Below are positions 1 to 64,000 of a DNA stretch of 64,000 nt, one piece after another. Under the pieces are notes generated by a model, which saw nothing but the letters and a program-made list of their open reading frames with translations, was not told where the DNA came from and ran no database searches. Made by a program: the position numbers and the translations under genes. The stretch comes from Chloroflexota bacterium (GTDB lineage: Bacteria; Chloroflexota; Dehalococcoidia; JACPEP01). Every line of letters starts with the position of its first letter. Within the stretch, counting starts at the first letter, position 1. The DNA lies in NCBI GenBank assembly GCA_016183425.1, contig JACPEP010000015.1, positions 62,001-126,000 on the forward strand, read 5' to 3'.

Positions 1-425
1 AGCGGCTGTGCCAGGCCCTCGGCCTTTCCCACATGGCCCACGACCCACGCTACGCCACCAACCAGCTACGCACGCAGAATGTGGCCTCTCTCAGCGCAGC
101 CTTGGCTGCCCGCCTTTCCCAGGAGACCACTGCCCATTGGGAAGCGGCCCTGGATGTTGCCCAAGTGCCCTATGCCCGGGTGAACAACATAGCCGACCTG
201 GTGGCCGATCCCCACATCCGGCACCGCAATATGATTTTAGAGGTGGATCAGCCGGGCATAGGCCCTATGCTAACGCCGGGCATCCCCATCAAGATTCTGG
301 GAGAGGAAGACAAGGCGGCCCATCCTGCCCCCACCCTGGGCGGCGACACCGATAGCGTGCTCAAGGAGGTACTGGGGCTGACGGGGGAGGAGATAGCAGC
401 GCTGAGGGCTCAAGACGTCCTTTGA
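1..425 (+). CDS. CaiB/BaiF family (class III) CoA-transferase, C-terminal part
   Basis: The gene enters from outside the window; the frame is open from base 3 and ends with TGA at 423-425. The residues LCQALGLSHMAHDPRYATN followed by a helical stretch match the C-terminal region of class III CoA-transferases, which move CoA between an acyl-CoA and a free carboxylate without a covalent acyl-phosphate step. The catalytic Asp lies in the missing N-terminal part, so activity cannot be judged. The substrate is unknown; the acyl-CoA dehydrogenases further on suggest carboxylic-acid catabolism as context. Its stop codon overlaps the -35 box of the next gene. Confidence 0.85.
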   Translation, partial: RLCQALGLSHMAHDPRYATNQLRTQNVASLSAALAARLSQETTAHWEAALDVAQVPYARVNNIADLVADPHIRHRNMILEVDQPGIGPMLTPGIPIKILGEEDKAAHPAPTLGGDTDSVLKEVLGLTGEEIAALRAQDVL

Positions 426-450
426 GAAGTTCCCTCAGGCGATGTATAAT
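422..450 (+). promoter_or_regulatory. sigma70-type promoter for the P-loop kinase gene
   Basis: TTGAGA at 422-427 and TATAAT at 445-450 are separated by exactly 17 bases. The -35 box overlaps the stop codon of the CoA-transferase gene. Transcription should start near 457, downstream of the ATG at 442, which argues against that ATG as the kinase start. Confidence 0.7.
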
Positions 451-534
451 CCTAATAGAACATGGTGTCAGAGTCTACATTGGCCAGGGACGTGGCCACT
501 CTTCGCCAGGGGCTCGTGGGACTTGCCGGAGCCA

Positions 535-1053
535 GTGTCCCGACCGATACTGGTGATGGTCAGTGGGCTTCCGGGCACAGGTAAATCCTATTTTTGCCGC
601 GCCTTGGCCCAGCGGTTGCCCAGCGTTATCGTGGAGACGGATGTCCTCAGGAAGCTTCTTTTCTCCTCACCTTGCCACACCCAGGCCGAGAACCGTCGTC
701 TTTTCAATGCCTGCCACCGCCTGGTGGAGGAGCTGCTTCAGAAGGGAATCCGCGTCATCCTGGATGCCACCAATCTCTCAGAAGGGCACCGAGAGCAACT
801 GTACCACATTGCGGAAAAGATGGAAGCCAAATTGATCATCGTTCGGGTGGAGGCCACCCCCGAAGCGGTTCGGCAACGCCTGGAAGAGCGGCGACAGAAG
901 GCGAATGGGGGCGACCACTCTGATGCCGACTGGTCAGTATATCAGCGGATGAAGGGCAGCGTAGAGGCTATATCTCGCCCCCACTTCGCTGTGGATACCA
1001 CTCGGGATATCGGCCCGGTGCTGGACAAGGTGGTTCGGGAGGCCCGCCGTTAG
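535..1053 (+). CDS. P-loop (AAA_33-type) predicted kinase
   Basis: A Walker A motif (SGLPGTGKSYF) sits at the very N terminus, followed by VETDVLRKLLF (a DxxR motif after the second strand) and an LDATNLSEGHR segment, as in small predicted kinases of the AAA_33/zeta-toxin-like group. An arginine-rich lid (QRLEERRQK) follows. The substrate cannot be predicted. Start is uncertain: GTG at 535 gives 172 aa, and the frame is open back to an ATG at 442, but that lies upstream of the predicted transcription start. A second possibility is a longer protein starting at ATG 462 in the neighbouring frame and joined by a frameshift near 537-541 (see findings). Confidence 0.75.
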   Translation: MSRPILVMVSGLPGTGKSYFCRALAQRLPSVIVETDVLRKLLFSSPCHTQAENRRLFNACHRLVEELLQKGIRVILDATNLSEGHREQLYHIAEKMEAKLIIVRVEATPEAVRQRLEERRQKANGGDHSDADWSVYQRMKGSVEAISRPHFAVDTTRDIGPVLDKVVREARR

Positions 1054-1123
1054 AGCTGCACCGGTTCCCACCTTCAAGAGACTTGACGATCTTGGTGATG
1101 TGCCCGATGGTGGACGACGGCAG

Positions 1124-1672
1124 CTAGACGAAGACAGAGACATGGCCATCGGCAGCGTAGTCCAAAAAGGCGGCGGCGCCTTCCAACTCCACGCCGGGCA
1201 ACAGGTCTTCCTCTCTAACGCCCATAACACCCATGGTGGTGGTGCAAGCCACCAGGCGGACGCCGCTCTGGCGAGCGATGTCCAGGAGTTGGGCAATGGT
1301 GGGCATGTTCTGCTTGGCCATCATCCCTTTGAGCATGGCGGTGGCCATGGCCGTCATCCCTGGCAGAGCGCCCAAAATATTGGGCACCGGTATCGGCATG
1401 GCCGGGTTGGCCAGGGAAGGCACCTGAAGGGAGGCCAATTTCTTTTTGTTGATGATGTCCAGGCCGTAGAAGGTGAAGAAGATGGTCACCTCCATATCCA
1501 TGGCCGCGGCCGTGGTGGCCAGAATAAGGGGCGGATAGGCCATGTCCAGGGTGCCCTTGGAGGCAATTATGGCTAAGCGCTTCTTCTCCCGCTGGTGGGC
1601 CGCTCGATGCAGCTTCTCAAAAGTCTCCTCGTCTATAGAGGCCATGTCGGGGGGGGAGACGGTGGTTTCCAT
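1124..1672 (-). CDS. DsrE/DsrF-like family protein
   Basis: A 182-residue protein with the DsrE-type fold signature: an N-terminal charged helix, the strand KRLAIIASKGTLDMAYPPLILATTAAAM, a second strand MEVTIFFTFYGL, and a late segment RLVACTTTMGVMGV with the conserved Cys of sulfur-carrier DsrE proteins. These proteins bind or relay sulfane sulfur, often with TusA and rhodanese partners. Start ATG at 1670-1672 has AGGAGG (1681-1686) upstream; the longer frame from 1711 runs back into tusA. It begins one base after the TusA stop codon, so the pair is co-transcribed. Exact sulfur substrate unknown. Confidence 0.8.
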   Translation of the reverse strand: METTVSPPDMASIDEETFEKLHRAAHQREKKRLAIIASKGTLDMAYPPLILATTAAAMDMEVTIFFTFYGLDIINKKKLASLQVPSLANPAMPIPVPNILGALPGMTAMATAMLKGMMAKQNMPTIAQLLDIARQSGVRLVACTTTMGVMGVREEDLLPGVELEGAAAFLDYAADGHVSVFV

Positions 1673-1673
1673 G

Positions 1674-1922
1674 TTAGCTGCCTCCTTTTTTAACGTAAAA
1701 AGCAAAAACACCCGGCTCCGAAGTAACCGTGTGGAGCAGTTGGTGCCCTGTCCTCTTGGCCCAGGCCGGAATGTCCTTTTGGGAGCCCGGATCTGTGGCC
1801 AGTACCTGGAGAATCTGCCCGCTATCCATGGCGTCTATGGCCAGCTTGGCCTGAATGACGGGTACGGGGCACAGCGTTCCCTTAACATCCAAAGTACGAT
1901 GAGCAACTATGGCTGAAGCCAA
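1674..1922 (-). CDS. TusA-family sulfurtransferase
   Basis: The 82-residue product carries the diagnostic LDVKGTLCPVPVIQAK motif with the CPxP cysteine that carries persulfide in TusA/SirA proteins, then the usual small beta-alpha-beta fold and a C-terminal FYVKK strand. The frame stays open upstream to ATG at 1970, but the promoter at 1972-2000 places the transcript start near 1965. A TTG at 1920-1922 has AGGAGG seven bases upstream and gives the normal family length, so TTG is chosen. It sits next to the DsrE gene, a common sulfur-trafficking pair; the target could be sulfur oxidation/reduction, molybdenum cofactor or thiolation chemistry. Confidence 0.85.
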   Translation of the reverse strand: MASAIVAHRTLDVKGTLCPVPVIQAKLAIDAMDSGQILQVLATDPGSQKDIPAWAKRTGHQLLHTVTSEPGVFAFYVKKGGS

Positions 1923-1971
1923 AAGGACACCTCCTCTTCCCACGACAGAATCGAACGAGATTATCTCCATT

Positions 1972-2000
1972 ATTGTACTCCACAATATAGACTTATTCAA
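1972..2000 (-). promoter_or_regulatory. sigma70-type promoter of the tusA-dsrE pair
   Basis: On the minus strand TTGAAT (1995-2000) and TACAAT (1972-1977) are separated by 17 bases. Start of transcription is predicted near 1965, supporting the TTG start of tusA at 1922. Confidence 0.65.
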
Positions 2001-2068
2001 CCCCTGGGGGACGGCCGACCAGTCCCATGGCCGAAGGCTGTAATTGCGGTAGTTAAGGAGGCGGGTCA

Positions 2069-2716
2069 ATGAAAGGTTTTTTCCAGGCCCTGAGGGCAGG
2101 ATGCCTATCTTTAATGCTGGCAGTAACGTTTCTAATAGTAGTCGCCTTGGCAGTGGGGGCAGCAACAGTGTGGTACATCAGTCGCTCCCCTCGGCTGGAG
2201 GCCACCATGACCATCCCGGTAACCGAAGGGGGGAAGGAGAAAGAGGTGCAGGTGCGGCTGTTTACCGAGAGGGAGCCGGAGATTCCACCGGAGGCATTGC
2301 TCAAGGCGGGGCAGATTAAGGTGGACATCCAGCTCTTTGGGCCGGGGGATTTCAAGTTCTTCAGTTCCCGCGTAAACGTAGCCTTCCCTATAACGGACAT
2401 AATTGCCGCCTTTGTAGGGGAGGCGAGCGGTTTTGGAGATTTGGAGAAGAGAGCCCATCAGGAACCCGCGGTGGTAGCCAAAGAGATCTTCGGCCCCGAT
2501 GCCGATAAAAACCTGCGCCAGCTTCTAAGCTCCCGCAGCAGCCAGGAGTGGGAGAAAATGCTGGGCAAGAACTACCAGGAGGCGCTGCAAGGAATCTTCG
2601 GCGACCACCCAGAGAAGACCCTGCAGCAGGTCTTTCAGGACAACCCCCAGCGGGTGCTGGACGTGCTCAAGACGTACCTGGTAAGCGGGGCTTTGGAGGG
2701 GCAGATCAGGCCGTGA
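2069..2716 (+). CDS. hypothetical membrane-anchored protein
   Basis: I do not recognise a family. The 215-residue protein has one N-terminal transmembrane segment (about residues 14-37) and then a soluble region. The C-terminal half contains three related short units of the form LxxLLSSRSSQEWEKMLGKN, LQGIFGDHPEKTL, LQQVFQDNPQRVL, suggesting helical repeats. ATG follows AAGGAGG (2055-2061). Its TGA overlaps the GTG of the next membrane gene (GTGA), and that gene overlaps the PAP2 gene, so the three form a tight operon, probably concerned with the envelope. Confidence 0.7.
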   Translation: MKGFFQALRAGCLSLMLAVTFLIVVALAVGAATVWYISRSPRLEATMTIPVTEGGKEKEVQVRLFTEREPEIPPEALLKAGQIKVDIQLFGPGDFKFFSSRVNVAFPITDIIAAFVGEASGFGDLEKRAHQEPAVVAKEIFGPDADKNLRQLLSSRSSQEWEKMLGKNYQEALQGIFGDHPEKTLQQVFQDNPQRVLDVLKTYLVSGALEGQIRP

Positions 2717-3102
2717 GCCGCCTGGTGGTGGACTACATCCTGTTTGTCTTCGTCTCTGCCTGTGGCGTTCTGCAAATAGTAGCCGCCCGGGCTCGTTTGG
2801 GTAGGCTGCTCTTCTTCAAAAGCTGGCTCCCGTCTTATGCCCTGGGCGCTATGGCCGTAGCGGTGGCCTTCGGGTGGTTTTTCAACTCTGATAACCGGGC
2901 TATACCCGGACTAGGGGGCACCGAGCAGTTCTACGGCTTCGTGGCCGCCTTTTTCCTGGCCCTCGTTTTCACCCTACTATTGTCTTCTCTGCTGAGAATA
3001 AGGGGGGTTACCGCCTGCCAGCAAAGAAATGGCCTGGATGCCCTCAGGGATAGAACCTACCTTCAGGCGATAGGCCGCCTCTGGCGAGAAAGAGGAGAAT
3101 GA
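2713..3102 (+). CDS. hypothetical three-helix membrane protein
   Basis: A 129-residue hydrophobic protein with three predicted transmembrane segments (about residues 5-22, 35-58 and 74-97) and a basic cytoplasmic tail. The GTG start overlaps the stop of the upstream gene (GTGA at 2713-2716), which fixes the start better than the longer open frame. The last four bases overlap the ATG of the PAP2 gene (ATGA), so translation is probably coupled. No known domain is recognised; the context suggests an envelope role. Confidence 0.65.
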   Translation: MSRLVVDYILFVFVSACGVLQIVAARARLGRLLFFKSWLPSYALGAMAVAVAFGWFFNSDNRAIPGLGGTEQFYGFVAAFFLALVFTLLLSSLLRIRGVTACQQRNGLDALRDRTYLQAIGRLWRERGE

Positions 3103-3689
3103 GCTATATAAAAGCCTTCGATGTCCAGCTTTTCTTCCTAATCAATGGTTTGGCTGGTAGGTTCCCGCCCTTGGATAGCCTCATGGTAGCAATAGTAAAT
3201 GACTACCTCATGCCTGTCGGCCTGTCCCTGGTGCTCCTGAGCCTTTGGTTCGAAGGCGCCTCTCCCCCTCAGCGCGAGAAACATCAAAGAGGGGTGCTGG
3301 CGGCGGCTCTGGCGGTGGGCTTGGCCAACCTCCTGGTAGCGCTCCTTAACGATGTCTACTTTCGCCCCCGTCCTTTCGCTGCCTATGAGGTAAATCTTCT
3401 TTTCTACCGCCCTACTGATTCTTCCTTTCCCAGCAATCCGGCGGCGGTGGCCTTTTCCACGGCCCTGGGGGCCTGGTGGGCAAACCGTAAGGTAGGGCTA
3501 TTTCTTCTGGCGGCAGCGGCCTTGTTTTCTCTGGCTCGCATCTATGTGGGTGTTACGTATCCTATGGACGTCGTGGGTGGAGTAGTCGTGGCCGTGGCCG
3601 CCGTTTGTCTTGCTCTCGTCATCCTGCGCGTTACAGAGCCGGTGCCCACCTGGCTCCTGAGACTGGGGCGAAAGCTCTATTTGGCTTGA
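3099..3689 (+). CDS. PAP2-superfamily membrane protein with degenerate active site
   Basis: The 196-residue integral membrane protein has the PAP2 arrangement: FRPRPF, then SSFPSNPAAVAFS, then SLARIYVGVTYPMDVVGG. In active lipid phosphatases these regions read K-x6-RP, PSGH and SRxxxxxHxxxD. Here the Lys of motif 1 is Asn, the motif 2 His is Pro, and the motif 3 nucleophilic His is Thr; the late Asp is kept. It may therefore be a non-catalytic relative, perhaps a lipid-binding or transport protein. It closes a three-gene operon and its 3' end overlaps the convergent lipoprotein gene by 13 bases. Confidence 0.8.
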   Translation: MSYIKAFDVQLFFLINGLAGRFPPLDSLMVAIVNDYLMPVGLSLVLLSLWFEGASPPQREKHQRGVLAAALAVGLANLLVALLNDVYFRPRPFAAYEVNLLFYRPTDSSFPSNPAAVAFSTALGAWWANRKVGLFLLAAAALFSLARIYVGVTYPMDVVGGVVVAVAAVCLALVILRVTEPVPTWLLRLGRKLYLA

Positions 3690-4312
3690 GCTGCTGCTAG
3701 AGCAAACTCGCGCGGGCCCTTCTCGGGAGGCAGGCCCTTCATGTGGCCTAGAACAATGCGGGCGTAGCCCAGGGCTTCTTCCACGGAGGCGAAAGGGGCC
3801 GGGCTTATGGTGGCCACCTGGGACACCAGGTTCCCGTAACGAAACTCTACCAGGATGTGGGCTATCTCCAGGTCATTTATCTTCTGCGTCGATCGGTAGG
3901 CCTTGGCCTCGTGGCCGATGGTGGGTACGGGGAGGGACGTAGCCTCTTGTTTGGGATTTGTGGAGGGGTACTGAAAGGCCTTCTGGGCTCCCTCTTCGTC
4001 CTTGTATACGGAGACCAGGTTTTGAATGCTTAAGGCCGTGGCGGGGCTAGCTTTGTCCAAATCCCGAACAAAGGTGACCCCATAGCCGGTGCGCCGCCCC
4101 CAGCTCTGCAACCGTCTCAAGAGCTCTCGGGTATCCCCCTCATCGCCAGCCAGCTTCTCATTGGTGAGGACTCCCGTGCCTGCCTCGTCCATGTTGAAGC
4201 CAGGGGGGATATCCTCTGGCCCCAGAACCATGTCTTTGGGGTCCGGGCCTTTAGTGGCAGCGCAGGCCAGGGCCAGAAGCGTCACGCCTAAAAACAGTGC
4301 CCATCTCTTCAT
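3677..4312 (-). CDS. putative lipoprotein of unknown function
   Basis: The 211-residue product begins with MKRW, a hydrophobic h-region and a lipobox-like LALAC followed by AATKG, so signal peptidase II processing and lipid anchoring are likely. The body is soluble and shows no family I can name; the stretch GYGVTFVRDLDKASPATALSIQ followed by VSVYKDEEGAQKAF recalls small extracytoplasmic proteins with a PsbP-like or sporulation-lipoprotein look, but that is a weak impression. The start is ATG 4312 because it gives a normal signal peptide; the frame is open further upstream. It lies 32 bases after rmlB on the same strand. Confidence 0.65.
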   Translation of the reverse strand: MKRWALFLGVTLLALACAATKGPDPKDMVLGPEDIPPGFNMDEAGTGVLTNEKLAGDEGDTRELLRRLQSWGRRTGYGVTFVRDLDKASPATALSIQNLVSVYKDEEGAQKAFQYPSTNPKQEATSLPVPTIGHEAKAYRSTQKINDLEIAHILVEFRYGNLVSQVATISPAPFASVEEALGYARIVLGHMKGLPPEKGPREFALAAAQAK

Positions 4313-4344
4313 GATAATGATCTTATCCGTCTCCGTTTCCCCGG

Positions 4345-5364
4345 CTATGAGGTAGTCAAACGGTGGCCGTAGTTGCGCCGGTAGTAGTCGGCGTACTCCC
4401 CGGACTTTATGCGCCGCCACCACCCCTGGTTCTCCTGGTACCAGCGGATGGTCTCTGCCAGGCCGCTTTCAAAGGGGTATGATGGCCGCCACCCCAGGGA
4501 GGCGATTTTGCCCCAGTTCAGGGAGTAGCGGCGGTCGTGGCCGGGGCGATCGGCCACATGGCGCACCAGGCTCCAGGGTTTCTCCAGTCCCTGGAGGATG
4601 CCGACCACCACCTCCAGGTTTGGCCTCTCGTTGCCGGCCCCGATGTTGTATACTTCCCCCGGCCGCCCCCTTTGCAGCACCACGTCCACTGCCCGGCAGT
4701 GATCCTCCACATAGAGCCAGTCCCGCACCTGCTGGCCATCCCCATAAATGGGCAACCCTTGGTCGTCGATAGCGTTGGTGATAAAGAGGGGAATGAGCTT
4801 CTCCGGATATTGATAGGGACCGTAGTTATTGCAGCTCCGGGTGACCATCACCGGGAGGCCGTGGCTAACGTGATAGGCCAGGGCCATCATATCCCCGGCG
4901 GCTTTGGAAGCGGCGTAAGGGCTGCGGGGACTGAGGGGATCCCCCTCCCCGGCGGAGCCCCTTTCCAGACTGCCGTAAACCTCGTCGGTGCCGATCTGGA
5001 GAAAGCGCGCCACGCCGTGGCGCCGCGCCGCCTCCAGAAGGACATAGGTACCGTACACGTCCGTTTTGATGAAGGCGTCCGCCTCTATGAGGGAGCGATC
5101 CACGTGGGTCTCGGCGGCGAAGTTGACCACCGCCTCAATGTGGTGCTCCGCCATGACCCTGTCTACCAGGGGAGCATCGCAGATGTCGCCGTGGATGAAG
5201 GTGTAGCGAGGGTCGGCAGCTACCGAGGCCAGGTTTTCCAGGTTGCCGGCATAGGTCAGCTTATCCAGGACCACCACTCGTTGAGAGTAGTACTCCCGCA
5301 GCAGGTAGCGCACGAAGGCGCTTCCCATGAACCCCGCCCCGCCCGTGACCAGGATGCTATTCAT
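4345..5364 (-). CDS. rmlB: dTDP-glucose 4,6-dehydratase
   Basis: This extended SDR enzyme converts dTDP-glucose to dTDP-4-keto-6-deoxyglucose, the second step of dTDP-rhamnose synthesis. The N terminus MNSILVTGGAGFMGSAFVRY has the GGxGxxG NAD motif. Residues near 122 read TDEVYGS (the catalytic TDE), and SPYAASKAAGD holds the YxxxK pair. TRSCNNYGPYQYPEKLIPLF and the R-x-WLYVEDHC segment are typical of RmlB. The length of 339 aa is normal. The ATG at 5364 is preferred over an in-frame GTG nine bases upstream. rmlA lies 2.5 kb away on the same strand. Confidence 0.93.
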   Translation of the reverse strand: MNSILVTGGAGFMGSAFVRYLLREYYSQRVVVLDKLTYAGNLENLASVAADPRYTFIHGDICDAPLVDRVMAEHHIEAVVNFAAETHVDRSLIEADAFIKTDVYGTYVLLEAARRHGVARFLQIGTDEVYGSLERGSAGEGDPLSPRSPYAASKAAGDMMALAYHVSHGLPVMVTRSCNNYGPYQYPEKLIPLFITNAIDDQGLPIYGDGQQVRDWLYVEDHCRAVDVVLQRGRPGEVYNIGAGNERPNLEVVVGILQGLEKPWSLVRHVADRPGHDRRYSLNWGKIASLGWRPSYPFESGLAETIRWYQENQGWWRRIKSGEYADYYRRNYGHRLTTS

Positions 5365-5751
5365 ACTTCCCACTTCTCTACCTACAGTTTCACTTTCACT
5401 GTTAAATTGTTGACAAACCCTCCCTTTGGAGAGTGTTTAGTGATGCCACTCTGTCGAATACTCGACTTTGGCAAGAGGAATCCCCGACGCTGGGACGACG
5501 AAGAATCTCCCCGGCCCTTCGATAGGCTCAGAGCTTGTGAGTTTTTTGCGGGGGAGCGCCTCGAACACCATGATTTCATATCTGGCTGACCCCTTGGATA
5601 GGTGCCCAAAACCAATTTATTCACAGGCTCTCAGGGTGAGCGGCTTCCGCTCAGGTGAGCCAACAATTCCGCTCATGGTGAGCCTGTCGAACCATGAGCC
5701 TCTGCCCTAGGGTGACCTCCTCGCAATTCAACACTCTTTCCCCTTGGGGTA
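5365..5751. other. gene-poor spacer with dispersed repeats
   Basis: No convincing gene is present. It contains a 17-base sequence at 5429-5445 that recurs inverted at 55074-55090 as the end of a MITE-like element, one copy of a 104-bp dispersed repeat (5529-5632), and a 9-bp inverted repeat with an 11-base loop (5671-5679 with 5691-5699). This looks like a site of repeated small-element insertion between rmlB and the downstream unit. Confidence 0.6.
5529..5632 (-). repeat. dispersed intergenic repeat, copy 1 of 3
   Basis: About 104 bases that match, in reverse complement and at roughly 90 percent by eye, the two copies at 38386-38489 and 38625-38728. Shared core words are TTGGTTTTGGGCACCTGTCC and CATGGTGTTCGAGG. 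It is non-coding and lies only in intergenic DNA. Confidence 0.75.
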
Positions 5752-5780
5752 TTGACAAACCGTCAACATTGAGATATTCT
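5752..5780 (+). promoter_or_regulatory. near-consensus sigma70 promoter with no ORF downstream
   Basis: TTGACA at 5752-5757 and TATTCT at 5775-5780 with a 17-base spacer. The -35 box is perfect. Transcription should begin near 5787 and run to the intrinsic terminator ending at 5891. Confidence 0.7.
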
Positions 5781-5786
5781 ATCTCT

Positions 5787-5891
5787 GCCACAAACACTAC
5801 TCAATACTCAATTGCGTGATAACCTCCCTGGGGTTGCTTAGCAACCCCAGGTGATGAACACCCCGGAGTAGCCCGTCTACTCCGGGTTTTT
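5787..5891 (+). ncRNA. candidate small RNA of about 105 nt
   Basis: A strong promoter (5752-5780) and a strong intrinsic terminator (5862-5891) bracket a stretch with no plausible coding frame. Inside are a single-stranded A/C-rich 5' part and a perfect 11-bp hairpin (5827-5837 with 5841-5851, TTA loop), then the terminator hairpin. It does not show the SRP RNA GGAA loop, a tmRNA tag or a 6S-like long bulged helix that I can recognise. The 3' end touches the convergent NYN gene. Alternative: a transcribed relic of an insertion. Confidence 0.5.
5862..5891 (+). terminator. intrinsic terminator
   Basis: Perfect 10-bp stem (5862-5871 with 5877-5886) with a five-base loop, followed by TTTTTA. The T-run is on the plus strand only, so it ends plus-strand transcription, that is the candidate small RNA. 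Confidence 0.8.
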
Positions 5892-6417
5892 ATATCCAGC
5901 AATCCGATAAGAAACCCCCGTCAATGCGAATCACTTTGTCGGCCATATCCCGCAGATGTCGAGAGGTTTTCAGCCTAAAGAGAGCCACCTCAACATGTTT
6001 TCCCACGTCTTTGACTGCCTGAAGGGCATCGGCAAAATCGGTGTCACCGCTCACCAGAATGGCCACGTCATAGTTATTCCTGAAGCCATGCACCAACAAA
6101 TCCGTGGTCAGCTTAACGTCAATACCCTTCTCATAAGGAGGCTCTTTGGGCCAGCCCCGATAAACCAGCTTGCCAAAACGCAATTCTAGATAGTCGGTTC
6201 TGCGCAATCGCTCAAAAAACTTCTCTTGATCCCGGTACCTCTGAGGCTCCTTGGTTTGATCCAGAGGAGCGTTGTAGTAGTAGCTGCGCACCAACTCGCG
6301 CCCGTCAGCCAGCTTCGAGGAAAATCGGGCAAAGTCCAGGTCGGTCCTACCTATGTCCTGTTTCAAAGAATGATACAGGTTGCTGCCGTCTATAAAAACA
6401 ATTACTCTGGTCGGCAA
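5890..6417 (-). CDS. NYN domain protein (LabA/DUF88-like putative ribonuclease)
   Basis: The 175-residue protein has the PIN-like NYN fold: FIDGSNLYHSL at residues 8-18 with the first acidic residue, YEKGIDVKLTTDLL near residue 95 with the second, and VSGDTDFADALQ near 120 with the remaining aspartates, then a beta strand HVEVALF. These acids bind metal for RNA cleavage in the family. All of them are intact. LabA-like proteins are found in many bacteria, some with RNA-decay or clock-output roles, but the target here is unknown. It appears to be a single-gene unit. Confidence 0.85.
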   Translation of the reverse strand: MPTRVIVFIDGSNLYHSLKQDIGRTDLDFARFSSKLADGRELVRSYYYNAPLDQTKEPQRYRDQEKFFERLRRTDYLELRFGKLVYRGWPKEPPYEKGIDVKLTTDLLVHGFRNNYDVAILVSGDTDFADALQAVKDVGKHVEVALFRLKTSRHLRDMADKVIRIDGGFLSDCWI

Positions 6418-6473
6418 AACACCTTCTCCTTTACTTCTGGAGTCGTTTTACATCCGTTGTCTCTGGGCCAATC

Positions 6474-7865
6474 TCACGCCCCCGCCACGGCCATTTTCTT
6501 GATCCTACGCACCGCCCGCGTCGCCGGAGAGTTTCGGGCCAGCGAGCGCAGCCGCCGCCGGAAGGCATTCCACGGCTTCCGCCGTTGGGACTCGGCCAGG
6601 GCCCATTTCAGGAATTGGAAGTCATGGCCCTTTATTTTGGGCTCAGTGGGGTTGCGGCGGTAGGAGTCGTAGTCCTTTATCAGGGACAGATCGTGCTCCA
6701 GGCAATAGTGGTAGAGGTCGCTGCCGGGGTGGGGGGTGTAGTAGGCGGGACTGTAATAGTCGGGGTCGATCTCTTTGAGCATGGATATGGTCTCCCGGAT
6801 CTCCTCGGGGGTTTCCGTGGGCAACCCCAGCATATAGTTTGCCCAGATAGTGATGCCGTGTCTTTTGCAGATTCGGGCCGCCTCCAGGTTCATGGCTCGG
6901 GTGGTGCCCTTGCGCAGGAAGCGAAGCACCCGGTCGCTGCCGCTCTCAAAACCGATGAAATAGCCCCTGAGTCCTACCTCCACCATGCGCTGCACCAGGT
7001 CCGGATGGCGTACGATGATGTCCGCCCGACTCTGACAGAAGAAGGGCTGGGTAAACCCGGCTTTCCGGTAAGCAGTGCAGAACTCGGTTACCCAGGGCCG
7101 ATCCTCCGTGAGACAGTCATCGTGGAACATGAAGCTGCGGAAATGAAAGCGCTCCCGGAGGTACTCCAGCTCGGCGATAACATGCTTCACGCTGCGCCGA
7201 CGGGTCGCCCGGCCGAAGATGCGGTCCTCCGCCGGCTTGCAGAAGCTACAGTTGTAGCGACACCCCCGCCCGGCGATGATGGTGACAAAAGGGGGTTCCA
7301 GCTCGGACACAAAGGATACCTCAGGGGACGAGCTCTGGTAACCAGCCTTGCGCCATTCATCCAGGAAGAGGTCTCGGTCGGCGAAGGGTTGCTCGTTCAG
7401 GTCGGGTCTCTCTCCCTCCAGGAGCCGCTGCCACGGCGGATTCCCCCCTTGAATGGCCTCCAGCAGGGCGGGGAAGGTTACCTCTCCCTCTCCGGTGACT
7501 ATATAGTCTATGTGGAGATTGGCCATAACATCCTTAGTAGCCAGAGTGGGATGGGGCCCACCTACCACCGTTATAATCGACGCATCCACGGCCTTGATTA
7601 TCTCCAGGCACCGCGCCACCGGATTGTAGTCCACGCTCATCATGGTCAGACCGCACACCTGGGGCTGCCGCGCCACGAGCTCGGCCCGAAAGTGGTCCCA
7701 GTCACGCAGGGCCCGAAGGTCGATAAGGTCCACCGGGAATCCCTGGGCCTTGGCACAGGCGGCGAGGATACACAAGCCGTGGCTTATCCAGCCCCCATCC
7801 ATCCCCTTACCCATGATGCCAAAGCCGGTGCCCGAGATGCCGGCATAGATGAGGGTGGTTCTCAA
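6474..7865 (-). CDS. B12-binding-domain radical SAM protein
   Basis: The 463-residue protein has an N-terminal cobalamin-binding-like Rossmann domain (GGPHPTLATKDVM near residue 110 and VTGEGEVTFPALL) and then a radical SAM core with the CxxxCxxC cluster motif in GRGCRYNCSFCKP near residue 205. The conserved GFESGSDRVLRFLRKGTT segment is typical of the B12-rSAM methyltransferase/cyclase group (hopanoid HpnP or BchE-like relatives). The start overlaps the rmlA stop by four bases, so the two are translationally coupled. That links it to sugar or cell-surface polymer synthesis, but the substrate is unknown. Confidence 0.85.
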   Translation of the reverse strand: MRTTLIYAGISGTGFGIMGKGMDGGWISHGLCILAACAKAQGFPVDLIDLRALRDWDHFRAELVARQPQVCGLTMMSVDYNPVARCLEIIKAVDASIITVVGGPHPTLATKDVMANLHIDYIVTGEGEVTFPALLEAIQGGNPPWQRLLEGERPDLNEQPFADRDLFLDEWRKAGYQSSSPEVSFVSELEPPFVTIIAGRGCRYNCSFCKPAEDRIFGRATRRRSVKHVIAELEYLRERFHFRSFMFHDDCLTEDRPWVTEFCTAYRKAGFTQPFFCQSRADIIVRHPDLVQRMVEVGLRGYFIGFESGSDRVLRFLRKGTTRAMNLEAARICKRHGITIWANYMLGLPTETPEEIRETISMLKEIDPDYYSPAYYTPHPGSDLYHYCLEHDLSLIKDYDSYRRNPTEPKIKGHDFQFLKWALAESQRRKPWNAFRRRLRSLARNSPATRAVRRIKKMAVAGA

Positions 7866-8926
7866 AGCACCCCCACCCGACTGTAGTCGCCCAGGACAAA
7901 TGTGTACGCTCGGGGCTTCATAGGTGAGCGAGCGATCTCCACGTGGCGACCGATGAGGCTGTTCTCGATGCGGTGCTCCATATCCTCGATGCGGCAGTGC
8001 TCCAGGATCACACTGTGCTCGATCTCGCTGTTGACTACCTGACAGTGATGGTATATGGAAGAGAAGGGGCCCACGTAGCTGTTGACAATCCTTGTTTCCT
8101 GGCCGATGGCCGCCGGCCCCCTAATGACGCTCTTTTCTATCTCCGCCCCCTCCTCCACCACCACGTTCCCCACCAGGGTGGAGTGCTCGTCCACCCGGCC
8201 CTTTACCTCACCCTTGATGGTCTCCAGCACCAGGCGATTGGCCTCCAAGATGTCCTCCATCTTGCCGGTATCTATCCACCATCCGTTGAGAAGATGGTGT
8301 CCCACCTCCAAACCATGATCGATGAAGTACTGGATGGTCTCCGTTATCTCCAGCTCTCCCCGGGGAGATGGCTTGAGGCTCTTCACTGCCTCGAAGACGT
8401 GGTGGTCAAACATGTATATGCCCACCACCGCCAGATCGCTCACGGGCTCCTTGGGCTTCTCCACCAGACGAACCACCCGCCCATCCACCAGCTCGGCGAC
8501 GCCCAGCTCCTGGGGATTCTTGACCTGGGTGAGGACGATGAGGGAGTTCATGCCGCCGCGGCGGAACTCCTTCACCTGGGGGACGATGCCATCTCGAATG
8601 AAGTTGTCCCCCAAAAACAGGACGAAGGGGTCTCGGTCAAGGAAGGGTTCGGCGATAAGCACGCCGTGGGCGATGCCCCGAGGCTCCGGCTGGGGGATAT
8701 AGGTGACTTTAGCTCCAAAGCGGCTGCCATCCCCCACCGCCGCCTTTATCTCCTCGGCGGTCTCCCCCACCACGATACCGATATCTCGAATGCCTGCCTC
8801 CACCAGATCCTCCAGAGCGTAGAAGAGGACGGGCTTGTTGGCCAGAGGAACCAACTGCTTGGCCCCGGTATAGGTGAAGGGCCGCAGCCGAGTGCCTTTG
8901 CCCCCGCTAAGGATGAGCCCTTTCAT
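7862..8926 (-). CDS. rmlA: glucose-1-phosphate thymidylyltransferase, long form
   Basis: The enzyme joins glucose-1-phosphate and dTTP to dTDP-glucose, supplying RmlB. The N terminus MKGLILSGGKGTRLRPFTY is the nucleotide-binding signature of sugar nucleotidyltransferases. FLGDNFIRDGI carries the metal-binding Asp, and WWIDTGKMEDILEANRLVL is the late catalytic region. A C-terminal repeat region of hexapeptide type (roughly residues 240-340) makes it the long RmlA type of archaea and Gram-positives rather than the 290-residue enterobacterial form. ATG 8926 is chosen for the canonical N terminus; an ATG seven codons upstream is also in frame. Confidence 0.9.
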   Translation of the reverse strand: MKGLILSGGKGTRLRPFTYTGAKQLVPLANKPVLFYALEDLVEAGIRDIGIVVGETAEEIKAAVGDGSRFGAKVTYIPQPEPRGIAHGVLIAEPFLDRDPFVLFLGDNFIRDGIVPQVKEFRRGGMNSLIVLTQVKNPQELGVAELVDGRVVRLVEKPKEPVSDLAVVGIYMFDHHVFEAVKSLKPSPRGELEITETIQYFIDHGLEVGHHLLNGWWIDTGKMEDILEANRLVLETIKGEVKGRVDEHSTLVGNVVVEEGAEIEKSVIRGPAAIGQETRIVNSYVGPFSSIYHHCQVVNSEIEHSVILEHCRIEDMEHRIENSLIGRHVEIARSPMKPRAYTFVLGDYSRVGVL

Positions 8927-8990
8927 CTTAAACGTCTCTTTCTCCATTTTTCTCGTGCCCTTCAGGGCAGAGCTATATCCATGCCGCCAG

Positions 8991-9010
8991 CCCCGCCCTA
9001 AAGGGCGGGG
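8991..9010. repeat. perfect GC-rich hairpin
   Basis: CCCCGCCC-TAAA-GGGCGGGG, an 8-bp stem with a four-base loop, next to a smaller hairpin at 8957-8970 (TGCCC-TTCA-GGGCA). No T-run follows on either strand. Such paired hairpins resemble subterminal hairpins of IS200/IS605-type elements, but no transposase is nearby, so it may be a relic or a plain RNA stem between the CpsB-like gene and rmlA. Confidence 0.5.
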
Positions 9011-9071
9011 ACTTCGTCTATCCCCAAAATTCCCTGCGGCCTTTTCAATGTGTCTTCCCCTTTGGACGCAT

Positions 9072-9848
9072 CTAGCGCCTCCAGAAAGCCCACGTGCGGC
9101 GGGGCTCCGCCGCCAAGGGCGGCTCTACGGCCACCGCCTTTCCCTCCACGATGGCCTGGGGCACCGCAGTGACCATGGCCCTGGCCGCCGCCTCCCCCAC
9201 TATCCGGGCCGCCTCCCTCACCCCTTCCGAAAGGACGGGGGAGCGGGAGCCCTGGGGGGAATGGGCATCGGAGGCGATGATATGCACCAGGCGGCGGCGC
9301 AGCATGGTCTCCGCCGCCTGCCGGGGGAGGGAACCAAAGGCGGCCGTCAGGCTGGCCGCCGTGACCTGGGCCAGCATCCCCCGCTCCACGAGGCGAAGAA
9401 GAAGGTCGGGATTCTTCTGCAACACGTCGTTCCGCTCCGGATGGGCGATGATAGGAGTAAAACCCTTTATCTGAAGCTGGAAGAGAACCTCCTCCGTATA
9501 AGGGGGCAGAGAGAAGAGGGGAAACTCCACCAGAATATAGGACGTGCCATCCAGGGGTAAGGCGCCTCCTTCTACCATCTTCTGGGGAAGCTCGGGGGTC
9601 AGGTAGTTCTCGACGCCGGGGACGAGGCGCAGAGGGATGTGTCGGCGGGCCATCTCTTCTTCCAGGGCGTTTACCCTGGAGAGGGCCTCGGCCTGGCTCC
9701 ATCCCGGGGCTAGCTCGGCGCCATGGGGGGTGGCCACCATCACCTCTATGCCATCCTCCACCGCCACCTGAGCCATGGCTATGGCATCTTCTGGCGTTTG
9801 GGCACCGTCGTCCAAACCGGGCAGGATGTGGCTGTGAATGTCGATCAT
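9072..9848 (-). CDS. CpsB/YwqE-like PHP-domain tyrosine phosphatase
   Basis: The 258-residue protein starts MIDIHSHILPGLDDGAQTPED, the first metal-binding motif of PHP-type protein tyrosine phosphatases that control capsule and exopolysaccharide kinases. Further metal ligands appear in VATPHGAEL, VPGVENYL, IIAHPERND and IASDAHSPQ. All are intact. The frame continues upstream antisense to the crotonase, but the true start is ATG 9846-9848 because the PHP motif begins there. Neighbouring rmlA and rmlB fit a role in surface polysaccharide regulation; no cognate tyrosine kinase is visible in the window. Confidence 0.88.
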   Translation of the reverse strand: MIDIHSHILPGLDDGAQTPEDAIAMAQVAVEDGIEVMVATPHGAELAPGWSQAEALSRVNALEEEMARRHIPLRLVPGVENYLTPELPQKMVEGGALPLDGTSYILVEFPLFSLPPYTEEVLFQLQIKGFTPIIAHPERNDVLQKNPDLLLRLVERGMLAQVTAASLTAAFGSLPRQAAETMLRRRLVHIIASDAHSPQGSRSPVLSEGVREAARIVGEAAARAMVTAVPQAIVEGKAVAVEPPLAAEPRRTWAFWRR

Positions 9849-9865
9849 TGGATTACATCGGGCCC

Positions 9866-10621
9866 CTAGAAGCGGGCCTTCCTCTTCTCGGCGTAGGCGA
9901 TGGTGCCCTCCCGGGCATGGGCGCTTTTGGCCGCCTCCGCCTCCAAGGGGCCCACGGACTCCAAAGCCTCGCGGTAGCTCAGGTCCATGGACTTGAGCAA
10001 CCGCTCTTTTATGGCCCTTACTGCCAGGGGTGAGTTCTCCAGAATGCGCTGGGCGATCTCCGTGGCTCGGGGCAGAAGCTGGTCTGGGGGCACTATCTCT
10101 TGCACCAGGCCCATGCGGAGAGCAACCTGGGCGTCGATGCGCTGGGCGGTAATCCCCATCAACATGGCCAAGCCCAGACTGGTCTTTCGGGCCAACTGTA
10201 CCAGCAACGTCCCGCCCACCGTCCCTCGGGCGGCGAAGGGCATGGAGAAAATGGCCTCCGGAACACAGATGGCGATGTCGCACCCCAGCACCAGCCCCAC
10301 CCCGGAGCCCACCGCGGCTCCGTTCACGGCGCAGAGTTTTGGCTTGGTCACCTGGGGCCCCTGAATCTCCAGGCCAAAGCCCACCGACCGCCGCTCGTGG
10401 CCCGACTGCATAGAACGGGCCACCTCCCGCATATCCACCCCGGAGCAGAAGGCACGCCCGTTGCCGGTAAGGATGGCCACCCCGGCCCCTTGGTCTTCTT
10501 CAAAGGTGCGCCAGGCCGCCTCCAACTCCTGGGCCATCTCCCCGTTGAGGGCGTTGAGGGCCTGGGGACGATCCAGGGTTATGTAGGCGACGCCATTTTC
10601 ACAGCCGTAGCGTACTATCAC
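9866..10621 (-). CDS. enoyl-CoA hydratase/isomerase (crotonase) family protein
   Basis: The 251-residue protein has the crotonase fold signatures: YITLDRPQALNALNGEM, GNGRAFCSGVDMREVA (first oxyanion-hole strand) and AVNGAAVGSGVGLVLGCDIAI (second). The two glutamates that hydrate the double bond in classical enoyl-CoA hydratase are not evident: the segment that normally carries the first reads FSMPFAARGTVGG, and the second position falls in LAMLMGITAQRID. It may therefore be an isomerase, decarboxylase or other crotonase rather than a hydratase. It lies between the HIT and CpsB-like genes in a minus-strand run with four acyl-CoA dehydrogenases. Confidence 0.85.
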   Translation of the reverse strand: MIVRYGCENGVAYITLDRPQALNALNGEMAQELEAAWRTFEEDQGAGVAILTGNGRAFCSGVDMREVARSMQSGHERRSVGFGLEIQGPQVTKPKLCAVNGAAVGSGVGLVLGCDIAICVPEAIFSMPFAARGTVGGTLLVQLARKTSLGLAMLMGITAQRIDAQVALRMGLVQEIVPPDQLLPRATEIAQRILENSPLAVRAIKERLLKSMDLSYREALESVGPLEAEAAKSAHAREGTIAYAEKRKARF

Positions 10622-10630
10622 TGCCGTCTT

Positions 10631-10990
10631 CTAGCCGATACCCCGCAATGGTCTCCCCCCGATGAGGTGGAGATGGAGATGAAACACGGCCTGTCCTCCG
10701 CCCCGCCCACAGTTTAACACTACTCGATAGCCCTTTTCATCCCCCGGTTCCCCCGTCAGGCCTGCCTCCCGGGCCATGTGTCTGGCCACTACCAGCAGGT
10801 GTCCCAAAAGAGGGGCATCCTCTGGAGAAACGTGGTTCAAAGTGGGGATATGGACTCGAGGGACGATAAGGAGGTGGGTGGGCGCCACCGGGTGGATGTC
10901 CCGAATAACCACAGACTTATCATCCTGGTAGAGAATATCGCTGGGGAGTTCCCCAGCGACGATACGGCAAAAGATACACTGTTGGGCCAC
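10631..10990 (-). CDS. HIT family (HINT-like) nucleotide-binding protein
   Basis: The 119-residue protein contains CIFCRIVAGELPS at the N terminus with a CxxC pair, HPVAPTHLLIVPR, and the histidine triad HLHLHLIGG near the C terminus. HIT proteins of this branch hydrolyse nucleoside phosphoramidates and acyl-AMP. The triad is intact and the length is normal. It sits 9 bases upstream of the crotonase gene on the same strand, so it probably shares the acyl-CoA operon transcript; cleaning up adenylylated side products is a possible reason, but that is only inference. Confidence 0.9.
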   Translation of the reverse strand: MAQQCIFCRIVAGELPSDILYQDDKSVVIRDIHPVAPTHLLIVPRVHIPTLNHVSPEDAPLLGHLLVVARHMAREAGLTGEPGDEKGYRVVLNCGRGGGQAVFHLHLHLIGGRPLRGIG

Positions 10991-11069
10991 GCCACGACTC
11001 CTTGTTCAGTAGAAAGCAGAGGCAGGGGACAGCCGCTGGCTCCCATCGCCGAAGAAGGCCCCGGGGTAT

Positions 11070-12200
11070 TTAAAGTCCCATGCTTTGGGCTATCATCTCC
11101 CTGTGATATTCGGCATCGCCGAAGGCCAGCTCCGCCGCCTTAGCCCGTCGGGTGAAAAGCTGGAGGTCGTGATCCTTGGTAAAGCCGATGCCGCCATGAA
11201 GCTGATGAGCCTGGGCGCACACCCGCCGACAGGCGTCGCTGGTCCACGCCTTGGCCACCGCCACATCGACGGCTGCCGGCAGCCCCTGGCTTACGAGCCA
11301 GGCGGCGTAGTAAGTGATGTAGCGGGCGCCATCGGCGTCGGTGACCATGTCGGCGCACCTATTCTGGATAGTCTGAAAGCTACCAATGGGCCGACCGAAC
11401 TGCACCCTCTCCTTGGCGTACTCCACACTCATCTCCACTACCTTTTGGGCGTTGCCTACCATCTCAGCGCACTTGCCCACCGCCCCCCGTTCCAGCATCC
11501 ACTGAACCGTGGGCCACCCCCGGTCCACCTCTCCCAGTACCGTCTCTCGATCCACCCTGACCTTATCGAAAACCACCTCGCACTGGTTGTCACCAGCGAT
11601 AGTTTTGAGAGGGGTAATGGCGATTCCTGGAGACCGGGCGTCTACCAGAAAAAGGGTGACGCCTTCCTCTGCATTGGCACTTTCTTTGGTTCGGGCCGCC
11701 ACTAACAGGTAGTCGGCCACGGAGGCATCGGGTACGAAAAGCTTGGTGCCCTGGAGAAGGTAGCCGTGGCCCGGCTGGGTGGCCTTACAGGTGATGCCGG
11801 CGGCATCGAAGCGGGCGTTGTCCTCGGTAAGGGCAAAGGCCATAATTGTCTCGCCAGAGGCGATGCCTGGTAGATATGTTTTTTTCTGCTTCTGGCTGCC
11901 CGCCTCCAGAATAGCCAACCCACACAAGACGGTGGAGAAAAAGGGGCCCGGAAGAAGGGCCCGTCCCATCTCTTCCAGCAGGATGGCCAGGTCCAGGAAG
12001 CCCCCCTCGCTCCCCCCATACTCCTCCGGTATCGCCAGGCCCTGCCACCCCACCTCCGCCATCTTACGCCACAATTCGTGGGGGAGGCTCTCGTTCCTTT
12101 CCTCCATGGCTCGCACCAGTGCTTTGGGGCACTCCTTCTCCAGGAAGTCCCTGGCTATCTTTTGCAGCATCTGCTGTTCTTCGTTAAGACCTAAATCCAA
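11070..12200 (-). CDS. acyl-CoA dehydrogenase, beta-type paralogue 1
   Basis: The 376-residue flavoprotein belongs to the acyl-CoA dehydrogenase superfamily, which introduces the alpha-beta double bond in acyl-CoA and passes electrons to ETF. Visible features are the N-terminal helical domain starting MDLGLNEEQQMLQKIARDF, WQGLAIPEEYGGSEG, the FAD-loop region FALTEDNARFDAAGI and a C-terminal HQLHGGIGFTKDHDL segment. That last segment resembles the FadE subunits that pair with a second subunit as heterotetramers. It is similar to its neighbour at 12269-13405 and both differ from the two longer paralogues upstream. Substrate unknown. Confidence 0.88.
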   Translation of the reverse strand: MDLGLNEEQQMLQKIARDFLEKECPKALVRAMEERNESLPHELWRKMAEVGWQGLAIPEEYGGSEGGFLDLAILLEEMGRALLPGPFFSTVLCGLAILEAGSQKQKKTYLPGIASGETIMAFALTEDNARFDAAGITCKATQPGHGYLLQGTKLFVPDASVADYLLVAARTKESANAEEGVTLFLVDARSPGIAITPLKTIAGDNQCEVVFDKVRVDRETVLGEVDRGWPTVQWMLERGAVGKCAEMVGNAQKVVEMSVEYAKERVQFGRPIGSFQTIQNRCADMVTDADGARYITYYAAWLVSQGLPAAVDVAVAKAWTSDACRRVCAQAHQLHGGIGFTKDHDLQLFTRRAKAAELAFGDAEYHREMIAQSMGL

Positions 12201-12268
12201 CCCAAAGCGTTCCTTTCTTCTCCTTCAAACCCTGCTCCGTGCCGAAACCAGAGTCGCCAGGCTCCTGG

Positions 12269-13405
12269 CTACAGCTCCAATAGCTCGGCCAGACGCTGAC
12301 GATGATAGGATGGACTGCCCAGATAATGATAAAAGGTGCGGGCTTTCTTGGTATAAAGGTAAAGATGGTACTCTTTAGAGAGACCCGTGCCCGCATGAAC
12401 CTCGTGGGAGGAATTGCAGGCCTGATGGTAGGCCTCGCTAGTCACCGCTTTGGCCAAAGATACCGCCTTGCTCACCTCTGGCTTGCCGTTGTCTATCTTC
12501 CACAGCGCCTCGTAGGTGGTCCAGCGGGCGGCATCCAGGGCATTGACGATGTCTATCACGTGGTCCTGCACCCGCTGGAAATTGCCGATGGGCACGCCGA
12601 ACTGCACCCGGGTGCGGCAATACTCCAGCGTGCTCTCCCAAATCCGATGACAGCCACCTACCATGTAGGCACACAATACCACGGTGCCCTTCTCCAGCAC
12701 CGGTTGCAAAATGGCCCATCCCTTGCCCACCTCCCCCACCACGTTGGCCTCGGGCACCTCTACCTTATCGAAGCTCACCTCGCAAAACTTTTCTCCCGCG
12801 AATCCCGGCAATGAGTAGCAGTTTACCCCGGGAGACTGTTTGTCCACCAAAAAGAGGGTGATCCCATCCTCCGCATTCTGGCTCTGGCTGGTTCTGGCGA
12901 CGCACAGAATCTGGTCAGCGACCAAAGCATCGTGGACAAAGACTTTGGTGCCGTTGAGGATGAATCTGCTGTTTCGCGGTGTGGCCGACATGTGCACCGA
13001 TGCGGCATCCCAGCCATAACCCGCTTCGGTGAAGGCCAAAGCCAGGATACGTTCCCCCGCCGCCACGGCGGGCAGCAGTGTTTCCTTCTGCTTGTCCGTC
13101 CCCCCCTCCAAGATGGCCAGCCCGCAGAGCACCGAGGATGAGTGGAGGGGGCTGGGGACGATGGCCCGCCCCAGTTCCTCGCAAAGGACCCCCAGGGCAG
13201 TGAGGCTGGCGCCGCTGCCGCCGTACTTTTCGGGCAAAATCATCCCTGCCCACCCCATCTCCGCCATCTTCTGCCAGATCTGGGGTGAGAACCCGCTCTC
13301 GCTCTCATCCAGTCCCCGAACTATCTCAATGGGACACTCACGCTCGGCAAAGTCTCGAGCGGTATTCTTTACCAGTTGCTCCATCTCGTTTAGGGACAGA
13401 TCCAT
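12269..13405 (-). CDS. acyl-CoA dehydrogenase, beta-type paralogue 2
   Basis: A 378-residue paralogue of the preceding gene, starting MDLSLNEMEQLVKNTARDFAERECP with WAGMILPEKYGGSGASL, LAFTEAGYGWDAASV, TLFLVDKQSPGVNCY and a C-terminal EVHAGTGLSKEYHLYLYTKKA. The G-T-G-L-S/G-x-x-x-x-L pattern is shared with the beta-like FadE group. Spacing to the neighbours is 30-70 bases on the same strand. The tandem arrangement 2 long plus 2 short suggests two alpha2-beta2 pairs acting on bulky acyl-CoAs, but this is inference from known FadE pairs in actinobacteria. Confidence 0.88.
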   Translation of the reverse strand: MDLSLNEMEQLVKNTARDFAERECPIEIVRGLDESESGFSPQIWQKMAEMGWAGMILPEKYGGSGASLTALGVLCEELGRAIVPSPLHSSSVLCGLAILEGGTDKQKETLLPAVAAGERILALAFTEAGYGWDAASVHMSATPRNSRFILNGTKVFVHDALVADQILCVARTSQSQNAEDGITLFLVDKQSPGVNCYSLPGFAGEKFCEVSFDKVEVPEANVVGEVGKGWAILQPVLEKGTVVLCAYMVGGCHRIWESTLEYCRTRVQFGVPIGNFQRVQDHVIDIVNALDAARWTTYEALWKIDNGKPEVSKAVSLAKAVTSEAYHQACNSSHEVHAGTGLSKEYHLYLYTKKARTFYHYLGSPSYHRQRLAELLEL

Positions 13406-13436
13406 AGAAACCTCCGTTCTAGGCTTTCATTCACCC

Positions 13437-14636
13437 CTATACCATAGCCGCCGCTGTTTCCCGGGTGCGGCTTACCCCCATGCGACGGGCAATGATAACC
13501 TTTTGAATCTCGGGAGTTCCGCCCTGATGCTGGCAGGCCGCGAACCGCTGGTAATACTCCAGATTCCCCTTCAAGGGTGCCCACTTGGGGTCATCTACCA
13601 GGGCCGTGGGCCCCAAAACCTCCAGAAGGATGGTCGCCAGGTTCACAAAGTACTTCTTTCCGTGAAGGGCGTTCTGGGAGCCCTCGTAGCCCACCAGGCG
13701 GGTTTTGGTGGCGCGCATCCAGTATCCCCGCAGTCCGAAAAGGCGCCCAATCTCCGATTGGATGTAAAGATCCACCAGGCGCTCTTTGATGTGGGAGTCT
13801 CGGCTCAAGGGTTTACCGCTACGCTTGGCCTCTTTGTAGTAAGCCAGGAGGTCGTCCACCACCTGGTCCCGGGCCACCACCCGGCCGCCGCCGCCGTGCT
13901 CCACCTCCAGGGTAGACTGGGCAACACGCCAGCCGTCCGTTTTGCCGCCGATAAGCTGGTCCGGGGAGACGCGCACGTTGTCATAAAAAATGGTGTTTCG
14001 CCCTCCACCGGCGATAAGCTTCAGAGGCTGAATGGTGACCCCGGGGGACTTGGCAGGGATGATGAAGGCACCGATGTTGCGGTGTCGGGGCGCCTCCGGA
14101 TCGGTCACTGCCAGGGTATAGATGTAATCCGGTGGGAACGGTGAGCCGATGAAGATCTTCTGTCCGTTGATCACATATTCACTGCCGTTCCACTCGGCTC
14201 TGGTTTTAAGAGAGGCCAAATCGGAGCCTGCTTCAGGTTCCGTAAAGCACTGCCAGGTGGTGATCTCGCCCTTAAGTATGGGGGGCAAGAAGCGCTTCTT
14301 CTGCTCCTCGGTGCCCCAAACCATTATGGCCGGTGCCCCCAGGGACAGACCCAGGTCACCGGTGGAGGCCACGTCCCACTGTGACAGCTCCTCATCGATG
14401 ACGATGGTCTCCGCCAGACTCAGGCCGCCTCCTCCGTACTCCTTGGGCCAGTTGGGTGCCAGCCAACCCTTGGTTCCCAGCTTGCGCCGAAAATCCGCCG
14501 CCCCCTGGCGGGCCGCCATACTTTGCTTGGCCCCATCGCTGGACAGATCAAAACGGGGCACATTGGCTTCTAGCCAGGTCCATACTTCCTTGCGGAACTC
14601 TTCCTGCCCTTCAGAGTAATGAAGTTCAAAATCCAC
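13437..14636 (-). CDS. acyl-CoA dehydrogenase, alpha-type paralogue 1
   Basis: The 399-residue protein starts MDFELHYSEGQEEFRKEVWTWLEANVP and carries GWLAPNWPKEYGGGGLSLAET, CFTEPEAGSDLASLKTRA (FAD/substrate-binding strand with the conserved SDLAS), SPGVTIQPLKLIAG, and the C-terminal HQGGTPEIQKVIIARRMG. The last segment is the flavin-adenine contact region usually written GGTxEIQ. The usual catalytic Glu of short-chain enzymes just before GGT is not present, as in several long-chain and heteromeric relatives. It lies 54 bases downstream of the next paralogue and shares its promoter. Confidence 0.9.
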   Translation of the reverse strand: MDFELHYSEGQEEFRKEVWTWLEANVPRFDLSSDGAKQSMAARQGAADFRRKLGTKGWLAPNWPKEYGGGGLSLAETIVIDEELSQWDVASTGDLGLSLGAPAIMVWGTEEQKKRFLPPILKGEITTWQCFTEPEAGSDLASLKTRAEWNGSEYVINGQKIFIGSPFPPDYIYTLAVTDPEAPRHRNIGAFIIPAKSPGVTIQPLKLIAGGGRNTIFYDNVRVSPDQLIGGKTDGWRVAQSTLEVEHGGGGRVVARDQVVDDLLAYYKEAKRSGKPLSRDSHIKERLVDLYIQSEIGRLFGLRGYWMRATKTRLVGYEGSQNALHGKKYFVNLATILLEVLGPTALVDDPKWAPLKGNLEYYQRFAACQHQGGTPEIQKVIIARRMGVSRTRETAAAMV

Positions 14637-14690
14637 AGCCTTCCTCCTTTTCCGTAAGCCCCCTGAGGGACCTAATCCTCTCTGAGCACA

Positions 14691-15875
14691 TTACCCACTC
14701 CGAGGCAGCCCTAACCCGCGCAGGGCGATGATGTTGCGCTGTATGTCCGCCGTGCCTCCCCGAATGGTGTAACAGTAGGAGAAAAGAAACTCCTTTTCCA
14801 CTCTCCCATCCAAGGGGGCGTACTTGGAGCCCGGCACTAGCTGACCGTAGAGCCCCAGGAGATCCATGGCCGCCCGGGCCACCTTCTGCTGAAGTTGGGT
14901 GGAAAAGAGGCGTATCTGGGAGGCCTGATAGTTGGGCACCTGTCCCTGGCTCTGCATCCAGGCCACCCGATAGGCCAGCCAGCGAGCCACTTGTAACTCG
15001 ATGTGTAGATCCGCCAGGCAATTCCGCACCCGGGCCTCTTGGAGAAGGGGCTTCCCATTGTGCCTCACGTCTCGCGCCAGGGCGATGAACTGCTCTAGGT
15101 TGCGGCGGGCATTGACCACCCCGCCAATACCGGAACGCTCGAAGTCCAGGGTGGTGGCCATTTGGTACCATCCCCGGTTCTTCACTCCCACCAGGTTATC
15201 TGCGGGCACCCGAACATCGTCGAAAAAGACCTCGTTGAAAGTATGGCCATCGGCCATGTTCACCAGGGGCCGGATGGAGATGCCGGGGCTCTTCATATCC
15301 ACGATTAAGGTGCTGATGCCTCTATGTTTGGGCGCCTCCGAGTCGGTGCGGGCCCCCAGCCAGCAGTAGTCGGCGCGGTGGGCGCCGGAGGTCCATATCT
15401 TCTGGCCATTGACCAGGTAATAGTCCCCCATTTCCACGGCTCGGGTTTGGAGAGAGGCCAGGTCGGAACCGGCATTGGGTTCCGAAAACCCCTGACAGAA
15501 GACTATCTCATCCCGAGAGATCGCCCCCAGATATTTTTTCTTTTGCTCCTCGTTGCCGTAGATGAAGATGGAGGGGCCGACCACAGAGACCCCCAGGTGG
15601 CTCCGCCCCAGGGGGGCTTGCCGCTCAGAGCACTCCTCGGTGAAGATAGTCTGCTCTATGGGGGAACGTCCCTGCCCACCGTACTCGGTGGGCCAGGCCA
15701 TGGTCAACCACCCTCTCTGGGCCAGTTTCTTGGTGAACTGTCGGCTGAAGTCCCACCCGGCTTCCGTCTCCCGTCCCTCTAGCTCCCCCTCCCAGTGGGG
15801 GGGCAACTCTCGGGCTAAGAACTCCCTCACCTCCTGGCGGAAGGCCTCTTGCTCCGGCGTAAACTGGAAATCCAT
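14691..15875 (-). CDS. acyl-CoA dehydrogenase, alpha-type paralogue 2
   Basis: The first gene of the run: 394 residues starting MDFQFTPEQEAFRQEVREFLARELPPHW. It shows MAWPTEYGGQGRSPIEQ, CQGFSEPNAGSDLASLQTRAV, the gap before GQKIWTSGAHRADYCWLGART, and the C-terminal TIRGGTADIQRNIIALRGLGLPR with the GGTxxIQRN motif. The enzyme should oxidise an acyl-CoA using FAD and ETF. ETF genes are not in the window. The promoter 15958-15985 gives a 5' leader of about 75 bases. Confidence 0.9.
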   Translation of the reverse strand: MDFQFTPEQEAFRQEVREFLARELPPHWEGELEGRETEAGWDFSRQFTKKLAQRGWLTMAWPTEYGGQGRSPIEQTIFTEECSERQAPLGRSHLGVSVVGPSIFIYGNEEQKKKYLGAISRDEIVFCQGFSEPNAGSDLASLQTRAVEMGDYYLVNGQKIWTSGAHRADYCWLGARTDSEAPKHRGISTLIVDMKSPGISIRPLVNMADGHTFNEVFFDDVRVPADNLVGVKNRGWYQMATTLDFERSGIGGVVNARRNLEQFIALARDVRHNGKPLLQEARVRNCLADLHIELQVARWLAYRVAWMQSQGQVPNYQASQIRLFSTQLQQKVARAAMDLLGLYGQLVPGSKYAPLDGRVEKEFLFSYCYTIRGGTADIQRNIIALRGLGLPRSG

Positions 15876-15957
15876 TCCTTCTTCCTTATCCCAAAATAGC
15901 TATTTTACCCCGCCCATTCCCGAATGTGAAGAACATCCCAGGCGGCCCATAAAGGGT

Positions 15958-15985
15958 ATTATACCTTCCCTGTGGGAAAGGTCAA
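15958..15985 (-). promoter_or_regulatory. promoter of the acyl-CoA dehydrogenase run, with a palindrome in the spacer
   Basis: On the minus strand TTGACC (15980-15985), a 16-base spacer and TATAAT (15958-15963). The spacer itself is an imperfect palindrome, CCTTCCCTGTGGGAAAGG on the plus strand (15964-15981). That is the classic place for a repressor operator, so acyl-CoA-responsive repression is plausible. Confidence 0.65.
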
Positions 15986-16060
15986 TAGCATCGTCGGAAA
16001 CGTTTGTCATCCATTCAAAGTAGTCTTTCCTCGCCTGTTTCTTGGTCCCCTCTAGCTGTC

Positions 16061-16960
16061 TCAAACCCGCACCACCAACCTGATGATGGCGACCCAGATA
16101 ACGGTTTGCACCAGAAGGGAAGCCCCCAGACAGAGGTACATCCCCAGCCGCTCTTTGGCGTACAGGTAGAGGCCAAAGAAGAGGTTGGCCGACCAAGCCG
16201 CCAGGGCCATGGAGGGTAGCCACAGCACCTCCACCTTGGGCCCCACCCGATCCACCTGCCCGAAGGGGGTAAAGTGAAGGGGCAGCAGTTGGGGAAGGGA
16301 GGGATAGACATAGCTTACGTAGCCGAAAAGAGCGATATTGAAGATGAGGGCAAGCATCACCATGGCCAGGGCGCCGGGCTGTCTCCCCAGGGAAAAGGGC
16401 AGGTAGGTTCGGCCGGTAGCTACCTGGGCCACCTCCTTGGTAGCACCCAACCCCTGGCGTAGCCGTATATTTCTTACCAACCGCGCCGGCTCTTTGACGG
16501 ATATGACATAGGCCATGTCCGCCGTGGTCAGGCACAGCAACTCCTTGGGGCGGCGACTGGTGGCATAGAAAACGGCCTTTCCCACTCCGACCACCTGTCC
16601 CCTTCCCACGTGATAGCCGAACCAGTTCACTCCTCTAAACCTCATCCTTCCCCGAAGCTGGCTGCCGGTAACGAAAGCCACTACCTTGCTCAGAGGGACC
16701 ACCTGCTCCATGCCAATCCAGCGGATGGTGAGAGCATTACGATCCACGCGGTAGCGAAGACTCCAACAGCCATAGGTCCAGTAAGCGAAGAGGGGCAGCA
16801 AGAAGAGCAAACACACTACAACAAGGGCCAGAGAAAAAGAGTAGAGAGATAGGGGCACTCCGTTGAGACGGAGCAAGAGGGAACCGGTCAGGAGGAGTAT
16901 CCCCAGGACGATCCCCACTCCCGTCAGTACACCTAGAAGACGAGGGGGGCGAAGCTCCAT
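16061..16960 (-). CDS. membrane protein with bacterial PH-like domain
   Basis: A 299-residue integral membrane protein. Two transmembrane segments lie in residues 8-30 and 41-62. A soluble middle, YRVDRNALTIRWIGMEQVVPLSKVVAF, has the strand pattern of bacterial PH domains. A C-terminal membrane half follows, with LPLHFTPFGQVDRVGP (as in DUF1648-type proteins) and three more helices. Function is unknown; such proteins are sometimes found in envelope stress or transport contexts. It ends seven bases before the ilvE stop codon region on the same strand, so it is likely co-transcribed downstream of ilvE. Confidence 0.7.
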   Translation of the reverse strand: MELRPPRLLGVLTGVGIVLGILLLTGSLLLRLNGVPLSLYSFSLALVVVCLLFLLPLFAYWTYGCWSLRYRVDRNALTIRWIGMEQVVPLSKVVAFVTGSQLRGRMRFRGVNWFGYHVGRGQVVGVGKAVFYATSRRPKELLCLTTADMAYVISVKEPARLVRNIRLRQGLGATKEVAQVATGRTYLPFSLGRQPGALAMVMLALIFNIALFGYVSYVYPSLPQLLPLHFTPFGQVDRVGPKVEVLWLPSMALAAWSANLFFGLYLYAKERLGMYLCLGASLLVQTVIWVAIIRLVVRV

Positions 16961-16967
16961 TTTTGTT

Positions 16968-17903
16968 CTACGGCGTCCTCACTAGCTTGGGATAGGCAGG
17001 GAGGCACCAATCCCGGTACTTCTTATTTCGGCCCCGAATGATATCGAAGTAGACCCTTTGGAGCGCTAGGGCCACGGGGCCGACGATACCACTACCCACG
17101 GGGCGGTGGTCAACCTCCACCACCGGCGTGACATGGGCCGCGGTGCCCGTAAGAAAGCACTCGTCGGCAGTGTACAACTCTGTTCGATCCACGGGCCGCT
17201 CCACTGTTTCCAGCCCCAACTCGGCCTGAGCCAGGGTAATGATGGTCTGCCGGGTAATGCCCACCAGGATGTTCTCCGTTACCGAGGGGGTGACCAGCTT
17301 GTTGCCCATAACCAGGAACAGGTTCTCCCCGCTGCCTTCGGAAGCGTGGCCGTCGGCAGTGAGCATTATCGCTTCGTCATAGCCGTTATCATGGGCATCC
17401 GTCTTAGCCAGGGCACTGTTTACGTAGACGCCGGTTATCTTGGCCCGGGCCGGAATCATATTGTCATCGATGCGGCGCCAGGCGGTGACCCCGCACCGGG
17501 CGCCGGCGTCCACATCCAGATAGGGGCCGAAGGGGATGGCAAAGATGAGAAAGTCGTCCTCCAGGTCGTGAAGACGGACACCCAGTAACTCGGAGCTTTT
17601 GTAGGCCAGAGGACGCACGTAGACATCCTCCTGGTAACCGCACCTCTCCACCACCTCCCGGCTCATCTCACAAATCTCATCTACTGTGTAGGGGACATTG
17701 ATCTTCAGTATGCGGCAGCTTTGCAATAGGCGAAGGCAGTGCTCCTGGGGCCGGAAGAGATATATCTGCTTTTCCTCCGGGTTCCAGTTGCCGCGAATGC
17801 CTTCAAAGCAGGCGGTGCCGTAGTTGAAGGCATGAGTCATGACCCCTATCTTAGCCTCAGCGAGGGGAACGAACTGCTTCTTAAAAAAGGCGTAAGGGGG
17901 CAT
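16968..17903 (-). CDS. ilvE: branched-chain amino acid aminotransferase
   Basis: This PLP enzyme of fold type IV performs the last step of valine, leucine and isoleucine synthesis. Residues MTHAFNYGTACFEGIRGNWN at about 23-42 hold the substrate-pocket FEGIR motif, VYVNSALAKTDAHDNGYDEAIML carries the PLP-binding Lys near 165, and EGSGENLFLVMGNKLVTP plus TGTAAHVTPVVEVDHRPVG are class signatures. The 311-residue length is normal. The gene reads away from the divergent UbiD gene at 18097, with its promoter between them. Confidence 0.92.
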   Translation of the reverse strand: MPPYAFFKKQFVPLAEAKIGVMTHAFNYGTACFEGIRGNWNPEEKQIYLFRPQEHCLRLLQSCRILKINVPYTVDEICEMSREVVERCGYQEDVYVRPLAYKSSELLGVRLHDLEDDFLIFAIPFGPYLDVDAGARCGVTAWRRIDDNMIPARAKITGVYVNSALAKTDAHDNGYDEAIMLTADGHASEGSGENLFLVMGNKLVTPSVTENILVGITRQTIITLAQAELGLETVERPVDRTELYTADECFLTGTAAHVTPVVEVDHRPVGSGIVGPVALALQRVYFDIIRGRNKKYRDWCLPAYPKLVRTP

Positions 17904-17934
17904 TCCTGGCTCCTTTCCTCAAAGTCAAGGGTAG

Positions 17935-17962
17935 ATTATAGCAACTTCGAGACAAAAAACAA
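17935..17962 (-). promoter_or_regulatory. promoter of ilvE
   Basis: Minus-strand TATAAT at 17935-17940 with TTGTTT at 17957-17962, spacer 16. The -10 is perfect, the -35 weak. Start of transcription near 17928 leaves a leader of about 25 bases. Confidence 0.55.
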
Positions 17963-18034
17963 GGGGGTGCCTGACGTTTGGCTTTCAGGGTAGGGTGAGA
18001 AAGACATTCCCCAATGCCCCTCGGAAGAGGGACG

Positions 18035-18063
18035 TTGACGAGGAAATGGTTTCTGGGTAAGAT
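18035..18063 (+). promoter_or_regulatory. promoter of the ubiD-family gene at 18097
   Basis: TTGACG (18035-18040) and TAAGAT (18058-18063) with a 17-base spacer; GAGGAGGA at 18083-18090 is the ribosome binding site for ATG 18097. Confidence 0.6.
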
Positions 18064-18096
18064 GCAAGGGTAGTTGCTGTGCGAGGAGGAAGAAAG

Positions 18097-19536
18097 ATGG
18101 GCTACCAAGATTTAAGAGAGTGGTTGATCGCCGTTAACGAGCTCGGCGAGTTGAGGCAGGTGGAGGGCGCCCACTGGCGCCTGGAGATGGGAACCATCAC
18201 CGAGCTAAGCGGCAAAAGAAAGAAAGCCCCCGCCCTTCTCTTCGACCACATTCCTGATTACCCCCCCGGCTTCCGTCTTCTCAGCGGTGCCCTCCTCACC
18301 GCCCCCCGCCTGGCCGTCACCCTGGGCCTGCCCGTTACCCCTTCCGACCGAGAGCTAGTGAGCGCTCTGGAGGGGCTGCCCACCCAGTGGGAGACGAGGG
18401 CGAAGGACTTTCCTCCCGTGACAACCTCCCACAGCCCGGTGAAAGATAACGTCCTCCGCGACAGCCAGGTGGACCTCCTCCGCTTTCCAGCCCCCCTATG
18501 GCACGAAGACGATGGGGGCCGCTACATCGGCACCGGCTCCGCTGTCATCACTCAAGACCCGGACACGGGCCAGATAAACCTGGGCACCTACCGCATCATG
18601 ATTCACAACCAGAACACCGCCGGCCTCTACGTCTCCCCAGGCAAGCACGGCCGCATCCACTACGAAAAGTACCACGCCCAGGGCAAGCCCTGCCCCGTGG
18701 CCGTCTCCTTGGGGCATGACCCGCTGCTGCTGGTGGCCGCTGGCCTGGAGGTTCCCCCCGGCATATCGGAGTACCAGTACGCCGGAGCCATCAAAGGAGC
18801 GCCCTTGCGGGTGGTCCCGGGGGAGGTGACCGGCCTGCCCATACCCGCCGACGCCGAGCTGGTCATCGAAGGGTGGTGCCCTCCAGGACAGTCCTTGCCG
18901 GAGGGGCCCTTCGGGGAGTGGACCGGCTACTATGCCAGCGGCCAGCGCCCCGCTCCCGTCATCCAGGTGGAGGCTATCTACTACCGAAATGATCCCATCA
19001 TACTGGGTTGCCCCCCCAATCGCCCCCCCCACGACTACACCTATATGAGAACCGTCCTCCGCTCCGCCATGTTAAAGGAAGCTCTGGCCAAGGCTGGCGT
19101 CCCCGATGTAAGGGGCGTCTGGGCTCACGAGGCGGGAGGCTCTCGTCTGATTCTGGTGGTGGCCATCAAGCAGCGCTACCCCGGCCATGCCCGTCAGGCC
19201 GGCTTCGTCGCCTCTCAGTGTCATGTGGGGGCCTACTTGGGCCGCTACGTCATCGTGGTGGACGACGATATCGACCCCAGCAACACCAACGACGTTCTGT
19301 GGGCCTTGGCCACCCGCTCCGACCCGGAAAAAGACATCGACATCATTCGTCGGACGTGGAGCAGCGCCTTGGATCCCATGATAAAGACGGGGGTCAGCGC
19401 CTTCTTCAACTCTCGGGCCATCATCGACGCCTGCCGTCCCTTCGAGTGGCTGGCCGAGTTCCCCAAGGTGTCCCAGTCCAGCCCGGAGCTGGCCCAAAAG
19501 GTGGCCCAGAAATGGCGGGAGCTGCTGGCAGACTAG
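18097..19536 (+). CDS. UbiD-family prenyl-FMN-dependent decarboxylase
   Basis: The 479-residue protein is a UbiD-type (de)carboxylase. It shows LLRFPAPLWHEDDGGRYIGTGSA, NLGTYRIMIHN with the Arg of the prFMN site, and EGPFGEWTGYYASG with the catalytic Glu. The metal/phosphate region includes VVVDDDIDPSN and late YPGHARQAGF. These enzymes act on aromatic or alpha,beta-unsaturated acids using prenylated FMN made by UbiX, which is not in the window. ATG 18097 is used because it has a perfect-spaced GAGGAGG; a GTG at 18079 is in frame. A second member is at 55921-57330. Substrate unknown. Confidence 0.9.
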   Translation: MGYQDLREWLIAVNELGELRQVEGAHWRLEMGTITELSGKRKKAPALLFDHIPDYPPGFRLLSGALLTAPRLAVTLGLPVTPSDRELVSALEGLPTQWETRAKDFPPVTTSHSPVKDNVLRDSQVDLLRFPAPLWHEDDGGRYIGTGSAVITQDPDTGQINLGTYRIMIHNQNTAGLYVSPGKHGRIHYEKYHAQGKPCPVAVSLGHDPLLLVAAGLEVPPGISEYQYAGAIKGAPLRVVPGEVTGLPIPADAELVIEGWCPPGQSLPEGPFGEWTGYYASGQRPAPVIQVEAIYYRNDPIILGCPPNRPPHDYTYMRTVLRSAMLKEALAKAGVPDVRGVWAHEAGGSRLILVVAIKQRYPGHARQAGFVASQCHVGAYLGRYVIVVDDDIDPSNTNDVLWALATRSDPEKDIDIIRRTWSSALDPMIKTGVSAFFNSRAIIDACRPFEWLAEFPKVSQSSPELAQKVAQKWRELLAD

Positions 19537-19652
19537 CCGCTAACTTCCATGTCGATGCTTCGATGACGCTGCTGAACGCCGCCTGGTCAGTGTCCTAAAT
19601 ATCTTTGGTATGAAGATGTGGGGGTTCAAGGGGCATGGCCCCCTGACGGGGG

Positions 19653-19715
19653 TTTGGGGGTGTCCCCCAAATCCTCCGAATCTCCCCCTCTCCCGCCACT
19701 GAGCGGGAGAGGGGG
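19653..19715. repeat. two strong palindromes after the ubiD-family gene
   Basis: TTTGGGGG-TGT-CCCCCAAA (19653-19671) and a perfect 13-bp stem CCCCCTCTCCCGC with GCGGGAGAGGGGG (19684-19696 and 19703-19715, six-base loop). Neither is followed by a clear T-run. They look like dispersed genomic palindromes and may act as a transcription attenuator between the two plus-strand genes. Confidence 0.6.
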
Positions 19716-19830
19716 ATCAAGGGGGTGAGGGCTTAGAGGGCATTTTCATGCTTCGTGGTGTCGGTGGCAACCGGCATGGCTGTTTTCATCCTTTTGTGGT
19801 GTCATATAGTAAGTGGGACATGACGATTCC

Positions 19831-20373
19831 ATGGCTGAGCAAATAATTTTGGCGGTAGATGAGCAAGGCAATTTTTCTGGAGAATATATCGCCAAAGAAG
19901 CAGGACACCAAGGGCAGGGCAAAAAACACCTGGCCATCGCAGTGCTCTTATACAACCTCGAGGGAGAGGTCTTGCTCCAAAGAAGGAAGCATCAGGTATT
20001 TGACAATATTTGGGACCTAACCGGCGCCACCCACCCCTTGCATACCCCAGAGGGCGATGAGACCTTGGAAGAGGCGACATGGAGGTGTCTGGAAAGGGAA
20101 TACGGCATCAAGGAAAAAATCCCGTTACGAAATCTGGGCTTTTTTGACTATTTTGCCAAGTACGGTGATCTTTGTGAAAACGAACATTGTGCCTTCATGA
20201 TAGGGGAATATAGCGGTGAAGTGAAACTAAATCCAGAAGTCGGCTATGGGTGTGAGTGGGTGGATAAGGATTGGTTTCTCAAAGATATGGCACAAAATCC
20301 CCTTCAGTACACTCCCTGGGCAGTCGAGGCAGTCAAACTGATGAAAAATATCACCATTGGCCAGGGGTCTTAA
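19831..20373 (+). CDS. NUDIX hydrolase, IPP-isomerase-like
   Basis: The 180-residue protein resembles type 1 isopentenyl-diphosphate isomerase: HLAIAVLLYNLEGEVLLQRRK, DNIWDLTGATHPLH, GDETLEEATWRCLEREYGI (NUDIX box) and DLCENEHCAFMIGEY. The late Glu of the isomerase active site (ENEHC) is present. The catalytic Cys, normally in a CxHP-type segment, is Ala here (TGATHP). It may therefore be a NUDIX pyrophosphatase relative rather than a working isomerase. Base composition is AT-richer than its neighbours, which hints at acquisition. Start: ATG 19831 gives a normal N terminus, with an in-frame GTG at 19813; no clear Shine-Dalgarno is seen. Confidence 0.75.
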   Translation: MAEQIILAVDEQGNFSGEYIAKEAGHQGQGKKHLAIAVLLYNLEGEVLLQRRKHQVFDNIWDLTGATHPLHTPEGDETLEEATWRCLEREYGIKEKIPLRNLGFFDYFAKYGDLCENEHCAFMIGEYSGEVKLNPEVGYGCEWVDKDWFLKDMAQNPLQYTPWAVEAVKLMKNITIGQGS

Positions 20374-20396
20374 CAAAACATTTTCCGTGATTTTTC

Positions 20397-20426
20397 TTGA
20401 ATTTCCTTAACCTTTGCCGTTATAAT
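20397..20426 (+). promoter_or_regulatory. promoter of the succinate dehydrogenase/fumarate reductase locus
   Basis: TTGAAT (20397-20402), an 18-base spacer and a perfect TATAAT (20421-20426), 51 bases before ATG 20477. Confidence 0.65.
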
Positions 20427-20476
20427 CGTAGCAGTCTTTGCGTATCTAAAACGGTGAGCTAACGGGTGAGGTGGTG

Positions 20477-22183
20477 ATGCTGAAGATAGATCAGGTGATA
20501 ATGGCCGATGTGGTGGTGGTGGGGGCGGGCAATGCCGGGCTCCGGGCGGCGGTGGCGGCGGCCTCCCAGGGGGCGGAGACAGTGGTGGTAAGCAAAAGCC
20601 CTTTCCCCGGCGGCTCCTCCTGCGTAGCGGGCGGCTTCCACCAGGCATCCTTCGGCGCCGATGATAGCGAGGACCTCCACTTTCGGGACACCATCAAGGG
20701 AGGCTACTATCTCGGCAATCAAAGGCTGATTCGCATCCTGGTCAGGGAGGCCAAGGAGCGCATCCTGGACCTGGAGCAGATGGGGGGCGCCTTCTACCGG
20801 GTGTCTCCCCAGTCCTATTCCCTGACTCGCCTGGGTGGCTACTCCGTAGCTCGGGGCGTAGAGACGGGGAGAACAGAGCGCATCGCCCGCATCCTGCGGG
20901 AGACGGCCTACCACCTGAGCGTGCCCGTCTTCGAGGAGTGTATGGTCACCAAACTGCTCACCGATGCCCAGGGGCGGGTGTGCGGCGTCTTCGCCCTGGA
21001 CATCCGCTGGGGGCGGGGGCTGGTCTTTCTGGGCAAGTGCGTTGTCCTGGCCTCGGGGGCCATTGGCCGCCTCTATCGCCGCACCGCCACCCCCCGCAAC
21101 GCCACCGGCGACGGTTTCGGGCTGGCCATGAATCTGGGCGTCGAGATGCTGGATATGGAGTTCATGCAGTTCATCCCCCTCTCCTATGTCTATCCCTCCT
21201 TTATCGAGGGCATGACCCTGGGGGAGGCTAGCGTCTACGGTGCCCGAACCAAGTATCTCAACTCCCAGGGCGAGCGCTTCATCGTCCAGTACGACCCGGA
21301 GCGTCTGGAGAGAACGACCCGAGATATCGGCGCCCGATCTATCTATATCGAGGTGCGGGAGGGGCGGGGCACCCCCCACGGCGGCGTCTGGTTGGACAAC
21401 TCGGAGAACCGCCCCGAGGAAGGCGCTTATCAGCCTCATCGCCTCCGCCATCGCTGGAAGCTGATTCGAGATTTCTACGGCATAAAAAAAGCCAACTATC
21501 AGGAGCCTATGGAGGTTGCCCCCTCCGCCCTCTATATCTGCGGCGGCCTGGAGATCAACGAGGAGTGCCGCACATCCCTCCCTGGCCTCTTTGCCTGCGG
21601 CGAGATCTCCGGCAACATGCACGGCGCTAACCGTCTGGGGGGCAACTCCCTCATCGAGCTACAAGTCTATGGCCGCCGCGCCGGGGAGTTCGCCGCCCAG
21701 GAGGCCAAGGGCCTGCCCCTGCCCCCGGTGGACACCGCCCAGGTGGAGGAGGAGGTGGCCCGCCTCAACGGGCTCCTCCAAAGCCGGGAGGGCACCCGGC
21801 CCCGCATGATAAAAAGAGAGCTCCAAAGCGTCATGTGGGAACACTGCGCCATCGTTCGCGACGGCGATGGGCTGCAAAAGGGGCTGAGCCGTATCCAAGC
21901 CCTAAAGGAGCAAGCGGCCACGCTGCGCCTCACCACCGACACCACGAACTACAACTACGAGCTGGTAGAGGCCTGCGAGGTTCCCCTGATGCTAGACCTG
22001 GCAGAGGTCATGGTCAGCGCCGCCCTCCACCGAGAGGAGAGCCGGGGCAACCACTTCCGTGCCGATTTCCCCAAGATGGACAACCAAAACTGGCTCTGCC
22101 ACACCACCATCCAAAAAGGGGATGGGAGGATACACATCGGCAAGAAGGATGTGGAGTTGGTAGAGATAGACCCCAGGAGGTAG
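20477..22183 (+). CDS. succinate dehydrogenase/fumarate reductase-type flavoprotein
   Basis: The 568-residue FAD protein starts with VVVVGAGNAGLRAAVAAA (Rossmann GxGxxG) and has the family-defining HGANRLGGNSLIE near residue 385 and EINEECRTSLPGLFACGE before it. In SdhA/FrdA a His after the first strand attaches FAD covalently (in an SHTVxAxGG motif); here that stretch reads GGSSCVAGG, so FAD is probably not covalently held. It could be SDH, fumarate reductase or another SDH-like dehydrogenase. It is followed by a ferredoxin-domain protein and a Fe-S/membrane fusion, giving a complete complex II-like locus. Confidence 0.85.
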   Translation: MLKIDQVIMADVVVVGAGNAGLRAAVAAASQGAETVVVSKSPFPGGSSCVAGGFHQASFGADDSEDLHFRDTIKGGYYLGNQRLIRILVREAKERILDLEQMGGAFYRVSPQSYSLTRLGGYSVARGVETGRTERIARILRETAYHLSVPVFEECMVTKLLTDAQGRVCGVFALDIRWGRGLVFLGKCVVLASGAIGRLYRRTATPRNATGDGFGLAMNLGVEMLDMEFMQFIPLSYVYPSFIEGMTLGEASVYGARTKYLNSQGERFIVQYDPERLERTTRDIGARSIYIEVREGRGTPHGGVWLDNSENRPEEGAYQPHRLRHRWKLIRDFYGIKKANYQEPMEVAPSALYICGGLEINEECRTSLPGLFACGEISGNMHGANRLGGNSLIELQVYGRRAGEFAAQEAKGLPLPPVDTAQVEEEVARLNGLLQSREGTRPRMIKRELQSVMWEHCAIVRDGDGLQKGLSRIQALKEQAATLRLTTDTTNYNYELVEACEVPLMLDLAEVMVSAALHREESRGNHFRADFPKMDNQNWLCHTTIQKGDGRIHIGKKDVELVEIDPRR

Positions 22184-22235
22184 ACGACGGCTAAAGTTGC
22201 TGAAGAGGCGGTAGATTGAGAAGAGGTACGAAAGG

Positions 22236-22613
22236 GTGACTGACGAGATCCAGGTGAAGGTCTTCCGCTACGACCCCAGCCGGGACGATGCCCCCCGCTA
22301 CGATGAGTTCTCGGTTCCGCGGCGGGAGGGAATGGTGGTGGGGGACGTGGTGGAGTACATCTACGAGAATTTGGACGGCAGCCTGGCCTTCCGCTACGAG
22401 TGCCGCACCCGACAGTGTGGCTCCTGCGTCATCGAAATCAACGGTCGGCCGGCCATGATGTGTATGGCACCGGTGGGTGACGCCCTGAGCCTGGTGTTGG
22501 AGCCCCTGGGCTCTTTGCCCGTGGTGCGGGACCTGGTGACGGATCGGACGCCCATGCTCCAGTATAGCTACCAGGTGGAACGGCTGCGGCGGGCGCCCAA
22601 GGAGACACCGTGA
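22236..22613 (+). CDS. 2Fe-2S subunit of complex II-like enzyme (SdhB N-terminal half as a separate protein)
   Basis: The 125-residue protein carries an adrenodoxin-type 2Fe-2S signature, CRTRQCGSCVIEINGRP and a fourth Cys in AMMC, as in the N-terminal half of SdhB/FrdB. The C-terminal 4Fe-4S half is absent and is instead in the next gene. GTG is the start at 22236 with AAGAGGTACGAAAGG before it. Its stop overlaps the next start by four bases (GTGA), so the split halves are translationally coupled and should assemble together. Confidence 0.85.
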   Translation: MTDEIQVKVFRYDPSRDDAPRYDEFSVPRREGMVVGDVVEYIYENLDGSLAFRYECRTRQCGSCVIEINGRPAMMCMAPVGDALSLVLEPLGSLPVVRDLVTDRTPMLQYSYQVERLRRAPKETP

Positions 22614-23401
22614 GCCAGGTAGAAACCCCGCTGCCCGAGGCCATCTCCCCCCTGGCGGTGGAGAAAAAGATTAAGGTCATGGAGGAGTGCGCCGAGTGCC
22701 TCCTGTGCTCCTCTGTTTGTCCCGCCTACGCCCGGGTGGAGGGCTACGTGGGCCCTATGACCTACGTTAAGATCGCCCAGCGGGGCTTCGATGAGCGGGA
22801 CGCCGTCAACCGGCTAGCGGAAGCCGCTCGGGGAAAGGTCTTCGAGTGCGTCACCTGCTTCCGCTGCGAGGAGATCTGCCCCCACGAGATACCTATCCGC
22901 CAGATGGCCATCTATGCCCTGCGGCGTATTGGCGCCTCCTCTGGGGCAGCGCCCCAGAGCCGGCCCTTCGACGCCAGAAACTTCCTCCCTCCCGCCACGG
23001 AGCCTCCCCAGGTGGAGAGACAGAGCTGGCTGGAGAGGTTCAGCGGCAGCCGAGGCCGCCTTGCCAGCTACGAGACGGGCATGTGGGCCTGGATACTGGG
23101 CCGGGTGAGCGGCTGGGTGCTCGCCTTCTACCTCTTCCTTCACCTGTGGGTCATCGCCCTGGCCACCTGGGGTGGCGCTACAAACTTCAACGAGTTCATG
23201 CGTTTCTTCACCAATCCCCTCTTCCTGGCCCTGGACGTGGGCCTCCTGCTGGCGGTGACCTATCACGGCACTAACTCCCTCAGGGTCATTCTGGTGGACC
23301 TGGTGGGGCAGGCGAACCACAAGGCCCTCTTCTGGGGGGCGGTGGTGCTGACCCTTCTGGTGGGGGCGGTGAGCGTCCCGGTGTTCTTTAAGTTGCTTTA
23401 G
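22610..23401 (+). CDS. 4Fe-4S protein fused to a cytochrome b-type membrane anchor
   Basis: The N-terminal domain (about 1-120) has two CxxCxxCxxxCP motifs, CAECLLCSSVCP and CVTCFRCEEICP, comparable to the C-terminal half of SdhB or to HdrC. Around residue 140 the protein changes into a membrane anchor with three transmembrane helices; SGWVLAFYLFLHLWVI and VTYHGTNSLRVILVDL hold two histidines positioned like haem b ligands of SdhC. The fusion replaces the usual separate SdhB and SdhC. The start GTG overlaps the preceding stop (GTGA). Confidence 0.82.
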   Translation: MSQVETPLPEAISPLAVEKKIKVMEECAECLLCSSVCPAYARVEGYVGPMTYVKIAQRGFDERDAVNRLAEAARGKVFECVTCFRCEEICPHEIPIRQMAIYALRRIGASSGAAPQSRPFDARNFLPPATEPPQVERQSWLERFSGSRGRLASYETGMWAWILGRVSGWVLAFYLFLHLWVIALATWGGATNFNEFMRFFTNPLFLALDVGLLLAVTYHGTNSLRVILVDLVGQANHKALFWGAVVLTLLVGAVSVPVFFKLL

Positions 23402-23434
23402 TACCAAGTTGCATGAATCGGCGCGCTAATCGAG

Positions 23435-23530
23435 ATTCTTCGCCTCGCTACGCTCCGGCTCAGAATGACAGTCCTCATCCTGTCACCCTGAGCGTAGCGA
23501 AGGGTCTCCGAAGGGTCTCCGGTCGGCTCT
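23435..23530. repeat. repetitive intergenic DNA inside the sdh locus
   Basis: Contains a stretch with short inverted and direct repeats, such as CCTGAGCGTAGCGAAGGGTC followed by a doubled GAAGGGTCTCC. No gene is present between the fusion protein (stop 23401) and the small anchor (23585). Similar words recur in the 38.7 kb spacer. Confidence 0.5.
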
Positions 23531-23584
23531 GAGAAGACGCGAACTCTTGCAACCTAGCTCAAGCTTTGACGACAGGAGTAGAAC

Positions 23585-23923
23585 ATGACAAGGCAGGGGT
23601 TCTGGGGCTGGCTCTTGCAGCGATTAACCGGCGTGTTGCTGGTATTCTTCATTGGGGCCCATTTCTTCTACCTCCACTACGCCTTGGAGTGGCCCGTGAC
23701 CTTTCGGGATGTCCTCAACTCCCCCTTCCTTCGGGTAGTGGATGCGGGCATCGTGGCACTGGTGATCTACCACGCCCTTTACGGGGTCAGGACCGCCTTG
23801 GTCAACCTGGGTCTCGGCATCAAGGGGGAGAGGGTGGTGGTACCGGCCCTCTTTGTCCTGGGGCTGGCGACCACCCTGGTGGGGTTCCAGGTCTTCTGGG
23901 CCCTTCTCTACTCCAAACCATAA
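23585..23923 (+). CDS. second SdhC/SdhD-like membrane anchor
   Basis: The 112-residue protein has three transmembrane helices with LQRLTGVLLVFFIGAHFFYLHY and VIYHALYGVRTALVNLG, again with one His in helix 1 and one in helix 2, as in cytochrome b anchors of complex II. It resembles the anchor half of the preceding fusion. Together the two could bind haem b and quinone. The ATG has GACAGGAG upstream (23571-23578). It is separated from the fusion gene by 180 bases of repetitive DNA but is in the same direction. Confidence 0.8.
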   Translation: MTRQGFWGWLLQRLTGVLLVFFIGAHFFYLHYALEWPVTFRDVLNSPFLRVVDAGIVALVIYHALYGVRTALVNLGLGIKGERVVVPALFVLGLATTLVGFQVFWALLYSKP

Positions 23924-23936
23924 AGGAGGGATACAA

Positions 23937-24797
23937 ATGAAGCAGACTACCGCCCTGCGGCATCTTCTGGATAAGCCAGGCATCCTGGCCGCCCCCGGCG
24001 CCTATGACGCCCTCTCCGCCCTGCTGGTGCAGGAGGCGGGCTTTCCCGCCGTCTACGTAACGGGCAGCGGCATCGCCCACAGCAATGGCTGGCCCGACCT
24101 CGGCCTGGTCACCCTCACCGAGGTCATCGATCGAGTGGGGAAGATCGCCGACGCCGTGGGCGTCCCCGTCATCGCCGACGCCGACACCGGCTACGGCAAC
24201 GCCATCAATCTGATGCGGACAGTGCACCTCTTCGAGAAGGCGGGGGTGGCCGGCATCCACATCGAAGACCAGGTGACCCCCAAGCGCTGCGGCCACTACG
24301 AGGGCAAATCGGTAGTGCCCAAGGAGGAAGCGGTCAAGAAGATAGAGGCCGCCCTGGAGGCGCGACAGGATAAGGACTTCGTCATCATTGCCCGCACCGA
24401 CGCCCGGGCGGTGAACGGCTTCGAGGACGCCATAGACCGGGCCCGGGCCTATCGGGAAGCGGGCGCCGATGCTGTCTTCGTAGAGGCGGTGCAGAGCCAG
24501 GAGGAGTGGCGACTGGTGCCCAAGCTGGTGGATGCCCCCTGCCTGGCCAACATGGTCAAGGAGGGCAAGTCCCCTCCCCTCACCGTAAGGCAGTTGGAAG
24601 AGATGGGCTACCGCATCGTCATCTTCGCCGGCGACATCCAGCGCGCCGCCATCTATGGTATGCGGGAGGTCCTTAAAGAGCTCAAGGAGAAGGGCTCCAA
24701 CATGGAGTTTACGGCCATGGCGGGCTTTCAGGATCGGGCCCACATCGTGGGCCTGGACCGGGTGCAGGAGCTGGAGCGGAGGTTCCTCTCCCTTTAA
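23937..24797 (+). CDS. isocitrate lyase/PEP mutase family protein (PrpB-like)
   Basis: The 286-residue TIM-barrel protein shows AAPGAYDALSALLVQEAGFPAVYVTGSG, DADTGYGNAINLMRTV (metal-binding Asp), and HIEDQVTPKRCGHYEGKSVV, which contains the KRCGH active-site loop with the catalytic Cys. Such proteins cleave 2-methylisocitrate, decarboxylate oxaloacetate or act on related acids. Family members with this loop are often methylisocitrate lyases, which release succinate and would feed the complex II locus immediately upstream. Start ATG 23937 follows AAGGAGG (23923-23929) with good spacing. Exact substrate not provable from sequence. Confidence 0.88.
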   Translation: MKQTTALRHLLDKPGILAAPGAYDALSALLVQEAGFPAVYVTGSGIAHSNGWPDLGLVTLTEVIDRVGKIADAVGVPVIADADTGYGNAINLMRTVHLFEKAGVAGIHIEDQVTPKRCGHYEGKSVVPKEEAVKKIEAALEARQDKDFVIIARTDARAVNGFEDAIDRARAYREAGADAVFVEAVQSQEEWRLVPKLVDAPCLANMVKEGKSPPLTVRQLEEMGYRIVIFAGDIQRAAIYGMREVLKELKEKGSNMEFTAMAGFQDRAHIVGLDRVQELERRFLSL

Positions 24798-24851
24798 GCC
24801 GCCGCGCTAGCGGCCCGATATAAGGCAAGGGCACCTCAGCGAGGCGGTGGT

Positions 24852-25589
24852 CTATAACCCGATGGAAGCAGGAGGGGTGACTCTCCCCGAACCATCAGAT
24901 GATGGTTTAGCTGGTGGCTTGATGCCACCGCTGGGACGGTGACTATAATCGACTCTCTCAACACTATAAGAGTAATCTCCTTTGTTGTCGTTATGCTTCA
25001 GGTGCAGTGTGGTCATATGAGACTCTCCAAAAGTGTCGCGATATCTTAGCTGTAAATGGACGCTTGCCGGTATCGATCCTTGCTCTTGCAGCCGATTTGC
25101 TTCCAGCCAAGCCCAATGGGGTGATAAATCAGTTAGTGTCCAAAACTCAGGGGCAAGGGGAGGCAAGGCCACATCAGGGGAAGCATGACCATTTACCACA
25201 ATTGTGGACACAATGTCGCGGGCAAGTCCAACTCCAAAATTGTGAACCTCGACCGGTCCCATTAATTGGATCGTGTTCACTGGTGACACTTGCTTGAAAT
25301 CGATCGTGGCGTTCCTGGCACTGGAGGTCGTGTGGCACAATACCACCTCAGGCTGCACCGCGTCCAGTCGCTGTTGCTCCATTTTCTCCACCATTCGTCT
25401 GCTGGCCTCAGCTTGTTGCAGGGAGTTCCATGCATAATAGGCGGTAACTATAATAAGTACCCACACTGGCGCTGTCTGAGCTAATACTTGCCGACCTTGG
25501 AGCCACTGGTCGTTACCCCAGACTACTACCGATAAGAACGCTATGCAAACAAAAACAACTGCTGAAGTAATGTACTTTCTCATTCTCAT
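24852..25589 (-). CDS. hypothetical membrane protein
   Basis: No family recognised. The 245-residue protein has two N-terminal transmembrane segments (about residues 6-24 and 40-55), a short coiled stretch SRRMVEKMEQQRLDAVQPE, and a C-terminal soluble domain with many beta strands (VEVHNFGVGLARDIVSTIVVNG, IPASVHLQLRYRDTFGESHM), ending in a Pro/Ser-rich tail. It begins the accessory region. The AT content is higher than in the metabolic genes nearby, consistent with transfer. Confidence 0.6.
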   Translation of the reverse strand: MRMRKYITSAVVFVCIAFLSVVVWGNDQWLQGRQVLAQTAPVWVLIIVTAYYAWNSLQQAEASRRMVEKMEQQRLDAVQPEVVLCHTTSSARNATIDFKQVSPVNTIQLMGPVEVHNFGVGLARDIVSTIVVNGHASPDVALPPLAPEFWTLTDLSPHWAWLEANRLQEQGSIPASVHLQLRYRDTFGESHMTTLHLKHNDNKGDYSYSVERVDYSHRPSGGIKPPAKPSSDGSGRVTPPASIGL

Positions 25590-25889
25590 TTGGCTTCAAC
25601 TCCCGCCCTTAGCTGCAAAGGGACTTCGCTATTCAAATTGAGTTTAGACAACTCTTGGGTCTCATGGCCCTTGGCTGTGAGTATATCTCATGTCTTCAGG
25701 TCATGCAAAGCCTGTCATACCTTTCGCTAGAACTTCTCCAATCCTCTCCTAGCTAAGCGCAAGCTGGGTAAAATATCTCGTTGGCTAAGGGCATGGATTG
25801 GCGGAAATAAACAGTCTCATCCTACAGGGGGTATATGTTGACGGTATCGGAACGCCCCACTATACTGGTGCTGTACTTCACGTTTATAT
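25590..25889. other. gene-free spacer upstream of the cassette region
   Basis: No gene is supported. It ends with a plus-strand promoter-like pair at 25838-25866 whose sequence also recurs upstream of the molybdoenzyme operon at 29771-29799. Confidence 0.5.
25838..25866 (+). promoter_or_regulatory. promoter-like pair at the island border
   Basis: TTGACG (25838-25843), 17-base spacer, TATACT (25861-25866). Including the surrounding ATGTTGACG and GCCCCACTATAC words it matches the pair at 29771-29799. Position just before the first cassette core site (25890) recalls an integron cassette promoter, but no integrase or attI is present. Confidence 0.5.
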
Positions 25890-26021
25890 GTTATGTGACG
25901 CTACCGGGGGCTTGACAACTGTCACGTGATGGATTACACTTGATGTGTGATCAAGAGCTTCGCAGACAGACACACGCAGGAATTGTTCGAGACCGGCCGG
26001 AACAATGGCTATCATGCCTAA
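25890..26021 (+). pseudogene. truncated higB cassette remnant
   Basis: From GTTATGT at 25890 the sequence matches the intact higB cassette from 28085 for about 112 bases with only four differences. It includes the promoter TTGACA-17-TACACT and the GTG start (25947), and then diverges after codon 18; the frame stops at TAA 26019-26021 after 24 amino acids. So only the first 18 or so residues of the toxin survive. The match begins exactly at the attC R' core triplet. Confidence 0.8.
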
Positions 26022-26094
26022 CGCTCGGCATCAGCCATTCCAAGAGAAAACGAGCGTGCGCTATCATAAAGTTGCTGATTGAATGAGGTGAAGC

Positions 26095-26331
26095 ATGTTT
26101 GCTATAGAGTTCCAAACCACGGTCAAGAACGGTATCATCGAGATTCCCCGCCAATATCTCAGGAATCTCACTAATCGCGTGCGCGTGATCTTGCTGGTCG
26201 AGGAAGCCTCCAAAACCACAGTGAATTTCATTGACCAACTGCTTGCTCATCCCGTGCAAGTGAAAGGTTTCCGCCCCTTGAGCCGAGAAGAAATCTATGC
26301 CAGATCATCAAGCCACAACTTGCTTCATTGA
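26095..26331 (+). CDS. antitoxin of a VapBC-type module
   Basis: The 78-residue protein begins MFAIEFQTTVKNGIIEIPRQYLRNL, which looks like a short AbrB/VapB-type beta-strand DNA-binding start, and ends with the acidic-poor tail RPLSREEIYARSSSH. It overlaps the PIN-domain gene by 35 bases in another frame, the normal antitoxin-toxin arrangement. It should neutralise the VapC below and autoregulate. The N-terminal domain assignment is by pattern only; no specific family is asserted. Confidence 0.75.
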   Translation: MFAIEFQTTVKNGIIEIPRQYLRNLTNRVRVILLVEEASKTTVNFIDQLLAHPVQVKGFRPLSREEIYARSSSHNLLH

Positions 26332-26719
26332 TACGAACATCTGGCTGTACGCCTTCATCGAAACGGATGACACGTCGAAGTCTCCAACTGCACGCACCCT
26401 GATTCAAGAGAGTGAGCCTGTAGTCAGTACCCAGGTAATCAACGAAGTGTGCGTCAATTTGCTGCGACGCGCGAACTTCACCGAAGAGCAGGTCAGCCGC
26501 CTTGTCGAGTCGTTCTACGAGAAGTACCAAGTTATCGAGTTGACCAAGTCAGTCTTGCTGATGGCGTCTCAACTGCGCCAGCGGTATTCGCTATCCTTCT
26601 GGGATAGCACAATCGTGGCGACTGCATTGAGTGCTGGTGTTTCCGTTCTGTATTCTGAAGACATGCAGCACGGATTGACCATTGACCAACAACTTCAGGT
26701 ACGCAATCCATTTGTCTAG
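26297..26719 (+). CDS. vapC: PIN-domain toxin (VapC family)
   Basis: The 140-residue PIN protein has the acidic active-site residues in CFIDTNIWLYAF (Asp near residue 12), STQVINEVCVN (Glu), FWDSTIVATAL (Asp) and VLYSEDMQHG (final acids), all intact. VapC toxins are metal-dependent endoribonucleases, often cutting tRNA or rRNA. The gene overlaps the antitoxin start region, and its stop codon TAG (26717-26719) lies at the left tip of the MITE-like element. Likely functional as a pair. Confidence 0.88.
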   Translation: MPDHQATTCFIDTNIWLYAFIETDDTSKSPTARTLIQESEPVVSTQVINEVCVNLLRRANFTEEQVSRLVESFYEKYQVIELTKSVLLMASQLRQRYSLSFWDSTIVATALSAGVSVLYSEDMQHGLTIDQQLQVRNPFV

Positions 26720-26870
26720 TACTTGCTTGCATAAATCCCTAGTCGATAAGAAGAATCACCTCTCCCTTGATGGGAGAGGTCCGGGTGAGGGTGAAATTGA
26801 AACCCCCTCACCTTAATCCTCTCCCACAGAGGGGCGAGGAAATGTTTAGGCTTCTACGCACCTAAGTACT
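26718..26870. mobile_element. 153-bp MITE-like element, copy 1
   Basis: Ends are imperfect inverted repeats: AGTACTTGCTTGCAT at the left and, read inverted, AGTACTTAGGTGCGT at the right. Interior is a palindrome-rich stretch (CCTCTCCC-TTGAT-GGGAGAGG and a CCCCTCACC/GGTGAGGG pair). It has no coding capacity. A same-length copy lies at 29575-29727 in the same orientation, differing at one internal base and in the first few bases. The two flank the cassette/TA block. Confidence 0.75.
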
Positions 26871-26935
26871 AGAGACAGGGCGGATTGTTTTGACTGCCGA
26901 ATTCAGTGACATACGTCGTCCAAGAACAGACCGCC

Positions 26936-26960
26936 GCCTAACAAGCGCTTCCAGCCGACG
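26936..26960 (+). other. left half of an attC-like site
   Basis: GCCTAAC at 26936-26942 fits the inverse-core consensus RYYYAAC and is followed by AAGCGCTTCCAGCCGACGG, the same left-arm sequence as at 28036 onward. No matching right arm with GTTRRRY was found before the next gene, so it looks truncated, perhaps by the adjacent MITE. Confidence 0.45.
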
Positions 26961-27094
26961 GTCCTCTTTCAAGCCAACGGCCCGAACTATCATGATATAC
27001 CCCCCTGGACACGTCCCAAGGCAAGTGATAATATCCTGTCCGGACACAATATCCGCATAAAAGATACTGTTTGGCATTGCAATAGGGAGGCTAG

Positions 27095-27427
27095 ATGGAT
27101 AATGCAGCACAAGCGAACGTCGAAGACGTAAAGAAAGGACAAAAGCTCGTCATCTACGCTTTTTTGGTCGGCATCGCTAGCGGGCTCTTGTCTTTGCTTG
27201 TTGGCGAAATCGCGCTACTAGTGCAGATCGCGAGCATAATCATGTCCATCTTCGGGCTGATGAAAGTAGGTAAAGGGCTCCACTACTCCATAACGAAGAG
27301 AGTTTTGGTTTTATTCCTCATGCTCATCCCGGTGGTGAGCCTGATCACCCTGCTGGTAATAAACTCAAGAGCCACAGCAGTCCTGCGTCAAGCTGGCCTC
27401 AAAGTAGGCCTTTTGGGCGCATCGTGA
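27095..27427 (+). CDS. hypothetical small membrane protein (cassette gene)
   Basis: The 110-residue protein has a short charged N terminus and three predicted transmembrane segments (about residues 19-36, 40-58 and 69-88). No family is recognised. The start ATG 27095 has AGGGAGG eleven bases upstream. The stop at 27425-27427 is six bases before the inverse core of the attC-like site at 27433, so this is the typical one-gene cassette geometry. Confidence 0.65.
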   Translation: MDNAAQANVEDVKKGQKLVIYAFLVGIASGLLSLLVGEIALLVQIASIIMSIFGLMKVGKGLHYSITKRVLVLFLMLIPVVSLITLLVINSRATAVLRQAGLKVGLLGAS

Positions 27428-27432
27428 GCAAT

Positions 27433-27525
27433 GCCCAACAACGCGCTCCAGCCGGACGCCCTCGCTTCGCTCGGGTTCCCTCGTTCGCTGCGCTCACTCG
27501 GCGCCGCTGAGCGCGGGCGTTATCT
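27433..27525 (+). other. attC-like recombination site 1
   Basis: GCCCAAC (RYYYAAC, 27433-27439) at the left and GTTATCT (27519-27525) at the right. The inner arms pair as CGCGCT-C-CAGC with GCTG-AGCGCG, leaving one unpaired C as expected for the extrahelical base of attC. The 93-bp length is normal. It follows the small membrane-protein gene and precedes the 27546 gene. Confidence 0.7.
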
Positions 27526-27545
27526 GTATAGCTGAAAGGGAGCGA

Positions 27546-28019
27546 ATGAGTTTCTTTGACCTCCTCAGTATTGCGGGCGCCGTCTCCCTATCGCTTGGCG
27601 GCGGCGCGGCAATCGTGTTTGCGCTTTCGAAATGGCTGGGAGGCGTTTGGGCGGCCCGGATTCTCGCGAGTGAGGAAGCGCAACATCAGCGGGAGTTTGA
27701 GGCGCTTGTCCGGCGAAGAGACATTTACTCCAAGCTGGCGACAACTCTCCGCGTTCTGCTAAAGCGGCACGAACACGACGACGGCCCTGATCTGAGGGGT
27801 AAGTTTCTTGAGACCTATGACGAGGCGTCCGTTTGGGCACCCGACGCAGTCATGAATGCTGTGGGCCGGCTACTCGATTTGTTGAAGAGCCATTCGGCTG
27901 CGCCAGACTTCGTTGAACAGTCAGAGCTGCAACAGGCGTACATAGACTGCATGACGGAGATGCGAAAGGACTCTGGCTTCAAGTCAACGACTTTCGAGTA
28001 TCGAGTTGTCAGCTTCTAG
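27546..28019 (+). CDS. hypothetical protein with one membrane segment (cassette gene)
   Basis: No family recognised. The 157-residue protein has an N-terminal transmembrane segment (residues 4-26), then a charged, mainly helical domain containing ASEEAQHQREFEALVRRRDIY, a HEHDDGP acidic loop and a second helical stretch with LLDLLKSHSAAP. Start ATG 27546 follows AAAGGGAGCG. Located between attC-like sites 1 and 2 with tight margins (20 and 10 bases), matching a single-gene cassette of 565 bases. Confidence 0.65.
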   Translation: MSFFDLLSIAGAVSLSLGGGAAIVFALSKWLGGVWAARILASEEAQHQREFEALVRRRDIYSKLATTLRVLLKRHEHDDGPDLRGKFLETYDEASVWAPDAVMNAVGRLLDLLKSHSAAPDFVEQSELQQAYIDCMTEMRKDSGFKSTTFEYRVVSF

Positions 28020-28028
28020 GCGGTTGAC

Positions 28029-28091
28029 AGGTAACAAGCGCTTCCAGCGTCCGCTGCGCTCCATTGCCGCCGGTGAGCTTCGCCGTTATGT
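28029..28091 (+). other. attC-like recombination site 2
   Basis: AGGTAAC at 28029-28035 (close to the inverse core) and GTTATGT at 28085-28091 (core). The left arm AAGCGCTTCCAGCG is shared with 26943 onward. Pairing of the inner arms is weak compared with the other sites, so this is the least certain by structure, yet homology to the remnant at 25890 begins exactly at its GTTATGT core. Confidence 0.55.
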
Positions 28092-28106
28092 GACGCTACC
28101 GGGGGC

Positions 28107-28135
28107 TTGACAATTGTCACGTGATGGATTACATT
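28107..28135 (+). promoter_or_regulatory. higBA promoter with palindromic operator
   Basis: TTGACA (28107-28112), 17-base spacer, TACATT (28130-28135). A perfect 12-bp palindrome TGACAATTGTCA (28108-28119) overlaps the -35 box, a natural site for autorepression by the HigA/HigB complex. In the remnant at 25.9 kb the palindrome has one substitution. Confidence 0.7.
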
Positions 28136-28141
28136 TGATGT

Positions 28142-28423
28142 GTGATCCAGAGCTTCGCAGACAGACACACGCAGGAATTGTTCGAGACCGGTCGGTCCAA
28201 GCAATTGCCGCCAGATATACTGCGGCGGACGAGGAGAAAGCTCGAGTACATCGACTTGGCGGCGCGTCTGGATGACCTTCGGGTTCCTCCGGGAAATCGA
28301 CTCCACAAGCTCGGGGGAGACCGAGAAGGACAGCACGCGATCGCCATCAACGACCAATGGCGCATTTGCTTCCGGTTCATGGCCGGTGATGCTTACGATG
28401 TCGAAGTTACGGATTGTCACTGA
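28142..28423 (+). CDS. higB: HigB-type toxin (RelE superfamily)
   Basis: The 93-residue toxin has the usual HigB start MIQSFADRHTQELFETG, then ARLDDLRVPPGNRLHKLGG and the C-terminal AIAINDQWRICFRFMAGDAYDVEVTDCH that holds the RelE-fold strands and catalytic-type basic and aromatic residues. HigB toxins cut mRNA on the ribosome. GTG at 28142 is the start, 15 bases after the expected +1. The antitoxin follows downstream, the reverse of RelBE order and normal for HigBA. Confidence 0.9.
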   Translation: MIQSFADRHTQELFETGRSKQLPPDILRRTRRKLEYIDLAARLDDLRVPPGNRLHKLGGDREGQHAIAINDQWRICFRFMAGDAYDVEVTDCH

Positions 28424-28436
28424 AGTGAGGTGAAAA

Positions 28437-28751
28437 ATGAGCATTCCGAACACAAGGAAAAGGGAAGTGCGTCCTATCCACCCGGGCGAGATGCTTCGGG
28501 AGGATTTCCTTCCCGACTACGGGCTCACGGTTTCGGGTCTCGCTCAGGCGGTGGGCGTTTCACGCCAGACCGTGAATGAATTGCTGCGTGAGCGCCGGTC
28601 GGTAAGCCCGGAGATGGCGCTCAGGCTTTCGCGTCTGTTTGGCAACTCTCCCGAGTTTTGGCTCAACGCGCAGCGTGCGGTGGATTTGTGGGATGCAGCC
28701 CAGGAGATCGGTCTGGAGGTCGAGCGGATCAAGCCCTTGACCGTCGCATAA
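28437..28751 (+). CDS. higA: HigA-type antitoxin (XRE helix-turn-helix)
   Basis: The 104-residue protein starts with the HigA family signature IHPGEMLREDFLPDYGLTVSGLAQAVGVSRQTVNELLRERRSVSPEMALRLSRLFGNSPEFW, a clear helix-turn-helix. It neutralises HigB and binds its own promoter palindrome. A segment VRPIHPGE marks the usual N terminus. Its stop TAA (28749-28751) lies inside the inverse core of attC-like site 3, so the pair forms the cargo of one cassette. Confidence 0.92.
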   Translation: MSIPNTRKREVRPIHPGEMLREDFLPDYGLTVSGLAQAVGVSRQTVNELLRERRSVSPEMALRLSRLFGNSPEFWLNAQRAVDLWDAAQEIGLEVERIKPLTVA

Positions 28752-28842
28752 CACGCCGCTTCAGCGGACGGGCGCCATGAGATGTGTGTGGTTGCTCTTA
28801 CCCCTCCCCCACTGCGCCCGCCGCTGAGCGCCACCGTTAGCC
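28746..28842 (+). other. attC-like recombination site 3
   Basis: GCATAAC (28746-28752) and GTTAGCC (28836-28842). Arms pair closely: CAGCGG-A-CGGGCGC with GCGCCCGCCGCTG leaves an extra A, and GCT-T-CAGCGG with CCGCTG-AGC leaves an extra T. These unpaired bases on one strand are the structural mark of attC. The 97-bp length and the overlap with the higA stop codon support a cassette end. Confidence 0.75.
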
Positions 28843-28997
28843 AGGGGACCCAAGGCTTGCCTTAGCCTGGGCACGAGGTCTGGTTGCAGAAGGTTCTTAA
28901 TACCGTCCGCCTAAGCGCATTTGGTTAATTTCTGCTATAATTCAGTTGAACTTTTGAAACTGTTACAATCGTAGAGGAAGTTCAAGAGGGGTGAAAA

Positions 28998-29252
28998 ATG
29001 CTTACAGAATATATTGCTGCTGCCTTAAGCAGGGCTAAGTATGAAATTATTGACGATGAAGAGCCATACTACGGAGAGGTTCCAGAGCTTGACGGGGTAT
29101 GGGCCACTGGCAAAACGCTTGAGGAATGTCGGCATAATCTGGCTGAGGTCATTGATGGCTGGCTTGTAGTAAGACTCAAAAGGGGATTGCCTATCCCCCC
29201 AATAGGTGAACACAGAGTGGAGGAACTTACCAGGTTAGAGGTCAGTGGCTGA
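28998..29252 (+). CDS. hicB: HicB-family antitoxin
   Basis: An 84-residue HicB-like protein with the partial RNase-H-like fold: ILTEYIAAALSRAKYEI (as MLTEYIAAALSRAKYEI), YYGEVPELDGVWATGKTLEECRHNLAEVIDGWLVV and PIPPIGEHRVEEL. HicB proteins neutralise HicA and repress the operon. The order HicB before HicA occurs in part of this family. Overlaps the hicA GTG by eight bases. A GAGGGGTGAAA binding site precedes ATG 28998. Confidence 0.88.
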   Translation: MLTEYIAAALSRAKYEIIDDEEPYYGEVPELDGVWATGKTLEECRHNLAEVIDGWLVVRLKRGLPIPPIGEHRVEELTRLEVSG

Positions 29253-29463
29253 GCTGTCCCCTGTTCCATGGACAAACTTAGTGAGGCAGCTTAGAAAACT
29301 GGGCTTTGATGGTCCCTATCAAGGCGGAAGACATCCCTACATGATAAAAGGTAATCTGGTGTTAACTATTCCCAATCCGCATCGTAGAGATATTGGGGTG
29401 GCTCTCCTCTCACGAATTCTGAGACGCGCTGGCGTCACTAAAGAGGAATGGCTGGAAAGGTAA
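29245..29463 (+). CDS. hicA: HicA-family toxin
   Basis: The 72-residue protein has the double-stranded RNA-binding-like HicA signature WTNLVRQLRKLGFDGPYQGGRHPYMIKGN with the catalytic His in GGRHPYM, followed by TIPNPHRRDIGVALLSRILRRAGVTKEEW. HicA cuts mRNA and tmRNA. The start codon is GTG, eight bases inside hicB, so translation is coupled. The module is flanked by a short direct repeat (AGTTCTTAATAYCGTCC near 28892 and 29503), possibly a trace of insertion. Confidence 0.88.
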   Translation: MAELSPVPWTNLVRQLRKLGFDGPYQGGRHPYMIKGNLVLTIPNPHRRDIGVALLSRILRRAGVTKEEWLER

Positions 29464-29574
29464 TCCTGTAGACTATCAGGTGGCAAGGCCGAAGGCCAGG
29501 CTGAAAGTTCTTAATATCGTCCCCCCAGCTCCACCAGCAAGCAGTCGTGCGTTTTCTCCCCTCTATCTCTAACT

Positions 29575-29727
29575 ACTATTTGCTTGCATAAATCCCTAGT
29601 CGGTAAGAAGAATCACCTCTCCCTTGATGGGAGAGGTCCGGGTGAGGGTGAAATTGAAACCCCCTCACCTTAATCCTCTCCCACAGAGGGGCGAGGAAAT
29701 GTTTAGGCTTCTACGCACCTAAGTACT
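29575..29727. mobile_element. 153-bp MITE-like element, copy 2
   Basis: Same length and orientation as copy 1 at 26718-26870. The left tip reads ACTATTTGCTT instead of AGTACTTGCTT, the right tip AGTACT is identical, and there is one further internal difference (A to G). It ends the cassette/TA block. High identity means recent movement or recombination between the copies. Confidence 0.75.
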
Positions 29728-29770
29728 ATACCCTAAGTTTACTTCATCTGAGACCCTCTCAGATTCTATG

Positions 29771-29799
29771 TTGACGCTGCGCAGTTGCCCCACTATACG
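29771..29799 (+). promoter_or_regulatory. upstream promoter-like pair of the molybdoenzyme operon
   Basis: TTGACG (29771-29776), 17 bases, TATACG (29794-29799). Similar in sequence and surroundings to 25838-25866. A transcript from here would carry a leader of about 290 bases containing the three palindromes. Confidence 0.5.
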
Positions 29800-29876
29800 G
29801 GTGTGGTTCTCTGGGCGCGAGCCTTGCGGCATCGGGACCGATAGATCCGAGACTATTTCCAGTATCTTCTCACCGA

Positions 29877-29982
29877 TCCTTCCTGTGAAGGACGCCCTTG
29901 AGGTCTCTCGCCCGAAGGCTCCTCAAGCGGCTTAGTCCTTCCCGGGAAGGACGAAAGATGCTCCCGTCCTTCCTGGGAAGGA
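29877..29982. promoter_or_regulatory. three copies of a 16-bp palindrome upstream of the molybdoenzyme operon
   Basis: TCCTTCCTGTGAAGGA (29877-29892), TCCTTCCCGGGAAGGA (29936-29951) and TCCTTCCTGGGAAGGA (29967-29982). Starts are 59 and 31 bases apart. A fourth, TACTTCCCGGGAAGGA (57616-57631), lies upstream of carB. They look like operator sites for a dimeric regulator, though short RNA hairpins are an alternative. The stretch 29464-29570 shows nothing I can name. Confidence 0.6.
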
Positions 29983-30039
29983 TACCGCACTCCCATAAGG
30001 TTCTGGCTCCACATATTTTGACGTAGGGCCTCGATGTCC

Positions 30040-30068
30040 TTGACATAGGTATCGTTAGATGCTACTCT
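30040..30068 (+). promoter_or_regulatory. proximal promoter of the molybdoenzyme operon
   Basis: A perfect TTGACA (30040-30045) and TACTCT (30063-30068) with a 17-base spacer. Predicted start near 30075, followed by GGGAGG (30086-30091) and ATG 30097. The palindromes lie about 60 to 165 bases upstream of this -35 box. Confidence 0.65.
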
Positions 30069-30096
30069 AGCTGGCGTTATTTGCAGGGAGGCGGCC

Positions 30097-32637
30097 ATGG
30101 ATGCTGGTGGCGAGGATACCTGGGTTTACAGCACCTGTGAGCAGTGCAATGCGAACTGCGGCATACGGGTGCGGCGGGTGGGCGGGGTGGTGGTGAAGAT
30201 AGAGGGCGACCCCGATTGCCCCCACGACTGGGGCCGCCTCTGCGCTAAGGGTCTGGCCTCCCTCATGAGCCTCTACGATCCCTATCGGGTAACTACCCCT
30301 CTCAAGCGCACCAACCCCCAAAAGGGCCTGGGGGTGGACCCGGCGTGGGTGGAGATAAGCTGGGAGGAGGCCCTGGACACCGTGGCTCAGAAGCTGCGAG
30401 AGATAAGGGAGACGGATCCGGGGGGCCTCATCGTCGTCTCCTGGGACAATAACGTGGCCGCCCAGATGGCTCGCCCTTGGGCTTCCGCCTTCGGCACTCC
30501 GGAGATGCACAGCGATTTCAGCACCTACTCCTGTGGCATTGCCCTCCATCCCCTCACTTACCTCACCAACGGCACCTTCCAGCAGGAGATAGACCTGGAC
30601 TATTGCCGCTACTGCCTCCTCATCGGCAACCAGTTTGGCTTCGGGGCCAGTATCAACTCCACCCTCATGGCCCAGAAGATGGCCGACGCCCGGATGCGGG
30701 GTCTGAAGGTGGTAGTGGTGGACCCAGTGGGCAGCAACGCCGCTGCCAAGGCCGATGAGTGGATTCCTATTCGCCCCGGCACCGACGCCGCCCTGGCTTT
30801 GGTCATGGTCAACCTCCTCCTCAATGAATACCACCTCTACGATGCCCCCTTTATCGCTAAACACACCAACGGCGCCTACCTCATTGACGATGCGGGAAAC
30901 TACGTCAGAGACAAGAGAGGGGGCAAACCCCTGGTGTGGGACATGGAGGAAGAGAGGGCGGTTCCCTTTGATGCTGGGGCGGGGAAGGTGGCCCTGGAGG
31001 GGGAGTTCGTTGTGGAGGGACTCCCCTGCCGGCCCGCCTTTCAGCTTCTTAAGGAACATGTGGCCAAGTACACTCCGGAGACGGTGGCTGACATCACCAC
31101 CGTGCCCGCAGAGACTATCCGCCGTATCGCCCGGGAGTTTGGGGAGGCGGCTTGCATCGGTGCTACCTTGGTTATCAAAGGGGTGGAGCTTCCTTACCGC
31201 CCGGCGGCGGCCATGCCTTTCAAGGGGGTAGTGGCCCACCGCCACGCCACCCTGTCGGGCCTGGCCGTCCAGCTTCTGAACCTGGTGGTAGGCGGCATGT
31301 ACGCCGTGGGGGGCTATCGGGGGGTCAACCTGATAGGGCCCTTCTCTTGGTGGCAGCCTCAGGCAGAGGCCGATGGCCTCCTGGTCACCCCCCGGCAACT
31401 GGGACGGGGAACGGACTACTATGGCTTTCGAGTGCGGCCTCCGGAGACCATGGGCTTCGCCGAGCTGCTGCCCCTGGCCATCGGGCCCGAGGCCATCATG
31501 CAGCTCAACTTTCTGGAGCCGGAGCGCTTCCAGGAATTGCCCCACAAGCCTCTGGCCCTTATCCACTGCCGCCATAACTTTGTCATGAACTCGGTGAATC
31601 CAGAGCAGATGGCAGAGATTCTGCGCCGCATCCCCTTTATGGTCTCTTTCGCCGTGGAAATGGACGAGACGGCGGAGTTCGCCGACATCGTGCTCCCCGA
31701 CTGCCATCAACTGGAGCGACTCAATATCTTCCCCAATCGTCTGCGTATCAATGTCAGCCCTCTAAGCGGCTACTACTATTGGACCATACAGCAGCCGGTG
31801 GTGTCTCCCCGGGGCCAAGCCCGCAGTTGGCGGGACGTCCTTATTGAGCTGGCGGACCGGGCGGGCTTTCTGCCCGACTTTAACATCATCCTCAATACCA
31901 CCCTGGAGCTGAAAGAGCCCTATCGCCTTCGGGGGGAGGAAAAGTACAGCTACCCGGACATCGCCGACCGATGGGCCAAGTCCATCTTTGGTCCCCAAGT
32001 AGGGCTGGATTGGTTTCGGGAGCACGGCTGTTACCGAATAGAGCGGACCGTGGTAGAGACCTATCCCTCAGCCAACATGACGCCTCGCTTTCCGATATAC
32101 TTTGAAATTGTCCAGCGGCGGGGGGAGGAGGTGAGGCGGGTCACCGAGGAACTGGGCCTTCCCTGGGACACCTCCGACTACCAGGCCCTCCCGGACTGGA
32201 AGCCTTGCCACGCCTTTCAAGAGGACGATCCCGACTACGACCTCTTCGTGGCCAACTACAAGATTCCCATCCATTTCCAGACGGTGACCGCCAAGAACCC
32301 CTGGCTCAGCGAGGTGGCGGAAAATCACCCCTACGCCTATAAAATCTTGGTCAACGCCGATACGGCCAAAAAGAAGGGCATTCGGGACGGGGATTCCATC
32401 TGGGTGGAATCGGTGGTGGGGAGGGTGAGGGGGATGGCTAAGGCCACCGAGTGTATTCATCCTGAGGTGGTGGGCATCTCCGGCGGCTTCGGGGCCTGGG
32501 CTAAGGGAAAGCCGGTGGCCAGAGGCAAGGGAGCCCACTTCAACACCCTGCTCCCCCTGCGGCCGGAGCAGATAGACTGGATATCCAGCGCCATCGACGA
32601 GTGTGTTAAGGTAAAGATCTACAAAAGCCAGGGGTAG
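30097..32637 (+). CDS. molybdopterin oxidoreductase, catalytic subunit 1 (DMSO reductase family)
   Basis: The 846-residue protein opens with CEQCNANC and a fourth Cys in RLCAKG, the N-terminal 4Fe-4S site, then ASAFGTPEMHSDFSTYSCGIALH in which a Cys occupies the molybdenum-ligand position as in polysulfide/thiosulfate reductases. DPVGSNAAAKADEWIPIRPGTDAALAL is a Mo-bisPGD-binding segment and the C terminus is the usual barrel. No twin-arginine signal is present, so it should stay in the cytoplasm, unlike PsrA/PhsA. It is followed by a close paralogue, a ferredoxin subunit and an NrfD-like protein. Substrate unknown. Confidence 0.88.
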   Translation: MDAGGEDTWVYSTCEQCNANCGIRVRRVGGVVVKIEGDPDCPHDWGRLCAKGLASLMSLYDPYRVTTPLKRTNPQKGLGVDPAWVEISWEEALDTVAQKLREIRETDPGGLIVVSWDNNVAAQMARPWASAFGTPEMHSDFSTYSCGIALHPLTYLTNGTFQQEIDLDYCRYCLLIGNQFGFGASINSTLMAQKMADARMRGLKVVVVDPVGSNAAAKADEWIPIRPGTDAALALVMVNLLLNEYHLYDAPFIAKHTNGAYLIDDAGNYVRDKRGGKPLVWDMEEERAVPFDAGAGKVALEGEFVVEGLPCRPAFQLLKEHVAKYTPETVADITTVPAETIRRIAREFGEAACIGATLVIKGVELPYRPAAAMPFKGVVAHRHATLSGLAVQLLNLVVGGMYAVGGYRGVNLIGPFSWWQPQAEADGLLVTPRQLGRGTDYYGFRVRPPETMGFAELLPLAIGPEAIMQLNFLEPERFQELPHKPLALIHCRHNFVMNSVNPEQMAEILRRIPFMVSFAVEMDETAEFADIVLPDCHQLERLNIFPNRLRINVSPLSGYYYWTIQQPVVSPRGQARSWRDVLIELADRAGFLPDFNIILNTTLELKEPYRLRGEEKYSYPDIADRWAKSIFGPQVGLDWFREHGCYRIERTVVETYPSANMTPRFPIYFEIVQRRGEEVRRVTEELGLPWDTSDYQALPDWKPCHAFQEDDPDYDLFVANYKIPIHFQTVTAKNPWLSEVAENHPYAYKILVNADTAKKKGIRDGDSIWVESVVGRVRGMAKATECIHPEVVGISGGFGAWAKGKPVARGKGAHFNTLLPLRPEQIDWISSAIDECVKVKIYKSQG

Positions 32638-32651
32638 GAAGGGAGGCACAG

Positions 32652-35186
32652 ATGGCACCAGAGGAAACTAAGGATGATACCTGGATCCCCACCTCTTGCT
32701 ACATGTGTTTTAGCTCTTGCGGCACTCTGGCCCACCGGGTGGACGGGGTGATAGTGAAGATCGAGGGCCAACCGGACTGCCCCCACAACTGGGGCAAGCT
32801 CTGCCCCAAGGGCCACGCCGCCATAATGAACCTCTACGACCCCTACCGAGTGAAGAAGCCTCTCAAGAGGACGAACCCCGAAAAGGGTCTGGGGGTAGAC
32901 CCTAAGTGGGTGGAGATTAGCTGGGGTGAGGCTCTGGATACCGCGGCGCAAAGGCTGAAGAAGATAAGAGAGGACGACCCCAGAAAGCTTATCCTGGCCT
33001 CCTGGGACGTGGTGGTCCTCCATGGCCTGGGGCGGGCCTGGGCCTCCGCCTTCGGCACCCCCAACTCCCACTGGTCGGGCTACTTCTGCGGCAACGCCCT
33101 CCACCCCACCATGTACCTCACCAACGGCTCCTTCCACTCCGAGGCCGACCTGGAATACTGCAACTATCTGATCCTCTTCGGCAACCAGATGGGGTTCATG
33201 GGCGGCATCAACCCCAACATCATGGCCCAGAAGATGGCCGATGCCCGGATGCGGGGCATGAAGGTGGTGGTGGTGGACCCGGTAGGCACCAACGCCGCTG
33301 CCAAAGCCGACGAGTGGCTCCCTATCCGTCCCGGCACCGATGCTGCCCTATCCCTGGCCATGGTCAACCTTCTCCTCAACGAATACCACCTCTACGATGC
33401 TGCCTTCGTCCAAAAGCGAACCAACGGCCCTTATCTGGTGGGACCCCAAGGTCGCTACCTGCGGGAAGCCGGAACCGGGAAGCCCCTGATTTGGGACATC
33501 GCCACGAAGCGGGCCCTTCCCTTCGACGCTCCTATAGAGGCCCCGGCCCTGGAGGGCGAGTACGACGTAGACGGCGTCCTCGCCCGCCCCGCCTTTCAGT
33601 GCCTGCGGGAGCACGTCAGAAAATATAACCCAGAGATGGCCGCGGAGATAACCACCTTGCCTGTGGAGACCATCCGCCGCTTGGCTCAAGAGTACGGAGA
33701 GGCGGCCCGCATCGGTGCTACCATCGTTATCCAGGGGCGGGAGCTACCCTATCGCCCGGCGGCGGCGAACCAATATCGAGGGGCCTACGCCCATCGTCAT
33801 GGCTTTCTTACCGCCCTCTCCATTCAGCTTCTGAACCTGCTCATCGGCAACCCCTACGTTCCCGGTGGCCACCGGGGAGTGAATCTGGTGGGCCCCAACC
33901 TGAGCTGGATGCCCCAGGAAACTGATGGCCTCATCGTGCCCCCCAACACCATCGGCCACGGCGCAAACCCCTATAATATCCACGTCGCCCCTCCCCAGAC
34001 TACGGAACTGACGGAGCTCATGCCCCAGGCCTACAACAAAAGCTCCATGAACCAGATGACGGTATTGGACCCAGAGGCGTTCAAGCTCCCCTATCGCCCG
34101 GAGGCTATGCTCCACTGCCGCACCAATATCATGATGAGCCGTGTCAATCCTGAAATAAGCGCTCAAACCCTGAAGAACATCCCCTTCATCATCTCCTTCG
34201 CCCGGGAGCTGAACGAGGTGGCGGAGTTCGCCGACATCGTCTTTCCCGATACAGATAATTTGGAGCGTCTGGATCTCCTTCCCAATCAAACGTACCTGGC
34301 CATGAGCCCCATCACCGGCTACTGGTACTGGGGGCTGAGGCAGCCGGTCGTTCCCCCCGCCGGGGAGGCCCGGGACTGGACTGAGGTGCTCTTGGAGTTG
34401 GCGGAACGTATCGGCTTTCTGGACGAGCTCTACGAGGTACTGAACATCACCCTTCACCTGTCCCCCCCCCACCGCCTGGACCCAACTCAGAAGTACTCTC
34501 CAGAGGAGATCAACGACCATTGGGCCAAGTCCATGTTCGGGGAGGAGCACGGGCTGGAGTGGTTTCGTCAGGCGGGATATTTGAAGGAGAAGCGCCAGGT
34601 GGAGGAAATCTATCCCGGCCCGTTGCTGAAGCCCCGCTTCCCCATCTACTTCGAGCAGCTTATCTCAGCCGGGGAGCAGGTGAGGACGGTCACCGAGGAG
34701 CTGGGCCTTCCCTGGGACACCTCCGACTATCAGCCTATCCCCGACTGGAAGCCCTGCCCGGCCTATGAAGAGAGAGGAAGTGAGCGGGACCTTTACGCCG
34801 TCAACTACAAAGTCCCCTTCCACTACCAATCCTTCACCTCGGAGAACCCGTGGCTTAACGAGCTTTCGGAGCAGCACCCTTATGCCTACAAGATAATGAT
34901 TAATACCGAGACGGCCAAAAGGAAGGGTATCCAGGATGGAGAGCTTATAGCGGTAGAGTCGGCGGCGGGGAGGGCCCAGGGGCGGGCCAAGGTCACGGAG
35001 TGTATCCACCCGGAGGTGGTGGCCATGGCTGGGGTGCTGGGGAGCTGGGCTCGGGGAAAGCCTATCGCCCGGGGAAAGGGCCCTCACTTTAATAGTCTCC
35101 TCTCTTTGGACAAGGAGCGGGTGGACTGGGTATCAGCGGCTGTGGACGCCTGCGTCAGGGTTAAAGTATATCGAATCGAGGAGTAG
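32652..35186 (+). CDS. molybdopterin oxidoreductase, catalytic subunit 2 (paralogue)
   Basis: The 844-residue paralogue of the preceding gene: CYMCFSSC with KLCPKG, AFGTPNSHWSGYFCGNALHP with Cys at the metal position, DPVGTNAAAKADEWLPIRPGTDAALSL and a C-terminal EHPYAYK-type (QHPYAYKIMIN) domain. Both 4Fe-4S and Mo sites look intact. The spacing is only 14 bases after the first, and the ferredoxin starts two bases after its stop. Two catalytic subunits with a single electron-transfer pair is unusual; they may form a heterodimer or serve different substrates. No Tat signal. Confidence 0.88.
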   Translation: MAPEETKDDTWIPTSCYMCFSSCGTLAHRVDGVIVKIEGQPDCPHNWGKLCPKGHAAIMNLYDPYRVKKPLKRTNPEKGLGVDPKWVEISWGEALDTAAQRLKKIREDDPRKLILASWDVVVLHGLGRAWASAFGTPNSHWSGYFCGNALHPTMYLTNGSFHSEADLEYCNYLILFGNQMGFMGGINPNIMAQKMADARMRGMKVVVVDPVGTNAAAKADEWLPIRPGTDAALSLAMVNLLLNEYHLYDAAFVQKRTNGPYLVGPQGRYLREAGTGKPLIWDIATKRALPFDAPIEAPALEGEYDVDGVLARPAFQCLREHVRKYNPEMAAEITTLPVETIRRLAQEYGEAARIGATIVIQGRELPYRPAAANQYRGAYAHRHGFLTALSIQLLNLLIGNPYVPGGHRGVNLVGPNLSWMPQETDGLIVPPNTIGHGANPYNIHVAPPQTTELTELMPQAYNKSSMNQMTVLDPEAFKLPYRPEAMLHCRTNIMMSRVNPEISAQTLKNIPFIISFARELNEVAEFADIVFPDTDNLERLDLLPNQTYLAMSPITGYWYWGLRQPVVPPAGEARDWTEVLLELAERIGFLDELYEVLNITLHLSPPHRLDPTQKYSPEEINDHWAKSMFGEEHGLEWFRQAGYLKEKRQVEEIYPGPLLKPRFPIYFEQLISAGEQVRTVTEELGLPWDTSDYQPIPDWKPCPAYEERGSERDLYAVNYKVPFHYQSFTSENPWLNELSEQHPYAYKIMINTETAKRKGIQDGELIAVESAAGRAQGRAKVTECIHPEVVAMAGVLGSWARGKPIARGKGPHFNSLLSLDKERVDWVSAAVDACVRVKVYRIEE

Positions 35187-35188
35187 CT

Positions 35189-35791
35189 ATGGCCAGAAAA
35201 GGGATGGTCATCGACCTGAAACGGTGCATCGGCTGTAACGCCTGCACCATCGCCTGCAAGGCGGAGAACGCCACCCCGCCCCAAGTCTTCTGGGCCCGGG
35301 TGCTGGAGGGGGAGGTGGGGAAGTATCCCTCCGCCCGGCGTGTCTTTCTGCCGGTGCTCTGTAATCATTGCAAAAACGCCCCCTGCCTGGAGGTGTGCCC
35401 CACGGGAGCTACCCACCAGCGGGAAGACGGCGTCATCCTGGTGGACTACGATAAGTGCATCGGCTGTCGGGCGTGTATGGCCGCTTGCCCCTACGAGGCA
35501 CGCTACTTCTGGGAGAATGGGCGAGGGTACTTCCCGGAGGGGTTAACCCCCTTTGAAGAGGTGGGCTATCGGAAGTTTCAGAGGAAAGTGGTGCAGAAAT
35601 GCACCTTATGTGCCCATCGGGTGGATAACGGTCTGGAGCCCGCCTGCGTGGCCACCTGTCCCACCAACTGTCGTGTCTTCGGCGATTTAGATGACCCTAC
35701 CAGCCCGGTGTCCCGTCTTATCAGCGAGCGGCGAGGGTTCCAGCTTCGGGCAGAGCTGGGGACCGACCCCTCAGTGTACTATGTCCAGTAA
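35189..35791 (+). CDS. 4Fe-4S dicluster ferredoxin subunit (PsrB/DmsB-like)
   Basis: The 200-residue protein has four Cys clusters, CIGCNACTIACKAEN, CNHCKNAPCLEVCPTGA, CIGCRACMAACPYEA and CTLCAHRVDNGLEPACVATCPTNC, giving four 4Fe-4S clusters as in electron-transfer subunits of DMSO reductase-type complexes. It should pass electrons between the catalytic subunit(s) and the NrfD-like membrane protein. Start ATG 35189 is two bases after the preceding stop. No signal peptide, consistent with the cytoplasmic catalytic subunits. Confidence 0.93.
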   Translation: MARKGMVIDLKRCIGCNACTIACKAENATPPQVFWARVLEGEVGKYPSARRVFLPVLCNHCKNAPCLEVCPTGATHQREDGVILVDYDKCIGCRACMAACPYEARYFWENGRGYFPEGLTPFEEVGYRKFQRKVVQKCTLCAHRVDNGLEPACVATCPTNCRVFGDLDDPTSPVSRLISERRGFQLRAELGTDPSVYYVQ

Positions 35792-35803
35792 AGAGGTGAA
35801 ACC

Positions 35804-36700
35804 ATGGCGGCGTCGGTAAGTCAGATGGCAGAGGCGTTCTCCTTAGGGTTCAAGGCGCAGCGCTCTTGGGGGGTACTGATAGCACTGGGGCTATTTTTAG
35901 GGGGACTGGGGGCGGGGATGTTTCTCGTTTCTCAGTTTATGGACTTTGCCGCCGGTGCTTTGGGCGGCGTCCTTATCATGGGGTTGGGGGCGCTATCCTT
36001 CCTTTCCGATTTAGGCCGGCCCTGGCGCTTCTGGCGGGCCTACTTTCGCCCCGTTACCTCTTGGATGAGCCGGGGTGTGCTCTTCATGACCCTCTTCGCC
36101 CTCCTGGGGGTGCTTTCCGTGGCCCCCTCTCTCGGGATAGAGGCGCTGCCCTGGAGCAAGGAGGGTGGCCTGGGGATGGGACTGTACTGGGCAGCGGGGG
36201 TCTTCGCCTTTCTGGTCATGATGTACACGGGGCTCCTCCTTTCCACTCCACCCGCCATCTCCTTCTGGAATACTACCCTGCTGCCCGCTCTCTTTCTGGT
36301 CTACGCCCTCCTGGGAGGAATCGATGCCCTTCTTTTGTGGCGAGCCCTTCTGGGCGATGCCTGGGTGTCGGAAGCGGCGGTAAGCCTGGAGGCCCTTCAG
36401 TTGCTCCTGGTGACCGTCTCTCTCATCTTCATCGCCCTCTACCTGGTCATCATGGGCACCTCCACCATTTCCGCCCGGGCCTCGGCCCGTCTCATTCTGC
36501 GGGGTCCCCTTTCCCGTATCTTCCTGGGGGGAGTGGTAGCCGTGGGTCTGGTCATCCCCTGGTTGGCGGGCATCTATGGGATAATGACCGGCGTCTCCAG
36601 CCCTGCCCTGTGGGCGGTGGCATCCCTTTTGGTCCTCCTGGGCAGCTTTCTGTTTCGCTATATCATCCTCAAAGTCGGCCTTTACTCACCACCTCTATAA
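35804..36700 (+). CDS. NrfD/PsrC-like quinone-interacting membrane subunit
   Basis: The 298-residue polytopic protein has about eight transmembrane helices, beginning WGVLIALGLFLGGLGAGMFLVSQFM and including LGALSFLSDLGRPWRFWRAYF, the PsrC/NrfD signature loop, and GMGLYWAAGVFAFLVMMYTGLLLS. PsrC-type subunits exchange electrons with the quinone pool and some conserve energy. Its partner ferredoxin lies immediately upstream. Because the catalytic subunits lack Tat signals the complex probably faces the cytoplasm, which differs from canonical Psr. Confidence 0.88.
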   Translation: MAASVSQMAEAFSLGFKAQRSWGVLIALGLFLGGLGAGMFLVSQFMDFAAGALGGVLIMGLGALSFLSDLGRPWRFWRAYFRPVTSWMSRGVLFMTLFALLGVLSVAPSLGIEALPWSKEGGLGMGLYWAAGVFAFLVMMYTGLLLSTPPAISFWNTTLLPALFLVYALLGGIDALLLWRALLGDAWVSEAAVSLEALQLLLVTVSLIFIALYLVIMGTSTISARASARLILRGPLSRIFLGGVVAVGLVIPWLAGIYGIMTGVSSPALWAVASLLVLLGSFLFRYIILKVGLYSPPL

Positions 36701-36704
36701 CGCT

Positions 36705-36992
36705 ATGAAGGTCACATACTACGGCCTGGTACGCAACGTGGTAGGGCTGCGGGAGGAGGAGGTAACCCTTTCCCCCGAAGCAACCGTGCGCGACCTGTTG
36801 CGTGTGCTGGTAGAGAGGCACGGCAACGGTCTTCGGGATAGTCTCCTGGCCAGCGAAGGCAACCTTCGTTTCACGGCCCGCATTCTCTTGGGGGAGGAGG
36901 ACATCGGCGAGATGGGGGGGTTGGACACCAAAGTAGATACCCACCAGCGCGCCTCCATTGTGGTGGTAGTCTACCCAGTGGAGGGGGGGTAA
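36705..36992 (+). CDS. MoaD/ThiS-family ubiquitin-like sulfur carrier
   Basis: The 95-residue protein has the beta-grasp pattern MKVTYYGLVRNVVGLREEEVTLSPEATVRDLL and ends in the C-terminal Gly-Gly that is thiocarboxylated in MoaD. It is the small subunit of molybdopterin synthase or a relative. Being the fifth gene of the molybdoenzyme operon, four bases after the NrfD-like gene, it is likely dedicated to cofactor supply. It is slightly longer than a typical 80-residue MoaD. Confidence 0.85.
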   Translation: MKVTYYGLVRNVVGLREEEVTLSPEATVRDLLRVLVERHGNGLRDSLLASEGNLRFTARILLGEEDIGEMGGLDTKVDTHQRASIVVVVYPVEGG

Positions 36993-37008
36993 GGAAACCG
37001 AGGTCTCC

Positions 37009-38361
37009 TTGCCCACAAAGTCGCCCCCACCCAGGGTAATCGCCCTTTCCCTTGTCTTTCTTCTTGTGGTAGCCGGTGCGCGGGCTCAGCCCGCGCCATC
37101 TTCCAGCACTCCAAGGGCTTCGGTAGCGTCAGTGGTGGCGGCAATGCTAAGATCACAGACACCATGGAGGTACTTATCCGCACCCTGCCCCACGTCGGGG
37201 CCGCCGTTGACGTCACCTCCTTTCCCAACTTCTACCCAGGCAACCGTTCCTGAATCGCCCTCTATGAGGGCTGAGGTACGGCAGGATTCCTTCGCTACCC
37301 TCATGAAGCCTTTTATCAAAGAGGCGCAGCGTCGCCGAAAAAAGGCGGCTGAAAACGATCCCGAGTACTTTCGCCGCCTGGACCCGGAGCTAAATGCCCA
37401 CCGGATCAATTTCCTCCTCTACATCTCTGGAGAAACCCACGAGCCGCCCAGAACGGAAAGGGCCTTTATCGGGACCCAAACCATCTTCTCCTATCATATC
37501 CCCTCGCGCCGGTTCGACCTGGTTTCCCTTACCCATGACATTCGGGCCCCAGAGATCGAGCGCTTTAACCTGCAACACGGCGGTACCATCACCAACGCTC
37601 TGAAGATATTCCGAGCCTACGGAGTGGGCGGGTTCGAGCTAATGCGTCAGGTAATGGAAAACGCCACCGGATTGTCCATGGATTTCCAAGTGGCCTTCAA
37701 AGACGATGTTGTGAAGGAGTTCGTCGACGGAGTCTTTGAAAGCGTGGAGGTAGACGTGCCGCGCGGTCTTACCGTTGTCCCTTTTTACCTGAAGGCAGAG
37801 AAGTATCCCGAAGGCTACTTTGAGGCGGGGAGCCAGGAGATGGATGGCCTGAGGGTTCTGCACTATCTGAAGGGTATTTCAACTTGTTATGATAGGTCAG
37901 TGGAGAACAACCAGCGTAAGGTGGTTATTTTCAAGGCCCTTTTTCAATCTCTTAAGGAAAACTCAGATGACCTAGTGTTTTGGTTGAGAACCTCTCGCTT
38001 TTTAACAGAACGACTCTTCGCCAACGAGCTACACCTTGATTTCTATGTACAAGATCTTTTGCTCAATAATGTCGATGCCCTGGTTGCTGGGCTAAGGGAG
38101 GTGGGCAGAAGCGACTCAGAGCTGATTTTCCCTGAGATCAGAAAGTCCCTTTACATTGTTGACGGGAGGCATGGGGATGGGGGCGTTCGATGGGTCAGAG
38201 CAGAGGCGTCGGTCAATCCCATCGTCAAGAGAGAGATAGACGAGGGGGTTTACCCTGATTTCGCTATTGAGGTTCCCGAGGGGGGCAACCCCAAGGCGGG
38301 GGACCTGGTGGCCGGCTATTGGCCCTCCGTCCGAAACCTGGTCAGCAAAGCCCTCAAATAG
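37009..38361 (+). CDS. LCP-like (LytR-CpsA-Psr) protein, doubtful 5' end
   Basis: The C-terminal two thirds fit a degenerate LCP domain: INFLLYISGETHEPPRTERAF, RRFDLVSLTHDIRAPEIERF, and GFELMRQVMENATGLSMDFQVAFKDDVVKEFVDGVFESVEVDVP, where LCP proteins have the phosphotransferase that attaches polymers to the wall. The start at 37009 yields a signal peptide (MPTKSPPPRVIALSLVFLLVVAGARA) then a Pro/Ser-rich stretch of poor coding quality. In another frame 37090-37250 reads like coding sequence with high GC3, so a frameshift is suspected. A safer start is ATG 37264. Several LCP arginines are not obvious. Confidence 0.6.
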   Translation: MPTKSPPPRVIALSLVFLLVVAGARAQPAPSSSTPRASVASVVAAMLRSQTPWRYLSAPCPTSGPPLTSPPFPTSTQATVPESPSMRAEVRQDSFATLMKPFIKEAQRRRKKAAENDPEYFRRLDPELNAHRINFLLYISGETHEPPRTERAFIGTQTIFSYHIPSRRFDLVSLTHDIRAPEIERFNLQHGGTITNALKIFRAYGVGGFELMRQVMENATGLSMDFQVAFKDDVVKEFVDGVFESVEVDVPRGLTVVPFYLKAEKYPEGYFEAGSQEMDGLRVLHYLKGISTCYDRSVENNQRKVVIFKALFQSLKENSDDLVFWLRTSRFLTERLFANELHLDFYVQDLLLNNVDALVAGLREVGRSDSELIFPEIRKSLYIVDGRHGDGGVRWVRAEASVNPIVKREIDEGVYPDFAIEVPEGGNPKAGDLVAGYWPSVRNLVSKALK

Positions 38362-38385
38362 TTGAGTTTCGAAGCCAGTCATTCT

Positions 38386-38489
38386 GTGAGCCTGTGAAGC
38401 AATTGGTTTTGGGCACCTGTCCAAGGGGTCAGCCAGATACGAAATCATGGTGTTCGAGGCGCCCCTCCGCGAAAAACTCACAGCCTCTG
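38386..38489 (+). repeat. dispersed intergenic repeat, copy 2 of 3
   Basis: About 104 bases, matching 5529-5632 in reverse complement and the tandem copy at 38625-38728. Same core TTGGTTTTGGGCACCTGTCC. The whole 38362-38807 spacer holds no gene. Confidence 0.75.
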
Positions 38490-38624
38490 TGGCTTGCGAT
38501 GACCGTTTTGGCTGTCATTCCGAGGCCTCGACCCGCAAACACAGTGAAGCGGAAGAGGCCGTGGGAATCCGTAACCCCAGGTGCGTTGTGACGGATTGCC
38601 ACGCCCTTCTGCGGAAGGGCTCGT

Positions 38625-38728
38625 GTGAGCTTGTGAAGAAATTGGTTTTGGGCACCTGTCCAAGGGGTCAGCCAGATACGAAACCATGGTGTTCGAGGTG
38701 CTCCCCCGCGAAAAACTCACAGCCTCTG
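38625..38728 (+). repeat. dispersed intergenic repeat, copy 3 of 3
   Basis: Second copy in the same spacer, 239 bases downstream of copy 2 in direct orientation; it differs from copy 2 at a handful of positions by eye. Confidence 0.75.
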
Positions 38729-38807
38729 AGCGAAGCGAAGAATCTCTGAGATTCTTCGTCGTCTCGCCTCTCGCGGAGCCCCGGCCTTCAATTGCCCGCG
38801 ACTTCAG

Positions 38808-40124
38808 CTAATCCCCCCCTATTCCCCGCCGTGCCAGAAAGATGAAGGCTCCCAGGATGAGGATAACTACCCCTCCTATGCCGGCTCCTATGGCTCCCCA
38901 GGGGAGGGCCGCCGCTCCGGAGGCCGAGGTGGAAGGGGTGGCGGCTGGGGGTGGTTGGGGTGGCGCCCCATAGGCCTGGAGGGGTGGGATAGTCAACTCC
39001 CGAGCCCCAGACGGGGGGGCGATGGGCCGGGGTTTCAGCCCCAGGCTAACCCGCCAGGCATTGTCCAGACCCTCCACATCGAAACCGTAGACCTTCTTCA
39101 AGGCCCCGTCGGCGGTGTTACCCTCCTTAAATGTCCGCAACAGATCCGCCATTTTCTCCTGGCCGTAGGTGTCTAGCAGGTACTTGACCGAACTCCAGGC
39201 TTCGGCGTAAAAGATGGTCACCTCCGCTGGATGGCCAACCAGGGCCGAGAGGGACTTCAGAGATAAGAGATCATCGTGGAGGACGGCGGCGTTGAGGCGG
39301 AATTGGTACTGCTCCGCCACATTCTTTTCGGCGTTCATGGCCAGACCCTCGTCCAACCAGGCGGGGAGGTCGACATAGGGGTTCTCCGTGGCCTGTTTGA
39401 TAACCATATGGCTCACTTCGTGGGCGACCGTGTCCTTCACCTGGGGGTGGTTGCCCAGAAGGAGCATGATCTGGGGCGATACCACCGTCCCCATGGTGAC
39501 GGTCTGGCGGGTATAGGCCTCACTGCGCTCCTGTAGAGCGGGGTCCATATCCTGCTTGGAATCGTAGGCAAAGATCTTCATGGGACGGTCGTAGGTGATA
39601 CCCGCCTGAGCTGAAAGGCGCTTTACCGATGCCTGGGCCTCCTCTAAAAGCTGCTGGGCGAAGACCTCCCGAAAGCTGTAGTAATAAAGAGTGATACCAC
39701 CGCCGGACACGGATTTCCACTGGAACCTGACGTCCTCGTAGACAAAGGGGGTAGACTCCGTCTGATATTTGTTGCCCGCTTTGTCTTGGATGACCCAGTA
39801 GAAGCTCATATCGGTGCCGGGAGGAACGTAGGTGCGGGGAGGGACGTTGGTTTGAAAATAATACTGCGCCGTGACTCGTTTTCCCGGAGAAAAGTCAGGG
39901 TAGGCGTAGGCTTGGGAGCCGCGAACGCGGATTTGATAGTACAAGGTTACCCTGTCTATCTCAGAGGCGGAGCTCTCCGCCTGGAGACGGAAAACCACCC
40001 TTTCTGGGAATTGGTTGACATAATCGCTGAGCAAAACTTTGATAGGCTCTTGGGCTCCACCACCTTGCCCGGTGAGAATGAAGGCTATGATGCCCAGAAG
40101 GATGGAAATTACGTACCGTCTCAT
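38808..40124 (-). CDS. secreted gluzincin-type metallopeptidase-like protein (peptidase MA family)
   Basis: The 438-residue protein has an N-terminal signal peptide, a beta-rich domain, and then VAHEVSHMVIKQA, an HExxH zinc motif, followed 22 residues on by LPAWLDEGLAMNAE with the third-ligand Glu of the MA clan. A C-terminal Pro/Ala-rich stretch leads to a single transmembrane segment (WGAIGAGIGGVVILILGAFIFL). Both zinc ligands and the catalytic Glu are present. Role unknown, probably extracytoplasmic. ATG overlaps the prfB stop by four bases, so the two are co-transcribed from endonuclease V/prfB. Confidence 0.8.
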   Translation of the reverse strand: MRRYVISILLGIIAFILTGQGGGAQEPIKVLLSDYVNQFPERVVFRLQAESSASEIDRVTLYYQIRVRGSQAYAYPDFSPGKRVTAQYYFQTNVPPRTYVPPGTDMSFYWVIQDKAGNKYQTESTPFVYEDVRFQWKSVSGGGITLYYYSFREVFAQQLLEEAQASVKRLSAQAGITYDRPMKIFAYDSKQDMDPALQERSEAYTRQTVTMGTVVSPQIMLLLGNHPQVKDTVAHEVSHMVIKQATENPYVDLPAWLDEGLAMNAEKNVAEQYQFRLNAAVLHDDLLSLKSLSALVGHPAEVTIFYAEAWSSVKYLLDTYGQEKMADLLRTFKEGNTADGALKKVYGFDVEGLDNAWRVSLGLKPRPIAPPSGARELTIPPLQAYGAPPQPPPAATPSTSASGAAALPWGAIGAGIGGVVILILGAFIFLARRGIGGD

Positions 40125-41219
40125 GTTTTCTCTCCCATCCTAGATCGGAGATAGCTTTGAATCAGCTCGTCTAAGTCGCCGTCCAGCACCGCCGATACGT
40201 TGCTGGTTTCATGGCCGGTGCGGTGGTCCTTGACCATCTTGTAGGGGTGAAGGACATAGCTGCGAATCTGGTTTCCCCATCCGGCGGTCACATGCTCTCC
40301 CTTTAGATGGGCCTGCTCTTCGGCTTTCTTCTCCAACTCTATCTCCATAAGGCGAGCCCGCAGAATCTTCAGTGCCGTCTCTCTGTTGCGAGCCAGAGAG
40401 CGCTCGTCCTGGCAGCTTACTACCAGCCCGGTGGGGAGATGGGTAACGCGAACGGCAGTGCTGTTCTTCTGCACATTCTGCCCTCCAGCGCCGCTGGCCC
40501 GAAAGACGTCGAGACGCAGGTCTTCTGGATTTATGATGACCTCCACATCCCCTTCCGCCTGAGGCCAGGCCTCCACCAGGGCGAAGGAGGTGTGACGGGC
40601 GTGGGCCGCATCGAAGGGGGACAGTCGAACCAAGCGATGGACCCCCTTCTCCGCCCGGAGATAGCCATAGGCGTAAAGGCCCGTCACTTCCAGGGTGACG
40701 CTCTTGATGCCTGCCTCCTCGCCAGGGGTCACATCCAGCACCTCGGTGCGGTATCCGCGGCGCTCTGTCCAACGGAGATACATGCGCAGCAGCATCTCCG
40801 TCCAATCCTGGGACTCAGTGCCGCCGGCGCCGGCGTGGATGGCTAGAATGGCGTCCCTCTCCTGGTATTTGCCGCCCAGCAGGAGCTGAAACTCCAACTC
40901 TCTAAGGCGCTTCTCCGCCTCCTCCACATGGGAGGCCAGTTCATCCCGCGCCGACACTTCGGGGGCGGACAGCCTGGCCAGCTCCAAGAGATCACCCGTT
41001 TCCCTTTCCAGGCGGCGCCACAGCCCTACCGTCTCCTTAAGCCGGTTTAGATTGCGCATAGCAATGCTGCTGGCAGCTTGGTCTAGCCAGAAATGAGGCT
41101 GAGCTGCCTCCGCCTCCAGACGGGCTATCTCTTCTTCCTTGCCGACGATGTCAAAGGCGCACCAGTACGGTAGAGATTTTTGAGCTAAGCTCTTCAAGAC
41201 GCTGTATCAGTTCTTCCAT
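40121..41219 (-). CDS. prfB: peptide chain release factor 2, with programmed +1 frameshift
   Basis: RF2 releases peptides at UGA and UAA. The GGQ motif is in FRASGAGGQNVQKNSTAVRVTH, the SPF stop-recognition tripeptide in RLVRLSPFDAAHARHTSF. The true start is ATG at 41217-41219 with AAGGAG (41224-41229) upstream: MEELIQRLEELSSKISTVLVRL, then CTT TGA C at 41150-41156, where +1 slippage joins DIVGKEEEIARLEAE. This is the classic RF2 autoregulation. The frame without the shift would start at 41197 in the wrong frame. No strong internal Shine-Dalgarno (like AGGGGG) lies upstream of the shift. Confidence 0.93.
41150..41156 (-). promoter_or_regulatory. prfB programmed frameshift site
   Basis: Minus-strand CTT TGA C: the P-site Leu codon, the UGA stop and the C that weakens termination. 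Low RF2 allows slippage to the +1 frame and synthesis of RF2. Confidence 0.9.
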
Positions 41220-41237
41220 AGCTCTCCTTGGATCTTT

Positions 41238-41951
41238 TTAGTTAAGTCCGGTGTTGGCGCTCATGCTTCGGGCCTGAGCTCTCAAGGGCGAAGCCTTTAG
41301 CTTTCCTCCTGCTGCCAGGTGAGCTAAGCGGGTGGGCTCCGGAAGCCGGTGGTTCCCAACACATCTGAGCGTCCATTGGATGGCCTGATGCAGGTCGATC
41401 TTGTGCCCGATGGAGACATAGACCAGACTCCCGCCATCTCTGGTGCGCAAAGCGGCCCCCACCACCTCGTCTCCATCTCGCACCGGAGCCCAGGCGCCGG
41501 CATGGGATGGCACCGGGTCATGACGGCCCAGAAGAAGGCTCTTGGCACAGCCCACGGCGGGCAGGTCCAAGATAAGCCCCAGGTGAGCCGCAATTCCCAG
41601 GCGACGAGGATGGAGGATCCCTTGGCCATCCACCATGATGAGATCCGGAACACAAGACAGGGCCTCCCATGCCTTCAGGACAATGGGTGACTCTCGGAAA
41701 GAAAGTAATCCCGGTACATATGGAAAGCTCAGCGTCTCCTCCACCGTCTCCCACTCCTTCAGGGTAAGCTCTGGATAACGCAGGACAACCACCGCCCCCC
41801 GGGCCGGACCTCGGTTCCGGAGGGCCGAGACATCCACCCCTGCCACCAGGTGGATATTGCCGGTCTCCCCATGGCGCAGCACCTGGGACGCCAGATTTCG
41901 TTGGATAGCCCGAGCCTCTGGCATACTCACCTGCCACGAATGGAGAACCAT
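41238..41951 (-). CDS. nfi: endonuclease V
   Basis: The enzyme cuts DNA next to deoxyinosine during repair. Signatures: [10 protein letters not shown] with the first catalytic Asp, VPGLLSFRE (the FRE motif) near residue 85, [19 protein letters not shown] (VDGxGxxHPRxxGxA) and [10 protein letters not shown], the late Lys region. The length of 237 aa is normal for bacteria. ATG 41951 or the adjacent ATG 41954 is possible. It is followed by prfB after 18 bases and lies divergent from glyA. Confidence 0.92.
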
Positions 41952-41960
41952 CACGCATCA

Positions 41961-41969
41961 ATTATAGCA
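41961..41969 (-). promoter_or_regulatory. extended -10 promoter of the endonuclease V gene
   Basis: Minus-strand TGCTATAAT, a perfect extended -10, with no good -35. The +1 falls close to the ATG at 41954, so the mRNA may be leaderless. Confidence 0.5.
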
Positions 41970-42062
41970 CTTTTCGTCACTGAGCCGGGGCCACATTGTT
42001 GCCTTGCCCTGGGGATGCAATATAGCGCCGGCGAGGCGGATGGGCGGCCCATCGCGCCGCCG

Positions 42063-42091
42063 TTGACAGCGGACAAAGAGGGATGTAGACT
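42063..42091 (+). promoter_or_regulatory. glyA promoter
   Basis: TTGACA (42063-42068), 17 bases, TAGACT (42086-42091). Start near 42098 leaves a 46-base leader with CGAGGAGGG before ATG 42144. Confidence 0.65.
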
Positions 42092-42143
42092 TGCCCACAA
42101 AGGTCACTATTGTCTTTTTGTGTCGGGGCAACGAGGAGGGTTA

Positions 42144-43391
42144 ATGGCTTCTTTGGAACAAAGCGATCCTCAAGTGGCCGCTATCATCAGACGTGAGGAG
42201 GAGCGGCAGCAGAGCCGGTTGGATCTCATCCCTTCGGAAAATTACACTAGCTCGGCTGTTCTGGAGGCCCAAGGCTCGGTGATGACCAACAAATATGCCG
42301 AAGGCTATCCCGGCCGCCGCTACTACGGAGGGTGCGAGAACATGGACGCTGTGGAAGAACTGGCCCGACAACGGGCCCGGGCCCTCTACGGCGCCGACCA
42401 TGCCAACGTCCAGGCCCACAGCGGCAGCCAGGCCAACATGGCCACCTATTTCGCCCTCTTGGAGCCCGGAGATACCGTATTGGGCATGAGCCTGGCCCAT
42501 GGCGGGCATCTGACCCACGGCAGCCCCATCAACTTCTCCGGTCGTCTCTACCGGTTTGTTTCCTACGGCGTGGACCGGGAGACGGAGACTATAAATTACG
42601 ACGAGGCGCGGCGCATAGCCCGGGAACATAAACCTAAGCTTATCGTCGCTGGAGCCAGCGCTTACCCCCGCATTATTGATTTTGGGCTTTTCGGAGAAAT
42701 AGCGCGCCAGGTGGGGGCCTACCTCCTGGTAGATATGGCACATCTGGCGGGCCTGGTGGCCGCTGGGGTTCACCCTAGTCCCTTTCCCCACGCCCAGGTA
42801 GTCACATCATCCACCCACAAAACCTTGCGCGGGCCCCGGGGCGGCTTTATCCTGTGCCAGCGGACTTTGGCCACCGCCATTGATCGAGCCCTCTTCCCGG
42901 GGAACCAAGGCGGGCCTTTAATGCACGTCATCGCCGCCAAGGCGGTGGCCTTCCACGAGGCGATGCAACCCTACTTCGTCACCTATCAACAGCAGGTAAT
43001 AGAAAATGCCCGCATCTTGGCCGAGGAATTGCGACGTTTTGGGCTGCGCCTGGTGTCCGGCGGCACCGAAAACCATTTGATATTGGTGGATGTAACTCCC
43101 TTGGGTCTAACAGGCCGGGAGGCAGAGGAGGCCTTGGACAAGGCGGGCATAACGGTAAACAAGAACGTCATTCCCTTTGACCCTTTACCTCCCAACACCA
43201 CTAGCGGCATACGCCTGGGTACTCCAGCAGCGACCACCCGAGGCATGGGAAAGGGGGAGATGAAGCAGGTGGCTGCCCTTATCTGTCGGGTACTAAGCCA
43301 CCCTTCTGAGGAAGCGGTAAGTAAGCAGGTGCGACGGGAGGCAGAGGAGCTGTGTCTTGCCTTTCCTGCTCCGGGCCCCGTCGCTAGTTGA
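42144..43391 (+). CDS. glyA: serine hydroxymethyltransferase
   Basis: This PLP enzyme interconverts serine and glycine with tetrahydrofolate. Visible are [57 protein letters not shown], and the PLP-Lys motif [15 protein letters not shown] near residue 225. The 415-residue length is normal. The start ATG 42144 has a perfect AGGAGGG; the frame is open further upstream but that lies above the promoter. Upstream neighbour endonuclease V is divergent. The stop overlaps the -35 of the rpsF operon promoter. Confidence 0.96.
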
Positions 43392-43416
43392 GACAGCGCA
43401 CGACCTGTGCTATAAT
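43388..43416 (+). promoter_or_regulatory. promoter of rpsF-ssb-rpsR
   Basis: TTGAGA (43388-43393), 17 bases, a perfect TATAAT (43411-43416). The -35 overlaps the glyA stop, as at 422-450. Start near 43423. Confidence 0.75.
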
Positions 43417-43455
43417 GGCTCCACTTTAAATAGGAGCAATAAGGGGGGTGAAGGA

Positions 43456-43842
43456 TTGCGAGATTACGAGCTGGTGTTCATCATCAGCCCAGAAGTAGAC
43501 GACGACAAGATTAGTGCCACTGTAGAACGTGTCACGCAGTTTATAACGCAGCGAGGAGGTGTCGTTGCCCAAATAGACCACTGGGGGAAGCGGAAGTTCG
43601 CTTATCCCATTGGCCACTTTAAAGAGGGGAATTATGTTTTGGCTCAGTTCAAATCGGAGCCGGGCATGGCTAAGGAATTGGAAGATAGTTTGCGTATTGC
43701 AGAGGATATCCTGAGGCATTTGTTGGTGAGGTCTGAAGGCCAGAAAAAGAAGGCAGTGCCTGTGGAGACCCCTTCCTATGGTCAAGGAGACGGAGGGAGC
43801 GCTGAAAATGGTGGGATTGAACAAGATAATGATAATCGGTAA
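43456..43842 (+). CDS. rpsF: 30S ribosomal protein bS6
   Basis: The 128-residue protein starts with RDYELVFIISPEV and contains DHWGKRKFAYPIGHFKEGNYVLAQFK, family-defining for S6. TTG is the start at 43456 after GGGGGTGAAGGA. The C terminus carries a Gly/Asn/Asp-rich tail (YGQGDGGSAENGG) beyond the usual end, perhaps because the frame is constrained by the overlapping ssb start. Operon rpsF-ssb-rpsR is conserved in bacteria. Confidence 0.95.
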   Translation: MRDYELVFIISPEVDDDKISATVERVTQFITQRGGVVAQIDHWGKRKFAYPIGHFKEGNYVLAQFKSEPGMAKELEDSLRIAEDILRHLLVRSEGQKKKAVPVETPSYGQGDGGSAENGGIEQDNDNR

Positions 43843-44200
43843 CTTGGGGGCTGACCCGGAGATGCGGTTCACCGCCAATGGAAAGCCAGTCACCTCCTTT
43901 CGGCTGGCTGTCAGCCGCAACTTTACTGGCCCAGATGGGGAGCGGAGGCAGGAGACGGAGTGGTTTCAGGTCATCGCCTGGGACCGATTGGCGGAGACAT
44001 GCAATCAGTTCCTGAACAAGGGACGGCGCGCTTATGTGGAGGGAAGGTTACGCACCCGTTCCTGGGAGGGGCAGGATGGTCAGCGGCGCTTTAGTACCGA
44101 GGTAGTGGCGAACACGGTACTCTTTCTCGATCGCCAGCCGTTGGCTTCCGTGCCTGCGGAAGGTGGCGAAGAGATGGAGCCGGAGGAACTGCCCTTTTAG
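43808..44200 (+). CDS. ssb: single-stranded DNA-binding protein
   Basis: The 130-residue OB-fold protein starts MVGLNKIMIIGNLGADPEMRF with TANGKPVTSFRLAVSR and WFQVIAWDRLAETC, and ends in the acidic tip EELPF that recruits partner proteins. It overlaps rpsF by 35 bases in another frame. The linker is short compared with E. coli SSB. It coats single-stranded DNA in replication and repair. Confidence 0.95.
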   Translation: MVGLNKIMIIGNLGADPEMRFTANGKPVTSFRLAVSRNFTGPDGERRQETEWFQVIAWDRLAETCNQFLNKGRRAYVEGRLRTRSWEGQDGQRRFSTEVVANTVLFLDRQPLASVPAEGGEEMEPEELPF

Positions 44201-44239
44201 GAATGGGTGGCCTGGGGGTATTAGAGGCTGAGGTGGGTT

Positions 44240-44545
44240 TTGGCACGCGAATTTAAACGGACAAAAAAAGGTAAAGATGGCTTCCGAAGGGGCAAGTATC
44301 CCTCCCGGAGTAGGGTGTGCGCCTTTTGTGTGGAGCACGCCGATTATGTCGACTACAAAGATGCGGCCATGCTGCGCCGTTATCTCTCCGATCGGGGTAC
44401 CATCGAGCCGCGCCGAAAGACGGGTGTTTGTGCCCGACATCAGCGGCTTCTCAGCGTGGCCCTAAAGCGGGCCCGCCACATCGCCCTATTGCCCTTTACT
44501 CCTGACCACATCCGCACCATGGGAGGCTTTGCCGCCCGGTCTTAA
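44240..44545 (+). CDS. rpsR: 30S ribosomal protein bS18
   Basis: The 101-residue protein has the S18 pattern [43 protein letters not shown]. It is the zinc-binding (C+) form with CxxC near residue 27 and Cys/His later. TTG start at 44240 preceded by GAGGTGGG. Third gene of the rpsF operon. Confidence 0.95.
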
Positions 44546-44584
44546 CCCTATGGTGAAGAAGGGGCTGAGGAGGGGGCATCAGCC

Positions 44585-45586
44585 TTGTCCAAAAAGGCGC
44601 TAAAAGGGTCTCTTTGGTCGCGGGGTCGCCTATCTCGCTGGGAGCAAGAAAAACGGCGACAGCGGCTAGTCTTGGTTTTGGTGGCCTCAGCGCTAGTTTT
44701 GGTGGCGGGTCTGGTAGGCTTCGGCTACTACGATAGCTATGTTGCCCCTACCCTTCAGCCGGTGCTTAGAGTCGATGGCAACGTCGTTAGCATGGGCTAT
44801 TATTTGAAACGGGTACTCTTGTATCAGAACTTTGTCCTCCGCACTGGCCAGACGGCGGATATCGCCACGGCGCCTTTCCTTTTGCTATCTGCCCTTCAAG
44901 AAGAAGCACTGGTGGTGGAGGCTGCTTCTACTTTGGGGCTATCGGTGACGCCCCAGGAGGTGAGCCAGGCCATTCAAACTCGCTTCTCCAGCCCTAGCCC
45001 GGAACCCCTGGTGGCCGAGGCAAACTACCGTCAGTTCTTGAAAGACAGCGGTCTCAATGATGACGAATACCGTAAGATATTGACGGCCGAAATGCTTCGG
45101 GAAAAGGTTAAGGAGAGACTGGCCGCCTCCGTTCCCACCACCACGGAGCAAGTTTATGTTATGGCCTTGCTATTAAGCGACGAACCCAAAGCTAAGGAGA
45201 CAGCCACCAAGTTGAAAGAGAGCGCCGACCCCGCCGCTCTGGCTCGGGAGGCTTCCTCCGACGCTGAGATCAGAGATAAGGGGGGTGACCTGGGCTGGCT
45301 TCCACGAGGGATAAGAAGTCCTCAGTTTGATGAGGCCGCCTTTGGTCTGCCTCTCGGTAGCTGGAGCCAGCCAATTAGCACCACCGAAGGTTACTACCTT
45401 CTTCGGGTGTTGGAGCGGGACATGAATCGCGAGGTGATAACCGATACCAGGCAGCGTTTGATAGACACCGCCTATCGTCGGTGGCTGGATGTTGAAAGGC
45501 CGAAGCACCGCGTGGAGCAATACATGGATTCCTCTCGTTACCAGTGGGTCTCCCAACAGTTGGAGCGAAGGGCCAAACGAGGATGA
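44585..45586 (+). CDS. PpiC/SurA-type peptidyl-prolyl isomerase
   Basis: The 333-residue protein has a cytoplasmic basic start, one transmembrane helix (about residues 29-53), an N-terminal SurA-like helical region and a parvulin domain with VYVMALLLSDEPKAKETATKLKE, DKGGDLGWLPRGIRSPQFDEAAFGLPLGSWSQPI and TTEGYYLLRVLERD. It should assist folding of exported proteins on the outer face of the membrane. TTG is the start. Its stop overlaps the hom start (ATGA). Confidence 0.88.
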   Translation: MSKKALKGSLWSRGRLSRWEQEKRRQRLVLVLVASALVLVAGLVGFGYYDSYVAPTLQPVLRVDGNVVSMGYYLKRVLLYQNFVLRTGQTADIATAPFLLLSALQEEALVVEAASTLGLSVTPQEVSQAIQTRFSSPSPEPLVAEANYRQFLKDSGLNDDEYRKILTAEMLREKVKERLAASVPTTTEQVYVMALLLSDEPKAKETATKLKESADPAALAREASSDAEIRDKGGDLGWLPRGIRSPQFDEAAFGLPLGSWSQPISTTEGYYLLRVLERDMNREVITDTRQRLIDTAYRRWLDVERPKHRVEQYMDSSRYQWVSQQLERRAKRG

Positions 45587-46884
45587 CTAGGGGAGATATC
45601 GGCGTCGGTTTGATGGGGTTGGGGGTGGTGGGCAGTGGCGTCGCCGACATCCTGGACAAAAAGAGAGAGGTCATCGCCCATTTGGTGGGATGTCCGGTGA
45701 CCCTGAAGGGGATTCTAGTGCGGGACGTTAGTAAGAAACGCCTGATGGCGGTGGACACCTCTCTGGTGACCACCGACGCCGACAATATAACAGGGGACCC
45801 GGATATCGTCATCGTCGTGGAGGTTATGGGAGGAGAGAATCCCTCCCTGGAATATATCCGACGGGCCCTGGAAAATGGAAAGCATGTTGTTACGGCCAAC
45901 AAGGAGATTATGGCCAAGCACGGCCTGGAGCTGCTGACTCTAGCCCAGGAAAGGGGCTTGGATGTCTGTTATGAGGCCAGCGTGGGAGGGGGTATCCCCC
46001 TCATCGCCCCTTTTCGCAAAGACCTATTGGCTAACCGAATCGGCGCTGTATACGCCATTATTAACGGAACCACAAACCACATCCTGAGCCAGATGGCCAA
46101 GGGAGGGTTAGACCTGCCCACCGCTTTAACTGAGGCAATAGAGCGGGGCTACGCCGAGCCAGACCCCTCCGATGACCTTTCCGGTCGGGATGCCGCCTAT
46201 AAGCTGGCCATCCTATCCACCCTGGCTTTTCACATTCAAGTGCAACCGGAGGACGTCTACTGCGAGGGCATCCTAGGGTTGGGGTGGCGAGACTTCAAAT
46301 ACGCCCAGGAGCTCGGCTACGCCATAAAGCTCCTTGCTATCAGCAGAGAAGAGGATGGCTCTGTGCAAGCCCGGGTGCACCCCACCCTTCTCCCCCAGGA
46401 TCATATTCTGGCTAAGGTAAACGGAGTATATAATGCTGTTCAGGTGGAGGGAGACTTGGTAGGTCGGGTTCTCTTCTATGGACGGGGGGCGGGAAGCCAG
46501 CCTACCTCCAGCGCTGTGGTGGCTGACATCATCGACCTGGCCCGAAATATTCGCATGGGCATCAGCAACCGCCCGTCGCTTCATCTAGAGGAAGGCAAGA
46601 CTCTTATGCCCATGGCCCAGGTTCAGACCCGCTATTACCTTCGTCTCGGCGTGGACGACCGCCCCGGTGTATTGGCTCAGATGGCCAAGGTGCTGGGCGA
46701 CAACGCCATCAGCATCGCCTCCGTCATTCAGAAGGGAAGAGACGAAGAGGAACAGAGGGCGGAAGTGGTCATCCTGACCCATCGCGTACAGGAGGCAGCC
46801 ATGCAGCGAGCTCTGGAGGAGTTGGAGAGACTTCCCTGCGTTAAGGAGGTGGGCAGCTTTTTGCGAGTAGAGGATATATCTTAA
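45583..46884 (+). CDS. hom: homoserine dehydrogenase with ACT domain
   Basis: NAD(P)-dependent reduction of aspartate semialdehyde to homoserine, the branch to threonine and methionine. Motifs: VGLMGLGVVGSGVADIL (nucleotide binding), VTANKEIMAKHG, EASVGGGIPLIAPFRK, INGTTNHILSQMAKGGLDL, GRDAAYKLAILSTLAFH, and a C-terminal ACT domain (LRLGVDDRPGVLAQMAKVLG) for allosteric feedback by threonine. 433 aa is normal. ATG 45583 overlaps the preceding stop. thrC lies two genes downstream. Confidence 0.95.
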   Translation: MTRGDIGVGLMGLGVVGSGVADILDKKREVIAHLVGCPVTLKGILVRDVSKKRLMAVDTSLVTTDADNITGDPDIVIVVEVMGGENPSLEYIRRALENGKHVVTANKEIMAKHGLELLTLAQERGLDVCYEASVGGGIPLIAPFRKDLLANRIGAVYAIINGTTNHILSQMAKGGLDLPTALTEAIERGYAEPDPSDDLSGRDAAYKLAILSTLAFHIQVQPEDVYCEGILGLGWRDFKYAQELGYAIKLLAISREEDGSVQARVHPTLLPQDHILAKVNGVYNAVQVEGDLVGRVLFYGRGAGSQPTSSAVVADIIDLARNIRMGISNRPSLHLEEGKTLMPMAQVQTRYYLRLGVDDRPGVLAQMAKVLGDNAISIASVIQKGRDEEEQRAEVVILTHRVQEAAMQRALEELERLPCVKEVGSFLRVEDIS

Positions 46885-46892
46885 GGGGTGTC

Positions 46893-48098
46893 ATGAGCGA
46901 TAGTGATAATCAAGACCGCGGTGGACGCATAACCGAAGAGTACAACCAGCGCCTTCACTTGACCAGCATTCAAGGCCAGGTAGATCAGGTTGCCTTATCT
47001 CAGAAAGACCTGGTTGGCCGTCTGCGAGAGGTGGAAGAATCCCTTGTCAGCTTGAAGGCTGACATGGGCCAGATTCAGAAGCGCCTGGAGCAGATCCATT
47101 TGATGTCCCAGGAGTACCTGGAGCGCCTCCTTTCCGTGGAGAAAGTTAGCCTGGAACTCAAGAATCAAAGCCTCAAGATGCAACAAGGGTTGGAGGTGGT
47201 TCAGAGCGGGGCCCAGGAACAAGCGAAGGCTCTGACTGCCCTGGAGGATCGCTGGCGATCGGCCGCCCCCCATTTCGTGGCCCTGTCCCGCCATGAGGAG
47301 GAGCTTCGGCAGGTGAAGGAGATGGTCGTCCGTCTCAACGAGGCTCGGAGCGAGGACGTCAGAAAACTGGGGGATATGGAACAGAGCCGGCAGTGGGAAG
47401 CGGAGCAGCGGCACTTGCAGGACCAGGAGCTACGTCAGAAGGTTCGTGTCCTGGAGGAGTGGCAGGACTCTCTGGGCACCAAGCTCCGTGGGCAGGAGGA
47501 GGCCGACCGCCACCAAGAAAGCATCCTGCGGGAAATGACGCAGCGGCTGGAAACATTGGACAAAGAGCGGGAGCCTCTACAAACCCGGCTTCAGGTTCTG
47601 GGAGAGCAGGGGCGGCGCAATGAGCAAGAGGCAGCCCGACTCCACGAGGCCCTGCAGCGGGAGAACCAGAATACGGGAGAGCTCAGCAATCGGGTACAGC
47701 TCGTGCTTGAGCAAGTTAGACACTGGACGGAGGTGGCCACCGCAGTGGAGGCCGTGGAGAGCCAACTGAGCGACCACGCTGAGCAACTGGAAAGGGCCAA
47801 CACCGGGCTACGCCGCAGCGAAGCCCGAGAGCAGGAGTGGTCCCGCTGGGCGGAAGAGATAGAGCGCCGTCTGGAAGAGCAGAGACAAGGGGTGAATCGC
47901 ACGGAGATTAGAATCCAGAGCCAGGCTCAGGAGTGGACCCAGTTGTATGGACGAACGGAGGAGCATGTGCAGCAACTGTGCCGATTCCTTTCTCAGATGG
48001 TAGACCTGCAAGAACACTATGCCCGACGCCAGTTTGCAGAGCTGGAGCGAGGCATGCGGGAAACGAAAGCATACCTATCCAAGCTAATGGGGACTTAA
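46893..48098 (+). CDS. long coiled-coil protein of unknown function
   Basis: The 401-residue protein is almost wholly charged and helical with heptad repeats (for example LEEWQDSLGTKLRGQEE and ERRLEEQRQGVNRTE). It has no signal peptide, membrane segment or catalytic motif, and no named family is recognised. It is unusual as a gene between hom and thrC, with only eight and one base(s) of spacing, so it is co-translated with them. Possible roles: a scaffold or a chromosome/cell-shape protein that happens to share the operon. Confidence 0.8.
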   Translation: MSDSDNQDRGGRITEEYNQRLHLTSIQGQVDQVALSQKDLVGRLREVEESLVSLKADMGQIQKRLEQIHLMSQEYLERLLSVEKVSLELKNQSLKMQQGLEVVQSGAQEQAKALTALEDRWRSAAPHFVALSRHEEELRQVKEMVVRLNEARSEDVRKLGDMEQSRQWEAEQRHLQDQELRQKVRVLEEWQDSLGTKLRGQEEADRHQESILREMTQRLETLDKEREPLQTRLQVLGEQGRRNEQEAARLHEALQRENQNTGELSNRVQLVLEQVRHWTEVATAVEAVESQLSDHAEQLERANTGLRRSEAREQEWSRWAEEIERRLEEQRQGVNRTEIRIQSQAQEWTQLYGRTEEHVQQLCRFLSQMVDLQEHYARRQFAELERGMRETKAYLSKLMGT

Positions 48099-48099
48099 C

Positions 48100-49152
48100 A
48101 TGTCGCCTATCTTGATGGAGCGCTATCGAAGCTTCCTACCGATAACGGAGGCGACCCCCATTATCAGTCTTGGAGAAGGGAACACACCCCTGGTGCGCGC
48201 CATCCGCTTGGAGAAGGAGTTCGGCTGCGGCCAGCTTTATTTCAAGCTCGAGAGCTGTAATCCTACCGGCTCTTTCAAGGACCGGGGAATGGTGGTAGCC
48301 GTGGCCAATGCCATGGAGCGGGGTAATAAAGCTATTGTCTGTGCCTCCACAGGCAACACCAGCGCCGCTACGGCGGCTTACGCCACTCGTTTCGGTCTGA
48401 CGGCGGTGGTGGTGGTTCCCAAAGGGGGACTGGCCACCGGCAAGCTAGCGCAAGCCTTCGTCTTCGGGGCGAAGATCGTGGTCATCGATGGCACTTTCGA
48501 CCGTGCCCTGGATGTGGCCCGAGCCCTGAGCCAGAGACACCCCGTGGTTTTGGTCAACTCTATCAACCCTTACCGCATCCAGGGGCAGAAGACAGCCTCC
48601 TTTGAGATTATCGATGAGCTGGGGGACGCCCCGGATGCCTTTTTTATCCCCGTGGGCAACGCCGGCAACATCTCTGCCTACTGGCAGGGATTTGTGGAGT
48701 ATCACCAGGCGGGGAAGGCTTCCCGCCGGCCGCGCATGATGGGATTTCAGGCGGAGGGTGCCGCCCCCATAGTCCGGGGAACAGCCGTAGCCAATCCTCA
48801 GACTATCGCCTCCGCCATAAGGGTGGGCAATCCGGCTAGCTGGCAGGGGGCGGTGGCGGCCCGGGACGAATCGGAGGGCGTCATCGACTCCGTCACCGAC
48901 GACGAAATCATGGAGGCCTACCGACTAATGGCCATTGCCGAGGGGATCTTCGGGGAGCCGGCGGCCGCCGCCCCCCTGGCCGGGCTGATGAAAATGGCCC
49001 GAAACGGTCATGACTTCTCCCGCCAAAGGGTGGTGTGCGTCGTCACCGGCAGCGGCCTCAAGGACCCGGAGACCGCCCTAAAGTATACCAGCATCCCCAA
49101 GGAGCTACCCCCCGACGTGGCGGCAGTGGAGGCGGCCCTGGGCTGGGGGTAA
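48100..49152 (+). CDS. thrC: threonine synthase
   Basis: The PLP enzyme converts phosphohomoserine to threonine. The catalytic Lys is in NPTGSFKDRGMVVAVA near residue 60, and IVCASTGNTSAATAAYATRFGL is the phosphate-binding Ser/Thr-rich loop. The C-terminal EGIFGEPAAAAPLAGL is typical. The 350-residue length is the short bacterial/archaeal form. No thrB is present next to it; a homoserine kinase must be elsewhere. ATG 48100 is one base after the coiled-coil stop. Confidence 0.95.
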   Translation: MSPILMERYRSFLPITEATPIISLGEGNTPLVRAIRLEKEFGCGQLYFKLESCNPTGSFKDRGMVVAVANAMERGNKAIVCASTGNTSAATAAYATRFGLTAVVVVPKGGLATGKLAQAFVFGAKIVVIDGTFDRALDVARALSQRHPVVLVNSINPYRIQGQKTASFEIIDELGDAPDAFFIPVGNAGNISAYWQGFVEYHQAGKASRRPRMMGFQAEGAAPIVRGTAVANPQTIASAIRVGNPASWQGAVAARDESEGVIDSVTDDEIMEAYRLMAIAEGIFGEPAAAAPLAGLMKMARNGHDFSRQRVVCVVTGSGLKDPETALKYTSIPKELPPDVAAVEAALGWG

Positions 49153-49254
49153 CCTTCCATAATCCAGAACCATATGGTTGACACCGATTGGGCCAAGGAG
49201 ACTCCGGATTGGAAGGGGTTGACCGCCAAAACTCAATAGCGCTAGGAGGTAGAA

Positions 49255-49707
49255 ATGGCAGAGGAATCCATCATCACCCCGGAGATGCGTCAGGCCATCG
49301 GTATGGAGCTGGAGCCGGTGGTCATGGAGGTGGAGAAGGGGCACCTCCGCCGCTTCGCCCAGGCTATCGATGACCCCAACCCCCTGTGGCAAGACGAGGG
49401 ATATGCCCAGGGAACCCGGTACGGCAGCATCATCGCCCCCCCTACCTTTCTGTGCACCCTGCGGCCGGAGGGGCAGGAGCTTCCTTTCCAGAACCCCCTG
49501 AGGCGTCGCCTCAACGGCGGCAACCGTTGGCAGTTCTTCCTCCCCGTCCGCCCCGGCGATGTCATCACCGGCCGGAGCAAGATCTCAGACATCTACGAGG
49601 CGCAAGGGCGGGTGGGGCGACTGCTCTTCATCCTCCGGGAGACTACCTACACCAACCAGCGGGGGGAGTTGGTGGCCCGGCATTGGGGAACCAACATCAG
49701 CTACTAG
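49255..49707 (+). CDS. FAS1-like/MaoC N-terminal-type dehydratase subunit
   Basis: The 150-residue hot-dog protein starts MELEPVVMEVEKGHLRRFAQAIDDPNPLW and includes GSIIAPPTFLC and FLPVRPGDVITGRSKISDIYE. This is the MaoC_dehydrat_N (FAS1-DH) type, which usually pairs with a catalytic MaoC partner. It is followed 19 bases later by the partner. No substrate can be named; the SDR that follows suggests a hydratase/dehydrogenase pair on an acyl-CoA. AGGAGGT (49244-49250) is the binding site. Confidence 0.85.
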   Translation: MAEESIITPEMRQAIGMELEPVVMEVEKGHLRRFAQAIDDPNPLWQDEGYAQGTRYGSIIAPPTFLCTLRPEGQELPFQNPLRRRLNGGNRWQFFLPVRPGDVITGRSKISDIYEAQGRVGRLLFILRETTYTNQRGELVARHWGTNISY

Positions 49708-49726
49708 GGAGAAGACGGAGAAGACC

Positions 49727-50158
49727 ATGAGCGCTATGTTGTACTACGAAGATGTCCACATCGGCGATGAGCTTCCCACGCTGACGAAGCACCCCACCAC
49801 GCAGCAGTTGGTGAAGTACGCCGGCGCCTCCGGAGACTTTTATCAGATCCACTACGATAAGGACTTCGCTTTAGGTCTGGGCTTGCCCGGAGTTATCCTC
49901 CACGGCCTTCTCAAGGCCGCCTTCCTGGGGCAACTCCTCACCGACTGGATAGGAGTGGAGGGGTTCATCAAGGAGTTCGACTGTAGCTACCGGGGCATGG
50001 ATGTCCCTGGACAGCCCCTCTATTGCAAGGGCCGGGTGACCAACAAATTCGAAGAGGGTAATGAGCATTGTATTGAGTGTGATATTTGGACGGAGAACCC
50101 TGGGGGGGAGCATACCACGCCGGGCAAGGCGGTAGTGGTGTTGCCCCGCCGCTCCTGA
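49727..50158 (+). CDS. MaoC-type (R)-specific enoyl-CoA hydratase
   Basis: The 143-residue hot-dog protein has the hydratase-2 motif: YAGASGDFYQIHYDKDFALGLGLPGVILHG with the catalytic Asp and His. It likely forms a heterodimer with the preceding non-catalytic partner. Start ATG 49727. It reverses hydration of an enoyl-CoA. Neighbour genes: SDR dehydrogenase at 50188, 29 bases on. Confidence 0.9.
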   Translation: MSAMLYYEDVHIGDELPTLTKHPTTQQLVKYAGASGDFYQIHYDKDFALGLGLPGVILHGLLKAAFLGQLLTDWIGVEGFIKEFDCSYRGMDVPGQPLYCKGRVTNKFEEGNEHCIECDIWTENPGGEHTTPGKAVVVLPRRS

Positions 50159-50187
50159 CGCGCCCGGTTATCGAGAGGAGAGAGGAT

Positions 50188-51114
50188 ATGGCTGGCATAC
50201 TGGCGGGCAAGGTGGCCGTAATTACCGGAGCGGGGCGGGGCATCGGGCGAGGCATCGCTCTGGCTATGGCTCAGGCCGGAGCTCGGGTGGTGGTCAACGA
50301 TTACGGGGTTCAGGTAAACGGCACCGAGCCCCAGTCAGGCCCCGCCGACCAGGTGGTGGCGGAGATTGTGGGCGCCGGTGGTACGGCCGTGGCCAACTAC
50401 GACTCGGTAGCCACTATGGAGGGTGGCGAAAGGATAATCCAGACCGCCCTGGACCGCTTCGGCGGCATCGATATACTGGTGAACAACGCCGGTATCCTGA
50501 GAGACCGAATGATTTTCAACATGACAGAGGCAGAATGGGACGCCGTCATCGCCGTTCACCTTAAAGGAACCTTCAACTGCACCAGGCATGCCTCTATCCT
50601 CATGCGCCAACAAAAGAGCGGTCGCATCATCAACATAACATCCACATCGGGCCTCGTCGGTAACACTGGTCAGGCCAACTATGGGGCGGCCAAGGCGGGG
50701 ATAATGGGCTTCACCCTGGTGGTGGCCCGGGACCTGGGGGCCTATGGGGTCACCTGTAATGCCATCGCCCCGGGGGCCCAAACCCGAATGACGGAATCGG
50801 TGCCGGATCGGGCCCGCCAGATGCGGGCCATGCGGGCCCTGGCCGGCCGGCCGGCCAGGGGCGGTTTCTTGGCGGAGATGCGGGGACCGGAGTATGTGGC
50901 TCCCCTGGCGGTGTGGCTGGCCAGCGACCAGGCTAAGGACATAAATGGCCAGGTCTTTGGGGTGAGCGGGGGATTGATACAGCTCTACGCCCTCCCGGCT
51001 CCCATCAAAACCATCTTCAAGGAAGGGTTGTGGACGGTGGAGGAGCTTCTGGTCGTTATGCCGGCCACCCTGACCCCCGGCCTGATCAATCCGGCGCCCC
51101 CGGTTTCCAGCTAG
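50188..51114 (+). CDS. SDR-family (3-hydroxyacyl-CoA-type) dehydrogenase
   Basis: The 308-residue protein shows VAVITGAGRGIGRGIALAMAQAGARVVVNDYG (TGxxxGxG), NNAGILRDRMIFNM, and STSGLVGNTGQANYGAAKAGIMG with the Ser and YxxxK. The GILRDR/NYG pattern and GERI-type insert recall the (3R)-hydroxyacyl-CoA dehydrogenases of multifunctional enzyme 2. The C-terminal 50 residues (FKEGLWTVEELLVVMPATL) are an extension. With the two MaoC proteins it can complete a hydration-oxidation step of an acyl-CoA. The 3' end overlaps the convergent acetyltransferase by four bases. Confidence 0.9.
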   Translation: MAGILAGKVAVITGAGRGIGRGIALAMAQAGARVVVNDYGVQVNGTEPQSGPADQVVAEIVGAGGTAVANYDSVATMEGGERIIQTALDRFGGIDILVNNAGILRDRMIFNMTEAEWDAVIAVHLKGTFNCTRHASILMRQQKSGRIINITSTSGLVGNTGQANYGAAKAGIMGFTLVVARDLGAYGVTCNAIAPGAQTRMTESVPDRARQMRAMRALAGRPARGGFLAEMRGPEYVAPLAVWLASDQAKDINGQVFGVSGGLIQLYALPAPIKTIFKEGLWTVEELLVVMPATLTPGLINPAPPVSS

Positions 51115-51689
51115 CCGTCGGGCTGAGGATAAGCCTCCAAAAAGCTGCTTCGCCGCGTCTCCATGAGGATGAAGGTATTCTCTGAGTGACAGACGCGGTC
51201 GTAGGGGACAAAGCCACATCTCTCAAAGCAGCGCTGTGCGGGCAGGTTCCAATCCAGGGTGCGCAGGTAGACCCGATCTAGATTCGTAGTGGTGAATACG
51301 TGGCGGAGAAAGGTGACAACGCTGTCGGTGCCGTAGCCCTGTTTCCAGTAAGCCCGATCCCCGATGAGGATGCCTAGCTGAGCCTGCCTGCGGCGGCGGT
51401 CGATGTCATAGTACATGCAGTTGCCGATGTGGCGCCCGTCCTGGGTATCGATGGCAAAGCGTCGTTGGGAGGGGATGGGGTAGGTCATCTCCCGCACATA
51501 GTGAAGCAAGAACTCGGCGAAGGAGCAGGTGACCGGGCTTACGGCGTCATAGCGGGACAGCTCCGGGTCCTTGCTCCACGTGTAGTCATCCAAAGCATCG
51601 GCTACCAACTTTTCCCTTACGATTATCTTTTCTCCTCGCAGAAGGACATGGCCGTTCTTGGAGAGGGATAGAGCGTCAGCCGACGACAT
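51111..51689 (-). CDS. GNAT family acetyltransferase (RimJ/RimL-like)
   Basis: The 192-residue protein has the GNAT pattern HIGNCMYYDIDRRRRQAQLGILIGDRAYWKQGYGTDSVVTFLRHVFTTTNLDRVYLRTLDWNLPAQRCFERCGFV, with the R/QxxGxG/A acetyl-CoA loop (QGYGTD). It should acetylate an amino group (N-terminal or small molecule). ATG 51689 lies inside the end of the NUDIX gene (overlap 14 bases), so they are coupled; frame extends further up but has no signal. GAGGAAGA before the start fits. Confidence 0.82.
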   Translation of the reverse strand: MSSADALSLSKNGHVLLRGEKIIVREKLVADALDDYTWSKDPELSRYDAVSPVTCSFAEFLLHYVREMTYPIPSQRRFAIDTQDGRHIGNCMYYDIDRRRRQAQLGILIGDRAYWKQGYGTDSVVTFLRHVFTTTNLDRVYLRTLDWNLPAQRCFERCGFVPYDRVCHSENTFILMETRRSSFLEAYPQPDG

Positions 51690-52182
51690 CTTGGTCTTCC
51701 TCGCCCTGGGGTTGGGGCATGAGGTTCTTAGCACGGCGGACTACCGCTGCCTCGTTGGGATAGGTGAGGGATTTGACCGCCTCCTCGGTGGGAAACCATT
51801 CCACCCGATCGAACTCATAGTCGTGGCGGTCTGGGGAGCCCCCTATGGGCACCATAAGGAAGTGGTGCACCCACTTGGAGTAGCGCACCCCTTCTCGGGC
51901 GAACCAGTAGTGGATGGAGCCTATCTTGGCCACTATCTGAACCTCTAGACCCGTCTCCTCCGCCACCTCTCGCAGAGCGGCCTCCTTCAAGCTCTCCCCT
52001 GATTCCGGAGTGCCCTTGGGCAAGCACCAGATCCAGTTTTCCCCCTCTTGGCGGCCGCAGAGAAGCACCTCTACCTGACCATCGCGCACCCGGTGTACCA
52101 CACCACCAGCGGAGACCGCCCGCTGCACCGGTCCCCGAAGACGTGACGACGCTTTCTCAACTTCGGTACTTTTTCTGTCCAT
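51676..52182 (-). CDS. NUDIX hydrolase
   Basis: The protein carries the NUDIX box GTPESGESLKEAALREVAEETGLEVQ after WCLPKG, and ends with EFDRVEWFPTEEAVKSL, which fits a nucleotide pyrophosphatase of the Ap4A/dNTP-sanitising group, though specificity is open. The ATG at 52182 gives 168 residues; an in-frame ATG at 52233 would add 17 residues, and neither has a clear ribosome binding site. It is co-transcribed with the GNAT gene downstream. Confidence 0.85.
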   Translation of the reverse strand: MDRKSTEVEKASSRLRGPVQRAVSAGGVVHRVRDGQVEVLLCGRQEGENWIWCLPKGTPESGESLKEAALREVAEETGLEVQIVAKIGSIHYWFAREGVRYSKWVHHFLMVPIGGSPDRHDYEFDRVEWFPTEEAVKSLTYPNEAAVVRRAKNLMPQPQGEEDQDVVG

Positions 52183-52386
52183 ATTAAACCCGCTGAGCGA
52201 GACTTTGTACCTTTCCCCCCCATTAGCTAACATGGTAGCCGCTTAGACTATGGTACATCCCGGGAGACTTGTCAAGAAAGCTCCTCACGGAAGCCAAGAG
52301 CGCGAATTATGCGGATGTGACGCTCTTGATATGCGCCAGAGCCAGTGATAAGATGCTGTCGAAACAGAATACGGATATAAGGCACT

Positions 52387-52393
52387 GTTAGGC
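52387..52393 (+). other. core-site sequence at the left end of the second cassette region
   Basis: GTTAGGC, a perfect GTTRRRY. No attC arms are seen to its left, so it may be the left border of a cassette insertion in the intergenic DNA upstream of the NUDIX gene, next to an inverted repeat AAGAGCG/CGCTCTT nearby (52291-52330). Confidence 0.4.
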
Positions 52394-52397
52394 TGCT

Positions 52398-52586
52398 ATG
52401 AATCGCTCGGCACTGCTTATAGTGGGATGGATCGAAGAAGTCCCCGGAGTCAATTGCCAGGAAAAAACCTATGAAGAACTGAAAGAAACCTTGGCGGTTA
52501 CGTTAAAAGAGGCGTTGGAATTTAATCGTCAGGATGCGCTAACGGCTGCTGGCAGCGGATACAAGGAAGAAAAAATTGCCGTATGA
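52398..52586 (+). pseudogene. hicB, 3' part (damaged antitoxin gene)
   Basis: VGWIEEVPGVNCQEKTYEEL and KETLAVTLKEALEFNRQDAL are the middle and C-terminal parts of a HicB-like antitoxin. The first eight residues (MNRSALLI) are not HicB-like; the real start lies at 53338, where the 5' part ends in the same 34 bases. The gene is therefore split and rearranged. Confidence 0.7.
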
Positions 52587-52681
52587 AGAGAAGTGAGCTA
52601 CTCTGGTATCTGCGTAGCCGGGGATGTGAGCCTTTGAGAGAAGGTGCTAAACATTCTGAGAAATGGTATGCTGGTAAATGA
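52583..52681 (+). pseudogene. truncated hicA toxin gene
   Basis: ATGA-overlapped with hicB; the 32 codons read like the start of HicA, MKRSELLWYLRSRGCEPL with REGAKHSEKWY, including the catalytic-type His. It stops at TGA 52679-52681, before the beta strands that complete the fold. Probably inactive. Confidence 0.7.
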
Positions 52682-52693
52682 AAAGAGGCCCAT

Positions 52694-52894
52694 ATGGAAG
52701 CACTAATCAACACAAACCAGCTTAAAGAGCTACTTAAAGCAGCCCTTGTGGAAGTACTCGAGGAACAGCGCGATTTGATTCACGATATCGTTGAAGAGGC
52801 TATGGAGGACGTTGCACTCGCCCGTGCAATTGAAGCAGGTAAGAGCACGGAGAACGTGAGTCGAGATGAAGTCTTCAAACTTCTGCAGGGGTAA
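52694..52894 (+). CDS. RelB-like antitoxin
   Basis: The 66-residue protein is helical and acidic, with LKELLKAALVEVLEEQRDLIHDIVEEAMEDVALARAIEAGK, a form common in antitoxins paired with RelE-type toxins. It lies two bases before the toxin start, in the usual order. ATG 52694 has AAAAGAGG upstream. Assignment rests on position and composition more than on a firm motif. Confidence 0.75.
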   Translation: MEALINTNQLKELLKAALVEVLEEQRDLIHDIVEEAMEDVALARAIEAGKSTENVSRDEVFKLLQG

Positions 52895-52896
52895 GC

Positions 52897-53163
52897 GTGA
52901 ACGTCGGATTCAAAGCCAGCTTTGCAAAAGACCTGCAGAATATTATAGAAAAGAGTATATTGAAGCGCATTCAAGAAACTATTGAGCATGTCGAGCAAGC
53001 TCAAAGCCTGCGAGATATTACAAATCTGAAGAAACTGAAGGGCGGGAGTAACTACTACCGTATCAGGGTTGGAGAGTATCGGGTCGGGATAATCGTTGAG
53101 GGCGACGAAGTCTCTTTCGTACGATGCCTCAGCCGAAAAGAAATCTATAGGTATTTCCCCTGA
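52897..53163 (+). CDS. RelE/ParE-type toxin
   Basis: The 88-residue protein is a RelE-fold toxin: MNVGFKASFAKDLQNI, KLKGGSNYYRIRVGEYRVGIIVEGDEVSFVRCLSRKEIYRYFP. The RxxxGxYRVG core and C-terminal RKxxYR match ribosome-dependent mRNA interferases. GTG is the start. The stop TGA (53161-53163) is three bases before the attC-like site. Confidence 0.9.
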   Translation: MNVGFKASFAKDLQNIIEKSILKRIQETIEHVEQAQSLRDITNLKKLKGGSNYYRIRVGEYRVGIIVEGDEVSFVRCLSRKEIYRYFP

Positions 53164-53166
53164 ACC

Positions 53167-53224
53167 GCCTAACACTGGGATGGAGCCGACTCGCTACACT
53201 CGCGGCTCGTCCCGGGCGTTAGAT
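53167..53224 (+). other. attC-like recombination site 4 (short)
   Basis: GCCTAAC (53167-53173) and GTTAGAT (53218-53224) both fit the consensus perfectly. The arms GGGATGG-AGCCG and CGGCT-CGTCCC pair with one extrahelical G. At 58 bp it is a typical short attC. It follows a RelBE-type TA pair. Confidence 0.78.
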
Positions 53225-53337
53225 AGCCGAGTGCATGAGCAAAGCGCCACATCAGCTACGTTGATTACTGGCAGCGATGCGCCGCGCCTGTTGCCCACCG
53301 TAAGCGGCAACAAGCGAAAAACCAGGAGGTAAAAACC

Positions 53338-53419
53338 ATGAAAAACATTTATACGGCTGTCGTAAAAAAGGCAGACGATTGGTGGGTGGGATGGATCGAA
53401 GAAGTCCCCGGAGTCAATT
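53338..53419 (+). pseudogene. hicB, 5' part
   Basis: ATG 53338 after CAGGAGG gives MKNIYTAVVKKADDWWVG and then WIEEVPGVN, a normal HicB-like N terminus. The reading after this point is not HicB-like and runs into the convergent nicotinate phosphoribosyltransferase 3' end. The last 34 bases (53386-53419) are identical to 52422-52455. Confidence 0.75.
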
Positions 53420-53456
53420 TATGGCTCCCAGAGGCACTCGTCAACGAAGGCATCTT

Positions 53457-54452
53457 CTACAGAATGCGCTCCAGGCGAGGGTTGAGGGTCCGGCCCGGGA
53501 TGCGGCCTCGCTTGGCCACGGGGCGGCCCTCTACCTCCTTAAGGTCCCCCGTGAAGTCGATGGGTTTAGCGCCGCTGATATAGCTGCCCACCCCAAAGCC
53601 ATCCACGGGAGCGCCGCTATCGACGAAAAAGCGTATGCGCTCCGGGTCCAGCCCGCCGCTGACGAAGATCTTCACCTCCGGAAAGCCCGCCAGGTTCAGG
53701 CGCGCTCGTACCTCCTTGACCAGATCCGGGGTTACTCGGCCGCGTTCTGAAGGGGTATCCAGGCGGACGCCCTGAAGCTTTCCCTGAAGGGCTTGCGCTA
53801 CCAGCAGGCTCTCCTCCGCTTCGTCTTTGAATGTGTCCACCAGGGAGATACGGGGTACTTCAGGGGGCATATGGCGTTGGAAAGCCAGGGTGGCGGCGAC
53901 GGTATCTCCCATGCAGATGATCAAGGCGTGGGGCATCGTTCCGGCCGCGGCCACGCCCGCTATCTCCGCTCCTTCGATGCTGGAGCAGGATACACAACCC
54001 CCCACTACGGCGGCGTAATCCATGATACCTGCCACTCGAGGGTGGACGTGGCGGGCACCAAAGCTGATAATAGGTACGTCCCCGGCCGCGGCCACACACT
54101 CTCGAGCGGCAGTGGCCCAGCCGCTACAGTGGGACAAAATACCCAAAATGGCCGTCTCATATACGCCATAGCTTTGGTAGGGGGCGGTAATGCGCAGCAC
54201 CACCTCCTTACGGCCCATGGGTTGCCCCTCGGGCAGAGCCCATACTTCCCCGCCTTGAGCGGGCGGCAACACCGCTTCCAGAAGCTCCTTCACCTCCTCC
54301 ATGCCACATAGGATTCCTTCCCGGCTGGAAAAGACCTCCATGGTGGCCACCGGATTGATCCCTTCCTTCTCCAGGATGATCTTGGTGCGGAGGAAGTAGA
54401 TATCAGTAGTCCCGCCGGAGATGACGGCCTGTGGTATTCGGAAGCGAGCCAT
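53457..54452 (-). CDS. pncB: nicotinate phosphoribosyltransferase
   Basis: The enzyme joins nicotinate and PRPP in the Preiss-Handler NAD salvage path. Visible parts: RIPQAVISGGTTDIYFLR, SHCSGWATAARECVAAAG, FGARHVHPRVAGIMDYAAVVGGCVSCSS, LVDTFKDEAEESLLVAQAL, and the C-terminal GGLDPERIRFFVDSGAPVDGFGVGS with the phosphate loop. 331 residues. ATG 54452 is preferred; upstream frame overlaps the pncA stop. The cassette insertion ends 37 bases beyond its stop. Confidence 0.92.
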   Translation of the reverse strand: MARFRIPQAVISGGTTDIYFLRTKIILEKEGINPVATMEVFSSREGILCGMEEVKELLEAVLPPAQGGEVWALPEGQPMGRKEVVLRITAPYQSYGVYETAILGILSHCSGWATAARECVAAAGDVPIISFGARHVHPRVAGIMDYAAVVGGCVSCSSIEGAEIAGVAAAGTMPHALIICMGDTVAATLAFQRHMPPEVPRISLVDTFKDEAEESLLVAQALQGKLQGVRLDTPSERGRVTPDLVKEVRARLNLAGFPEVKIFVSGGLDPERIRFFVDSGAPVDGFGVGSYISGAKPIDFTGDLKEVEGRPVAKRGRIPGRTLNPRLERIL

Positions 54453-54465
54453 GCCCTCTTCCTGT

Positions 54466-54993
54466 CTAGTCCTCAATCTTCACCAGGCGAACGCCCAAGA
54501 TTTTCCCCATATGCTCCAGGGCGAAGCCATGAGCCTCCTCATCGAAGGTGGCCACCCCGTCCACCGGAACCTCCACACGGTAGTCCCGATTGCGGGCATC
54601 GGCGGCGGTGTGAAGAACGCAGATATTGGTACACACCCCGCAGATGACGATCTTTTCCGGCCCCAGTTGCTTAAGGCGCTGTTCCAGGTCGGTGCCGAAG
54701 AAGCCGCTGTAGCGGGCCTTGGGGATCACCTCCCCTGGATAGGAAGCCAGCTCGGGGATCACCTCCGCCTCCACGGTGCCCGCTATGCAGTGAGGGGGAA
54801 ACATCTGGAACTCCAGGTCATCGGGTTTGTGTTGGTCGCATATAAAAAAGATGTGGGAGCCCCGTTTTCTTTCCCTCTCCAGCAGCTTCTGGATACGGGG
54901 GATGATTTGGCGCGCCCTCTGGCCGCAGTAGAGGGGGTATCCCTCTTCGCAGAAGCCCCGAAGCATATCTATTACAAGCACTACGTTAGCCAT
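54466..54993 (-). CDS. pncA: cysteine hydrolase (nicotinamidase-like)
   Basis: Isochorismatase-like fold: LVIDMLRGFCEEGYPLY with the catalytic Asp, HKPDDLEFQMFPPHC with metal-type residues, a Lys in IPKARYSGFFGTDL, and the nucleophilic Cys in ICGVCTNICVLHTAADAR. Adjacent to pncB (13-base gap) it is most simply a nicotinamidase that supplies nicotinate, as in the standard PncA-PncB pair. ATG 54993 is used. Confidence 0.85.
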   Translation of the reverse strand: MANVVLVIDMLRGFCEEGYPLYCGQRARQIIPRIQKLLERERKRGSHIFFICDQHKPDDLEFQMFPPHCIAGTVEAEVIPELASYPGEVIPKARYSGFFGTDLEQRLKQLGPEKIVICGVCTNICVLHTAADARNRDYRVEVPVDGVATFDEEAHGFALEHMGKILGVRLVKIED

Positions 54994-55020
54994 TAAGAAC
55001 ACTTGGGGGCAGTCTTACTA

Positions 55021-55091
55021 GAGGGTGTTTAATTGTCAGGCCGTGTCATTCTGATCGTCAGAGGTGAAGAATGACATCACTAAACACTCTC
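55021..55091. mobile_element. 71-bp MITE-like element
   Basis: Imperfect inverted termini GAGGGTGTTTAATTGTC and, inverted, GAGAGTGTTTAGTGATGTC flank a 35-base core. Part of the right end recurs at 5429-5445, so it is a dispersed element. It lies in the spacer upstream of the pncA start; no gene is present between 55003 and 55212. Confidence 0.65.
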
Positions 55092-55212
55092 GTACCAGCC
55101 CCTTTTCCTTTCTTTTCATTATACTATAGACGGTTTCCCCCGGATAAATGAGGAGGGGCGGCGGCTTCTCCCTGGTGCAAGTTAGAATCAGAAAACAGGA
55201 CTCACCCTATCG

Positions 55213-55908
55213 TCATAAAGCCCTGGTGGCGACCTTCAGGCCATTGATGGACTGCAAAGCCTCCTCCAGGGTCACCACGTCGGCGTACTTGGCGTTCATG
55301 TCGAAAAGGCTTACCAGGTGGGAAAGCTGAAAGCGATCGAAGGTTCCCTCCTCCACCACCACGACTCGGTACCCGTAGGAAAAGGCATCCACCACGGTGG
55401 CCCGTACGCAACCGGAGGTACTGGTGCCCACCACGATGAGAGAGTCTATACCCGAGGCTCGGAGACAGTGCTCCAAAGGGCTGCCAAAGAAGGCGCTGGC
55501 CTTGGTCTTGCGCAGCACCATCTCCCCGGACTGGGGGGCGATGGCCTCCGGAATCTCCTCCGCCTCCAGGTCAAGGGTAGCCTTCCCAATACCCCCCTTG
55601 GTGGAGCCACCGCACCATTGTCGGGTAATGGCATCGCCGGTGGTGAAGACTACGGGCAGTCCAGCGCCCCGACACGCTGCCAGCAGTTTCTTAATGGCCT
55701 CCAGGGCCACCCATCCCGCCTCCCCACAACTGTTCCGGTACTCCTCCACCGCCTCCAGGACCGGTTTCGGGCGGGAACCGACGAAGCTCCGCTTCACATC
55801 TATCACCAGGAGGGCGGGGCGGTCGCCCAGAGGTCGCCGTTTCCCGAAGCCTGCCTTCTGGTGAACCGCCCGGTCGGCCTCAGGAACTATCTCCTGCCAC
55901 GATCTCAT
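55213..55908 (-). CDS. isochorismatase-family cysteine hydrolase (N-carbamoylsarcosine amidase-like)
   Basis: The 231-residue protein starts RSWQEIVPEADRAVHQKAGFGKRRPLGDRPALLVIDVKRSFVG, the typical N-carbamoylsarcosine amidase/maleamate amidohydrolase beginning, with the catalytic Asp in LLVIDVKRSF, KTKASAFFGSPLEHCLRA and the Cys in LIVVGTSTSGCVRATVVDAFSYGYR. It hydrolyses an amide or ester of a small metabolite; the companion UbiD enzyme 12 bases upstream suggests aromatic/N-heterocycle breakdown. Substrate not provable. Confidence 0.88.
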   Translation of the reverse strand: MRSWQEIVPEADRAVHQKAGFGKRRPLGDRPALLVIDVKRSFVGSRPKPVLEAVEEYRNSCGEAGWVALEAIKKLLAACRGAGLPVVFTTGDAITRQWCGGSTKGGIGKATLDLEAEEIPEAIAPQSGEMVLRKTKASAFFGSPLEHCLRASGIDSLIVVGTSTSGCVRATVVDAFSYGYRVVVVEEGTFDRFQLSHLVSLFDMNAKYADVVTLEEALQSINGLKVATRAL

Positions 55909-55920
55909 GGCCTCCTCCTC

Positions 55921-57330
55921 TCAGAAAAAATCCTCGATGCGCAGCCGGTCGGCCCCCGTGGGAACGCTGAGGGTAAAGTAGTCTCTTTCCTCCGGCACCC
56001 GCAGGGGAGGTTTGGTAGCATCGATGCCCATCTTGGTGTTGAGGCGATACTGAGGAAACACCCCCGGCGCCGTTATGAGAACGCCGGAGGGGTCCAGGTG
56101 GTGGCCCAAGGTATTAGGGATCATGAAGATGTCCCGCCCCGGGTTTACCCGGGTGGAGATAGACCATAGCACCTGGGTGGGGTCGTGGGGGTCTACATCG
56201 TCGTCCACGGCGATGGCGATTTTGGGGTGGACGTACTGACTGGAGAGGGTGGCCAGGAGGACGTTCTTGACCTCCCCCTCCACACGGGGGGTCATTTGAA
56301 TAACAATGATATGGCTTCCCCCGGCGTAGGGGACAGCAACCACGTCTTTGAGGTCTACGAAGCCATTAACATCCCGAAGGCGCTCAAAGAGGCCCACCTC
56401 CATGGGCATCCCATCCAGGATTTGGGACTCGGAGATGGGTCGTCCTCCCTGGAGGGCGTAGTAGATGGCGTCGTGACGCATGGTGATGGCTTTGACGTTA
56501 ACCACGGGGTTAAGGCCGGAGCCAGCCCGGGCGTACCCGGTGTGCTCGGCGAAGGGGCCCTCCTCTTCCCGCTCGTGGGGAGGAATCTCCCCCTCGATGA
56601 CGATCTCGGCGTTGGCTGGGGCTTCCAGGTCGATGGTCTGACACTTTACCAGAGGCACCGCTTCCCCCATTAGGGCACCGGCGATCTCCAGCTCGTCCAC
56701 GCCAAAGGCGGTGGTCCAGCAGGCGGCGATGTAGTAGGCGCCGTGGTGCCCGATGGCGATGGCCACGGGCATGGCCTCGTTTCGGGCCCGATACTTCTGG
56801 TATACCATGTCCAGGTGGCGGCCGCCGTGGATGTGTATCCCCAGCCGATTGCGGCCTTTGAGCTGGTGGCGATGAAGAGATACGTTTCGGATGCCCGTGT
56901 CCGGGTCTTTGACGATATCCATGCTGGAGCCGATATAGGGCCCGGCGTCCAGGTTGGACATGCGGTGGATGGGGATTTGGTTCAGGTCTACCTCCTCCCC
57001 GAGGAAGCTACGCTCCATCACCGGTCCCTGGGACACCATCTGGCATTTGATCAGCCCCTTCTCGATCCTTTTTAGAACATCGGAGATAAACCGCTCTGGG
57101 GTAGTGCCCAGGGCGATAGCCAGCCGGGAGCGGCTGCCGCAGACGTAGCTCACCGCGCGCCAGCCGGGGTAGCCCTTCAGGTTGTGGAAGGAGGTGGCCT
57201 TGCGCAGCCGGTTTTCCCCCTGCCACGCCAGGCCCCCCACGCCGTCCCGGGGGTCCACCTCTTTGGTGACGTGGAGCACCTCTCCCGCTTCTTCCAGGTT
57301 CTGGAGATAAGTCCTCAGGTCTTTAGGCAT
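55921..57330 (-). CDS. UbiD-family decarboxylase 2
   Basis: The 469-residue UbiD-type protein shows FHNLKGYPGWRAVSYVCGS, RNVSLHRHQLKGRNRLGIH, and EEEGPFAEHTGYARAGSGLNPV with the catalytic Glu, followed by VAVPYAGGSHIIVIQM and IAVDDDVDPHDPTQVLW. It requires prenyl-FMN. Only moderately similar to the copy at 18097. With the cysteine hydrolase just downstream it forms a two-gene unit. Substrate unknown. Confidence 0.9.
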   Translation of the reverse strand: MPKDLRTYLQNLEEAGEVLHVTKEVDPRDGVGGLAWQGENRLRKATSFHNLKGYPGWRAVSYVCGSRSRLAIALGTTPERFISDVLKRIEKGLIKCQMVSQGPVMERSFLGEEVDLNQIPIHRMSNLDAGPYIGSSMDIVKDPDTGIRNVSLHRHQLKGRNRLGIHIHGGRHLDMVYQKYRARNEAMPVAIAIGHHGAYYIAACWTTAFGVDELEIAGALMGEAVPLVKCQTIDLEAPANAEIVIEGEIPPHEREEEGPFAEHTGYARAGSGLNPVVNVKAITMRHDAIYYALQGGRPISESQILDGMPMEVGLFERLRDVNGFVDLKDVVAVPYAGGSHIIVIQMTPRVEGEVKNVLLATLSSQYVHPKIAIAVDDDVDPHDPTQVLWSISTRVNPGRDIFMIPNTLGHHLDPSGVLITAPGVFPQYRLNTKMGIDATKPPLRVPEERDYFTLSVPTGADRLRIEDFF

Positions 57331-57678
57331 TCCTCCGCCTCCCTTCTAGCCTAGTGATGACAAAACCCTTATCCTCAGCCTTGTAAAGGTAGAGGATAGC
57401 ATCTCGTAACTTAGCTTCTCGAAGAGCAATCGAGCTTCGAGATCGCCCCGATTCATCCGGGACCGATACCTCTGTGCGTTGACCATATCTAGGAACAACC
57501 CAATCATCTATGCCCCTCTCTAGCGCTGACCCACATTGTTGGTGCTAATCCTAACTCTCTCCTTCTCGATTATCAAGCCCCTTCTGGAGGAGGGTTGTTA
57601 ACAATGGGGAGTCTGTACTTCCCGGGAAGGATTGGCAGGGGGACGGGGGATCATCGTCTTCGTGTGAAGACAGCACTA
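57331..57678. other. gene-free spacer upstream of carB with a 16-bp palindrome
   Basis: Nothing coding is supported. It contains TACTTCCCGGGAAGGA (57616-57631), a match to the triple palindrome upstream of the molybdoenzyme operon. Confidence 0.5.
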
Positions 57679-57687
57679 TGCTATAAT
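57679..57687 (+). promoter_or_regulatory. extended -10 promoter of carB
   Basis: TGCTATAAT, a perfect extended -10 (TATAAT 57682-57687) with a weak -35 (TTCGTG at 57659-57664). Start near 57694. Confidence 0.6.
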
Positions 57688-57697
57688 ATGAGCCGCT

Positions 57698-57808
57698 ATG
57701 ACCGCACAGGGTACCCACCACAACGTCTCTCCTGCTTTTGGACCGGGAATCGGTCTATCTGATGCCATCACCTCACCTCAAGGGGAACGTCGCCCATGTC
57801 TCAACTGA
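57698..57808 (+). CDS. possible leader peptide ORF upstream of and overlapping carB
   Basis: An ATG four bases after the predicted transcription start opens 36 codons ([20 protein letters not shown] and so on) and ends at TGA 57806-57808, twelve bases into carB in another frame. It would be nearly leaderless and couple translation to carB. It may be only an accidental frame. Confidence 0.3.
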
Positions 57809-60800
57809 GCAAGGTTCTCGTCATCGGCTCCGGGCCCATCATCATCGGGCAAGCGGCGGAGTTCGACTACGCCGGCACTCAGGCGTGCAAGGCGCTGCGG
57901 GAGGAGGGAGTCACCTCGGTGCTGGTCAACTCAAACCCGGCCACTATCATGACCGATGAGGGCATTGCCGACATCGTCTACATCGAGCCCCTCACCGTAG
58001 ACGTGGTGGAGCGTATCATCGCCCAGGAGCGGCCTCAGGGCATTCTTCCCACTCTGGGGGGGCAGACCGCCCTCAACCTGGCGGTGGAGCTGGCGGATGC
58101 TGGAGTGCTGGAGAAACACAAGGTTCGTCTTCTGGGAACGCCCCTGGACACCATCCGCAAGGCAGAGGATAGGGCCCTCTTCCGCCAGATGCTCTTGGAT
58201 ATTGGGGAGCCCGTGCCCATGAGCCAGACGGTGACGTCCCTGGACGAGGCCCGTCAGGTGGCAGCCAGCCTGGGATTACCCCTGGTGGTGCGCCCCGCCT
58301 ATACCTTGGGGGGCACCGGGGGGGGTATTGTCACCACCAAAGATGAGCTGGTACGTATTGCGGGCCATGGTTTGGCCGTTAGCCCCATTCACCAGGTGCT
58401 TTTAGAGGAGTGTCTGGTGGGATGGAAAGAGGTGGAATACGAGGTGATGCGGGATGCCGCCGACAACTGCATCACAGTGTGCAATATGGAGAACATCGAC
58501 CCAATGGGTGTGCATACCGGCGATTCCATCGTGGTTGCCCCCAGCCAGACCCTTTCCGATAAAGAATATCAGATGCTCCGCTCTGCCAGTTTGAAGATCA
58601 TCCGCGCCCTGGGCATCGCCGGGGGGTGTAACATCCAGTTTGCTTTGGCCCCCCGGCACTGGGACAATAAGGGCAGAGAGGCTGCTCCTTATTACGTCAT
58701 TGAGGTCAACCCTCGGGTCAGCCGTAGCTCGGCCTTGGCCAGCAAGGCCACCGGCTACCCTATCGCCCGGGTGGCGGCCAAGATCGCAGTGGGGAGGCGA
58801 TTGGACGACATCCCCAACGCGGTTACTAAGATGACCACGGCGGCTTTTGAGCCGGCTTTGGACTACTGTGTGGTGAAGATCCCCCGCTGGCCTTTTGACA
58901 AGTTCCCTTCCGGCGACCGCAGCATCGGCACCCAGATGAAGGCCACAGGGGAGGTGATGGCCATCGATCGCTGTTTCGAGGCGGCCTTGCAAAAAGCGGT
59001 GCGCTCTCTGGAGTTGGGGGGCAAGTCGCTTTTAAGGGAAGACAGAAGCTGGGGAAAGGGCGACTTTTCCCTGGAGACCTTTCCTCTGGAGCCCAATGAC
59101 CAGCGTTTGTGGGTTCTCATGGCCCTCCTTCGGCGGGGCATCCCGCCGGAGACGCTGGCGCAGCGCACCGGAATCGACCTGTGGTTCCTCTACCGGTTCC
59201 AAAACATCGTCGCCATGGAGCGCCGCCTGCTTTCGGCGACCTTGACCCCCCGGCTCATGAGGGCAGCCAAGGCTCTGGGCTTCAGCGACGATCAGATCGC
59301 TACCCTCAGCGACAAGCTTCCGGAACAGGTGCGGGAGCTACGGCGCCAGTGGGAAATTACTCCCGTGTACAAAATGGTGGATACCTGCGCCGCCGAGTTC
59401 GATGCCGCCACTCCTTACTTTTACAGCACCTATGAGGAGGAAAACGAGGCCCCGCCCCTGCTGCCTCCCCGGGCCCTGGTCATCGGCTCCGGACCAATAC
59501 GTATCGGTCAGGGCATAGAGTTCGACTATTGTAGCGTTCAGTCCGCCTGGGCGCTCCAAGAAACAGGCACCAAGAGCATCATGGTCAACTCCAACCCGGA
59601 AACGGTGTCCACCGACTTCGATACCAGCCATCGCCTTTACTTTGAGCCCCTGGACGAGGAGAGTGTGCGGGACATCCTGGAGAACGAAGCTGGAGTGTCT
59701 CAGAACGACCATTCATCCCTTCCCCCCAGCGTTGTTCAGTTTGGTGGTCAGACAGCCATCAACCTGGCGGGCCCACTGGCCAGAAGCGGCGCTCCTATCC
59801 TGGGTTCCAGCGTGGAGGCCATCGATTTGGCGGAGGATAGGAAACGTTTTGAGAACCTGATGAACCATCTGGGCATTCCCCAGCCCCCCGGGGGTGCTGT
59901 GACCACGGTGGAGGAGGCCCTCAACGTGGCCAAGGCCATCGACTATCCGGTCCTGGTGCGTCCTAGCTACGTCTTGGGGGGACGGGCTATGGAGATCGTT
60001 CCCAACGCTGGTGAGCTCATCCGGTTTATGGTGGGTGCTGCGGAGGTGAGTGGGGGGCGGCCCATACTCATTGACAAGTACATGGAAGGGAGGGAGGTGG
60101 AGGTGGATGCCATCGCCGATGGGCGGGACGTGTTCATACCGGGCATCATGGAACACATCGAGCGGGCGGGGGTGCACAGCGGAGACTCCATGGCCCTCTA
60201 TCCCCCTTTTAACCTGACCCAGGAGGAGGAGAAGACCATCGTGGACTACACCTGCCACATCGGTCTTGCTCTTCAGGTCAAGGGGTTGATGAATGTTCAG
60301 TATGTGGTCATGCCCAACGCCAGCGCCCCATCGGTATATGTTTTAGAGGTGAACCCCAGGGCGAGCCGCACGGTGCCCTTCCTCTCCAAAGTGACGGGGG
60401 TGCCCATGGTTCGGGTGGCGACCAAGGTGATGCTGGGACAAAGCCTGAGGAAGCAGGGCTATGTCAGCGGCTTAGAAAAGAAGCAGAAGCTGGTAGCCAT
60501 CAAAGCCCCTGTCTTCTCCATGTCCAAGCTCATGGGCGTAGATACCTATTTGGGGCCGGAGATGAAGTCCACCGGGGAGGTAATGGGCATAGATCATACC
60601 TTTGGTGCCGCCCTGGCCAAGGCTCTCAGGGCCTCGGGGATGACCCTCCCCCCTGGGGGGGCGCTGCTCATGAGCATAGCGGATAAGGATAAACCAGTGG
60701 CTTTACCCATCATTCGGCGCCTGCACGATATCGGTTACCGGCTCTACGCCACCGAGGGGACGGCGGATATGATTCGGGCGGTGGGGTTGCCGGTGCGAAT

Positions 60801-61059
60801 GGTGACCAAAAAGCTCAGCGAAGGGCACCCTAATGTGGTGGATGTCATAATGGACGGCACCGTCCATGGTGTCATAAACACCCTCACCGGGGACCGGCGG
60901 CCGCTGCGGGATGGCTTTGACATCCGCCGCGCCGCCGCCGAGGCCCATATCCCTTGCTTCACCTCTTTGGACACCGCCCAGGCCGCGGTGGAATCCTTGG
61001 CCAAGGGCGATATTAGCTATAGCGTGAAGCCCCTCAGGCAATACCTATCAAGGCGTTAG
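57796..61059 (+). CDS. carB: carbamoyl-phosphate synthase large subunit
   Basis: The 1087-residue enzyme makes carbamoyl phosphate for pyrimidines and arginine. It consists of two homologous halves: [21 protein letters not shown] near residue 8 and [21 protein letters not shown] near 560 (ATP-grasp nucleotide folds), [15 protein letters not shown] and [15 protein letters not shown], and [22 protein letters not shown] and [22 protein letters not shown]. The C-terminal MGS-like domain holds the allosteric site. carA is not adjacent, unlike many genomes. Its 3' end overlaps the convergent regulator by 26 bases. Confidence 0.97.
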
Positions 61060-61726
61060 AGGGCTCGGTGGGCCTTTTGGCGTTGGCCGTTTTTTCCCGA
61101 ACCAGGTAGCGACAGGTGTTGTCGCCCCGAATAAGGGTGCTGGTTAGAGTGATATCCGCCTGGAGAGCCTCAGCCAGAAACTGGAGATGCCACTGGCAAA
61201 GGATGTCGTCGTGGGCCTGGGCAACTCGGAAGTAAGGGCAATTGTACTCTCGGATGATGAAGGCCACCCCTGTCTTATCCCACTCCGCCAGGGTGCCCCT
61301 CTCTCGGCAGATGCGGGTCAGAGTGCTTACCCGCTGCTCCAGGGCCAGCCCCTCCATCTCTGGGGCATGGATGGCCACCATGCGGTGGGCTAGCTTTTGG
61401 AAAAGGAGCGCCACCATCTTCTCGCCGTCCAGGTCGGCCATCTCTTCCTGCTTCAAGTAGCGCGCCTCCCGCAGCACCTTCTCCGCCAAGCGCTCATAGC
61501 TCTTAGGGAAGAGATCCTCCCCCTCGCCGGTAAGGGTGTATACGTAGTGGGGACGGCCTGTCTGGCGTCTCACCTCCCGGGATTTCACCAGGTTGTCCCG
61601 CTCCAGCACCGCTAGGTGCTGACGCACCGTCATGGGCGCCAGCTCCATCTCCCGGGCCAACTCATCTACGGTGCCACCACCCCTACGTTTTAGTATATCC
61701 AGGATTTGTCGCCGCGTGACCTGCAT
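61034..61726 (-). CDS. SufR-like iron-sulfur transcriptional regulator
   Basis: The 230-residue protein has a DeoR/ArsR-type winged helix ([44 protein letters not shown]) and a C-terminal domain with [24 protein letters not shown] and [11 protein letters not shown]-type ([12 protein letters not shown]) cysteines, matching the 4Fe-4S ligand set of SufR. SufR represses Fe-S assembly operons. No suf genes are visible here. Promoter region is AT-rich with a palindrome at 61780-61798. Confidence 0.85.
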
Positions 61727-61779
61727 CTTTTATCCCCGCTTTTCTCACTAAGTGCCTTTTTTTATTTAAAAACCTTATT

Positions 61780-61798
61780 GGATATGTTGTATATATCC
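61780..61798. promoter_or_regulatory. palindrome upstream of the SufR-like gene
   Basis: GGATAT-GTTGTAT-ATATCC, six-base arms with a seven-base spacer, in the AT-rich region 61727-61914. Possible autoregulatory operator; the rest of this spacer shows no gene. Confidence 0.4.
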
Positions 61799-61914
61799 AC
61801 ACGAGCTATGATGTTAATCGCTATTATTATATAAAAAGTTGAAGGAAGCTGTCAATGTCAACGTGTTGTGTGTCAGGTGGAATGTCCTCATACGTTGCGA
61901 AGGCGTGACCTTAA

Positions 61915-64000
61915 CTATGTTAAACCATCCGAGCACACGATCCTGATCACCTCTGGCTCCGACGCTCTCATTTCCTCTGGGTCAGGTGGGCTTAACCGGT
62001 ATCTCTCCCGCAGCGCTTCAAGCCGCCGTATCAGCGCATCGCCTTCTAGCCCCAAGTCGCGAACATCGCGCAAGGCGGCTTCAACCCTCGGCGGCAAATG
62101 GTCTAGGAATATGAGCCTGAGGGTGTCTACCCGCCGTAGCTCAGTAGGGTTGTCTTTGTATTGCGCTCTGAGTAGGTTCAGTTGCTTGGAGAGGTAGCGG
62201 CGCAGACGAGTATCGGAGGCGGGACGCCTAGCCCTTCCCAGATAGCTACGGGACTCTTCCTTGAATTGCCCAAAAGCCGCCATAACCCGCTCGTTCGTCT
62301 TGGGAGGCAATGGGCTGGCGGGGGTGTCGGGTCTGCATTCCACCGTAGTTATAAGCTGTCCAGAGGTAATCTTTCGGGGCGCGAGGTCGTCTCCTACAGC
62401 ATACGCATCCCTCACGCCTCCAGTGCTCAGCAGGACGACGGTCTCCCCTGGCTTAGGCCCATCAAAGGGGGAAGCCACGCCAGCCTGTTCCGCGGGCGAC
62501 AACAACGGCATTTGACCGCCTTCAATCTGAAGCACGGCTTGAGCAAACCTGGACGACTCTGCGTCGGGCCCGCTTGCCCTGGGGACCTGGAGGGCCGATC
62601 TGATGCCGTCGGGGAGATGGGTGATGGTGTTCCAGAGCTCGGGGTCTTCTGCCTGGATCCTTTGCAATAGCGCCGCTCCGCGCTGATAGGCGGCAACGTC
62701 GTCCAGTTCGTCATCGGTGTCTGGTAGCTCCTTTTCTTGGTAGATGCGGTACATCGCCTTTGAGTTTAGGCGCTCATTATCTGATAGAAGGCGGCTATCC
62801 AGACCAATCAAATCGTGGAAGGTCTGGATTCGGTTCAATAGACGGTCCGTAAGCGATAGCCCAAGGTTAATGTCCACATCGGGCCACATGTTGTGCAGGT
62901 GAATGACTACGTGCTCCGTGCCGATGCGGTCCACCCGTCCGAACCGCTGCACCAGACGCACCGGGTTCCAGTGCAGGTCGTAGTTCAGCACCCGTCCGCA
63001 GTCCTGGAGGTTCTGGCCTTCTGAGACTACATCGGTGGCAATGAGTATACGGATTTCCGGGCCAGGAATCTTCTCATTGCGACGGAGGTTCCAAGTCGGA
63101 GAGAACCGCTTTACTACGTTCTCCACGTTGCTGCGGTTGCTGCCGGAGAGCTTGGCGATAGTCGGGTCCTTATCCCCTGGGTTCAGTTGGGCGTAGAGGT
63201 AGTCTACGGTTGTTTCAGCCTCGGAGAAGATGACGATCTTCTGAGACCTTACGTCGGGCGTTGCCAAAAAACGTTTGAGGCTCTGGAGCTTGTCGTCATC
63301 CTTTGGACTTATGCCTGCGACCTTAGCGGCAACCTCTGAAAGCACGGCGTAGTCCTTGTCCAAATCAGCAAGCCACCTCTCCACCTCAAAATCGGCCACA
63401 GGGTGAACCAGGGTTGCCCTGGGCGGACGGCGTTCGCGCCGCCGCTCCTCCTCTTGCTGCAGAATGTCCAGCAGCTCGTCTGTGTCTATGGACTCGCCCG
63501 CCAGCAACCGCGTTGCGGTGGCCCCGATGGGCACAAGCCCGCCCTCCAGGGCCTCCCTGAAGTTCCGGTTGCTCCGCATCAGTGAACGCAACGTTGCCTG
63601 GAAAGCCTCTATGCTGGACTCTAGCCGTTTGAACAGCAGCGCCCCCATCAAACGCGCGATTCGGTTCCGAGCGCGCCACAGATCCTGGTAGACCGGCTTG
63701 TCTTTGGCCTCGGGCCTGATGTAGTCGGTGGCCCGGTAGCGGTAGGCCTGGTGCTCCTTGATCCTGCGTTGCAGGTCCGCGAAAGACCCGGCCTTGGCGT
63801 ACACGTGGTCAAGGCGATACTCCAGGTTGTCCAGCACCGGCTCAGGAAACACCACCGGCTTGCCGTTGATAACGGCGGTGTCCCCGTATAGCTCTTTGAT
63901 GTCCTTGCGCCGCCGCCGGATAAGCACCGGCAGCAGCACCTGTTCAATGTTGGCCTTGGGCGACTTTGGCTCTGGGGGCCGTGCCGGTCGCTGCCCCCTC
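61915..64000 (-). CDS. SNF2-type helicase, C-terminal part (gene continues beyond the window)
   Basis: The frame is open to the window end and reads EPKSPKANIEQVLLPVLIRRRRKDIKELYG. The window contains the second helicase domain with VIFSEAETTVDYLYAQLNP, ATDVVSEGQNLQDCGRVLNYDLHWNPVRLVQRFGRVDRIGT (motifs V and VI including the QRxGRxxR arginine finger), and then a long C-terminal region with LLQQEEERRRERRPP and a QFKEESRSYLGRARRP segment. The DEAD/DExx box domain lies off the window. SNF2-like proteins of this build occur in restriction and DISARM-type defence islands, but no partner gene is visible here. Confidence 0.85.
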   Translation of the reverse strand, partial: RGQRPARPPEPKSPKANIEQVLLPVLIRRRRKDIKELYGDTAVINGKPVVFPEPVLDNLEYRLDHVYAKAGSFADLQRRIKEHQAYRYRATDYIRPEAKDKPVYQDLWRARNRIARLMGALLFKRLESSIEAFQATLRSLMRSNRNFREALEGGLVPIGATATRLLAGESIDTDELLDILQQEEERRRERRPPRATLVHPVADFEVERWLADLDKDYAVLSEVAAKVAGISPKDDDKLQSLKRFLATPDVRSQKIVIFSEAETTVDYLYAQLNPGDKDPTIAKLSGSNRSNVENVVKRFSPTWNLRRNEKIPGPEIRILIATDVVSEGQNLQDCGRVLNYDLHWNPVRLVQRFGRVDRIGTEHVVIHLHNMWPDVDINLGLSLTDRLLNRIQTFHDLIGLDSRLLSDNERLNSKAMYRIYQEKELPDTDDELDDVAAYQRGAALLQRIQAEDPELWNTITHLPDGIRSALQVPRASGPDAESSRFAQAVLQIEGGQMPLLSPAEQAGVASPFDGPKPGETVVLLSTGGVRDAYAVGDDLAPRKITSGQLITTVECRPDTPASPLPPKTNERVMAAFGQFKEESRSYLGRARRPASDTRLRRYLSKQLNLLRAQYKDNPTELRRVDTLRLIFLDHLPPRVEAALRDVRDLGLEGDALIRRLEALRERYRLSPPDPEEMRASEPEVIRIVCSDGLT

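Follow-up and report, generated by a model that had tools for sequence, protein, structure and literature searches.

A relBE cassette locus with a putative promoter-attI element and no detectable integrase in a genome of the Dehalococcoidia

Integrons are organized as platforms composed of intI, attI, Pc and a cassette array (PMC11023631, PMC12901181). In the classical arrangement only the first cassettes are expressed, because the platform offers a single attI and a single Pc (PMC11023631). Clusters of attC sites without an integrase have been described as CALINs (PMC9668308), and delta-attI-type cassettes terminate at their 3' end in an attI instead of an attC (PMC12901181). Here we describe a locus within a 64-kb stretch of Dehalococcoidia DNA (64,000 nucleotides, hereafter termed the window), which we interpret, with a probability of about two in three, as a cassette locus of the integron type that lacks an integrase. 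In this interpretation the locus is composed of a promoter-attI element, a complete cassette (C1) and a truncated second cassette (C2), and it carries the remnants of two hicBA cassettes.

Architecture of the cassette locus

The features of the locus are compiled in Table 1. No intI is adjacent to the putative attI, which is flanked on the left by a NUDIX and a GNAT gene. The element contains the hexamers TTGATA and TAAGAT at a distance of 17 nt, followed by ATATAAGGCACTG↓TT, where the arrow denotes the crossover point. Cassette C1 starts at this junction and extends over 831 bp, with a 34-nt head preceding the 3' part of hicB, a broken hicA, relBE and finally the attC. Its start GTTAGGC is complementary to R'' (GCCTAAC) of its own attC without a mismatch (7/7), and the cassette is thus, as judged from the sequence, joined at the G↓TT of an attI. 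An antitoxin gene followed by that of a ParE/RelE-superfamily toxin constitutes a module of the RelBE/ParDE type, and among the loci fetched the nearest relative of the toxin is encoded on a cassette of the intI-linked array in genome G119. The locus holds no intact pair of hicB and hicA, as hicB is split and hicA encodes only 32 residues, a truncation that had already been recognized in a sequence-only reading of the window.

The attC of C1 is a real attC site. It is the only match to the pattern CCTAAC-N30-60-CGTTAG in the 64 kb, where 0.09 would be expected, and it carries R'' and R' cores on a bottom strand that folds into an attC hairpin (z = -2.46, with 5 of 200 shuffled sequences being equally stable). 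An alignment of 13 attC sites displays compensatory changes at 12 of the 18 helix pairs. The site starts three bases 3' of the relE stop codon, as had been reported. Its cores, earlier described as perfect, both fit the consensus (GCCTAAC and GTTAGAT) but are mutually complementary at just 5 of 7 bases.

Table 1. Features of the cassette locus and of array 1 within the window.
Feature	Position	Strand	Basis
Putative promoter-attI element (orphan attI type 1, ~70 bp)	52319-52387	+	Homologous copies in this genome and in eight further genomes of the class; alignment; geometry; end of conservation at GTT
Predicted -35 box, TTGATA	52326-52331	+	Within element 52319-52387
Predicted -10 box, TAAGAT	52349-52354	+	17-nt spacer from -35 TTGATA
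Crossover G of element	52387	+	Junction G↓TTAGGC at 52387/52388
Complete cassette C1, TTAGGC ... GGGCG	52388-53218	+	Start vs own R'' match 7/7
ORF of cassette head (52398-52421) and hicB 3' part (52422-52586)	52398-52586	+	Direct reading; HicB comparison
34-bp repeat, copy 1	52422-52455	+	Repeat search
Truncated hicA, 32 aa	52583-52681	+	Direct reading; hicA intact in G119
RelB-like antitoxin	52694-52894	+	Pfam PF25734, 1.4e-17
RelE/ParE-superfamily toxin	52897-53163	+	Pfam PF05016, 6.1e-8
attC of C1, 58 nt	53167-53224	+	Last six bases TTAGAT are part of C2
Head of second cassette C2 (TTAGAT...), ending against pncB end	53219-53419	+	Direct reading; comparison with G058
hicB 5' part in C2	53338-53419	+	Direct reading; comparison with G058
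34-bp repeat, copy 2	53386-53419	+	Repeat search
pncB-like gene (nicotinate/quinolinate phosphoribosyltransferase), intact right neighbour	53457-54476	-	Gene annotation
Second putative promoter-attI element, heading array 1	27003-27074	+	Crossover G ~27068; alignment; matched stretch 26991-27079
attC, array 1 cassette 1	27433-27526	+	attC scoring, start/R'' match
attC, array 1 cassette 2	28029-28091	+	attC scoring, start/R'' match
attC, array 1 cassette 3 (higBA)	28746-28842	+	attC scoring

Relatives of the promoter-attI-like element

When used as a query on its own genome (G000), the locus returned one extra match, an 82% identical copy of the 73 bases to the left of C1. In total, three copies of the element were identified in this genome, two of them within the window. 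A model of these three copies retrieved matches in 12 other genomes of the class at E ≤ 0.01, the weakest of which are probably due to chance. With a model of 20 copies, 393 genomes of the class Dehalococcoidia were searched at E ≤ 0.001, and nine of them contain the element, with 26 copies in total and 12 in G023. These searches employed a first-look filter that may miss weak copies. With the same model no element was found outside the genome G000 in a draw of 400 genomes from the phylum. Searches of plasmids and, with an exact pattern, of viral contigs did not reveal the element either, the locus was not found in phages and no match to a known RNA family was detected at the site in Rfam.

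In nearly all copies, a TTGACG-like hexamer is followed after 16-18 nt by a TANNAT-like one. The two boxes resemble TTGACG-17-TANNAT and constitute a predicted cassette promoter (Pc) upstream of the attI, and the same copies end with AAAAGACACTG↓TT or a near variant. Of 20 aligned copies, 13 have a distance of 61 nt between the -35 box and the G, which is also the value at our locus, and the range over all copies is 57-63 nt. In a conservation profile of 21 rows, one of them probably a chance match, for which GTT served as anchor, most of the last dozen positions up to GTT carry 1-1.9 bits of information each. Values of 0.4-1.1 bits were obtained for the four bases that constitute the core of the following cassette, and further downstream the values are low and for the most part close to zero. 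In each of the eight element-cassette pairs tested, the bases following the G pair with R'' of the first cassette's own attC at 6-7 of 7 positions (p = 0.0004 for the eight cassettes located directly at an element). If all 13 cassettes are considered, the match between a start and its own R'' amounts to 85 of 91 positions (mean 6.5/7), compared to a mean of 66.4 upon permutation, with none of 100,000 permutations being as good. Since conservation stops at G↓TT and the cassette starts pair with R'', the ~70-bp element has the appearance of an attI preceded by a cassette promoter. The idea that the element would itself be a hybrid attC forming a hairpin was rejected by direct reading, as the arms beside its ends are not complementary.

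Downstream of the elements, 13 attC sites were detected on the same strand and none on the opposite strand within 35 kb, while control loci contain none at the same score in 160 kb. The underlying scoring matrix was trained on sites of G000 and of contig C53 of G023, which leaves G292, G346 and contig C96 of G023 as independent cases. Over half of the copies have no recognizable attC within 1.5 kb, among them all four copies in G027 and most copies of G023 outside C53.

The locus had been described as a second cassette site, which is an undercount, as five such sites are visible in the genome. Array 1 is located within the window behind the second element (Table 1). It is surrounded by a 156-bp direct repeat of 98% identity (26716-26871 and 29573-29728). 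The head of its higBA cassette is found twice in the window (25890-26005 and 28085-28200, 116 bp, 95% identity, 2.2 kb apart), with the left copy being truncated and followed by a PIN-domain toxin gene. This copy starts at G↓TTATGTG, 52 nt after a promoter-like sequence TTGACG-17-TATACT. The array on contig C15 (L194, 2980-4260) has an unrelated head with TTGACA-17-TAAACT and 61 nt to G↓TTAGGC. At the C21 site (L195, ~3790-2880, minus strand), the head is homologous to the attI beside a decayed intI of G119, with none of 1000 shuffled sequences scoring as well. The type 1 elements, to which that of our locus belongs, show a marginal likeness to this intI-adjacent attI. The first cassette at C21 encodes a TIR-domain protein (PF13676, 7.3e-31).

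Contig C53 of G023 harbours four successive elements in a stretch of less than 5 kb, and each of them is followed by one or two cassettes. Behind one of these elements, the first cassette (L071, 2774-3472) codes for an FRG-domain protein with a match to the phage-defence candidate PDC-S15 (2.7e-56). Similar genes for N6/N4 DNA methylases are located directly behind an element in G023 and G058, which are from different families (L073, 4710-5684; L079, minus strand). The left half of an attC is found just upstream of the element in 4 of 27 sites (array 1 and C21 of G000, contig C230 of G058 and C53 of G023), where ~0.4 would be expected, and it is absent at the element of our locus. It is thus possible that some copies may have spread as part of cassettes.

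A search for the integron integrase in the genome with TIGR02249 yielded best partial matches of 83 and 56 bits to XerC/D-like proteins, compared to a cut-off of 265. The IntI-like matches in this genome comprise XerC/XerD-like proteins, a disrupted tyrosine recombinase on contig C33 and phage-type integrases. No protein above the cut-off was found in seven other element-bearing genomes or in G346, and the matches in the element-bearing genomes align without the integron-specific middle part of IntI. As the assembly is about 95% complete, an integrase may be missing from it. Full integron integrases were found in three genomes of the class, G163, G142 and G069, where no copies of the element were detected, nor were any found beside IntI genes of the class. 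The full-length IntI of G142 (L126) and G163 (L128) are not accompanied by a recognizable attC array in the stretches fetched around them. In G069 (L127, 2785-3591) a full-length IntI is found together with a cassette array in the same orientation, whose first cassette starts with GTTAGGT and matches its R'' ACCTAAC at 7/7 positions.

Origin of the two hicB pieces

The sequence-only reading had described a hicB gene in two pieces that share an exact 34-bp direct repeat at a spacing of 964 bp, which join into an intact gene, and had proposed that a circle of this size had integrated or that a cassette-sized piece had been duplicated in tandem. The repeat is as described and so is the 5' part, whereas the 3' part starts at 52422 instead of 52398, since the bases 52398-52421 belong to the cassette head, which by chance supplies an in-frame ATG to the hicB piece. 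The assignment of the joined pieces to an intact hicB holds, as full-length relatives of the 70-residue joined HicB are found uninterrupted in G119 (75% identity), G156 (65%) and G150 (60%). Contig C230 of G058 carries a contiguous hicB that shares 93% identity with one piece (199 nt) and 92% with the other (114 nt), and the pieces are therefore parts of one kind of gene. No HicB relatives were found in the plasmids and viral contigs searched. In G119, an intact hicBA leads directly into the left arm of an attC, which indicates that such a hicBA travels as a cassette. The sequence-only reading had not noticed the attI-like element ending in G↓TTAGGC at 52387/52388. With this left boundary, the natural circle would be the 831 bp of C1, and the two pieces are found in two successive cassettes.

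In the reading that we favour, the G↓TT of the element would have recombined with the attC of the 831-bp circle, thereby docking a cassette at one of several dispersed promoter-attI sites. The docked cassette, in which relBE is intact and the hicBA head is broken, could be transcribed from the predicted promoter of the element. C2 would have begun with the same hicB and lost its remainder in a deletion extending up to the end of pncB. Both pieces would thus be remnants of two copies of one hicBA cassette, cut from opposite sides, and the 34-bp repeat would be the mere overlap between them. This reading builds on the element family, the cassette ends, the attC fold, the contiguous hicB in a relative and the lack of a detectable IntI. 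We further infer that recombination was catalysed by an IntI that either acted in trans or has meanwhile been lost, that the promoter drives transcription and that the deletions occurred in the proposed order. A truncated cassette copy elsewhere in the window, the higBA head that is present twice, adds support. Conversely, the reading has to accommodate that no integrase and hence no recombinase for the site was found in a genome that is 95% complete, that more than half of the element copies have no recognizable attC and that type 1 elements only weakly resemble an intI-adjacent attI. It would also imply a coincidence of probably ~3-4%, if two truncations were to leave an overlap of at most 34 bp in a 964-bp unit (34/964). 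Mobile integrons rarely contain tandem duplicates of the same cassette (PMC12901181), which argues somewhat against two adjacent hicBA copies, although this observation comes from a setting with an active integrase. Microhomology between attC and hicB (TGGGATGGA) was considered as a cause of the left break and rejected on direct reading, as the flank does not fit.

Part of this evidence would suit a mobile promoter, a dispersed repeat next to which cassettes came to lie by chance or by attG-type insertion. Besides the frequent lack of attC sites, the sigma-70-like promoter in nearly all copies and the absence of a nearby intI would be in line with this view. We still consider it unlikely, since the conserved block stops exactly at the recombination point and the next bases are each cassette's start (p = 0.0004). 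The integration of a 964-bp circle (TTAGAT-hicB-hicA'-relBE-attC) via hicB rather than attC, with the 34-bp duplication left behind, has the merit of explaining the overlap by a single event. The junction GGGCG↓TTAGAT at the locus is exactly the one expected in such a circle, and joining the repeats restores a canonical hicB. The ends of this circle match at 5/7 positions, compared to 7/7 for the 831-bp circle and below all 13 cassettes (6-7/7), a value that would be expected if hicBA and relBE cassettes had fused. Since neither flank resembles hicB beyond the 34 bp, there is no target for a simple homologous single crossover, and on the left flank attI and cassette are joined perfectly. We thus regard this integration as quite improbable, and while the sequence-only reading of an integron-type site with a real attC and with both pieces derived from one kind of gene stands, its circle is less well supported. 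Highly improbable appears an assembly artefact, in which a metagenome assembler would have joined the paths of two strains or of a circle at the repeat. The genome is distributed over 52 contigs and 34 bp are short enough for a join in a low-k graph, but both repeats are interior to a 135-kb contig and the left part, with element, TTAGGC and cassette end, is coherent by a cassette logic that is independent of hicB. A comparison with 40 relatives drawn, none closer than class, revealed pncB with an isochorismatase-like neighbour and without NUDIX or GNAT genes beside it, and no unoccupied site.

Relationship to described integron systems

A tentative extension of the reading as an integrase-less cassette locus, which we consider possible but doubtful, is that of a decentralized integron in Dehalococcoidia. 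Promoter-attI copies would be distributed across the chromosome, some in a cassette-terminal position, and each insertion would add a promoter and an entry point under the action of a rare or transient integrase in trans. A genome equipped with several promoter-attI sites could express a number of cassettes simultaneously and take up further ones in many places. This would help to explain fixed and expressed single toxin-antitoxin or defence cassettes in lineages without detectable integrase. The element also provides a sequence handle for sites that searches based on intI or attC clusters would miss.

With the integron platform, the locus shares attC sites, cassette ends, the G↓TT junction and a predicted promoter upstream of the first cassette, whereas it differs by the lack of an adjacent intI, with none detected in the genome, and by attI-like sites that occur several times in a genome rather than once. 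Like CALINs, the sites described here carry cassettes without integrase, and array 1, with three attC sites, and the arrays on contigs C45 and C15 qualify by their attC number. In contrast to CALINs, these arrays are headed by a conserved promoter-attI, the head of C15 being unrelated in sequence but equal in geometry, and the C1/C2 locus contains one attC, where CALINs have at least two. The location of some elements directly after an attC left half, as if an attI had taken the place of the preceding cassette's attC, is reminiscent of delta-attI-type cassettes. Known cases of the latter are remnants of attI1 or attI2 in mobile class 1 and 2 integrons (PMC12901181), whereas in the present case a genome contains up to 12 repeats of the complete promoter-attI. 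Finally, as in attG-type insertions, cassettes are inserted outside of a classical integron, but while attG diverges from classical att sites, a conserved 70-bp element marks the sites described here. A literature search, with subscription journals outside its reach, retrieved no paper on multiple attI sites. The presumably new part of the arrangement would be the dispersed promoter-attI docking sites, which are integrase-less and number up to 12 per genome.
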